IMG/VR virus record: IMGVR_UViG_3300044994_000322
Location: 1 to 32,242 of that record
Strand: one strand, 5' to 3'
From: a virus
DNA: 32,242 nt
Position 1 is the stretch's first letter. Each line of letters begins with the position of its first letter. The notes beneath the pieces are model-generated. The model saw only the letters and a program-made list of their open reading frames with translations, ran no database searches and was not told the DNA's origin. The translations under genes and the position numbers were made by a program. This document shows, piece by piece, positions 1 through 32,242 of this stretch.

Positions 1-35
1 TGTTTTTCTCCGTGTAGCGTAATTGCTATGTAAGT

Positions 36-64
36 ATCTTATCCGCTATAGCGGATTATTACAA
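36..64 (-). promoter_or_regulatory. Early promoter A with operator in the spacer
   Basis: Read on the minus strand: -35 TTGTAA (59-64), a 17-bp spacer (42-58), -10 TAAGAT (36-41). The spacer is almost filled by the perfect 16-bp palindrome ATCCGCTATAGCGGAT (41-56). Transcription runs across the circle junction into the gene at 31896-32114 and the early genes beyond. The same palindrome recurs at promoters B and C and at the repressor gene, so it is probably the repressor operator. Confidence 0.75.
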
Positions 65-73
65 GTGAGATTC

Positions 74-95
74 TGGGAATTATTGAGATTTATTT
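74..95. repeat. 22-bp upstream element of promoter A
   Basis: An AT-rich 22-bp sequence beginning TGGGAATTATTGAG is repeated exactly at 656-677. Both copies lie 9-10 bp upstream of the -35 box of an early promoter (A and B), in the same orientation. The position fits an UP element or an activator site. Confidence 0.6.
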
Positions 96-140
96 TTGAA
101 GGGAAAAGGGAAAGAAGGGGCAGGGGCAAGGGCAAGGGCT

Positions 141-569
141 TTATTCGGCTGGGGCTTCTTCGGGCATCGGGCTTTTTATTTCTTCGGTTTGGCTGATATC
201 AAAAACGTTGCCGAGGATGAATCGGGTATCGTCTTCCCCTTCTGGGTCTTGGCTATCCCGATTGCAGGCAATCGGGATGAAAATAGCAAGGGCTTTGGCC
301 CCTTTGCAAACTTGCCGACCGGCTGCTCGCCACTGATTGAAGCCCCCGACAAGGCTGACCTTCTCGAATTGCTTGAGAAGGAATATCTGGTTAAAGACCG
401 AAAGCTCCCGACCTTCGACGGTTCGGATACCAGCCTTTATTGCAATCGTCGTGCGAACCTCTTGGGGCATCTCGCCAATTAGTTTGGCAATCTTTCGCAT
501 TCCTTCCCGTCGCAGCTTGGCAGCTTCTTTTTGAGCTTCGGTAGGGGCTTTCTTTTTCTTGGTAGTCAT
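141..569 (-). CDS. ArdC N-terminal-like (antirestriction) protein
   Basis: A 142-residue protein. The N-terminal 20 residues are Lys-rich. From about residue 58 it carries the pattern typical of the N-terminal ssDNA-binding domain of ArdC-type antirestriction proteins: FNQIFLLKQF, then GGFNQWRAAGRQVCKGAKAL, then NVFDISQTEE. The metalloprotease half found in full ArdC proteins is absent, so this is a stand-alone N domain. ArdC-type proteins protect incoming DNA from restriction, and first expression in the early region fits that. The start has AAGGAA 9 bp upstream. Promoter B (618-646) lies about 50 bp upstream and would drive it under repressor control. The family assignment is from motif memory only. 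Confidence 0.65.
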   Translation of the reverse strand: MTTKKKKAPTEAQKEAAKLRREGMRKIAKLIGEMPQEVRTTIAIKAGIRTVEGRELSVFNQIFLLKQFEKVSLVGGFNQWRAAGRQVCKGAKALAIFIPIACNRDSQDPEGEDDTRFILGNVFDISQTEEIKSPMPEEAPAE

Positions 570-617
570 CTGTTTATTCCTTAGTAAGGTCTGCCCTATT
601 GCGTTCCTTACATGGGT

Positions 618-646
618 ACTATATCCGCTATAGCGGATAGCGGCAA
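618..646 (-). promoter_or_regulatory. Early promoter B with perfect 18-bp operator
   Basis: Minus strand: -35 TTGCCG (641-646), 17-bp spacer (624-640), -10 TATAGT (618-623). The perfect palindrome TATCCGCTATAGCGGATA at 622-639 fills the spacer and overlaps the -10 box. A protein bound there would block RNA polymerase. It drives the ArdC-N-like gene (141-569). Confidence 0.8.
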
Positions 647-655
647 CTCGGATTG

Positions 656-677
656 TGGGAATTATTGAGATTTATTT
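656..677. repeat. 22-bp upstream element of promoter B
   Basis: Exact second copy of the 22-bp element at 74-95, here 9 bp upstream of the -35 box of promoter B. The similarity between the two loci extends through the operator, so one promoter region may be a duplicate of the other. Confidence 0.6.
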
Positions 678-729
678 GCAAAAGAAATGGGGCAGCGAAA
701 GGGGCAGGGGCTTGATAAAAAAAAGGGCC

Positions 730-1026
730 TTAGCGGGTAGTGCAATCCTCGGCGACGATCCCCCTGCCAAAAGGATGAACCTTAGCGAATTGATTCCCCA
801 TAGTTTCACCTTTTTGGGCATCTTCTTCCTTGAAGACTTTCAGGGGCTTTGCCTTGCTGCCCTCGGTCAAGGTAGGGGCAAATAGGTCTAGCCATTGTTT
901 GATTATTGAGATATCCTTATCGGTCATCAACGAGCTATTTGTCAATAGCTGGCAGGGGATCGACAAGACGCAGGACTTTTGGCCTGATAGGGGAATACGG
1001 TATTCCATTGTGGTTGCAAGTGCCAT
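730..1026 (-). CDS. Hypothetical early protein
   Basis: A 98-residue protein starting MALATTMEYRIPLSG. I chose the ATG at 1026 because AAGGAG lies 8 bp upstream; a longer reading frame to 1062 has no such site and would run close to the -10 box of promoter C. There is no motif I recognise. The C-terminal third is Lys- and Glu-rich. Promoter C (1066-1094) lies directly upstream, so it is the first gene of the repressor-controlled early block. After its stop codon the minus strand reads GGCCC followed by eight T, but I see no stem strong enough to call a terminator. Confidence 0.6.
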   Translation of the reverse strand: MALATTMEYRIPLSGQKSCVLSIPCQLLTNSSLMTDKDISIIKQWLDLFAPTLTEGSKAKPLKVFKEEDAQKGETMGNQFAKVHPFGRGIVAEDCTTR

Positions 1027-1065
1027 CGTTTTTTTCTCCTTAGTACGATGTTTGTTCGGCAAGCT

Positions 1066-1094
1066 AATTTATCCGCTATGTGGCAGCAAGTCAA
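1066..1094 (-). promoter_or_regulatory. Early promoter C with degenerate operator
   Basis: Minus strand: -35 TTGACT (1089-1094), 17-bp spacer (1072-1088), -10 TAAATT (1066-1071). The half of the operator next to the -10 box (TATCCGCTAT on the plus strand, 1070-1079) is intact; the other half is degenerate (GTGGCAGC). Same geometry as promoters A and B, probably with a weaker operator. The -35 overlaps the T-run of the terminator at 1093-1128. Confidence 0.7.
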
Positions 1095-1128
1095 AAAAAA
1101 CCCTGCAAGATTTTTAGGTCTTGCAGGG
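1093..1128 (-). terminator. Intrinsic terminator, minus strand
   Basis: The minus strand reads a 10-bp perfect stem (CCCTGCAAGA pairs with TCTTGCAGGG, positions 1101-1110 and 1119-1128) with an 8-base loop, followed by eight T. It would end any minus-strand transcript coming out of 1130-1838 just before promoter C starts a new one, which implies that something in that noncoding region is transcribed leftward. Confidence 0.75.
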
Positions 1129-1261
1129 GTATCGGAGAAAATCGACCTTGCAGAAATGCGAGCTAGGTCATCCCCTTTTATACGAATTTTCGCAGGGCAG
1201 TAAAGACTGAATGTGTCTTCATTTTCTGATCCAATCAGGCTACCATTTGGCCCCCTTTTTA

Positions 1262-1285
1262 GGGGCAGATTTTGCCCCCTTTTTT
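1262..1285 (+). terminator. Possible intrinsic terminator, plus strand
   Basis: GGGGCA (1262-1267) pairs with TGCCCC (1273-1278) around a 5-base loop, followed by C and six T. The stem is short (6 bp) but GC-rich. No gene is visible upstream on the plus strand; it may insulate the late region from stray transcription. Confidence 0.4.
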
Positions 1286-1442
1286 GATCGATTTTTCTCC
1301 CCCTAAATCTTATCAAATTTTGGTCAAAATTCAAAGTATCGAATTTTCCGGCTGCTCCTAATTTAGGATAGCCTAATCTACCTAAATCTTTGCAGAATAA
1401 GACCTTACAAAATTGTAAATTTACGCTATAGCTACGGCTTAC

Positions 1443-1766
1443 TTAATCTGACTTTATTTGATTCGCTTGTCGAATTTAATCTAAGTGCTTGTGCTGCAAG
1501 GCTTTAGGTGGTACTATCTGGCAAATTTTACCTACTAAATCTGACTTTCGTAAACCCTTATCCAGAAAGGGTTTAGATATTAAAATTGATTAAATTGACT
1601 GCCCCATATAAGTATATAAGAAAAAAGAAGTCAGGAGAGTATAGTTAGTATCTATTATATACCTTTATGGCAGTCGAATTAATCAATTTTAATATCTAAA
1701 CCCTTGCAGGGTAAGAAGTTAGATAGCTCAATTTTATGCGAAAAAATGCGGAAAAAGTCAGATTTA
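1443..1766. repeat. 13-bp iteron-like repeats
   Basis: TAAATCTGACTTT occurs at 1536-1548, with one mismatch at 1443-1455 (TTAATCTGACTTT), and in perfect inverted form at 1754-1766 (AAAGTCAGATTTA). The copies flank the long inverted repeat. Related shorter TAAATCT words occur at about 1304 and 1383. Confidence 0.6.
1567..1705. repeat. Long inverted repeat (arms 1567-1603 and 1669-1705)
   Basis: The outer 27 bases of each arm (1567-1593 and 1679-1705) are perfectly complementary, and the match extends to 37 bp with two mismatches. A 65-bp AT-rich centre separates the arms. Each arm ends inward with GACTGCC, and the centre contains TATATAAG on the plus strand and TATAAT on the minus strand, so weak promoters could face each other. 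As RNA in either direction this would form a long hairpin. Confidence 0.85.
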
Positions 1767-1838
1767 TTTAACCCCTTTGTCGATAATATGTTATGATCGA
1801 TTTTTTGGGCTTTAATTTCTAGGGGGTTAAAATCGCTT

Positions 1839-2462
1839 ATGGCAGCCGATCATTTACAGGGGGTAGAAAGTCCAAATGACCACCCAAAATCGATTCTCGG
1901 GGCATCTGGTGCGAAGCTACGGCTTGAATATCGAAAAGCTTCTGAATTGGTCGAAAATCCTAAAAATTGGAGACGACACCCGCAAAGTCAGATCGACACC
2001 CTCGGCGATGTCATCTCGCAAGTAGGCTGGGCAGGGGCTTGTTTGCTTAACGAAAAAACGGGTAGGTTAATCGACGGGCACGCAAGGCAAAAAGTGGCCC
2101 TCCAAAATGGGGATGTTCCTATCCCTGTTTTGATCGGGTCTTGGTCAGAGGAAGAAGAAGCCTTGATCCTTGCTACCCTCGATCCCATCGGGGGAATGGC
2201 TATCGGTGACCAGAAGGCTTACCAACAGTTGATTGATCAAATAAACGTTCAATCCGAATCGATCAACGATCTAATCAAGAACATCGAGGAGCAATCTGGC
2301 AAGGAAGTCGAAAGGCTTATTGCCGAGATTGGGGATCAATCGGCTGGGCAGCCTTCGGATACTTTGGGCCAGAGTGTTGGCCCTGCCCCCGAAGCCCTGC
2401 CCCCCGATCAAGCTGGGCCTTCCCTATCCGAAAGCTTGGCAAGACCCACCAGAATGTGCTAG
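1839..2462 (+). CDS. ParB/Srx-fold domain protein
   Basis: A 207-residue protein. Residues about 36-125 form a ParB N-terminal-like domain: VENPKNWRRHPQSQIDTLGD, then a GRLIDGHARQKVAL box, then LATLDPIGG. In phages this domain is commonly fused in front of a DNA methyltransferase and is not a plasmid partition protein. Here the domain is followed only by a low-complexity Gln/Pro/Ser linker and the frame closes at 2462, while the next bases in another frame look like the tail of such a methyltransferase. It is the first gene of the late operon, just upstream of the terminase genes. AGGGGG lies 12 bp before the ATG, a rather long spacing. Confidence 0.7.
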   Translation: MAADHLQGVESPNDHPKSILGASGAKLRLEYRKASELVENPKNWRRHPQSQIDTLGDVISQVGWAGACLLNEKTGRLIDGHARQKVALQNGDVPIPVLIGSWSEEEEALILATLDPIGGMAIGDQKAYQQLIDQINVQSESINDLIKNIEEQSGKEVERLIAEIGDQSAGQPSDTLGQSVGPAPEALPPDQAGPSLSESLARPTRMC

Positions 2463-2572
2463 TATTTGTAAAGGGAGACGCTCGCAAGGCTGTCGAAGCT
2501 TTGGGGGAATGCGTTTTCGGGGAGCTGCCCGACCCCGACCAAGCCGAAGGAGAACCCGATGGGCAAGCCTAG
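2426..2572 (+). pseudogene. C-terminal remnant of a ParB-linked DNA methyltransferase
   Basis: In the frame of position 2426 the DNA reads PIRKLGKTHQNVLVFVKGD (2426-2482) and then ARKAVEALGE, ending at TAG 2570-2572. The stretch KTHQNVLVFVKGD is a hallmark of the extreme C-terminus of phage ParB-associated adenine methyltransferases. No start codon, catalytic DPPY motif or SAM-binding motif precedes it. The simplest reading is an internal deletion with a frame change that joined the ParB domain almost directly to the last 40 residues of the methyltransferase. Confidence 0.6.
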
Positions 2573-2984
2573 AAAGCTTTCGTCTCAATCCCCCCTGCTC
2601 AGGACAATAGTAAGAACGATTCCCCCATTGTCGGGGGATCAACTACGGGATAGCTCTACGGCTGCAGACGGGTCAGGGGCAGCCGGTTACGAAGCTGGGG
2701 AGCCTATCCAGCAAACACAATTTATTTTTCGCATGGATGATAGTTTTGAGTCCGAGTCAAGCGATTGGGTTAGCCGAGCGGAATGGTTTAAAGACGGGTC
2801 AGCTATCGGAAGCCCCGGGCCTTGTGTTGTCGTGACCTACAAAGACAAACAAGGGGCTGAAACCGTATCGTGCCTTTATTCCGGTTTTACCAGATACCAG
2901 TGGCGTCTTTTTCTCGCTGCCCCTTCAAAAGGCAAATTTGTCCACCGTTGGCTATACGATAAACCTTACCGGAAAATAGGGTAA
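2559..2984 (+). CDS. KTSC-like small protein
   Basis: A 141-residue protein. The first 50 residues are polar and low in complexity. The C-terminal 60 resemble the KTSC domain seen in many phage proteins: VVVTYKDKQ, then an aromatic YSGFTRYQW segment, then APSKGKFVHRWL and a final DKPY. The ATG has AAGGAG 6 bp upstream and overlaps the methyltransferase remnant by 14 bases. The domain's role in phages is unknown. It sits between the ParB-like gene and the terminase genes and is likely co-transcribed with them. Confidence 0.5.
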   Translation: MGKPRKLSSQSPLLRTIVRTIPPLSGDQLRDSSTAADGSGAAGYEAGEPIQQTQFIFRMDDSFESESSDWVSRAEWFKDGSAIGSPGPCVVVTYKDKQGAETVSCLYSGFTRYQWRLFLAAPSKGKFVHRWLYDKPYRKIG

Positions 2985-3006
2985 TTACTCTAAATAGTGT
3001 ACAATT

Positions 3007-3399
3007 ATGACCCCCCTGAGTCGTGATCCCGAAAGAATCAAAAAAGCCCTTACAAAGTGCAAGGGTAATATCTCGCAGGCAGCCAAAGCCCTTGACGTAA
3101 CCCGGGGCTGGCTGCACACGTTAATAAATCAATATCCCGAATGCTTAGAAATCGTCGAAGATGCCCGTCAGGAGCTTGTCGATCTTGCCGAGCTAAAGAT
3201 GCACCAGTTTGTTCTAGAGGGACAGCCGTGGGCTGTTTCGCTTACCCTTACGCATCTTGGGAAGAACCGGGGCTGGACGAAAGAAAAGGAAGAGAAAAAA
3301 GAATCTTTGGAGACCTTACTTGATCTCTTACCCCCCGAGCTTGCCGAACCAATTAGGGGATATATTGCTCGAAAGATTGCCGAGGCATCTGCTCAATAA
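3007..3399 (+). CDS. terS: Terminase small subunit
   Basis: A 130-residue protein. Residues 5-45 form a Fis/HTH-like DNA-binding segment (KCKGNISQAAKALDVTRGWLHTLI), followed by a helical oligomerisation part and an acidic/basic C-terminus. Small terminases recognise the packaging site on the genome and regulate the large subunit. It lies directly before and overlaps the large subunit gene, the usual arrangement. There is no clear Shine-Dalgarno before the ATG; a TACAAT hexamer lies immediately upstream. Confidence 0.8.
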   Translation: MTPLSRDPERIKKALTKCKGNISQAAKALDVTRGWLHTLINQYPECLEIVEDARQELVDLAELKMHQFVLEGQPWAVSLTLTHLGKNRGWTKEKEEKKESLETLLDLLPPELAEPIRGYIARKIAEASAQ

Positions 3400-4828
3400 A
3401 ATCGCAGCCGATTACAATACAAGCCCCCGACGATACCGCAAAAAGCCTTTTGAGTATGTCGCTGAGTATTGTGGTGTGATTTGGGATAAACAAAGGCAGA
3501 TTATCCAGTCTTTTGAGACTGCCCCCCATCGCGTGCTTGTCCGATCAGGGCACAAGGTCGGCAAAAGTTGGCTGAACGCTGCCTTAATCACATACGCATA
3601 CGAATGTTGTGGGCCTTGTCGCGTTATCGTCACTGCCCCTACCAAAGACACTTTGAAGGATACCCTTTTTGGGGAGCTGCGCAGGAACCGTCCGAATCTG
3701 CCCGGGCTAAAGCCAGTCAATCCCGAGGCTTCAATGCGACCCGGCTGGGATATCATGGCAAGGGCCACCAATCGGGGGGAAGCCTTTCAGGGCAGGCACG
3801 GGGAGATCGTATACTTATTTTTCGACGAAGCTACGGGGATTCACCCGATTTATTTTGAAGCTGGGACTTCGATGCACACCGGCGTTCAAGACATGGGGTC
3901 TTGGGTATGCACATACAATCCCTTAGATATTACTTCATACGTATATTTCTTAGAGCAAACAGGGCTTTGGGATGTGATATCTATATCCCAGCTTGAACAT
4001 CCGAACATCCAAGCTGAATTAAACGGGCTGCCCCCACCGTATCCTTCGGCTGTTCGGCTGAATCAAGTAATTACTTCGCTTGATGAGTACGGGACAAGGC
4101 TTTCGGATCGTGACCCAGAATATCCCAACGAAGTCGTTTTGACTTGGAAAGATGGGAGAAAAGTCCGGTGGCTGCCCGGGCCAATTGCAGACGCTCGGGT
4201 TCTAGGACGCTGGCCCCAAGAAGGGATAAATACGGTTTGGACTGAACAGCTTTGGAATAGGGTCATGAATGTCGCTGTCGATGTCGATCCTAAATGGAAG
4301 GTTCAAATAGGCTGCGACGTTGCTAGATACGGGGATGATTCCACGACAATTTGGGTAAGGAAGGGAATCGCCTTTATGGAAGCTCACGAGATTAAAAAGG
4401 CAAGCACCAAGCAAGTAGCGGACTTTCTTAAAAGCCTTTGTTGGCAGTACAAAGCCGACAGAGATGAAAAACAGATTCCCGTTCTAATCGACGGAATTGG
4501 GGTCGGGGGTGGGGTCGTTGACAATGCCGACGGCTTCAAATTTATTGACGTACAATCTTCAGCGAAACCTAGCCGAGAAGACTGTCATAATTTTCGATCC
4601 GAGCTTTGGATTGCCCCCCTTGAACATGCAAAAGAAGATTTGATAGACCTAAGCCGGATTCCTAAGAATATGCTCCATCGGCTTCGGAATGAATTATTAG
4701 GGGCCAGATATATCATCACCCCAGATAATAAATATCTGGTAGAATCTAAAGACCGTATGAAGGAAAGACTAAAACGCTCGCCTGATTATGCGGACGGCTT
4801 CAATCTAGCTTGTTATTGGGTGCATTAG
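3365..4828 (+). CDS. terL: Terminase large subunit
   Basis: The packaging ATPase-nuclease. I start it at TTG 3365, which has AGGGG 5 bp upstream and overlaps terS by 35 bases; the frame is open back to 3257 but the earlier part lies entirely inside terS and is only basic residues. Counting from TTG, Walker A is GHKVGKS (62-68), Walker B is VYLFFDEA (about 148-156), and the RNase H-type nuclease has Asp in GCDVARYGDD (318), VLIDG (376) and DYADGF (about 477). Length 487 fits the family. All catalytic motifs look intact. Confidence 0.93.
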   Translation: MLERLPRHLLNKIAADYNTSPRRYRKKPFEYVAEYCGVIWDKQRQIIQSFETAPHRVLVRSGHKVGKSWLNAALITYAYECCGPCRVIVTAPTKDTLKDTLFGELRRNRPNLPGLKPVNPEASMRPGWDIMARATNRGEAFQGRHGEIVYLFFDEATGIHPIYFEAGTSMHTGVQDMGSWVCTYNPLDITSYVYFLEQTGLWDVISISQLEHPNIQAELNGLPPPYPSAVRLNQVITSLDEYGTRLSDRDPEYPNEVVLTWKDGRKVRWLPGPIADARVLGRWPQEGINTVWTEQLWNRVMNVAVDVDPKWKVQIGCDVARYGDDSTTIWVRKGIAFMEAHEIKKASTKQVADFLKSLCWQYKADRDEKQIPVLIDGIGVGGGVVDNADGFKFIDVQSSAKPSREDCHNFRSELWIAPLEHAKEDLIDLSRIPKNMLHRLRNELLGARYIITPDNKYLVESKDRMKERLKRSPDYADGFNLACYWVH

Positions 4829-4829
4829 T

Positions 4830-6425
4830 ATGGTAACACAATCGACGCAGGCTCGGCAAATGACCGAAAAAGAATGGCAATCGCTGGTGGATGAGCGTTA
4901 CCGGGAGTATGTGGCTAAACAGGGGGGCATCGATCCCCTTGTTACAGCTTGCCAAGAAGCTATGTTGGCCCTCAACGGTGTCGGGCAGGCGAATTATTGG
5001 TGGGGGGATCCTCGGGAAAAGATCTACGATTCCCAGAACTCCCTTTTGCAAACGGCTTACCCTGCTACGCTGTCCCCCAATCGGGGCATGGGGGAAGACC
5101 TGCCCGTCCAGATCACCGAAACAGAATTGATGTGGCTTCGGAACATTTCGAGGGTTCTTTGTGCCACAAACGAATATGCAGCCTCGGGGCTTGAAAACCG
5201 AATCAATTACATAATCGGGGAAGGGCTGCAATACAAAGTGAAGGCAATCGAAGGGGCTCCGAATCTGGGCAGCCTTGTCAGAGATGCCCAAGCCCTGATA
5301 GACCTTTTTTGCGAGATGGTCGATCTTTCTGACATCGAGGAAGAGTGGCAGGTTAGAAACGACATCGACGGGGAAAGCTTCCTTCGGCTTTTTCCACAAT
5401 CTGACGGTTCAATGAAGGTAAGGTTTGTCGAACCGGAATGGGTGCGGTCGGTCAACGGGAATTCCCCCCAATGCTCATACGGGATCGAAACCGACCCTGA
5501 TGATGTCCAAACCGTTCTACGATATTGGGTCTGCCCCGACCCCTTTACAAACGCACCCCCCGAACCTATCGATCCTGCCTTTATTATGCACAGCAAAATT
5601 CGGGTAATGAGGTCATCCAAACGGGGCAGGCCCCTATTCTATCCCGTCTTCACGAATCTAAAAAGGATCGAGGCCCTCGGCAAATCGATATCAGCTATCG
5701 CAGTGGCAAGAGCAAAAATTGCTATGATTCGGCGAATGAAGAACGCGACCCAAGACGCTGGGAATGCCCTCAAAGAAAAGGTTACTTCGGTTACAGCCAC
5801 CGACCCGATCACGGGCAAAGAACGTAACATCGAGGAATTTAAGGACGGCTCGATTGTAAACGCTAATGATTTGATCGACTATGAGTTCCCTTCTGCCAAT
5901 ATCTCGGCTGGTGAATTTATCGCAGTTTTCCAGCAAGAGCTTCGGGGGGTGGCAGCATCCCTAAATATGCCCGAATGGATGCTAACCTCCAATAGCGAGA
6001 ATATGGGGGCTTACACATCTTCTTTGGTATCCGAAGCCCCGATGAACCGAAGTATAAAACGCTGGCAGAAAAGGGCAAAAAACTTTTTTGCACGCCGAAG
6101 GATAAACCCCAATATGTCCCTCCTTTGGCGATACCTTTGCCATTGTGCTGCCCTCGGGATGGTCGATCAAAAGTATTTTCGTTGGATCGAGATTGAAGCT
6201 ACTTGCCCGTCACTGGAAACGCGAGATCTCGATAGACAGGCCAATCGCCACAAAACCTATTTTGATATTGGTGTGATGACAAAGCCCGAGATAAGGGCAG
6301 AAATTGGGCTTGATCCAAACGCAGTTTTCCAAAAAGCATTGGAGGGGCAGACCGAAAAAACCGATACCCAAAATGGTCAAGCTGGAGATGATTCGGGGGA
6401 CGACCCTTTCGAGTCCGCCGACTAA
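4830..6425 (+). CDS. Portal protein
   Basis: A 531-residue protein, one base after the terL stop. The order of genes (terS, terL, portal, protease, capsid) and sequence features identify it: an N-terminal region with NRINYIIGEGLQYKV, a central DPDDVQTVLRYWV / HSKIRVMRSSKRGRPLFYPV segment typical of lambda-type portals, and a C-terminal acidic tail. Twelve copies form the ring through which DNA is packaged and to which the tail attaches. Signs of a fold family (lambda gpB-like or SPP1-like) cannot be settled by eye. Confidence 0.88.
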   Translation: MVTQSTQARQMTEKEWQSLVDERYREYVAKQGGIDPLVTACQEAMLALNGVGQANYWWGDPREKIYDSQNSLLQTAYPATLSPNRGMGEDLPVQITETELMWLRNISRVLCATNEYAASGLENRINYIIGEGLQYKVKAIEGAPNLGSLVRDAQALIDLFCEMVDLSDIEEEWQVRNDIDGESFLRLFPQSDGSMKVRFVEPEWVRSVNGNSPQCSYGIETDPDDVQTVLRYWVCPDPFTNAPPEPIDPAFIMHSKIRVMRSSKRGRPLFYPVFTNLKRIEALGKSISAIAVARAKIAMIRRMKNATQDAGNALKEKVTSVTATDPITGKERNIEEFKDGSIVNANDLIDYEFPSANISAGEFIAVFQQELRGVAASLNMPEWMLTSNSENMGAYTSSLVSEAPMNRSIKRWQKRAKNFFARRRINPNMSLLWRYLCHCAALGMVDQKYFRWIEIEATCPSLETRDLDRQANRHKTYFDIGVMTKPEIRAEIGLDPNAVFQKALEGQTEKTDTQNGQAGDDSGDDPFESAD

Positions 6426-6443
6426 AAAGGAACCCCCCGGGCT

Positions 6444-6510
6444 GGGGCAGTCCAGTAATAACGAAGCCACATTTACTGGCTGCCCCAGATATTGAAAACC
6501 TATCTTGACA
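6444..6510 (+). promoter_or_regulatory. Hairpin and possible promoter between portal and protease
   Basis: GGGGCAG-CCAGTAA (6444-6458, one bulged T) is complementary to TTACTGGCTGCCCC (6473-6486), a 14-bp stem with a 14-base loop. It lacks a following T-run, so it is more likely a processing or stabilising hairpin than a terminator. A TTGACA lies at 6505-6510, followed by only weak -10 candidates before the ATG at 6539. Confidence 0.45.
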
Positions 6511-6538
6511 ATTCAGTGATTTTGGTAAAACTTAGAAT

Positions 6539-7480
6539 ATGCTCTCTAAGCTTCGTGAACGAATTCTAACTATGTCTCCTTCCTTCCCGAAGGTCGATAG
6601 GGAGAAATGCGTAGTCGAAGGAGTAAAGATTCTCGGCACAACTGCCCGAGATGGCAGCCGAATCTATCCCCCCGATTTAATCAAAAGCTCTGCCCCCCGA
6701 TTTGAGGGGAAGCCTTCCAATATCAACCACCAGATCGAAGGCCACCGTAAATTTGGGGATAGATTCGGCTGGATTACCGATGTCGTTGCCAAAGATGACG
6801 GCTTGTATGCTACCCTGCACTACAATCCCCATATTGAAGGGGTCGAAGCTTTTCTCTGGTGGTGCGAGAATAACCCTAACGGGTGTGGCTTTTCAATTGA
6901 TGCCTTGCTTCAATTCGATAGGCCCCCCAATCAGCCGGGTAGGGTCGTCCAAGAATTCATAGAGATTTTTTCTGTCGATTTGGTAGCTGATCCCAACACA
7001 ACCGAGGGGATTACCGAATCTTTCAACCGAGGTAATTACATGGAACCGAAAGACGTTGTCGCTGGGCCTGCCCAAGAAGCCGAAGAAATTGTCGAAGCCG
7101 AAGTCCCGACCCTTTCGGAACTTGTCGGGCAGATTATCGCAAAAGTCGCAGTCTCGTCAGAATACGACGAGATTGCCCGAAACAAGATCATCAAGACCTG
7201 TCAGGATCTTTTGACCTTAATCAAAGGGGACGGGGCAGCTCCAACGGATACAAGCAACGAAGAGGAAGTAACACAAGAAAGCTTTAATGTGAAGCTACTC
7301 GAAACCCTTTCAAAGCTGAACGATAAGATCGATAACGGCTTTGCCAGCCGAACGGTCGAAGGAAGCCCCAAGCCAGCCAATCCCCAGCCAAAAAGCTTGC
7401 CTCGAACCGATGCAATTGTTCCCCCTGCCCCTGCAAGCTATCCCACAGTCGATCAACTGTTCGGGGAAGCCCAAAAGTAA
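6539..7480 (+). CDS. Prohead protease with fused scaffold
   Basis: A 313-residue protein. Residues about 20-165 match the phage prohead serine protease pattern: KPSNINHQIEGHR (candidate catalytic His), NGCGFSIDALL (candidate catalytic Ser) and VDLVADPNTTEG, the signature that closes these domains. The remaining 150 residues are Glu/Lys/Pro-rich and helical, as expected for a scaffold fused to the protease and cleaved during head maturation. An alternative ATG at 6572 would shorten it by 11 residues; neither start has a good Shine-Dalgarno. It lies between portal and capsid, the normal place. Confidence 0.85.
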   Translation: MLSKLRERILTMSPSFPKVDREKCVVEGVKILGTTARDGSRIYPPDLIKSSAPRFEGKPSNINHQIEGHRKFGDRFGWITDVVAKDDGLYATLHYNPHIEGVEAFLWWCENNPNGCGFSIDALLQFDRPPNQPGRVVQEFIEIFSVDLVADPNTTEGITESFNRGNYMEPKDVVAGPAQEAEEIVEAEVPTLSELVGQIIAKVAVSSEYDEIARNKIIKTCQDLLTLIKGDGAAPTDTSNEEEVTQESFNVKLLETLSKLNDKIDNGFASRTVEGSPKPANPQPKSLPRTDAIVPPAPASYPTVDQLFGEAQK

Positions 7481-7532
7481 AATTTTTTGTCTGAAAGGTT
7501 CTTTGATTTAATAACTCTTCGAGGGTTCAATT

Positions 7533-8009
7533 GTGGCTAACAGAATTATCAGTAACCCATGGACATTTCCCGTCACGGTTCCTGTCGCTACGGCAAAAGC
7601 CGTATCTATGGGGGATCTCGTCGGGCTTTCTTCCAATACGCTGGTGAAAGCTTCGGACACGGCTTGGGACACTGATTTGGCAACTACGCAAACGAATTTT
7701 GCTGCCCTTTTCTTGGGCTTTTCCAACTGCGATAAGCTGGCAGATGTTGCCCGGGTTGTCGGGCAGCCGAACAACAACGAGATCACGGTGAACGTATCGG
7801 GCTGCATCGAATACGATGCAGCCCCCGGGACTTATACGATTGGGGCTTTTGTTGGACCAGCCAAGCAATCGGGTAACGCTTTGGAAGACCAAAAGGTCGT
7901 GCCTGTCGATTCCCTTACCAAAGCTATTGGTATCAGCCAGACCACTGGCACGAATCCCAGCAAGTGCGTCGTTTTGATCTTATCTAAGCTGATGCCAACC
8001 GCTCGCTGA
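7533..8009 (+). CDS. Head decoration-like protein
   Basis: A 158-residue beta-rich protein (many Val/Thr/Gly, few charged residues). It starts at GTG 7533 with GAGGG 7 bp upstream. Its place between protease/scaffold and the major capsid gene, its size and its composition suggest a capsid decoration or head-fibre protein of the DUF2190 kind. I see segments such as AVSMGDLVGLS near the N-terminus that resemble that family, but the match is weak. It has no signal peptide. Confidence 0.55.
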   Translation: MANRIISNPWTFPVTVPVATAKAVSMGDLVGLSSNTLVKASDTAWDTDLATTQTNFAALFLGFSNCDKLADVARVVGQPNNNEITVNVSGCIEYDAAPGTYTIGAFVGPAKQSGNALEDQKVVPVDSLTKAIGISQTTGTNPSKCVVLILSKLMPTAR

Positions 8010-8078
8010 TAAGATTGGGTAAGAATTTCCGAAAGGCAATAGTCTTGGCAGACCTTTTACCTTTGGGAGATTTGGAAT

Positions 8079-9350
8079 ATGTTCGTTAAAGATTCGGGTC
8101 GCACCATTGGTGAAAAGGTGCGAGAAGTAATGAAAAGGCCAGATATGCCTTTTCATATTAAGGTTGAAAGAACCGTCGAAGCCTTCAACAAAGGCAAATT
8201 CGAGAAGTCTTTTCAAGAAATGTCTTTGGCAGGATTTGCTGAGGGGCTTCTGGGCTCCAATTGGCAGATGTACCTGTTGCAATTTTCGCACGGGGCCAAC
8301 TCGGGGATGATGGATAAGAACGGGCAGACCTATTGGGGGCGGGCGCAAGAATCGGTCGTCGGTATCGATCCCTCAGCCTTTACCAACATTACGGGGCAGC
8401 TTCTCGTTCGGGAAGTCAAGCGAGGGTATGAAGACCCCAGCTTTATCGGGGACAAGCTTGTCCGCACAATTCAAGAACCCTCGGTGGCTGCAATCCTCGG
8501 GGAATTGAAAGTTCCGGGGGTCAGCAAGGCGATTAACTTGCCCACCAAAGTTGGCCCCGGCACGGCTTATCCTCAAACGAAAATCGTTGAGGATTGGATC
8601 AACCTGCCAGCTATCGCAAAATACGGGCAGATCCTCGCTATTACGATTGAAGCCCTTGTGCAAGACCGCACCGGGGGGGATCTCCAAAACCAAGCCATGA
8701 CGATTGGTTACCAGCAAGCGCTTCGCAAGGAGCTTGAGATCCTGAACGCAGTGATGGGGCTTACCAACACCTACAATTGGAAGGGGACGAATTACAATAC
8801 GTATCTAACCACTGGCAATTGGGTGAACAAACGGACGGGTGTATCTGTCACGCCGGGAAGCTGGAATAGTAACAACATCTTCAAACAGCAAATGCTTTTC
8901 TCGAAGATTCGAGACCCTTACACCAACAATGTAATCAACATTCCATTGTCGGAAATGCGTTTGCTTTACCCCCAACAAAGCGATTGGGCGTTCCGCTCGG
9001 CTTTGGATGTGACAAGCGTTTCAACGGGGCAAACAGCTACGTCTCCCTCGATTCGGTCGGAGGGACGAAACCCCTTGCAGGAGATCCCACCTGCATACAC
9101 AAGCCCGTATATCTGGCAAATTCTGACCGATGCTGGGTATACCGAAAGTCAAATTGAATCGATGTGGTGGCTGGGTATCTTCAACCGAGCTTTTGGGTAT
9201 CGGGAATGGTTCCCGATCAGCTATAGTTACGCACCAGCCGGAGCCGAGGCTGAGTTCCGTCAGGATATCGTTTATCAAGTGAAGTGCCACGAAGCTGGTG
9301 TAGCTGCGGTTTTGGAACCTCGCTATACGTCTCAAAGTATCGATACCTAA
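8079..9350 (+). CDS. Major capsid protein
   Basis: A 423-residue protein. It follows the protease and decoration genes and is the largest abundant-type structural gene of the head module. It opens with a charged helical N-terminus (KDSGRTIGEKVREVMKRPDM), as HK97-fold capsid proteins with a delta-like domain often do; a protease cut site could lie within the first 100 residues. The ATG is preceded by GGGAG at a spacing of 9. A strong palindrome/terminator follows at 9379-9402, which would favour high expression of this gene relative to those downstream. Confidence 0.85.
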   Translation: MFVKDSGRTIGEKVREVMKRPDMPFHIKVERTVEAFNKGKFEKSFQEMSLAGFAEGLLGSNWQMYLLQFSHGANSGMMDKNGQTYWGRAQESVVGIDPSAFTNITGQLLVREVKRGYEDPSFIGDKLVRTIQEPSVAAILGELKVPGVSKAINLPTKVGPGTAYPQTKIVEDWINLPAIAKYGQILAITIEALVQDRTGGDLQNQAMTIGYQQALRKELEILNAVMGLTNTYNWKGTNYNTYLTTGNWVNKRTGVSVTPGSWNSNNIFKQQMLFSKIRDPYTNNVINIPLSEMRLLYPQQSDWAFRSALDVTSVSTGQTATSPSIRSEGRNPLQEIPPAYTSPYIWQILTDAGYTESQIESMWWLGIFNRAFGYREWFPISYSYAPAGAEAEFRQDIVYQVKCHEAGVAAVLEPRYTSQSIDT

Positions 9351-9378
9351 CAACACCGGGCAAACCCCGTAGTGAAAA

Positions 9379-9412
9379 GGGATAGGAACCGGTTCCTATC
9401 CCCCGTATTTTT
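9379..9412 (+). terminator. Terminator-like palindrome after the capsid gene
   Basis: GGGATAGGAACC (9379-9390) followed directly by its reverse complement GGTTCCTATCCC (9391-9402), then CCGTATTTTT. The stem is perfect (10 bp plus a 4-base turn) and ends in a broken T-run. Since the tail genes continue downstream on the same strand, it probably attenuates rather than stops transcription. Confidence 0.65.
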
Positions 9413-9438
9413 ACCACTAACTAAATGAGAATTCAAAG

Positions 9439-9807
9439 ATGGAAACAAAGCCGATTCCTTTGGCCACTCCTGCCAAGCCAGCAAGCACGCTGCCTTTGGT
9501 GAAAACGGTTGTTATTCACCCCAACCACGAAAAAGAACCCTTTGTCTGCATGGCTGCCCATCAAGACGAAGCAATCAAAAAGGCAATGGAATACTACGGG
9601 ATGAGATCGTCCCCGAACGTCTGGAAATGCTCCGAAGCTGGCCCCGATCTAAAATTCTCGACCCCAGCCGAGGAGAAGCTGGCCGAGGAATACGCTGCCA
9701 AGCTTGCAGCCGAAGCCCCAACCAAAGTTGATTCTTCAACTGATTTCCCAAACCCTGAACCAGCGAAGCCGGGCAGCCTTAAAAGCCGATTAACCGAAAC
9801 AAAGTAA
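9439..9807 (+). CDS. Hypothetical head-region protein
   Basis: A 122-residue protein of unknown function. Residues about 24-72 form a compact segment (VVIHPNHEKEPFVCMAAHQDEAIKKAMEYYG, then WKCSEAG) that looks folded; the N-terminal 20 residues are Pro/Ala-rich and the C-terminal 50 are Ala/Glu/Pro-rich and probably disordered. No strong Shine-Dalgarno. Genes at this place are often minor head or head-completion proteins. Confidence 0.65.
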   Translation: METKPIPLATPAKPASTLPLVKTVVIHPNHEKEPFVCMAAHQDEAIKKAMEYYGMRSSPNVWKCSEAGPDLKFSTPAEEKLAEEYAAKLAAEAPTKVDSSTDFPNPEPAKPGSLKSRLTETK

Positions 9808-9841
9808 GCCGCCCCAGATATCAGCCTAAAAAGGGTAGCAA

Positions 9842-10096
9842 ATGGCCGACGAATTGACGATAAAAGCGAAAGAATCCTACACGCTGGCCCTCGAAAGGCT
9901 TATCAATTTTCGCACGGAATTTGCCGATAAAGCTACCCCTATCGTTGATTTGCCAGACGGCTCAAGGATCGACTACGTAACATACGAGCAAATGTTGCAA
10001 GATCAGGTGGATAAAGCACGGGCTTCTTATTTGCGGCAGCTTGAAGTCGAAGCTGCCACCAATCCGTGGGAAATTGTAACGGAGTTCAACGTATGA
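9842..10096 (+). CDS. Small head-tail region protein
   Basis: An 84-residue protein, mostly helical by composition (MADELTIKAKESYTLALERL and later QDQVDKARASYLRQLEVE), with a short beta segment around LPDGSRIDYVTYE. AAGGG lies 6 bp before the ATG. It resembles the small head-tail joining proteins of lambda gpW type that help connect portal and tail, an idea based on size and place only. Its TGA overlaps the next ATG (ATGA), so the two are translationally coupled. Confidence 0.6.
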   Translation: MADELTIKAKESYTLALERLINFRTEFADKATPIVDLPDGSRIDYVTYEQMLQDQVDKARASYLRQLEVEAATNPWEIVTEFNV

Positions 10097-10428
10097 CGTT
10101 TGTAAATCCGATAGAAGAATTTCCAAAGTATCGGGAATTGATGGCCCCTTATTCGATTGGGCTTACCGTCTGGAATCGAGACGAAAACGAGGACTACTCT
10201 AATTCCTATACGATCATTGGTCAGAAATACAACGATCTAAGTAAGGGGATCATCTTTGGGCAGCCTTGCACGTTTTCGCTTTATAGCGATAGTGAAACGC
10301 AAGTTAAAGTAACAGTCGGGGATCGAATTACGGACGGGACTGCGAATTACCAAGTCCTCGAAGTTACTTTCTTTTGGGGTAATTTGCTTGCTGTCTGCCA
10401 GACGATTCTGGAAAGGGCGACGCTATGA
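10093..10428 (+). CDS. Putative head-closure / tail-attachment protein
   Basis: A 111-residue protein. I start at ATG 10093, which overlaps the previous stop as ATGA; a longer frame from 10066 is inside the upstream gene. Beta-rich, with a patterned core (VGDRITDGTANYQVLEVTFFWG), which is the kind of sequence seen in head-closure proteins of the gpFII/SPP1 gp16 class. It forms an ATGA chain with both neighbours. Confidence 0.55.
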   Translation: MTFVNPIEEFPKYRELMAPYSIGLTVWNRDENEDYSNSYTIIGQKYNDLSKGIIFGQPCTFSLYSDSETQVKVTVGDRITDGTANYQVLEVTFFWGNLLAVCQTILERATL

Positions 10429-10910
10429 GTATCCCAGCCGTCGCAAAGTCCAATCACGGTAAGATACTTGAGGGGCTTGCTGAAAAGATCAAAGAATTGA
10501 TAGATGATCCTTCAAACGAATTGCCCCCAGATACTGAGATAGTTATACGAAAATACCCTAGGTCTTTGCCAAGTGATAAGACTTATCCTTTAATAATGTT
10601 GACCTATGCAGGGGATGAGGTACAAGATTTGAACTTTGAAGATTCGATCTTAGTATCTTATTCTTGCTTGATTATTATTCTAACGGCACAGGATGCGGAT
10701 AAAGCTGGGGGGCCAACGGTGGATGTCCTGCCTTACATTAGGCAGCAAGTGCGATTTGCTTGTTATGGGAACATCCCCCAGATACCTTTTGTAGATTGGG
10801 ATTATATCCCCAATCCAACGTTCGATCCTTCGCAGCTTGCAAATAATTGTGATTATTCGGCTTTGGGTTTTGTCTACAAAGTTACTGAATCCAGAAGGGG
10901 AACGATATGA
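10425..10910 (+). CDS. Putative tail terminator / tail-completion protein
   Basis: A 161-residue protein starting MSIPAVAKSNHGKILEGLAE. Its mixed alpha/beta composition, its place after the head-closure gene and before the tail tube gene, and its size fit tail-terminator (gpU/gp17-like) proteins that cap the tube. No diagnostic motif. ATGA overlaps at both ends link it to its neighbours. Confidence 0.5.
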   Translation: MSIPAVAKSNHGKILEGLAEKIKELIDDPSNELPPDTEIVIRKYPRSLPSDKTYPLIMLTYAGDEVQDLNFEDSILVSYSCLIIILTAQDADKAGGPTVDVLPYIRQQVRFACYGNIPQIPFVDWDYIPNPTFDPSQLANNCDYSALGFVYKVTESRRGTI

Positions 10911-11431
10911 GTATTTCGATCAAGCAATTTACCCAAAAGCTAACCCTTTCTTGGACGATTGCCGATGCCCTTGCTACCGGTAACGCTGCTAATCTGTCTT
11001 CAACGAAGTCAAAGTTTTCAACGGCTTTTACCTATGGTGTTGGCGACGGGCAGGTTGATACTTTGCACGAGCAAGTTATTACGCTTGCACCTTCGGCAAA
11101 TACAACAATCGATCTTACAACGCTTGCCGATATGATCACAGGGGATGCCTTCGCATTCGATGTTGTTAAAATGATTATCGTAACAATAGATACTGTTGCA
11201 GGGGTCACGGCTTCAAAGATCGTGATGGAGCCGGGGGCCAGCAACGGCTGGAAAGGATTCTGGGAAACGACTTCTTGGAAGCAATCGGTATGGGCAAACG
11301 GGGGATACATTGCCGTTAGTCCTCTTGCTGGGGTCGATGTCTCGAGCACGGAAAAGACCCTAAAATTTACGAACGCTGACAGTACAAACGCAGCTAAGAT
11401 ACGCTTATTTCTTGCAGGCATCGCAGTCTAA
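10907..11431 (+). CDS. Putative structural tail protein
   Basis: A 174-residue protein, rich in Ala/Thr/Ser and beta-forming residues, with a central VVKMIIVTIDTV strand-like segment and GASNGWKGFWETTSW. No family recognised. It begins with an ATGA overlap and ends 13 bp before the tail-tube candidate. It could be a second tube-like or decoration protein of the tail, or belong to the head-tail joint. Confidence 0.55.
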   Translation: MSISIKQFTQKLTLSWTIADALATGNAANLSSTKSKFSTAFTYGVGDGQVDTLHEQVITLAPSANTTIDLTTLADMITGDAFAFDVVKMIIVTIDTVAGVTASKIVMEPGASNGWKGFWETTSWKQSVWANGGYIAVSPLAGVDVSSTEKTLKFTNADSTNAAKIRLFLAGIAV

Positions 11432-11443
11432 AAAGGGGATATC

Positions 11444-11854
11444 ATGGCTGAACCATTATCGGGGAAATACGGTCGCGTTAATGCTGGGGGCGTGTCCCTA
11501 GAATTTGCAGGCGAATGGCGAATATCCGAAAACGCCAATCTGCTCGAAACTACAAATTTCGAGAATGCGATTACAGCCGGGGGAAAGTCCCTTGTCCAAA
11601 AGATTGTTGGACTTACAGAAGTAACCGGAACCGTTTCTGGTCGCTTCTCGCTGGGGCAGATTCCCAGCGATGTCAATATTGTCATTGGAAATGATGCTGA
11701 GATCGAGCTTGATCTAATCGTCAAAAAACCAGATATCGGGATTACCGTATCGGTGGTTTTATCTAACTGCGAATTGGGCACGGTCATTACAGACGGGGCT
11801 AACTTCTCTTGGGGTTTCCACGTCAATAGCATCGTTGCTGAGAATTGGAGCTAG
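11444..11854 (+). CDS. Putative major tail tube protein
   Basis: A 136-residue beta-rich protein. The motif order GKYGRVNAGG, FAGEWRISENANLLETTNF, VTGTVSGRFSLGQIP resembles small tube proteins that build the tail barrel, in which a short insertion-replacement sequence is typically tested against a binary on/off fold. It lies immediately before the two-frame chaperone gene, where the tube gene is expected in siphoviruses. AAAGGGG lies 6 bp before the ATG, a strong ribosome binding site consistent with a major structural protein. Confidence 0.65.
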   Translation: MAEPLSGKYGRVNAGGVSLEFAGEWRISENANLLETTNFENAITAGGKSLVQKIVGLTEVTGTVSGRFSLGQIPSDVNIVIGNDAEIELDLIVKKPDIGITVSVVLSNCELGTVITDGANFSWGFHVNSIVAENWS

Positions 11855-11860
11855 AAATAA

Positions 11861-12361
11861 ATGATGGATCGAGCAACAGTCTTTGGCCCCCAATCGGGGC
11901 CTCATGAGATCGAATATCAGGGGAAGACGTACCACGTAAATTGGTTGACCCAAAAAAGCTATGCCGAGATTGAGAAGCAAGTCCGAGCCGTATTTCGCAA
12001 GGAATACGTTGAGATGTCAAAAGGCTTTGACGATCCCAAAGAAAAGGCATCTTTCTTAGATCGGGCAATTGCTTCGCTGACAAGCCCCAGCTTCCTGCAA
12101 AAGCCCGAGGTTGAAGAGTTTTTGGCTTCCCCTGCCATGATGTATATTTACATTAGAACGCTAGTACCAGAGTTAAGAGAAGCTACCCAACAAGAAATTC
12201 AAATGTTCTTCCTTGAAGCTGGGGATGAGTTCAAAACCATAATTGACGGAATGCAAGCAGTCTGGAAGCAAGCCGAGCTTGAATTGATGACCCTTGAGAG
12301 CGAGGGCAATAAAGACCCAAAAGCAATCAGGGCAGTATTGAAAAAGCACGGCATATCCTAA
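11861..12361 (+). CDS. Tail assembly chaperone (G-like)
   Basis: A 166-residue helical, charged protein. It lies between the tube and the tape measure, the invariable place of the tail assembly chaperone G, and a second frame overlapping its 3' end is open as expected for a GT extension. A chaperone of this type coats the tape measure and recruits tube subunits during tail assembly. The start (ATGATGG) has no clear Shine-Dalgarno; translation may be coupled with the gene ending 7 bp upstream. Confidence 0.7.
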   Translation: MMDRATVFGPQSGPHEIEYQGKTYHVNWLTQKSYAEIEKQVRAVFRKEYVEMSKGFDDPKEKASFLDRAIASLTSPSFLQKPEVEEFLASPAMMYIYIRTLVPELREATQQEIQMFFLEAGDEFKTIIDGMQAVWKQAELELMTLESEGNKDPKAIRAVLKKHGIS

Positions 12362-12765
12362 GCTACGAATGGATTGCCGAACAGCTTTTTATTTACTGTC
12401 CTAACTTGACCTTTGACGATATTGCAGGCTGGTCAGACCAACAGGTTTGGATCAGATTGAGGGCAGCGATTAAGCTTGAACGATTGAAGGCAGGCAAGCC
12501 GATTACCCCCGTAACGGACGGGGAGAAGATGACGAGGGAAGAGGCTCAGAGCTATCTCAAGCAAGGGATAGCACGGCTGGGCTTGCAAGTGAAGCCCCGA
12601 AGGAAGCCCGGGGAAGTACCACCACCGCAGAGGGAAGGCCCAGCCGAAACCCAACGCAGACGCAGACGCGAGGGGAAGAAAGACAATGGCAACACCGATA
12701 GGAATGGCAAGCCAACTGGCATCCAAGTCCGTCGCAGGGCTCCAAACGGCAATGGACAAGCTTGA
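12316..12765 (+). CDS. Chaperone extension (T-like) made by -1 frameshift
   Basis: The -1 frame is open from 12313 to the TAA... TGA-free stretch ending at 12765 and encodes SYEWIAEQLFIYCPNLTFDD and a basic, Pro/Arg-rich tail, but it has no ATG and no Shine-Dalgarno. A canonical slippery heptamer C CCA AAA lies at 12316-12322 in the correct register, and a weaker one, G AAA AAG, at 12340-12346. Slippage at the first would give a fusion of about 301 residues. This matches the conserved G/GT organisation of tail chaperones. The alternative is an independent TTG start at 12406. Confidence 0.6.
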   Translation, partial: PKSNQGSIEKARHILSYEWIAEQLFIYCPNLTFDDIAGWSDQQVWIRLRAAIKLERLKAGKPITPVTDGEKMTREEAQSYLKQGIARLGLQVKPRRKPGEVPPPQREGPAETQRRRRREGKKDNGNTDRNGKPTGIQVRRRAPNGNGQA

Positions 12766-14158
12766 TCCTCAAAAGCTGATCGATAAGCTCAATGAGCTTG
12801 GGGATTCTATTCTCAAATTATCCAAGTCCGCTACGGCTGCAATCGGGGCAATTGATGCCAGCATTGGAAAGTTTGTGCAGCTTGCTTCCCCAGCCGTCTA
12901 CAATCGCTTTGCCCTAGCTGCAAAAGACTTTCAAGCCGTATTCGGTAAGATACTTGTTCCTGTTCTTGCCGATGTCACAAAGACGATTCGGGGGCTGGCC
13001 GATGCCCTTCTCAATGCTTCCCCGATCCTAAAAGCAACAATCCAATCGATTGCAGATTTTTCGGTAAAGGCTTCAATCCTTGCGGGAAAGATCGGGTCGA
13101 TGGTAGCTTTACTCGGGGGCAAGCTCGTTACCGTTCTTGGGCCTGTCCTCGATCTTTTGGATAAGCTGGTTACCAAAGCCTTCGACCCCATGATGCAGGT
13201 TGTCGGGCAGCTTCAAGGCTCGATAGGTACGGTCGTAAATAGCTTGATTTCCGTAGCTGAGAAGCTTCTGCCCCTGTTCATGGAATTGGCGAGCAACGGG
13301 CTGGCAAATACTGTTCAGCAAGTTGAGATGTTAGGTAAATTTGCCGTCCAATTCTATACAGCTATCCAGCCCGTTTATAAAGCCTTCCTTAGCGTAATGG
13401 AAGTGCTGCAAGCTGTTCAATCTGTGATTACCGATCTTGTCGGGGCTGCCCTTTCTCTGGTTGGGGTCGCATTGAAGCCGATAGGCTTTTTGCTGAAGAT
13501 AATTCTGGCCCCCTTCCAGATTCTCGGCAAGCTCATCGGCTTTATCCTGAAGCCCCTAAATTTGCTTTTGCAGGCCCTGACAAAGGTCTTCGATATCTTC
13601 GGGGAAGCCTTCTCGGTCTTCGATCCTATCGCCAATCTCTTTGATTCCCTCTTCGGTGCGGTGTCTGATGTCATGAAAGGGATTCTTGAAACGATGGGGG
13701 GCTTCTGGGATGCAATCGGGGGCCTTTTCAAAGGCTTGTTTCAGGCAGCAAGCAAGCTGGTCCCTATCATGCCGATAATCGAAAAGGTATTCAGTGCTTT
13801 GATTGATTTTGTCAAAGCTATCGGGGATGTTATCGATTGGGTAAGCAAGAAGGTCCAGTGGCTTCAAAACAAACTTTCGATTGGGGGCAATCAAAGCTCT
13901 GGGGCTGGGTCTTCTTTCTTCCCCGGGGGGCCAAAGTCCTCGGTCGGGGCTGCAAGCAATCAAGCCAGCTACACCAGCTTTTATGAGCTTGGGCAGAAGG
14001 CAAGGCAGATGGCAGCCGGGGCCTCTGAAAGCCCAGAAACACGGGAATTGAAGAACTTAAACGCGAATATAAAGCAAGTCCTGCAAAGCTTCCTCGGGCT
14101 TTCCAAAGATGAGCAAATAAGCACTCGCATGGCCCAGATTCCCGTCGGAGATTACTAA
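12686..14158 (+). CDS. Tape measure protein
   Basis: A 490-residue protein, the longest of the tail module apart from the fibre, and located right after the chaperone pair. It is strongly helical and hydrophobic in its middle (for example SLVGVALKPIGFLLKIILAP at about residue 260), with repeated Leu/Ile/Ala heptads and a flexible Gly/Ser segment near residue 410. Taking about 0.15 nm per residue for tape measures, the tail would be near 70 nm, short for a siphovirus. The ATG lies within the chaperone extension (80-bp overlap) with GAGGGG upstream. I see no peptidase or lysozyme domain in it. Confidence 0.8.
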   Translation: MATPIGMASQLASKSVAGLQTAMDKLDPQKLIDKLNELGDSILKLSKSATAAIGAIDASIGKFVQLASPAVYNRFALAAKDFQAVFGKILVPVLADVTKTIRGLADALLNASPILKATIQSIADFSVKASILAGKIGSMVALLGGKLVTVLGPVLDLLDKLVTKAFDPMMQVVGQLQGSIGTVVNSLISVAEKLLPLFMELASNGLANTVQQVEMLGKFAVQFYTAIQPVYKAFLSVMEVLQAVQSVITDLVGAALSLVGVALKPIGFLLKIILAPFQILGKLIGFILKPLNLLLQALTKVFDIFGEAFSVFDPIANLFDSLFGAVSDVMKGILETMGGFWDAIGGLFKGLFQAASKLVPIMPIIEKVFSALIDFVKAIGDVIDWVSKKVQWLQNKLSIGGNQSSGAGSSFFPGGPKSSVGAASNQASYTSFYELGQKARQMAAGASESPETRELKNLNANIKQVLQSFLGLSKDEQISTRMAQIPVGDY

Positions 14159-15153
14159 TGAGCTTAAATATCCAGCTGCCCGATTTTTCGATACAAGAAT
14201 TGATAGAAAAGGTGGCCGACCAAAGCCCGGGCACTGTTTCGATCAGCTTGGACGGGGCAGAATCGAACGTCGTTTATCAGCTTCCCTATGAGAAAAGATA
14301 CGACGCAACTGTCTTTATCTTGGGGGCAGCTTGGGTAGATTACATATCTGGGGGAGGGGCTGTCCTTCGTCGGCTGATCCCCCTTCGGCACCCCAGCTAT
14401 CCGAACCTTTACGCACGTAAGCTTTCCTATACGGGGAAGAAATTCATAGGCAAAGAGACCACCGGGGAAAATCTGCCCGAATGGAAAAGGCAAGATGAAA
14501 CGTCAATGTATTCTATCGCTGACTTCAACGTCGAATTTTCCCCGCTATACTTCAAAGTCTATACAGACGATGAGGTATATAACCCAGACACAGGCGAATA
14601 CGAGGAATGGGAAAGATTTTGCAGGCTGTACTATCAGCCTGCCCCCGATCTCATTACCATCGAAAACGGATCATTCCTATGGGCAGAAGGGCCAAAAACC
14701 GGGCAGGCTACTCCCGCAAACATTTCATACCCAGAAAGGAAGGCAGACATAACTTTAAAATGGTTATTTGTGCCTCAAGAGTACACGCACAATGCCGACG
14801 GCGTCCCCGTCAAAATCGAGGCTTGCATTGGGAAATTGAATAACGCGACAACATTCGGACGGGCAGCCGGTACTTTGCTTTTAGATTCGGTCGAATTTGA
14901 GCCGGTCACGATCCCCCTTGTGACCGATGATTGGCAAGCATATTTTGCCAATCATATCACCCTTAAATTTAAGTTTTTCGATCCCCCGAACGGTGACCCC
15001 GGCTCATCTATTCGGGGGCATAATCTGCTGCCAGATCGGGGGGCAGATAATACTTGGTCTTATTATTATGCAACTAATGATGGGACGATGACTGGCAAAC
15101 CTTTGTATGATAGTACGGACTTTTATGAGATGTTTCGTTATTGGGGGGCTTAA
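14158..15153 (+). CDS. Putative distal tail / tail tip protein
   Basis: A 331-residue protein that begins by TAATG overlap with the tape measure stop. It is aromatic-rich and beta-rich (many Tyr/Trp), for example NLYARKLSYTGKKFIG and a C-terminal DNTWSYYYATNDG. Position directly downstream of the tape measure is where the distal tail protein or baseplate hub lies. No enzymatic motif. It may be a fused distal-tail and hub protein, since no other hub candidate is present. Confidence 0.55.
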   Translation: MSLNIQLPDFSIQELIEKVADQSPGTVSISLDGAESNVVYQLPYEKRYDATVFILGAAWVDYISGGGAVLRRLIPLRHPSYPNLYARKLSYTGKKFIGKETTGENLPEWKRQDETSMYSIADFNVEFSPLYFKVYTDDEVYNPDTGEYEEWERFCRLYYQPAPDLITIENGSFLWAEGPKTGQATPANISYPERKADITLKWLFVPQEYTHNADGVPVKIEACIGKLNNATTFGRAAGTLLLDSVEFEPVTIPLVTDDWQAYFANHITLKFKFFDPPNGDPGSSIRGHNLLPDRGADNTWSYYYATNDGTMTGKPLYDSTDFYEMFRYWGA

Positions 15154-15155
15154 TT

Positions 15156-17054
15156 GTGCCTATCAATATCCCACCGGGGCCTTTATCCCCTATCACGGCT
15201 GCAAGATTATCTAGCCTTTTGAATAAACTGGAACCGATTGCTGGGCTAAAATTTTCTGCCCCCCTTTCGATTTCTCGCTCAGGGGGCTTCCCCCTTGTTA
15301 ATGCCGATGCCTTGCAAGATTCTGGGAACGGGGCAGGGATTACCGTTGAGGACACTTACGGGGCCAGCTTCTCGGGGATTGATACCCTTTTGCTGAATTA
15401 TAGCGAAGTAACAAACCCTTCGGCTGGCACGGCTGAGATTACCCCTGTCCTTGCCAGCGACACCAGCCGGGGAGATATTAGCTTTGATCCAGACGAATGG
15501 GATTTACAAAAGCTGGGGCAGGGGACAAAAGTTGCGGACGGCTTTGGGATAGCGAACACCGAAGCCGACAAAGATATTTTCCAGATATCAGGGGCACCCG
15601 GGGCTTCGGGGCCTTTTAGCATACCGGGGGTAAACGGGGGCAAATGCGTTTATTTGGGGAGAAGGAACGTCGGGGGCACTTTCCCCGACTTTGATGGTTA
15701 TACTTACCCTGCCCTTCTATGCAACATCGACACTTACTGGTATCGAGAAGGGGCAGCATTTGGGGATACCCCCGTTAGTGCAGGGGTGAGTGATCTAGTC
15801 CGCATCCGGGCAGGATCAACTGCAACAGGGGTATCGAGGGCCTTCACTTTTGCCCACCAATACCAGCATCCTGTTTTCGGGACTTATGCATATTGTGATA
15901 GTCTGATCTCAGCCGTCAGGCCGATAGCTGATGGGTATTGGATCGGATTTCCAACGATGCCAACAACTTTGGACGGGTATATCCTCGGGGCCAACGGGTA
16001 TATTCAAGCGAAGATTAAATATCTAGTCGGGGACGGGATTGCAACGGTCGAAGGGGCCACCGGAACCGATCCTGTTGGCAATCACTTTACGGGTGGGATC
16101 GTTGACACGATTGGATCGGGGGGCAGCTTTCAAACGGGGATCCAATGGCAGGACGAAGGAAGTAATCTCGGGACATCGGGGACAGTAAACACGGTCGATT
16201 TTGTAGGCTCCGGCTTTACGGCGGAGCGATCAGGAAACAAAGTAACCGTGACTGGAACGGCTGCCCCTATCGATGCCCAATTCCTTTGTTTGGCTACCGA
16301 TGCAACTTTGACCAACGAACGAGCCCTTGCCCTTGAATCTGGGGTATTGACGGGCACAGACGGGGGGGCTGGTGGGAACTATACCTTATCAATCAATACG
16401 GGGGGCATCGCCACCGCGAAGCTCGCAAACAATTCTGTGACTTTCGCTAAGTTCCAACAACTATCAGGGCAACGATTGGTTGGCAACTCAACGGGATCGA
16501 CTGCAAACGCACAAGAAATTTCTCTTGGCACAGGGCTTTCTTGGTCTGGAACGAGCATAGTGTGGACAGGCACAACGGGAGCAAATGCAACCCTGATTGA
16601 TGGATCAGCCGTAACCTCGGGTCTGGTTTCAACGGCTGGCTCTGGGCTGGATTATGCCGAGCAAAGTTTAGCACCGGGTGTTTACAACATTTTTATGGGC
16701 CCGGGTTGGACAAACATTGGTCTAAATATGACCATCCCTTCGAATGGTAGATATACGTTCAAAGGCATGTGGCGAGGTTACATTGTTCCTATTATGGGTG
16801 GGGCTGGTTACATGACGGCAGCTCTGTTCAAAAACGGAATTCTGATACCAAACTCCGAAAGCATACTTGTGGTGGACGCCGGCCGTGAAAGTGCTCAAGG
16901 CCAACAGCCAGTAACAGGAGATACTACAATTTGCATTGAAGGGGATATAATATCTTTGTACGCTCGCTGGAATGATGGCCCCCTAGTGGTTGCCCAAGTC
17001 GTGTCTGGGGTTGAAGGTGTCACACGGATTGAATGCGAGCGTATAAAATTATAA
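15156..17054 (+). CDS. Tail fibre / receptor-binding protein
   Basis: A 632-residue protein. I start at GTG 15156 (GGGGGG about 7 bp upstream); TTG 15141 is possible. The middle carries repeated fibre-type beta segments: VDTIGSGGSFQTGIQWQDEG, then NTVDFVGSGFTAERSGNKVT, then DAQFLCLATDATLTNERALA, patterns common in phage tail fibres. The last 140 residues look like a C1q/TNF-type jelly-roll head (GRYTFKGMWRGYI, TAALFKNGILI, GDIISLYARW), a usual receptor-binding trimer. From about 16600 the DNA has fewer GGGGC words than the rest of the gene, so this tip may have been exchanged. Confidence 0.8.
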   Translation: MPINIPPGPLSPITAARLSSLLNKLEPIAGLKFSAPLSISRSGGFPLVNADALQDSGNGAGITVEDTYGASFSGIDTLLLNYSEVTNPSAGTAEITPVLASDTSRGDISFDPDEWDLQKLGQGTKVADGFGIANTEADKDIFQISGAPGASGPFSIPGVNGGKCVYLGRRNVGGTFPDFDGYTYPALLCNIDTYWYREGAAFGDTPVSAGVSDLVRIRAGSTATGVSRAFTFAHQYQHPVFGTYAYCDSLISAVRPIADGYWIGFPTMPTTLDGYILGANGYIQAKIKYLVGDGIATVEGATGTDPVGNHFTGGIVDTIGSGGSFQTGIQWQDEGSNLGTSGTVNTVDFVGSGFTAERSGNKVTVTGTAAPIDAQFLCLATDATLTNERALALESGVLTGTDGGAGGNYTLSINTGGIATAKLANNSVTFAKFQQLSGQRLVGNSTGSTANAQEISLGTGLSWSGTSIVWTGTTGANATLIDGSAVTSGLVSTAGSGLDYAEQSLAPGVYNIFMGPGWTNIGLNMTIPSNGRYTFKGMWRGYIVPIMGGAGYMTAALFKNGILIPNSESILVVDAGRESAQGQQPVTGDTTICIEGDIISLYARWNDGPLVVAQVVSGVEGVTRIECERIKL

Positions 17055-17072
17055 TCAAAGGAACGTCGAAGA

Positions 17073-17651
17073 ATGGATGAGCTAAAAAAGGCTTTTGGGC
17101 TGGTCAAGCGGAATTTTGAGGATGGTATCAATTCCCTAAATTCAATCGTTGAAAAGATCAACGATAAGCTGGCCGAAATTCAATCGGCTGAGTCCGAAGT
17201 TGCTTCCCTTACGGGGCAAGTTTCAAAGCTCAAAAAAGAATTGGAGCAAATATCCAAACAACGGGATGAGATGCGTCAGGGGCTTATCAATGCCCAGAAC
17301 GATCTCGCAGACGGGGCACGCCGGGCAGCTTCCCAACGGGAAGAACTAGAGGCTCGATGCAAAGCCGATATCGAGAAGGTGCTGGCAGAAAACGAACGGA
17401 TCAAAAAGCAAATGGATGAGATCAAAAAGGCAAGCGATGCTATTCTCGCTGAGAATATGACCCTCAAGCAAATGTATGAGGATTATAAAAATCATCCTGC
17501 GGTTGTAGCTGCAAGGATCAAAAAGCAACAGGAATATCTTGAAAGCCTGCGAAAGGATGCGAAGGAAAAAGAAGCCTTAATCCTTGCGGAAATTGAAAAG
17601 TTAAAGAAACAAGATCAATCTTCCAATGAATCGGGAAGCCCTGTTTCGTGA
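17073..17651 (+). CDS. Coiled-coil protein at the end of the late operon
   Basis: A 192-residue protein made almost entirely of charged heptad repeats (for example SLTGQVSKLKKELEQISKQR and KADIEKVLAENERIKKQMDE), predicted to be one long coiled coil. It could be a fibre-associated, chaperone or assembly factor, or a spanin-like periplasmic rod, but no signal peptide or membrane segment is visible. It ends 16 bp before the convergent repressor gene. Confidence 0.6.
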   Translation: MDELKKAFGLVKRNFEDGINSLNSIVEKINDKLAEIQSAESEVASLTGQVSKLKKELEQISKQRDEMRQGLINAQNDLADGARRAASQREELEARCKADIEKVLAENERIKKQMDEIKKASDAILAENMTLKQMYEDYKNHPAVVAARIKKQQEYLESLRKDAKEKEALILAEIEKLKKQDQSSNESGSPVS

Positions 17652-17666
17652 GGGGTAGCCATCGGC

Positions 17667-17888
17667 TTACTTCTCCTTCTTTGGGCTTGTCAAGCTGATA
17701 GCTTTGCCCAAGACGGCTGCCAGAATTTCGGCTTTTTCAAGGGTCAGCCTTTTCTCCCCTTTGATAAATTCGGCAAGGAAGGTTCGGCTGATGCCTTCGG
17801 CTCCCCCTTCACGTGATTTGTTAGATAGCTGGGTAATGTTACACCCAGATTGTGCAATTAGCACTCGCAGGTCTTTGGAAATTGACAT
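17667..17888 (-). CDS. HTH (XRE-type) repressor
   Basis: A 73-residue protein. Residues 3-62 form a Cro/C1-type helix-turn-helix: ISKDLRVLIAQSGCNITQLS, a slightly long turn with SREGGAEG, ISRTFLAEFIKGEKRLTLEK, then AEILAAVLG. Proteins with the KGEKRLTLEKAEILAAVLG pattern are frequent in planctomycetes. It has no separate dimerisation or autocleavage domain. Its promoter contains the same operator as the early promoters, so it should autoregulate. It is the only clear DNA-binding regulator in the genome. Start: ATG 17888 with AGGGAGA about 13 bp upstream. Confidence 0.8.
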   Translation of the reverse strand: MSISKDLRVLIAQSGCNITQLSNKSREGGAEGISRTFLAEFIKGEKRLTLEKAEILAAVLGKAISLTSPKKEK

Positions 17889-17933
17889 AACCGCTAGATT
17901 CTCCCTATTTAGTTGTGCTTGGGCAACAATCTC

Positions 17934-17961
17934 ACTATAGCTATAGCGGATATATTGTCAA
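17934..17961 (-). promoter_or_regulatory. Repressor promoter with operator in the spacer
   Basis: Minus strand: -35 TTGACA (17956-17961), 16-bp spacer (17940-17955), -10 TATAGT (17934-17939). The spacer contains TATCCGCTATAGC, 13 of the 18 operator bases in a row. The near-consensus -35 makes it the strongest-looking promoter of the regulon, and the imperfect operator would fit late-onset autorepression. Confidence 0.8.
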
Positions 17962-17983
17962 CTCAAAAGGAATGAAATAAGAT
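17955..17983 (+). promoter_or_regulatory. Divergent promoter of the protease-cytochrome cassette
   Basis: Plus strand: -35 TTGTCA (17955-17960), 17-bp spacer, -10 TAAGAT (17978-17983). The -35 overlaps that of the repressor promoter on the other strand. The operator lies just upstream of this -35, so a bound repressor might activate or at least not block it, in contrast to the early promoters. Confidence 0.65.
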
Positions 17984-18018
17984 AGCAAAAGAACTAAATA
18001 ATCCGAAGAGAAGAATTT

Positions 18019-18969
18019 ATGTCAGATGCACAAAGCCCCAAAGATGCCCCCGTTCCTGCCCCTGCCCCTGCAATCGGGTCGGGGGGCTGGTTCACTGAAG
18101 CCCAAAAGAGTAAGCTGGTCGCTATCCTGATATTCTTTCTCGGGGCTCTGGCCCTTTTGATCCTACAATGGCTTCGCAAGGAAGCTGGCCTAAATCAAGA
18201 AGCTCCGATACCCCAACCGCCTGCGGTGGTAGAAAAGCCTGCCCCTCAAGCCCTTGTCGAGGATGATATCCCCCTTTACTTTTGCGGGGATCGTCCACGG
18301 CTGCAAGATAATTTCCGAGCGAAGCGATTCCCAACCGATCAGATCACGTGGTCTATTGATCCTTCGGGATATGTTGGCAGATTGAAGCCCGAGGATATTA
18401 TTCAAGCTTTCGAGATTGCTTGGCAGACTTGGAGACGCTGGCTAAATATCGAACCCGTGAATGTTGGAAGCTGGGTCGCTGGGGCAGACGGGAAACAGGT
18501 CTGGAAGCCCAACGAGGCTAAAGCTTTGGTGCGGTCTCGGTTTGGGGTATTGATGCGAGAAGATGGCCGACCCGATGGCCCCCGCAACATTCTGGCTTAT
18601 TCTGAATTGTCAGACGGAACGCTTGTTGCAAAAGAACAATTGTATGACAATGCCGAGAATTGGGGTATAGCAGAGAACCCCCCGGCTTCGATGATAGAAA
18701 TGGTGCGGGTCGCTGCCCATGAGATCGGGCACGCTCTGGGGCTTGACCACGATCACGTCGGCACAGGGGCTCTGATGGAACCGACGTATTCTCGCAACGT
18801 CCGCTTCCCAACGGCTCGGGATGCTTCTCGTATGTACAATTTAGGATACAAGCCCCGAGATGATAAAGCCAATCCTTCAAAGGCTATCACGATCTCGGTT
18901 GCAGCCGATGCCGAAAAACTAATTGATGCCCTGCGTCAGGCTGGGTATGCTATTGAGATAAAGAAATGA
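18019..18969 (+). CDS. Membrane-anchored matrixin-type metalloprotease
   Basis: A 316-residue protein. A Pro/Ala-rich N-terminus is followed by one membrane segment (about 34-52, VAILIFFLGALALLIL) and a periplasmic or surface domain. Residues about 90-280 look like a matrixin: the zinc site is HEIGHALGLDHD (HExxHxxGxxH plus Asp), followed by GTGALMEPTYS with the Met-turn. Type II topology is likely. Phage matrixins are rare; the genome shows no lysozyme, amidase or chitinase, so this could cut envelope protein during lysis, entry or in the lysogen. It is the first gene of the divergent cassette. Confidence 0.8.
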   Translation: MSDAQSPKDAPVPAPAPAIGSGGWFTEAQKSKLVAILIFFLGALALLILQWLRKEAGLNQEAPIPQPPAVVEKPAPQALVEDDIPLYFCGDRPRLQDNFRAKRFPTDQITWSIDPSGYVGRLKPEDIIQAFEIAWQTWRRWLNIEPVNVGSWVAGADGKQVWKPNEAKALVRSRFGVLMREDGRPDGPRNILAYSELSDGTLVAKEQLYDNAENWGIAENPPASMIEMVRVAAHEIGHALGLDHDHVGTGALMEPTYSRNVRFPTARDASRMYNLGYKPRDDKANPSKAITISVAADAEKLIDALRQAGYAIEIKK

Positions 18970-19094
18970 TCGAAAGGTTAGAGATTGGGCTGGCAGCCGT
19001 AGAACCTTTGGCTAAATGGCTCACCCTTATAATCGCTATTCTATTCGTTGCATTTCTGTTAGATAATCTAAGGTTCCCAAAAAGAAAAAGGTAA
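18966..19094 (+). CDS. Small single-pass membrane protein
   Basis: A 42-residue protein not easily found by length filters: MIERLEIGLAAVEPLAKW, then a membrane segment TLIIAILFVAFLL, then a basic tail ending in PKRKR. It starts by ATGA overlap with the matrixin stop and ends 4 bp before the next ATG, so it is a genuine member of the operon. The N-out or N-in orientation would place the basic tail inside. A holin-like role next to the protease is possible, but so is an accessory role for the cytochromes. Confidence 0.6.
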   Translation: MIERLEIGLAAVEPLAKWLTLIIAILFVAFLLDNLRFPKRKR

Positions 19095-19098
19095 AAAT

Positions 19099-20877
19099 AT
19101 GTTTTCGGCTTTGGCCTTATCGTATGTATTGGCTGCCCCAATTGATAAAGACGCTCAGATCATCTCCCCAGCTTTGGTGGTTGTGGAAGTTGCCAAAGAT
19201 ATCGTCCGGCTTGTTGACAATCGAATTTATCGACCCGAAGAGATCCCTTTTCAGATTTGGTTTTCTTTTCATACCCTGCCCCCGGCTGATCGGGCAGACT
19301 TCCAAAGGATTTTTACCTTTTGGCTTAATCATCTTTCGGCAAGCCCCAGAATAGTAAGGCTTGAATACTTACAAGATAATTTAATAGGTCGGCTTGATGT
19401 TCGGGACGCTCCGAATTGGACACGCACGGGCTGGCAGGTTGTTGGGAATCGGGACTATCTTTTTCGAGAACCGAATATCCCACACCTTGTTACCCAATTT
19501 GTTCGAGATTTCACAGGGGTAAAGCAAGATAAGGAAACGCTGGCAGCCGGAGTAATTTTGAACGCTTGGCAGTTCTTTAGAGATACGATTGAATCCAATC
19601 GGGTGGGCAGCTATTACGATATCCTTTATGGGAAGCAAAGACACCCAGACGGGATTGTTCTGCCCCCTTCGGGGATCAGCCGACCCGCAAAGATTGAGCG
19701 AAAAGTAGTTTCTTGGGAAGGGGGGAAGTGGAAGGACGGGAAGGAATACCCAGCCGGTTCGTTTACTTATTACAAAGATATTGTGATTGAACCAGCCGTC
19801 GAAGCAAGCCCTTTTCCCCGAGTGATCCCCAGCGAAAAAAAAGGCGATGCGAATTTCCCAGCGACTGGTAAAGACTTCGAGACGATTTGGGGGGCAGACG
19901 TTTCAGCCGAAGCCCTGAAAAAGCTGGGGGTCGATCCTCGGGTTGGGGGCATCGCATTAGGCAAGCTTGACGGGAATGGGGCAGGAAGCTTTGTTGCCCT
20001 TCGCACAAGGGCAATTCGGGTAACTCCTTCGGCTTACGGGAATGTCAGCCGTACCTTTGACGTTTTCCGCTCGCAAGGCGATAAAGATCATCGTCGAAGA
20101 TTTGGGCAAATATCAAAAGGTGAGATCGGGGCAGACGGTTCGGAAATTCTAGCTACCTTGCCGAACGGGGCACAGGCTGGGCTTCTCTGTAACGACAAAG
20201 ATGAACGGGTCGAGATTGCCCCCTCTGACCTTGCCCAAGTCGATAGCAAGATTGATAAATTTGCAGACGTTAGAACGCATATGTCTTGCATCGTCTGCCA
20301 TGCCCCGATGGGTGGATTTATCCCCTTCAACGAGCAAGTAAAGGCAGCTTTGGAAGCTGGGATAAAGCTAGAAGCCCAAGACGATGACCCTGCAAAGCAA
20401 AGGGAGAAAGCCCGAAAGGTTGAAGAGTTTTATCTTGATTGGGAATACAAAATAAAGGGGTGGCAGGCCCCTTACCTTCGCTTCATTGAGCAAACTACGT
20501 TCGATCCAAAGACAAAAAAATCTTGGACACCAGCCGAAACGGTTGTCAGATTTCAAAAGTACAGAGATCAATATGATAGACCTTTGAAAATTGACGATGC
20601 TTGCCGAGAATTGGGGGTAAGCCCTGCCCAGCTTCGGGTTGCGGTGCTGGCAAAGAAGCCTGTCGAGATTGGCCCTAACGAATTGGTCGTCGGTCGGTCG
20701 ATATCCCGTGACTCTTGGGAATCGTCGGAGCAAGGGGGAGTCGCACGGGAATGCTATTTGCTCCTTGATGCTTGCAAAGAGCATGAAGAACGGGTAAAAT
20801 TATTACTCAAAGATGGGCTGATCGAAGAAGCCATTAACGAGTTTAAAAAGCAATTCCTCGGGGAGAAGAAAAAGTGA
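19099..20877 (+). CDS. Secreted haem-binding (cytochrome c-like) protein
   Basis: A 592-residue protein with a short hydrophobic N-terminus (MFSALALSYVLAAP) that could be a signal peptide. It contains one c-type haem motif, SCIVCH (Cys397, Cys400, His401), followed by APMGGFIPFNEQ. The rest, with segments such as PHLVTQFVRDFTG and LNAWQFFRDTI, resembles no enzyme I know, but the overall style is that of large secreted planctomycete proteins with a single haem. AAAGG lies 8 bp before the ATG. The gene overlaps the next cytochrome by GTGA, so the two are probably partners. Confidence 0.65.
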   Translation: MFSALALSYVLAAPIDKDAQIISPALVVVEVAKDIVRLVDNRIYRPEEIPFQIWFSFHTLPPADRADFQRIFTFWLNHLSASPRIVRLEYLQDNLIGRLDVRDAPNWTRTGWQVVGNRDYLFREPNIPHLVTQFVRDFTGVKQDKETLAAGVILNAWQFFRDTIESNRVGSYYDILYGKQRHPDGIVLPPSGISRPAKIERKVVSWEGGKWKDGKEYPAGSFTYYKDIVIEPAVEASPFPRVIPSEKKGDANFPATGKDFETIWGADVSAEALKKLGVDPRVGGIALGKLDGNGAGSFVALRTRAIRVTPSAYGNVSRTFDVFRSQGDKDHRRRFGQISKGEIGADGSEILATLPNGAQAGLLCNDKDERVEIAPSDLAQVDSKIDKFADVRTHMSCIVCHAPMGGFIPFNEQVKAALEAGIKLEAQDDDPAKQREKARKVEEFYLDWEYKIKGWQAPYLRFIEQTTFDPKTKKSWTPAETVVRFQKYRDQYDRPLKIDDACRELGVSPAQLRVAVLAKKPVEIGPNELVVGRSISRDSWESSEQGGVARECYLLLDACKEHEERVKLLLKDGLIEEAINEFKKQFLGEKKK

Positions 20878-21476
20878 AACTATTTGCAGCCTTCGGGCTT
20901 CTGGCTTTTTTCGGGGCTTTGATGCTCCCCGAAGCCCACTCCGATTGTCGTAGGGTAATCGTCGGGGGGCAAACTTACGCTGCCCCCGTATATGCTGCTC
21001 CGATCTACCACCAAGCCCATGAAAACATTGTACTTGTGCCAAAGGCATTTCTGGTGCAGACCCGTAGCGACTACGCTGCGGGAATCGGTGACGAGATTCG
21101 GCAGAAGCAATTTGCCAAAGATGTCGCCGACGAGCTTTACCGGATGATCCAAGAATCCCAGCGATATCAAGCCCCTCCCCAGACAGGGGGGCAGACCAGA
21201 CCACCCGTAGATGTTTCCCCCAATCCTGCCCAGCCTTTGAAAGCCGAAGGGGTTACCATCAAGGATGTTCTGGCAAAAAATTGTGTATCCTGTCACGGGA
21301 AGGGTGGGAATCTGCCCCTACTGACTGGGGACCCCGACAAGATCGACTACTTAATTCGGGGGGATATCCTGAATGCAGTCGTCGAAGGCAGAATGCCCAA
21401 AAACAAGCCTGCCTTAACGCAGGAGGAACTTAACGTCGTTCACGCTTGGCAGGATCGAAGAAAAGCGAAAAAGTGA
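20874..21476 (+). CDS. Small c-type cytochrome
   Basis: A 200-residue protein starting at GTG 20874 (GTGA overlap, GGGGAGAAG upstream). It has a signal peptide (MKLFAAFGLLAFFGALMLPEAHS), a linker with VYAAPIY repeats, and a C-terminal class I cytochrome c domain: NCVSCHGKGG (Cys137, Cys140, His141) and a distal GRMPKNKP whose Met174 is the likely sixth haem ligand. It ends with an HAWQDRRK helix typical of this fold. It should be exported and act in periplasmic electron transfer. Cytochromes of this kind are very unusual in phages. Confidence 0.8.
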   Translation: MKLFAAFGLLAFFGALMLPEAHSDCRRVIVGGQTYAAPVYAAPIYHQAHENIVLVPKAFLVQTRSDYAAGIGDEIRQKQFAKDVADELYRMIQESQRYQAPPQTGGQTRPPVDVSPNPAQPLKAEGVTIKDVLAKNCVSCHGKGGNLPLLTGDPDKIDYLIRGDILNAVVEGRMPKNKPALTQEELNVVHAWQDRRKAKK

Positions 21477-21571
21477 TTGTATCGGGCAGATTCTTTGAGA
21501 TAATATCTTTTTCGCTGTCAGATCGGGCGTAAAGCTACGTTACCCTTCTGTCTTTCTTCAAAGGAGATTTT

Positions 21572-22084
21572 ATGCGATTTTCTGCAATTCTGACCGCTCT
21601 GGGCCTTTTGGCTTTCGGGGCTGGCAATTCCTTCGCTGGGGATTGTTTGCGTATCAATCCTTCGGCTGGGGCAGCTTTCACCACAGGGGCTTACTCGCAA
21701 GGCTTTTCTGGGGGCTGCTCTGGGGCCTACACAGACGCACCTACCCAGACCCTTGAGATTCGCGGATTCTCGACGGGATCGGCTTACGTTGCCCCCCTTG
21801 CGGTTCATGCCCAACCGGTGATCGTCCGTCAGCAAGTTGCTCCGGTCTACGCTGCCCCCCTTGCGGTTCATGCCCAACCGGTGATCGTCCGTCAGCAAGT
21901 TGCTCCGGTCTACGCTGCCCCCCTTGCGGTTCATGCCCAACCGGTGATCGTCCGTCAGCAAGTCGTGGTTCGCCGAAACGTCGTAGCTGGGAATGGGGGT
22001 GGGGCTTCGGGGGTGCTGGGAGTGGTTGGGGCAGCTCTGCGAACGGTCGGTAATGTCGCTGGGGCTATTATTGGCCGTCCATGA
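21572..22084 (+). CDS. Secreted repeat protein (planctomycete YAAP type)
   Basis: A 170-residue protein with a signal peptide (MRFSAILTALGLLAFGAGNS), a Gly/Ser-rich part with two Cys, three identical 21-residue repeats with core PLAVHAQPVIVRQQV, and a Gly-rich hydrophobic end (GVLGVVGAALRTVGNVAG). Secreted proteins with YAAP and AVHAQP-type repeats are common in Gemmata-like planctomycetes, which supports the host guess. AAGGAG precedes the ATG by 8 bp. It is the last gene of the cassette; function unknown, perhaps surface associated. Confidence 0.7.
   Translation: MRFSAILTALGLLAFGAGNSFAGDCLRINPSAGAAFTTGAYSQGFSGGCSGAYTDAPTQTLEIRGFSTGSAYVAPLAVHAQPVIVRQQVAPVYAAPLAVHAQPVIVRQQVAPVYAAPLAVHAQPVIVRQQVVVRRNVVAGNGGGASGVLGVVGAALRTVGNVAGAIIGRP
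21791..21963 (+). repeat. 63-bp perfect tandem repeat
   Basis: Units start at 21791, 21854 and 21917, each 63 bp (21 codons), identical at DNA level; the third is cut after 47 bp. Perfect identity including synonymous sites points to recent duplication. The total of 173 bp is below the length at which a k=127 assembly would collapse copies, so a longer real array could have been shortened. Confidence 0.9.
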
Positions 22085-22086
22085 TC

Positions 22087-22116
22087 TTGACAGCATAGGT
22101 GAAGATTTGGTACAAT
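22087..22116 (+). promoter_or_regulatory. Strong promoter in the convergent intergenic region
   Basis: TTGACA (22087-22092), 18-bp spacer, TACAAT (22111-22116). It points right, away from the plus-strand cassette and into the 3' end of the oppositely oriented gene at 22156-22698. No protein gene lies downstream on this strand before a terminator at 22173-22200. Confidence 0.65.
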
Positions 22117-22122
22117 ATCTTT

Positions 22123-22200
22123 GCCAAGATTATTGCTAGGGGCTTGGTCGATCCCTTACAAAATCTTCCAAGCCCCTTCGATATCGAGGGGGTCTTTTTT
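22123..22200 (+). ncRNA. Putative small RNA (about 78 nt), partly antisense
   Basis: The transcript predicted from the promoter at 22087-22116 would run to the terminator at 22173-22200. It contains two mutually exclusive stems: GGGGCTTGG (22139-22147) with CCAAGCCCC (22168-22176), and CCCC with GGGGG in the terminator, which share CCCC. The last 45 bases are antisense to the 3' end of the gene on the minus strand. It may be a regulator, or simply the terminator of the cassette with a fortuitous promoter. Confidence 0.45.
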
Positions 22201-22698
22201 CTCGGCATAAGTATGTCCCATTATTGATTCTCCAAAGGGGCTTCTGGGATCAGGGGCTCGACTTTGGTATCGATAAGCCCCCAGCCAGCCAGTGAATCCT
22301 TCGGGGGCTGGGACGAAGCCTTCGGGGGGCTTGCCCGGGGAGCTGCCCGGGGAATTGTCTCTTAAAATGTCTTCGATATCCCGAAAAGGCTTCTCTGCCA
22401 GATTGCTGGCCTTATTATCTTCCTCGATTGCCAGCAACAAAGCAGGATCGGCAACAAGATCGTAGACCGTTTCCTTGATCCCGATAAGCCCAGCCGGGTC
22501 ACCCGATTGGATTGCCTCGATAAGCCTTGCAATGTTGACCGAGGATTTCCCCAGCCAAGACTTATACAGGCTTTGGCCTTCGATCCCCGCACACAAGCGA
22601 AGTGTATCAACGGGGACCTGTCGGTTACGGGCAGCAAATGCGTCCCAGCGTTTGTGGGCTTACCCGATCATATCGAGGAATAATTTAGAGATATTCAT
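22156..22698 (-). CDS. Hypothetical protein interrupted by an in-frame TAA
   Basis: From ATG 22698, which overlaps the stop of the upstream gene as ATGA and has AAAAGGAA before it, the frame reads MNISKLFLDMIG, then TAA (22660-22662), then continues without a further stop for 167 residues: AHKRWDAFAARNRQVPVDTL and on to EGAWKIL. The body looks coding (charged N-terminal helix pattern, Pro/Gly-rich C-terminal part). No usable ATG follows the stop; the next start codon is TTG 22596. Possibilities are a nonsense mutation, read-through, a sequencing error, or internal initiation. No family recognised. Confidence 0.6.
22173..22200 (+). terminator. Intrinsic terminator, plus strand
   Basis: CCCCTTCGATATCGAGGGGG folds into a stem of 8-9 bp (one T-G pair), followed by TCTTTTTT. 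It ends read-through from the cassette and any RNA from the 22087 promoter. It lies inside the last codons of the opposite gene. Confidence 0.75.
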
Positions 22699-23252
22699 TT
22701 CCTTTTCTTCCTTCCCCCTTTCGGGAGTTTCATAGTTTCTCTGATCTTATGCCCGTATAAGGCATAGAGTAATTTTTTGCGGATAACGTAGTCCCTTCTT
22801 TTGGCAGTTGAAGGGTTTTTGAAGTCTTCAACGATATAGATTTCTTCCCCAGCTTTGCCGATTTCCCAATAGCAAAAGTCAGCCGTGTAAGTGCTGATCC
22901 TTTCCCCGTTTACGATCAAGGGAAACTCAACCTGCCTTTCCAATCCCCGAAGCTGCCCGATGGCTTGCAGCCGTAGTAATTCGATCCAACGGTCTCGCTC
23001 CCCGAGGGAATGGAAAGTCTGCCCGTCGAAAATGGTAATTTTGTTGTTGAATTTGCCCCGTCGCTTGGGCTTTTCTGGGGTTGGGGTTGGGGCTGGGGAT
23101 ATCGAAAGATTGGGGGCAGCGAAGGGCAAGAAAATCGGCTTGTCTTCCTGCCCTTCGAGGGCTTCGATTCGGGCTTTTCTAACTGTTAGATTGCTGCCCA
23201 TTTTCAGGATCAGGTCGTTCACTTCCTGCTCCGTCATTCTGATTGTTGGCAT
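22695..23252 (-). CDS. DUF1064-type phage nuclease
   Basis: A 185-residue protein. After a Pro-rich linker, residues about 84-180 match the DUF1064 pattern seen in phage early genes: GKFNNKITIFDGQTFHSLGE, RDRWIELLRLQAIGQLRGLE, RQVEFPLIVNG, then YTADFCYWE, IYIVEDFKNPSTAKRRDYVI and RKKLLYALYG. The acidic residue of ADF and the VEDFK motif are the candidate nuclease (Holliday-junction resolvase-like) site. Its ATG overlaps the stop of the 19-codon leader (TAATG) and has no Shine-Dalgarno of its own, so it is probably translated by coupling. Confidence 0.75.
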   Translation of the reverse strand: MPTIRMTEQEVNDLILKMGSNLTVRKARIEALEGQEDKPIFLPFAAPNLSISPAPTPTPEKPKRRGKFNNKITIFDGQTFHSLGERDRWIELLRLQAIGQLRGLERQVEFPLIVNGERISTYTADFCYWEIGKAGEEIYIVEDFKNPSTAKRRDYVIRKKLLYALYGHKIRETMKLPKGGRKKRK

Positions 23253-23311
23253 TACTTGCTCGCTGGGTAAAGTAGTTGGCCCAAGCCTCCTCGATCAATT
23301 TCGGTTGTCAT
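23252..23311 (-). CDS. 19-residue leader peptide
   Basis: A short frame with an ideal ribosome binding site: AAGGAG (23319-23324) 7 bp before ATG 23311, encoding MTTEIDRGGLGQLLYPASK and stopping as TAATG on the DUF1064 start. The DUF1064 gene has no ribosome site of its own, so ribosomes may have to come through this leader. Another frame over the same bases reads LIEEAWANYFTQRASN, which looks more protein-like, so the leader could instead be the damaged start of a former gene. Confidence 0.45.
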   Translation of the reverse strand: MTTEIDRGGLGQLLYPASK

Positions 23312-23376
23312 CGGTTTTCTCCTTGCTGCCCGTCTGCCCAATTGCTTCGGGGCCAGCTTAGAAAATGTTATAACAA

Positions 23377-23394
23377 AATTGCTATAGCGGAAAT
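23377..23394 (-). promoter_or_regulatory. Operator-like site upstream of the DUF1064 unit
   Basis: TTGCTATAGCGG differs from the operator core CCGCTATAGCGG by two bases. It lies 66 bp upstream of the leader peptide. A TATAAC at 23368-23373 on the minus strand could be a -10 box, but no good -35 is at the right distance. It suggests a second repressor-controlled start inside the early region. Confidence 0.45.
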
Positions 23395-23396
23395 AG

Positions 23397-23600
23397 CTAA
23401 AAACGTGGATATTTTCTTTTTTCTAATTCGGATTCAATTTTAGATATCTGCCTTCTTGCTCTGATCATTTGGAATTGCTCCAAGTTTATACACCTTTCCA
23501 GCCAAAGCTTTTGCCTTATCAATTCTTCGGATGAGATATCGGCCAGCCTGCCCGTGTATATTCTGATTCGATCCTGTTGTTCCCTGAATCTTTCTTCCAT
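23397..23600 (-). CDS. Small coiled-coil hypothetical protein
   Basis: A 67-residue protein rich in Arg, Gln and Glu, predicted all-helical (ISSEELIRQKLWLERCINLE, then QISKIESELEKRKYPRF). ATG 23600 lies 2 bp after the stop of the DUF3987 gene, so the two are coupled. Function unknown; small helical proteins beside replication genes are often accessory factors. Confidence 0.55.
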   Translation of the reverse strand: MEERFREQQDRIRIYTGRLADISSEELIRQKLWLERCINLEQFQMIRARRQISKIESELEKRKYPRF

Positions 23601-23602
23601 TT

Positions 23603-25144
23603 TCAGACTTCTTTCTTTTCAGGATTTACGTGATACTCAGGCAGGGGGGGCCTACCGACCCCCGTAAAAGGTCGATCCACTGCCCGAAGCCAATTCAATT
23701 TGCAGAGATAGCTCAAAGGCCCATTCAGCTTTTCAATCGACGAAAAACGCTTGTTTCGGCATAAGCTACTCCAAGCCTCAGCACGGGTAAAAGTCCAACG
23801 CTTCCCGTTGATAATCCATCGCCACACAGCTTCGACATCGGGGATACGGCTGTCCATATGCCCTATTCCAATTACCTTAGCCGCATGTTTGCGAAAGTAT
23901 TCAGTCACTTCGGCTGCCTTTGCCATCGATACCCCCGAAACGGTTGTAGGCTCCGGATCATGCTCCCGACCCGGTGTGCTGGCCCAATCAAGAAGCTCGA
24001 TAATTAGCGAAAGCCTTGCACAAAGGTCTTTCGATTTTCCCCAGAAGCTCCGAAGCTGGGGAGGGAATAAAGGGTCGTTGCATTCTTTAGCCAATGCGTC
24101 TCGCATTTCGCACCAGACTTCCCAAGCCGATTCTGTCAGGCGCAGCTTTCTATCTTGGGTATGACGGGGGCACGGGGGCTCTGGGTTTTGATCGGTTGCC
24201 AGCGTCGGCTCGGCTAAATCCATTGGGATCGACCAAAGTTTTCGGCATGTTTCCCTCCAAGTTACCCAATGGGAAGTTTCCCACTTTTTCCCGTCTTCCC
24301 CCTGCTCGGGCAATTCTTTCGGGTAGCACCAGCAAAAGCGTTCAGCAAAGCCGTCGTCAAATTGGAATAGCTCTGGCAATCGGGCAGGCTGCACCGATCC
24401 CATCAAGGTTACGGTTGGGGCTGAAAGGCTGATCGTGTTTTTGGAACCCTTACGAACGATGGTAAGATTGCCCCCGTCTGCCAGCGTGAGAAATTGTTGC
24501 CTATCCCCCCCTTTGCCACCCCTGTATTGATTCTGCCCCAGAAGCCACCCGAGGATCTCGTCGCTATGAATAATCAAGCCCCGTCGCTGGCAATACAAAA
24601 GCTCGGCAAGCCCTTCGGCTGTCATATCCGTGACGTACAATTCCCCTTCACCCGGTGGGTAAATTTTCAATTGGGGATGCTTTTCTCGGGGATTGATTAC
24701 CCTGCAAAGCAAGCCAGCTTCGGACCGACGATCCTGCTCCCGTCGGACCGGCTCCATTAGCTTTCGCATTGCTGGGGATTTTTTGGCATATGAGGGGCCA
24801 ACAAGAACAAGGTTCAGCCGGGCAGTGTGGGTATATCCGTCCTTGATTTCGACCTTTCGGGTGGCCCCGATACACCCGGCTGCCACAGAAAGGGCACTGG
24901 TGGCAGCGTAATCTATCGGGCATTGAACGGCTTGGGCCAGAAGGTCAACAGCTTCTGCTATCTTGTCGTGGAAAATGTGCAGGGGAAAAGGGGGCACGCT
25001 ATCGCTGGTAGTTGGCCCCAAAGGTAAAGGAGCTTCCCAATCGGTCACCACTGGGATGTAGGGCTCTGGCTCTTTGCCTTTCGCTTTGGCCTTCACTTCG
25101 GCTTCTTTCTTTGCTGCCCTGTATTTATCTTTCGCTGATGTCAC
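23603..25144 (-). CDS. DUF3987 replication primase/helicase-like protein
   Basis: A 513-residue protein. I start at GTG 25144 (AAAGGA 7 bp upstream); an ATG at 25240 exists but lies in the previous gene. It matches DUF3987 of phages and plasmids: GPSYAKKSPAMRKLMEPVR (a P-loop with Lys-Lys-Ser where Gly-Lys-Ser is usual), TAEGLAELLYCQRRGLIIHSD with DE, GGDRQQFLTLADGG, VTLMGSVQPARLPEL and DDGFAERFCWCYP. Such proteins are thought to be the replicative helicase-primase. No other initiator is visible, so this is the likely core of replication. Confidence 0.8.
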   Translation of the reverse strand: MTSAKDKYRAAKKEAEVKAKAKGKEPEPYIPVVTDWEAPLPLGPTTSDSVPPFPLHIFHDKIAEAVDLLAQAVQCPIDYAATSALSVAAGCIGATRKVEIKDGYTHTARLNLVLVGPSYAKKSPAMRKLMEPVRREQDRRSEAGLLCRVINPREKHPQLKIYPPGEGELYVTDMTAEGLAELLYCQRRGLIIHSDEILGWLLGQNQYRGGKGGDRQQFLTLADGGNLTIVRKGSKNTISLSAPTVTLMGSVQPARLPELFQFDDGFAERFCWCYPKELPEQGEDGKKWETSHWVTWRETCRKLWSIPMDLAEPTLATDQNPEPPCPRHTQDRKLRLTESAWEVWCEMRDALAKECNDPLFPPQLRSFWGKSKDLCARLSLIIELLDWASTPGREHDPEPTTVSGVSMAKAAEVTEYFRKHAAKVIGIGHMDSRIPDVEAVWRWIINGKRWTFTRAEAWSSLCRNKRFSSIEKLNGPLSYLCKLNWLRAVDRPFTGVGRPPLPEYHVNPEKKEV

Positions 25145-25172
25145 GGGGGTATCCTTTGGAATTATGGGGGTA

Positions 25173-25556
25173 TTAGCACGACTTCCATTTACGATTTTGC
25201 TGGGCTTCGATCTCTGCGACCCAGCTACGGAGAAGGGCATTTTGCTTTTCGGCTTCGGCCAGCCTAATCTCTAATTCTGCGACTTTTCCAATCAAGAACT
25301 CATTATCTTCGCTGGCAGATTGGAGTTTTGGGCCAATCTGGGCAGCAAGATCGGAGCAAGCTGCCCCCGTTGCCAATTCTACCACCTTCCAAAGGAGATC
25401 TAAAACAGGGGCTTGAATATCCCCCTGTCGCTCAATTTCCCGAAGTGCTTGCCCAATTTGATAGCGGGGTGATTCGATTGCCCGTAGGGTATCCTCAACC
25501 GTTCCCCGGGCTTGGCAAAAGGGCTCCGTTCTGGGGCTGGGTAGTGAATTTGACAT
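25173..25556 (-). CDS. Hypothetical helical protein
   Basis: A 127-residue protein from ATG 25556. The middle (VEDTLRAIESPRYQIGQALR) and the C-terminal coiled-coil (LIGKVAELEIRLAEAEKQNA) are helical. A longer frame opens at TTG 25613 but that part overlaps a separate small gene in another frame. There is no strong ribosome site, and the ATG is 5 bp after the preceding stop. It lies between the nuclease and the DUF3987 gene. Confidence 0.55.
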   Translation of the reverse strand: MSNSLPSPRTEPFCQARGTVEDTLRAIESPRYQIGQALREIERQGDIQAPVLDLLWKVVELATGAACSDLAAQIGPKLQSASEDNEFLIGKVAELEIRLAEAEKQNALLRSWVAEIEAQQNRKWKSC

Positions 25557-25561
25557 CTGTT

Positions 25562-25678
25562 TTAGGTATCGATTGAAGGGTTGGGGTTTGCAAGGGGGTC
25601 GTCCCTGATCCAATTAGTCCGAAAGGAGAATTCTTTCGGCTGCCCAGCCACCAAAGCCCTGTAATTAACTTGCCCCAT
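25562..25678 (-). CDS. 38-residue hypothetical protein
   Basis: MGQVNYRALVAGQPKEFSFR followed by TNWIRDDPLANPNPSIDT. GGAG lies 8 bp before ATG 25678, the start overlaps the end of the YqaJ-type gene by 14 bases, and the stop is 5 bp before the next ATG. This packing supports a real gene. No homology recognised. Confidence 0.45.
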   Translation of the reverse strand: MGQVNYRALVAGQPKEFSFRTNWIRDDPLANPNPSIDT

Positions 25679-26357
25679 TTTCTTTTCTCCATTGTTGAAT
25701 TCTCTGCCAGAATTTCTCGACTTCGGGCAGGACTTGCTCCTTAAATACCGATTCGTTTTTCCTGATCTTTATAAGGGCCAATTGATCCCGTTCGGAAAAC
25801 CTTTTGAGATTGTCTGAGTAGGAGCAATACCAGCACTCGTCCAAGCCCGTGACGTGGAGCTGCCATTGAACTTGGGGCATGTAAATAAGGGGAGGCTGCC
25901 CCATTAAAGCAAGCTGGTGTTTCTGCCAATCCAAGCACTTAATTGCCAAAAGGATCGGCTGCCCTTTGTGAAGCCCGATCCCGTCAAGGCTGGCCCTTTT
26001 CCAACGGTCGGCTTCCCCGATCATCTGGCAGCAAGCTGCATAAAATTGGATATCGTATCTTTGCTCGGTGAGGAATCGGGCAGTCGGTTCAAGCCCTGCC
26101 CCCCGTCGCATTGCAAAGGATGATTCTGTCTCCCAGCCGGGCTCGCTGGTTTTTTGCCGAAAGATCTTTTCTGCCCCTCGGTCATCGTAAGGCCAATCTT
26201 TCCCGAAATAAATTGGGCCAATATCAGACCCCCCGATACCCCAGCCACGCCAAAGATACCAGTCCCGGCTTCGCTGATCCAATCGCACAAGCTTGCAGCG
26301 ATCCCGAAGGGGGGCCATGCTAAAGATCGATTCTAGGGGGTCGGTGTAATTGCTCAT
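25665..26357 (-). CDS. YqaJ-type exonuclease (lambda exo-like) with altered active site
   Basis: A 230-residue protein matching the YqaJ viral recombinase fold: RGWGIGGSDIGPI (38-50), MRRGAGLEPTAR (83-94), RASLDGIG (121-128, metal-binding Asp125), AIKC (138-141) and YMPQVQWQLHVTG (159-171). The normal E-x-K motif here is Ala138-Ile-Lys140, codon GCA where GAA is expected (25944-25946), so a metal-binding Glu seems lost. It would have resected DNA ends for recombination. It may be inactive, or another acidic residue may substitute. Confidence 0.75.
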   Translation of the reverse strand: MSNYTDPLESIFSMAPLRDRCKLVRLDQRSRDWYLWRGWGIGGSDIGPIYFGKDWPYDDRGAEKIFRQKTSEPGWETESSFAMRRGAGLEPTARFLTEQRYDIQFYAACCQMIGEADRWKRASLDGIGLHKGQPILLAIKCLDWQKHQLALMGQPPLIYMPQVQWQLHVTGLDECWYCSYSDNLKRFSERDQLALIKIRKNESVFKEQVLPEVEKFWQRIQQWRKENGAS

Positions 26358-26403
26358 AAACCCCTCTCCGGTTTCGCACCGGCTGCCCCCGAAGGGGAGG
26401 TTT
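26358..26403 (-). ncRNA. Weak tRNA-like leader element of the YqaJ gene
   Basis: Minus strand: AAACC (26399-26403) pairs with GGTTT (26358-26362), enclosing a CCCC-TTC-GGGG hairpin (26387-26397) and a 4-bp CCGG arm with the 7-base loop TGCGAAA. It has the layout of the stronger tRNA-like elements further upstream but not the T-loop consensus, and its 3' side contains the ribosome site GAGAGGGG of the gene. Possibly a simple structured leader. Confidence 0.25.
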
Positions 26404-26408
26404 CGTTC

Positions 26409-26438
26409 GGGCTGGAAAACAGATGGTAAAATCTGCCC
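26409..26438 (-). other. Stem-loop between early genes
   Basis: GGGC/GCCC (26409-26412, 26435-26438) encloses CAGAT/ATCTG (26420-26424, 26431-26435). On the minus strand the inner stem is followed by TTTT, so weak termination is possible. It lies in the 140-bp gap between two early genes, in which I see no coding sequence. Confidence 0.35.
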
Positions 26439-26497
26439 GCTAAACAGAGGGGGGATAAATGATCCTGATTCGGGGCAGGATCGACCCCCGAAGCTGG

Positions 26498-27178
26498 TTA
26501 AGCTTCGACGTTTTGGTTGGCTTCGGCTTCGTTCATGTCCCGTTGGTATCGCAGCTCATCCCGTTTGAGGGCTTCCTTGTGGATGCGAAGGAAGGCACTG
26601 TAAAAGTGATTCCCCGTGTCCTTTTCATCCTGCAATACGGGGCAGCCTGCTTGAACGGCTTTAATATGCTGATCCCCAACAGACCGAAAGAAGTCTCGGC
26701 TTTCTCGCTCTCGCATTTTTTCAACGGGAATGCAGCCGATTTTGGAAAGCTGGAAGCAATGAAAGAGGGCCAGCTTCGTGTCCCGAAGCAAAAATACAAC
26801 CTCCTCGGGCAGATCGATTTCGGCTTTGGCAAGGGCCTGATAAATCTGGGAAAGGCAGCCAGCCGTTACCCCGAAGGAAATTGTAGCATTCACCATCAAT
26901 TCCTTGTGGGTATCTTCGGGGTAATCGGGAAGCATTTGAACCTGTTGCCGAACATTTTCAAAGCCCCACATTTCGGGGGGCATCGGAACCTCAGATTTGG
27001 CAGCCTGAATACACATGTGGGCCTGCCCGTTGTACTTCCTGTCTTTTACCAGATCATCCCAAGAGAAGTCCTTGTTCTCGGGAACATCGTCCATGCTGAT
27101 CGTTAGCTCGGACTTTTGCGTACCGATTTCTTTGGGGCCTTCTGGCCACGCATTGTTTGAAAAATACATTCTTGCCAT
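26498..27178 (-). CDS. Hypothetical early protein next to the YqaJ nuclease
   Basis: A 226-residue protein starting MARMYFSNNAWPEG; GGAG lies 9 bp before ATG 27178. The first 100 residues are mixed with several Cys/Met (QAHMCIQAAKSEVPMPPEMW), the second half is helical and charged. Genes next to a YqaJ-type exonuclease often encode a single-strand annealing protein or a DNA-binding partner, but I cannot recognise such a family here. It is preceded by the tRNA-like element at 27198-27247. Confidence 0.6.
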   Translation of the reverse strand: MARMYFSNNAWPEGPKEIGTQKSELTISMDDVPENKDFSWDDLVKDRKYNGQAHMCIQAAKSEVPMPPEMWGFENVRQQVQMLPDYPEDTHKELMVNATISFGVTAGCLSQIYQALAKAEIDLPEEVVFLLRDTKLALFHCFQLSKIGCIPVEKMRERESRDFFRSVGDQHIKAVQAGCPVLQDEKDTGNHFYSAFLRIHKEALKRDELRYQRDMNEAEANQNVEA

Positions 27179-27197
27179 CGATCTATCTCCGTTTATA

Positions 27198-27247
27198 GTA
27201 ACATAGGGGATCGAACCCTACCCCAGCCTTTGCTGTTACGGCTGGGG
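27198..27247 (-). ncRNA. tRNA-like element 1 (T-arm plus pseudoknot)
   Basis: Minus strand: a T-arm TAGGG-TTCGATC-CCCTA (27204-27220) is enclosed by GTAACA/TGTTAC (27234-27239 with 27198-27203), like an acceptor stem, with only 13 bases between. Those same GTAACA bases also lie in the loop of an 8-bp hairpin CCCCAGCC/GGCTGGGG (27240-27247 with 27221-27228), so a pseudoknot can form. The T-loop has all conserved bases. There is no room for D or anticodon arms. It ends 20 bp upstream of the gene at 27178 and overlaps the stop codon of the gene before it. Confidence 0.5.
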
Positions 27248-27529
27248 GCTTCTAGCGACTTCGCTGAGGCTGGGGCTGGCTTTGCCATTACTCATCTTCT
27301 CCTCTTCTCCTTTCTGGGGCTTTCCTTTTCGGCTGATCTTGGGCAGCCGTTTACCTTTTTGCAGGTTGCAAAGGGTAGACCAGATTTCTTGGTTGGTATA
27401 TCCGCTCGGGCATCGTTTCCGGAGCCGAAAGGCAATACTCGTAAAAGATCGAGTGTAGGGTAGCTGATCGAGGGGAACCCCCATATCCGAGTACAGCTTG
27501 ACCAGAATTTGAATATCACTTTCTTTCAT
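27236..27529 (-). CDS. Hypothetical early protein
   Basis: A 97-residue protein. I start at ATG 27529, which has GGAGG 6 bp upstream; the frame is open to 27625 but that part coincides with a tRNA-like element. Residues 1-65 look like a small folded domain (SDIQILVKLYSDMGVPLDQL, then GYTNQEIWSTLCNLQKGKRLP), of a kind I have seen beside phage and bacterial DNA genes without known function. The last 30 residues are Lys/Glu/Ser-rich. Confidence 0.6.
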   Translation of the reverse strand: MKESDIQILVKLYSDMGVPLDQLPYTRSFTSIAFRLRKRCPSGYTNQEIWSTLCNLQKGKRLPKISRKGKPQKGEEEKMSNGKASPSLSEVARSPQP

Positions 27530-27551
27530 AATGAACCTCCTATTGTCATCT

Positions 27552-27613
27552 AAGCGTTTGCTCCGGACTCGAACCAGATCCTCTCGCGAGAAGATACCAA
27601 ACCTACCACGCTT
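27552..27613 (-). ncRNA. tRNA-like element 2
   Basis: Minus strand: closing stem AAGCG/CGCTT plus TTTG/CAAA with a 7-base bulge (27552-27560 with 27598-27613), a 7-bp hairpin ATCTTCT-CGCG-AGAGGAT (27578-27595), then a T-arm TCTGG-TTCGAGT-CCGGA (27562-27578). The T-loop is fully canonical. With 62 bases and one middle hairpin it is too small for a normal tRNA. It ends 22 bp before ATG 27529, just upstream of GGAGG. Confidence 0.5.
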
Positions 27614-27686
27614 CAATTCGGCCATGCTTATTCAAGCATGGAAATGATATATCGTTGTGCTTTGATGCACCAGATTAAGTAACAGA

Positions 27687-27884
27687 TCACGGCTTTTCGT
27701 CGCGGATGATTGCCCCGTTGGGGCCTGCCTTTAATACAATTTTGGGGCCTTTTTTTAATCCCTGATAAATCCAGACTGCAAGATCACGAAGGGCATCAAT
27801 GGCTTTATCTCGGATTTCAATATCTTGAATATCTTCGGATATACCATCCTCTAATTCATTGAAAATCTTTTGATAATCTACCAT
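27687..27884 (-). CDS. Small hypothetical protein
   Basis: A 65-residue acidic-to-neutral helical protein: MVDYQKIFNELEDGISEDIQ, then IRDKAIDALRDLAVWIYQGL, and a short C-terminal basic/Gly part. AAGGA lies 6 bp before ATG 27884. Nothing recognised. The stretch 27614-27686 between it and element 2 carries no gene. Confidence 0.55.
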   Translation of the reverse strand: MVDYQKIFNELEDGISEDIQDIEIRDKAIDALRDLAVWIYQGLKKGPKIVLKAGPNGAIIRDEKP

Positions 27885-27915
27885 TGATGTTCCTTTGTTT
27901 GATTGGGCTGCCCGA

Positions 27916-28344
27916 TTATCTTAATCGGATCGGCTGGGGGCAATTCCCGTTAGGGCAGCTTTCTTGATTCGGATACACGACCCAGCTTCCCGAGGAGCCT
28001 TGATTGGGATAAGGGAAGCCGGGGGTGCGATTGAGATAAAAGCTTTCGACCCTTTGGGCTTCGGTCTGTCTTGGATCGATCCCAACGGACTCAGGGCTTG
28101 GCAGAATGATCGGGGCAGAAACAGGCCCCGAAGAAATTGCCACAGCTTGGGTAGGCCATTGGCATTGGGTAGTTACTCGGCTGCCCCCTGATCCACCGCA
28201 AGGCTGGCAGAATCGAACAGGCCCACCGCACGATCCCGATTGCAACGGCTGGCAGGGGAAACACCGGAAAAAGAAAGCTTCGGCTTTCGCTGGGGCAAAA
28301 ACAAAAGCCCCCAATCCGAGAAGGGCAAACAACAATTTTTTCAT
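27916..28344 (-). CDS. Secreted Cys/Pro-rich protein in the early operon
   Basis: A 142-residue protein with a clear signal peptide (MKKLLFALLGLGAFVFAPAKAEA cut after AEA), then a Cys-rich section (FFRCFPCQPLQSGSCGGPVR, FCQPCGGSGG) with eight or more Cys and a Pro/Asn-rich end. AAGGAG is 8 bp before ATG 28344, which overlaps the upstream stop as ATGA. An exported Cys-rich protein in a replication region is unexpected; it could act in superinfection exclusion or at the surface (inference). Similar Cys- and Pro-rich exported proteins are frequent in planctomycetes. Confidence 0.65.
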   Translation of the reverse strand: MKKLLFALLGLGAFVFAPAKAEAFFFRCFPCQPLQSGSCGGPVRFCQPCGGSGGSRVTTQCQWPTQAVAISSGPVSAPIILPSPESVGIDPRQTEAQRVESFYLNRTPGFPYPNQGSSGSWVVYPNQESCPNGNCPQPIRLR

Positions 28345-28733
28345 ACTACCAACTCCTTTTTTTGGGGTTTCGGGATCTCAAAAACATTGAACTGGTAAAG
28401 ATCGATCAAAGGCTTATCTGGGCTGCCAACGATCAGGATTCCCCCGAAAGTTTTGGGCAGATTGTAAGCCCCTGAAAGGTCAGCACCAACCACCTTTACA
28501 GTGTGCTGCAAGCCAAGCCCGAAGCTGAATTGATTGTTGGCCCTTCGGAGGGTATCCGTTCGAAGGTCAGACCATTTCATCAATATACAGCCGAGCGGAT
28601 TGTTGGCTTCGGCTTCGATCAGGGTGCGAGCAAAGCTGGGGCTGCAAACCTTGATCGATTGTTCGAACCCTGCCCTGATTTTTTCATCGGGGAGGGACAG
28701 CTTTATTTCTGAATTCACCAAAACGACCAGCAT
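28341..28733 (-). CDS. Hypothetical early protein
   Basis: A 130-residue protein. I start at ATG 28733 with GGAG 5 bp upstream. A longer frame to 28862 exists but its first part coincides with tRNA-like element 3 and has no ribosome site. It reads MLVVLVNSEIKLSLPDEKIR and later GGILIVGSPDKPLIDLYQFN; mixed alpha/beta. It resembles no family I can name. The stop overlaps the next start (ATGA). Confidence 0.55.
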   Translation of the reverse strand: MLVVLVNSEIKLSLPDEKIRAGFEQSIKVCSPSFARTLIEAEANNPLGCILMKWSDLRTDTLRRANNQFSFGLGLQHTVKVVGADLSGAYNLPKTFGGILIVGSPDKPLIDLYQFNVFEIPKPQKKELVV

Positions 28734-28750
28734 AAAAACTCCACAGGCGA

Positions 28751-28841
28751 AACGTCGTTCCGGAGTCGAACCGGAAAAGGCCCCCACATCCCAGATCAGG
28801 ATACACGATCTACTTCTCTTTGCCTTGCCCCCACCGACGTT
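28751..28841 (-). ncRNA. tRNA-like element 3
   Basis: Minus strand: acceptor-like stem AACGTCG/CGACGTT (28835-28841 with 28751-28757), T-arm TTCCGG-TTCGACT-CCGGAA (28758-28776), and a long middle arm closed by AAGGC/GCCTT (28822-28826 with 28777-28781) with an inner AGATC/GATCT stem. The T-arm matches that of bacterial tRNA-Cys almost exactly. The 91-base length would allow a tRNA with a long arm, but I find no anticodon loop with U33 and no D arm. It ends 17 bp before ATG 28733. Confidence 0.5.
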
Positions 28842-28893
28842 CTCGATATCCGAGGACACCACCTTTGGCTAAAAAGCCAATAGATTGTTTCAA

Positions 28894-30423
28894 TTAGACG
28901 GGCAGGGGTTTTTCGACCTCTGCGACCAATCGTGCTACGGCTGCCTTGCTCATCGGCTCAAGCCAATCGTACACCTTCTGAGCGATGCCCGGCTCCGTTT
29001 GTTCCCAAGAATGCCCGAGCAATCGGGTCGGCTCGATCTTTGCCAATTGCAGCCAGCTTATCCCCTTCGCTGCTGCCTTGATCCCCAGCCGTGAACGGAT
29101 ATCCACAGCACCGTAAAGGTCTACGGCTTCCTTCGGTTCCGAAGGCTCCCATGCGTCCCCTTTTTCGTCGTCCCCTTCCCCTTCGGCTGGCTCATTGCTG
29201 GGGACATGCGTATTAGGTAAAGGGACTTCCCCGTATTCGCCCTCCCGTTGCTGGGCATTTTTTGCCTTAGGCTCGGGCTCGGGCTCGTTTATTGGCCCTT
29301 CGCAAACATAGTGGTCGGGGCTGGGGTCGATGAGCTTAGTTGCACGCAAGGCAGTGTAAATGGCCTGCCCTTCGGATAGAACAAGCTCCTCGGGCTTACG
29401 CACATCCCTGCCAATCACCCGGCTCATCATGGCCCAAGCCCAACCTTTTGGATATTGCAGCCGTTTCAATTCCCCGACGATTTTGTCCCAATCGGCTGGG
29501 GTGATCTTTGTCTTATCTGGGGCAGGGGCAGGGGCAGGGGCAGGGGCAGGGGCAGGGGCAGGGGCAGGGGCAGGGGCAGGTTGCGTATTCACGGCTGGCC
29601 CCATATTTGGATTTCTGTTTTCTGTTTGATTCTGGGGGGCCTGATCCAACGAAGGCTTCGCTTTGGCTTTGGCGATTGCCGAAGCAATGTTGTTCCAACA
29701 TTCTTTTGCTGACGATCCTGCCCGAATAACCTCGGGCAAGCCGTAACGATTCTTGGCGACCACTGCCAGATTAGTCGATGTCCTGACGATCCTGCCCGAT
29801 AAAGACTTCACTTTGTCGTCCTTGATCTCGCTCTGGTATCCCCCGAACAACATTGCATCTGCCCATTTGTGGGTAAGCTTGTAAAGCTCTTCCACCCCTT
29901 CGGGCTTATACTGGTCGTAGTCTTGGGCTTCGGGATTGTTGACCGTTTTGATCTTGGTGTGCGATAGCAAAAGGATCGTCATACGCCTTTGTTTCCTGAT
30001 TTGATCCAAGACCCGTAAGAAGCCTGCCCATTCGTCCACGCAAGATTTTGCCCCCTGCCCGTAGCTGTTAAATTTGGCTGGGGAATTATCGTAGTATTCG
30101 GCTTGAACGTGCTGGCAGAGGAGTCTTTCAGCTCCGTTGCTGGTATCGATGACCAAAGTCTTGAAAGTATGCTCATCCCGAAGCACTGAGTAGATGTTGT
30201 TCATCAATTGTTTCCAGCTTTTTGCATCGTCTGGAAAATGTGCTGTCTCGGGCACTCGCTTGGCATCAATTAGTTCGAGAAGGCCCGTTTCCCCCTCGGT
30301 CATCACAAACACGGGGTCTTTAGCGAAGGCCCCGAGCGAGGATTTCCCCCAGCCTTCGGGGGCATAAAAGTAAATTCGGGGGGGCAGGCTTTCAGTTGTG
30401 GTAACAACATTTAGCGGTGGCAT
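28894..30423 (-). CDS. P-loop NTPase (Sak4/RecA-like recombination ATPase)
   Basis: A 509-residue protein. ATG 30423 has GGAG 6 bp upstream; TTG 30435 is a poorer start. Residues 10-220 form a RecA-type ATPase: Walker A APEGWGKSS (21-29), FVMTEGETGL, Walker B TLVIDTSNG (about 88-96), and LLLSHTKI (sensor-like). Similar proteins in phages act as recombination mediators (Sak4) beside lambda exo-like nucleases. A linker of ten Ala-Pro units then leads to a C-terminal region with acidic stretches and a helical WLQLAKIEPTRLLG end domain. It is the largest early gene. Confidence 0.75.
   Translation of the reverse strand: MPPLNVVTTTESLPPRIYFYAPEGWGKSSLGAFAKDPVFVMTEGETGLLELIDAKRVPETAHFPDDAKSWKQLMNNIYSVLRDEHTFKTLVIDTSNGAERLLCQHVQAEYYDNSPAKFNSYGQGAKSCVDEWAGFLRVLDQIRKQRRMTILLLSHTKIKTVNNPEAQDYDQYKPEGVEELYKLTHKWADAMLFGGYQSEIKDDKVKSLSGRIVRTSTNLAVVAKNRYGLPEVIRAGSSAKECWNNIASAIAKAKAKPSLDQAPQNQTENRNPNMGPAVNTQPAPAPAPAPAPAPAPAPAPAPDKTKITPADWDKIVGELKRLQYPKGWAWAMMSRVIGRDVRKPEELVLSEGQAIYTALRATKLIDPSPDHYVCEGPINEPEPEPKAKNAQQREGEYGEVPLPNTHVPSNEPAEGEGDDEKGDAWEPSEPKEAVDLYGAVDIRSRLGIKAAAKGISWLQLAKIEPTRLLGHSWEQTEPGIAQKVYDWLEPMSKAAVARLVAEVEKPLPV
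29519..29580. repeat. (GGGGCA)n hexanucleotide repeat, ten copies
   Basis: Ten perfect GGGGCA units plus GG on the plus strand, coding for an Ala-Pro linker on the minus strand. The plus strand can form G-quadruplexes. Shorter relatives occur at 119-139 and around 700. In-frame hexamer slippage would change linker length without breaking the gene. Confidence 0.95.
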
Positions 30424-30566
30424 TTCTGGCTCCAAGAATGCAGGAATAGGGTAAAGGTAACAAGCCCCAAGCCAATCAATCCAAAGATGACAAAGGGGTC
30501 AGCCGTCTGGGTCTTGCAGGCGATGCCCGTCAAGATTGCCAGCACTAAGGCTGCAATAAATCTCAT
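30411..30566 (-). CDS. 51-residue small membrane protein
   Basis: MRFIAALVLAILTGIACKTQ, then TADPFVIFGLIGLGLVTFTL and FLHSWSQKCHR: two hydrophobic segments separated by a short polar loop with a Cys that weakly fits a lipobox (GIAC). GGAGAG is 8 bp before ATG 30566, and the stop overlaps the start of the NTPase gene by 13 bases. Could be a small holin-like or signal-anchored protein; unknown. Confidence 0.5.
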   Translation of the reverse strand: MRFIAALVLAILTGIACKTQTADPFVIFGLIGLGLVTFTLFLHSWSQKCHR

Positions 30567-30604
30567 TTCAACTCTCTCCGATGTTGAAAGCCTTTTTCAG
30601 GCAC

Positions 30605-30662
30605 TTCCCGGCTGGGGATCGAACCCAGCAAGGGCCAGCCTTTGCAGGCTTACCCTCGGGAA
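30605..30662 (-). ncRNA. tRNA-like element 4
   Basis: Minus strand: closing stem TTCCCG/CGGGAA (30657-30662 with 30605-30610), a two-part hairpin AGGG/CCCT and AGCC/GGCT with loop TGCAAA (30631-30656), then a T-arm GCTGGG-TTCGATC-CCCAGC (30611-30629). All stems are perfect. The loop TGCAAA resembles the tRNA-Cys anticodon loop, but there is no separate D arm and the total is 58 bases. It lies 38 bp upstream of ATG 30566. No CCA follows. Confidence 0.55.
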
Positions 30663-30778
30663 AAAAACGGGTGATTGGATACTAACCAAAATCCTTTCTG
30701 GCATCGATTCCCCCGGCGACATCCTTGTCGATCACCCTTTTCAATCTCTACTAAATCGACTTTGTAGCGTCAATACTA

Positions 30779-30796
30779 AAATCCGCTATTTAGAAT
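30779..30796 (-). promoter_or_regulatory. Degenerate operator half-site
   Basis: ATCCGCTATT at 30781-30790 preserves one half of the operator just after the gene at 30786-31022. A TTGACG is found downstream at about 30770 on the minus strand with only weak -10 candidates. It could mark a further regulated start before element 4. The rest of 30663-30785 shows nothing I can support. Confidence 0.3.
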
Positions 30797-31022
30797 TTTC
30801 CTCTTGGAAGGTGCAGAAAATTCTTTGATCCTGCCCCCCGATCTTGCAAGCAATCCAGCCTTTCCAGATACTTACGCAACCATAATCGTTTACAAGGCTG
30901 ACCCCTTCGAGCTTCGCTTGCTCTGCCCCTATTCGCTTGCAGATTGCCCTAAGAGCATTAGGTCGGCTTTTGCATCGGGTCGAGATAAATTCTTTGTTGA
31001 ATCGGATTGATAGCTCTACCAT
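30786..31022 (-). CDS. Small hypothetical protein
   Basis: A 78-residue basic protein: MVELSIRFNKEFISTRCKSR, NALRAICKRIGAEQAKLEGV, then WKGWIACKIGGQDQRIFCTF. Four Cys residues. No ribosome site is visible before ATG 31022; a CCCTTAAGGG palindrome and a TGGTA/TACCA hairpin precede it. Function unknown. Confidence 0.5.
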   Translation of the reverse strand: MVELSIRFNKEFISTRCKSRPNALRAICKRIGAEQAKLEGVSLVNDYGCVSIWKGWIACKIGGQDQRIFCTFQEENSK

Positions 31023-31067
31023 TCTGGTATTGTACCAATCCCTTAAGGGAAAAGGGGCAGCGAAAGG

Positions 31068-31799
31068 TTAGTAAGATCGGATGAGACGGGTCACGGCTAC
31101 AATGTTTCCGTTTTCCCTGATTGCCCCATCATTAGGCCCTGTTCCCGGGTAAAAAATATCAGATCGGCTGGCCCCAATCCTCGAAGCAACAATGGCTGAG
31201 ACGATATAAACCTTTCCAGCTTCTGGGGCAGGAATTCCTTCGACCTCGCCGAAAGTTGTTCCTGCCCAAAAGAATCCTGTCAAAGCTGCCCCCGAGGTTG
31301 TGGCGACTCGTGCAACGATCCCAGACGGTTCAACGATGATCTTTTCTTCCCCCGACAAAATAACGATCTTGTGGGGGGTCAGATTGACCAGCTCATAATT
31401 TTGCGGAACAGGGGGCTTTGAAGCTTGGGCTTCCTTCACGAAAGCTTCAAGGTCATCAAGGCGTTTTGCTTGATCGGGATACGATTGTTGCAAGATTTTA
31501 CGGGCATTCTCAAGACTGACTTTCAGCCTAGCTCGCACTTCTTCCCAACTATTGCAATCATCCCCCCAAGTCTTGTGCAGGGGAGAAAGCAATTCGATTG
31601 CCCGAACCCCTTCGCACAAAAGAAGTTTGTAATCAGTAAATGACCACTTTCCGTTTTTTGTGTATTGCTCGGATGATATCGCATACCACCCAGCTTCGTT
31701 GCTGCCCGTAAAGGCAAGTACCTCGTTTCCTTTGGCGAACCAAAGATGAGGACGACGGTTGCCTGCTTGCAAACCGTTGTTGTAATTGTAAATTTCCAT
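31068..31799 (-). CDS. Two-domain hypothetical protein with NLTPHK domain
   Basis: A 243-residue protein from ATG 31799 with AGGAG 4 bp upstream (an ATG at 31817 would place the ribosome site inside the gene). The N-terminal 140 residues are unassigned and end in a helical part. From about residue 140 the pattern ELVNLTPHKIVILSG, VEPSGIVARVATTSG, EVEGIPAPEAGKVYIVSAIV, and RSDIFYPGTGPND belongs to a small domain that occurs alone in many phages and bacteria with unknown role. The leader contains two interlocking inverted repeats (31809-31860), so its translation may be regulated. Confidence 0.6.
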   Translation of the reverse strand: MEIYNYNNGLQAGNRRPHLWFAKGNEVLAFTGSNEAGWYAISSEQYTKNGKWSFTDYKLLLCEGVRAIELLSPLHKTWGDDCNSWEEVRARLKVSLENARKILQQSYPDQAKRLDDLEAFVKEAQASKPPVPQNYELVNLTPHKIVILSGEEKIIVEPSGIVARVATTSGAALTGFFWAGTTFGEVEGIPAPEAGKVYIVSAIVASRIGASRSDIFYPGTGPNDGAIRENGNIVAVTRLIRSY

Positions 31800-31808
31800 A
31801 ACGCTCCT

Positions 31809-31860
31809 TTTTGTCATTTACTTACAATCTGGATAGTTCTTAAATGACAAAAAACTATCC
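31809..31860 (-). promoter_or_regulatory. Two interlocking inverted repeats in a gene leader
   Basis: A 12-bp repeat (TTTTGTCATTTA 31809-31820 with its complement 31841-31852) and an 8-bp repeat (GGATAGTT 31831-31838 with AACTATCC 31853-31860) are interleaved, so that only one stem, or a strained pseudoknot, can form at once. The 12-bp stem ends directly before the AGGAG of the gene at 31068-31799. It may be an RNA switch or a pair of protein sites. Confidence 0.65.
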
Positions 31861-31895
31861 AAAAAAATAAAATCTTTAGGCTGGGCTTATCAAGA

Positions 31896-32114
31896 TTAGA
31901 AAGCTCGTCGATCCCCTACCCAGACTTCGACGATTCGGGGCCGATCCAAAGAATTCCCGTATTGAAGGGATTCAATTTGCATTAAGGCAAAGACTTTTTT
32001 GACCACCGAATCGTCGGTTTCATTCGGGTAAGGCCCCATGTTTACGAATCGGGCAGGGATACCGTTCTTGCTGTTCCATTCGGTTGTTACTAAAACTCTG
32101 ACTGCAATGTTCAT
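31896..32114 (-). CDS. Small hypothetical early protein
   Basis: A 72-residue protein: MNIAVRVLVTTEWNSKNGIP, then NETDDSVVKKVFALMQIESL, ending RIVEVWVGDRRAF. Alternating hydrophobic pattern suggests a small alpha/beta fold. GGAG lies 8 bp before ATG 32114 and promoter A lies just beyond the junction, so it is the first gene after that repressor-controlled promoter. Not recognised. Confidence 0.6.
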   Translation of the reverse strand: MNIAVRVLVTTEWNSKNGIPARFVNMGPYPNETDDSVVKKVFALMQIESLQYGNSLDRPRIVEVWVGDRRAF

Positions 32115-32115
32115 C

Positions 32116-32242
32116 TGTTTTTCTCCGTGTAGCGTAATTGCTATGTAAGTATCTTATCCGCTATAGCGGATTATTACAAGTGAGATTCTGGGAATTATTG
32201 AGATTTATTTTTGAAGGGAAAAGGGAAAGAAGGGGCAGGGGC
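32116..32242. repeat. Terminal overlap, copy 2 (circular closure)
   Basis: Exact copy of bases 1-127. Removing it gives a circle of 32,115 bp. In the circle the minus-strand gene ending its 5' side at 32114 is directly preceded by promoter A (positions 36-64). Confidence 0.9.

Follow-up and report, generated by a model that had tools for sequence, protein, structure and literature searches.

Anticodon-less tRNA-like elements in the gene leaders of a phage and their possible role as RNA punctuation

Results

The window analyzed here (the whole stretch of 32,242 nucleotides, positions 1 to 32,242 of IMG/VR virus record IMGVR_UViG_3300044994_000322) carries four minus-strand elements, E1 to E4, which lie 17 to 38 nt upstream of a sense start codon, the spacing given in a preliminary description of this DNA. 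All five gaps of at least 55 nt within 26.3 to 30.8 kb hold an element, if the candidate E5 is included. Each of the four consists of a tRNA-consensus T-arm on an acceptor-like stem, in E2 only with a 4-nt offset.

E1 (27198..27239) is closed by a 6-bp stem, GTAACA/TGTTAC, and has a 13-nt linker with GG (GCAAAGGCTGGGG) and the T-arm TAGGG-TTCGATC-CCCTA (27220-27204); the ATG at 27178 of a 226-amino-acid ORF follows 19 nt downstream. E2 (27552..27613), upstream of the ATG at 27529 (97-amino-acid ORF), combines the offset closing stem AAGCGT/ACGCTT with an inner hairpin, TCTCGCGAGA, and the T-arm TCTGG-TTCGAGT-CCGGA (27578-27562). E3 (28750..28842) precedes the ATG at 28733 (130-amino-acid ORF) and has an acceptor of 8 bp including one G-U (GAACGTCG/CGACGTTT), an inner arm formed by AAGGC/GCCTT and AGATC..GATCT, and a 6-bp T-arm, TTCCGG-TTCGACT-CCGGAA. 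E4 (30604..30663) has the acceptor TTTCCCG/CGGGAAG, the T-arm GCTGGG-TTCGATC-CCCAGC, and a single long arm, AGGGU-A-AGCCU(GCAA)AGGCU-G-GCCCU; it stands upstream of the ATG at 30566 of a 51-amino-acid ORF that precedes a Sak4-like gene. A structured terminator-like segment (30661..30737, minus strand; GGGTGAT..ATCACCC followed by G and seven Ts) lies directly upstream of E4, and a short hairpin (30583..30603, minus strand; GCCT-GAAAA-AGGC) directly after it, before the Shine-Dalgarno sequence. The candidate E5 (26358..26403, minus strand) has a closing stem, AAACCTC/GGGGTTT, and a variant T-loop, CCGG-TGCGAAA-CCGG; its 3′ strand adjoins the ATG at 26357 of a RecE-like exonuclease gene, and the Shine-Dalgarno-like part of this strand belongs to the closing stem.

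Both strands of the window were scanned for a 5-bp stem, the loop TTCRANY, and a 5-bp stem, with a tRNA-like flank required. Strict T-arms with such a flank were found on the minus strand at 30623, 28770, 27573, and 27215 only; the single extra match, at 1955 on the same strand, has an AT-rich weak stem and a poor closing stem. The fully paired pattern G-TTCRANN-C occurs 4 times in the window versus a mean of 0.178 in 1,000 dinucleotide shuffles (Poisson P of ∼4e-5). With a closing stem of at least 6 bp there are 3 versus 0.035 (P of ∼7e-6), a count that leaves out E2, which is beyond the allowed offset. The four G-TTCGANN-C T-arms singled out in the preliminary description are the sole strict ones in the window, and all four have a closing stem, as reported there. 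About 0.1 objects of the E5 type are expected in shuffles.

Fortuitous hairpins, in a genome with many CCCCAGCC-like words, and host tRNA gene remnants at attachment sites are both highly improbable explanations in view of the shuffle probabilities (of the order of 1e-5), the sense orientation before genes, and the covarying phage-wide class described below. On the side of chance, the motifs are short, and E2 and E3 show no unusual stability. From an attachment site one would expect the 3′ half of a host tRNA, in a single copy beside an integrase; we saw several different closed elements with no integrase beside them and rejected this origin.

The elements are not intact tRNAs, in line with the initial reading. 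ARAGORN called no tRNA in the window, a genome search for tRNAs there returned none, and Rfam gave none at the gathering threshold and none at E≤5 for 26200-31200; an ordinary or intron-bearing tRNA is ruled out by these ARAGORN and Rfam negatives. No Rfam family scored above its gathering threshold for any window element, and a tmRNA or T-box is ruled out by the lack of an Rfam match. By inspection, E1 has no anticodon arm, and the inner arms of E2 to E4 lack an anticodon loop of the normal 7-nt kind; as claimed earlier, none of the four combines normal D and anticodon arms, and none encodes CCA. Nor are they RNase III sites of the T7 type, which are long bulged hairpins without a T-loop, since T-arms are present.

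RNA folding gave a z score of −3.6 for E4 and −2.4 for the E1 region. In the minimum free energy (MFE) structure of E1, however, the closing stem gives way to a rival hairpin, CCCCAGCC/GGCTGGGG. The stability of E2 and E3 was not above that of shuffles, and E2 is the weakest of the four because its MFE structure lacks the T-arm.

Near relatives of this phage carry a complete cloverleaf in the E4 slot, with a different but fully paired acceptor (GAATAGG/CCTATTC). ARAGORN calls this cloverleaf tRNA-Val(aac), with no Rfam model in support. In one relative, L001, its anticodon loop is by inspection unusual (GAAACAA, without U33), and it scores 20.6 bits against the Tymo_tRNA-like model RF00233, for which the gathering score is 40. 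The T-arm and leader architecture of the slot is kept, and the acceptor and following hairpin are swapped for other paired sequences: the L001 hairpin at the place of 30583..30603 is TTTCCCC-AAGA-GGGGAAA. Inspection of the segment upstream of E4 in L001 showed a stem, GGGGTGG/CCACCCC, and a retained loop motif, AAGGAY. The inner arm of E3 has also changed there with pairing kept (AAAGGC/GCCTTT plus AAGATCGT..ACGATCTT). This comparison of stems covers the E4 acceptor and the E3 inner arm only, with one other allele each. E1, E2, and E5 are identical in L001, the sole relative covering E1 and E2, and the L001 copy of E1 matched mascRNA/menRNA (RF01684) at 17.9 bits (E of 5). Among annotated phages, relatives of the window helicase or terminase were distant matches only.

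The cloverleaf of the relatives, and the intact tRNAs found upstream of genes in many phages among the matches listed for our first pattern set, are what one would expect if the elements were relics of phage tRNA genes that lost their D and anticodon arms and persist in leaders by chance. We give this explanation little credence: compensatory changes preserve the pairing of acceptor and T-arm where the rest is lost, the cloverleaf itself has an odd anticodon loop and no Rfam tRNA score, and a mini form with the same GG linker recurs in unrelated phages. An origin from tRNAs is possible; the lack of function is the part we disfavor.

Two pattern scans of viral contigs yielded at least dozens of such anticodon-less minis in unrelated phages, with an acceptor of 6 to 9 bp, a GG-carrying linker of 9 to 16 nt (mostly GCTGGTG), and a T-arm; E1 was itself recovered by the mini pattern scan. 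The matches in other phages were selected only for GCTGGTG..GGTTCGANTCC, so the independent evidence for pairing is their score at unselected positions compared with shuffles. Among the matches listed, T-stem pairs 49-65, 50-64, and 51-63 were formed in 78/93, 82/93, and 87/93, with all pair types represented; all three formed together in 78% of 97 (11% in shuffles), and acceptors of at least 6 bp occurred in 47% (6% in shuffles). GG was present in 29 of 32 listed linkers that had not been selected for CTGGTG. The listed minis with 7-bp acceptors continue with a discriminator-like A in 30/51 and then T in 35/51, and only 1/51 carries CCA close to its end; by analogy, this trailer may be read as that of CCA-less RNase Z substrates. 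Of the listed minis outside called ORFs, 26 face a same-strand gene and 3 do not. A hairpin follows the acceptor in 30/61 of those listed versus 11 in shuffles, a frequency not clearly higher than in control segments taken from these contigs (25/61 and 18/60); we therefore rejected it as an obligatory part and kept it as a frequent one. Rfam on eight mini-carrying loci found one ordinary tRNA and nothing else, and blastn found no annotated relatives of four contigs (L158, L160, L163, and L214).

When all the mixed minis were aligned with MAFFT, the register of the acceptor shifted, so a covariance model, R1 (acceptor-CTGGTG-T-arm, 45 nt), was made from fewer sequences that were in register. 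Because these members were preselected for pairing, the 100% paired cells of the model do not count as independent evidence. At E1 to E4, R1 matched the T-arm only (8.6 to 10.8 bits, E of 1.2 to 4.7), and membership of the window elements in the narrow CTGGTG family was rejected. They share the architecture of the minis without their narrow consensus.

Two contigs carry arrays, one of about 13 minis with no ORFs between them (L214) and one of at least 5 elements (L268); most elements of the two arrays are followed by a hairpin. Because the L214 minis have no ORFs between them, gene punctuation is not the only use of such elements. The arrays would suit a system whose products are free small tRNA-like RNAs or released spacer segments, acting as small RNAs or as decoys for tRNA-directed defenses or processing enzymes (not for anticodon nucleases, since most have no anticodon arm). 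We consider this quite unlikely, given that the window and most contigs have single elements before Shine-Dalgarno or start sites.

In cyanopodoviruses, cultured ones among them, an orthologous slot holds tRNA-like folds in S-RIP2, S-SBP1, and S45-C4 and a degenerate one in S-TIP37; it is occupied by a bulged hairpin instead in S-RIP1, S-CBP3, S-CBP4, and S04-C24, and S-RIP2 has a bulged hairpin at the next two gaps. Such replacement fits processing better than it fits leader structures that act without cleavage, by shielding RNA against attack on its 5′ end or by exonucleases, or by recruiting a tRNA-binding factor (EF-Tu, TruB, or ribosomal sites) that tunes translation of the next gene or mRNA stability. 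The placement 17 to 38 nt before starts, the nearby hairpins, and the burial of the E5 Shine-Dalgarno-like strand in a closing stem all suit leaders of that kind; we consider them unlikely, in that a stabilizer alone needs no tRNA-specific T-loop, GG linker, or CCA-less A-U trailer.

Discussion

Our preferred reading, drawn from sequence and given a probability of about 0.52, is that host RNase P and/or RNase Z use these elements to punctuate phage mRNA. The elements would be tRNA mimics within the gene leaders of a polycistronic transcript, each stacking a T-arm on an acceptor-like stem with no decoding arm, and the GG linker or small hairpin that is usually present could dock in the T-loop as G18-G19 of the tRNA D-loop do, completing an elbow. 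Host enzymes that recognize this half of a tRNA would cut, RNase P on the 5′ side and RNase Z immediately behind the acceptor on the 3′ side. The upstream message would be detached, and the downstream gene would gain a new 5′ end, often headed by a hairpin, from a few to ∼40 nt before the start region, with possible effects on mRNA stability or translation. The elements may thus be punctuation in the role that RNase III sites have in T7.

Mini tRNA-like processing or leader signals, the core of the preliminary description, are the best-supported reading; on translational control, its other suggestion, the evidence falls on neither side. The core gains from the cloverleaf in the E4 slot of relatives, from the same architecture with strong covariation in the leaders of many unrelated phages, and from a cyanopodovirus slot occupied in some species by a tRNA-like element and in others by a bulged hairpin. 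Against punctuation stand the lack of an encoded CCA, which helps RNase P, the folding of E2 and E3, the T-arm-only R1 matches, and the L214 array.

The phenomenon extends beyond this one phage and operon. With a little less than even confidence, we postulate that undescribed and very common mimics of the tRNA elbow, lacking anticodons and ranging over phages and a few bacterial and haloarchaeal genomes, recruit the universal tRNA-end enzymes of the host, which then cleave polycistronic RNA of the virus, and that some phages carry them as arrays from which noncoding RNAs are released. No description of such phage elements was found in open PMC full texts. If this is true, many phages shape their own mRNAs through RNase P and RNase Z, the one RNA-processing machinery that a host can scarcely dispense with, by a signal of ∼50 nt that standard annotation misses. 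It would also form an evolutionary bridge from phage tRNA genes to regulatory RNA, and the elements would be a natural analogue of synthetic polycistronic RNAs with tRNA spacers. Cultured cyanophage carriers make the idea directly testable.

The closest parallel in arrangement is mitochondrial polycistronic RNA, where RNase P and RNase Z cut out the tRNAs. There, too, tRNA-shaped units stand between the genes of one transcript, before the next start; the phage units differ in lacking decoding arms and CCA, in varying architecture, and in that their cleavage is putative. The mascRNA and menRNA of MALAT1 and MEN-beta, which RNase P cuts, as does RNase Z, likewise are nondecoding tRNA-like folds within a longer RNA, in their case at the 3′ end of a eukaryotic long noncoding RNA. 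In anatomy, the phage elements match the minimal substrates AT1 and pMini3bpUG (acceptor, T-stem, and T-loop), which bacterial RNase P RNA cuts (PMC11143913). Those laboratory constructs carry CCA, which the phage elements lack, and the phage elements contain a linker. Plant-virus tRNA-like structures (RF00233) are also viral tRNA mimics, but they are 3′ terminal, can be aminoacylated, and belong to RNA viruses. Phage tRNA genes share the T-arm and acceptor, and some intact ones also stand before genes; the window elements differ from them in having no decodable anticodon arm and no ARAGORN or Rfam call. Like the elements described here, the RNase III sites of T7 separate early genes within a single phage transcript, and the bulged hairpin in the cyanopodovirus slot resembles them; the tRNA-like elements have another structure and presumably answer to another enzyme.

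tRNA-like elements in the early gene block

The linear phage contig (32,242 bp) carries terminase, portal, and tape measure genes on the plus strand and a minus-strand block encoding a DUF3987 helicase, a RecE/YqaJ exonuclease, a Sak4-like AAA protein, and a Holliday-junction resolvase. It contains four strict tRNA-type T-arms, each lying on the minus strand within a gap that precedes a start codon and having a closing stem of 6 to 8 bp (E1, 27198-27239; E2, 27552-27613; E3, 28750-28842; E4, 30604-30663). The arrangement set out in the preliminary description was confirmed; in 1,000 dinucleotide shuffles of the window, the mean was 0.178 T-arms versus the 4 seen, and 0.035 for T-arms with closing stems of at least 6 bp. 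Counting E5, a candidate with a variant T-loop (TGCGAAA; 26403-26358, minus strand) whose 3' strand adjoins the ATG of the RecE-like gene, all five intergenic gaps of at least 55 nt between 26.3 and 30.8 kb hold an element. As that description also held, none of E1 to E4 encodes CCA; neither ARAGORN nor Rfam calls a tRNA at any of the four.

E4 has the acceptor UUCCCG/CGGGAA, a single 10-bp arm with a GCAA loop, and a 6-bp T-stem stacked on the acceptor (z, fold stability against shuffled sequence, -3.6). E3 combines an 8-bp closing stem and a 6-bp T-stem with a long inner arm. In E1, the 6-bp closing stem, with a 13-nt linker containing GGCTGGGG, is rivalled in the predicted minimum-energy fold (MFE) by a CCCCAGCC/GGCTGGGG hairpin. 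E2, whose 6-bp closing stem sits 4 nt out of register with the T-arm, is the weakest element because its T-arm is absent from the MFE.

Other features were seen on the minus strand. Directly upstream of E4 (30737-30661), GGGTGAT..ATCACCC surrounds CGAC-AAGGAT-GTCG, followed by a T-run (T7); in a near-relative contig the stems are altered compensatorily and the loop AAGGAY is kept, and this segment is possibly a separate leader RNA or a terminator. In the leader of a 249-aa ORF (31860-31806), the loop (TTTTTGTCATTTA) of a TGGATAGTT/AACTATCCA hairpin (z, -3.3) could base-pair with the complementary downstream sequence TAAATGACAAAAA, which may make a pseudoknot or switch near the Shine-Dalgarno sequence (SD). 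Tandem CCCCTG repeats (29580-29510) encode an alanine/proline-rich linker in the Sak4-like protein.

Near relatives

The window shares genes at 88 to 99% identity with IMG/VR contigs 3300045911_000549, 3300045921_000596, and 3300044941_000314. E1 and E2 are unchanged in the one relative covering them, and the E3 inner arm differs in length and sequence with its pairing retained. The E4 leader has diverged almost throughout, the T-arm and SD/start being kept. There the relatives have the acceptor GAATAGG/CCTATTC plus D-like and anticodon-like arms, which ARAGORN calls tRNA-Val (aac; loop GAAACAA, without U33); the cloverleaf has no tRNA match in Rfam, and the hairpin 3' of it differs from that of the window. 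By sequence comparison, a predicted tRNA-like shape is retained at this slot while its sequence has turned over.

An anticodon-less class in phages

We scanned IMG/VR for T-arms that precede TTT, an SD, and an ATG in that order. Among the matches listed, the loci of two SD-ATG patterns contained 376 strict T-arms, of which 97 lay outside ARAGORN tRNAs; 65 of these 97 listed had closing stems of at least 6 bp, versus about one-fifth of shuffle T-arms, and several contigs each held more than one such element. A second pattern (GCTGGTG, 6 to 11 nt, GGTTCGANTCC) left pairing, acceptor, and gene position unselected. Among its 97 distinct non-tRNA matches listed, 78% formed all three unselected T-stem pairs, versus 11% with shuffled partners, and 47% had an acceptor of at least 6 bp in place, versus 6% (maximum, 14%) when shuffled. 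Every pair type is represented at the three T-stem pairs.

The resulting consensus ("mini") consists of an acceptor of 6 to 9 bp, a GG-bearing linker of ~9 to 16 nt, and a T-arm of 5 to 6 bp, followed by a discriminator-like A and then U, and almost never by CCA. Its covariance model found members in many contigs (E as low as 1e-13). On the window it matched only the T-arms of E1 to E4; the window elements therefore have the architecture in common with the minis but fall outside their narrow consensus. Of the minis that lie outside called ORFs, 26 faced a same-strand gene and 3 did not; since a crude gene caller placed 31 of 61 within an ORF, their position is less securely established than their structure.

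An integrase-bearing phage contig (L214) holds an array of ~13 minis at 2847-1440 (minus strand), most with a hairpin after them and no ORFs between, so gene punctuation could not be their sole use. Two members are continuous minihelices with TGCAAAT loops, and a homologous array occurs in contig L268. Another phage (L163) has two continuous 12-bp acceptor/T minihelices at 9837 and 9389 (minus strand), in which a single T is bulged and the differences are compensatory; it also has a tRNA-Ser-like element at 8439.

Among the 119 pattern matches in cellular genomes, 16 had the mini structure, including matches in haloarchaea (L294, L318, L351, and L355) and a Treponema L25 leader. The latter, in Treponema saccharophilum (L328, 5407-5452), is a chromosomal case, immediately preceding the gene for ribosomal protein L25, which TilS follows. 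The L318 mini has a DUF1102 gene on either side, and a virion-like protein is encoded nearby.

Exchange of structures in cyanophages

The T7-like cyanophage S-RIP2 has a mini at 39660-39613 (minus strand) that includes a D-like hairpin (GG in the loop); a further hairpin and a small early gene come next. The same scan found one mini in NATL1A-7 (loop TGCAAGT) and none in P-SSP7. The orthologous slot holds tRNA-like folds with compensatory changes in S-SBP1 and S45-C4, a degenerate one (loop TTTGAGT) in S-TIP37, and a bulged stem (ACACTGAG-hairpin-CTCTGTAG type) in S-RIP1 and S-CBP3 (by folding) and in S-CBP4 and S04-C24 (by inspection). This stem type also occupies the next two gaps of S-RIP2, where ACACT(G/C)AG-hairpin-CTGTAG bulged stems lie at 39330 and 38940 (minus strand) between cyanopodovirus early genes and resemble RNase III-type sites. 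Such slot-for-slot exchange of tRNA-like fold and bulged stem is the strongest pointer, if still a hint, to an RNA processing function.

We favor the proposal that infected cells would cut the transcript at the elements, with host RNase P and/or RNase Z, and so punctuate it; it starts from their observed sequence, pairing, and leader position and from the covariation within the mini class. Cultured phages offer a direct test of this idea. A widespread anticodon-less mini in phage mRNA leaders has no entry in Rfam 15, and we found no description of one in full-text searches of the open PMC literature. Structures that mimic tRNA, and punctuation of transcripts by tRNAs, are themselves already known.
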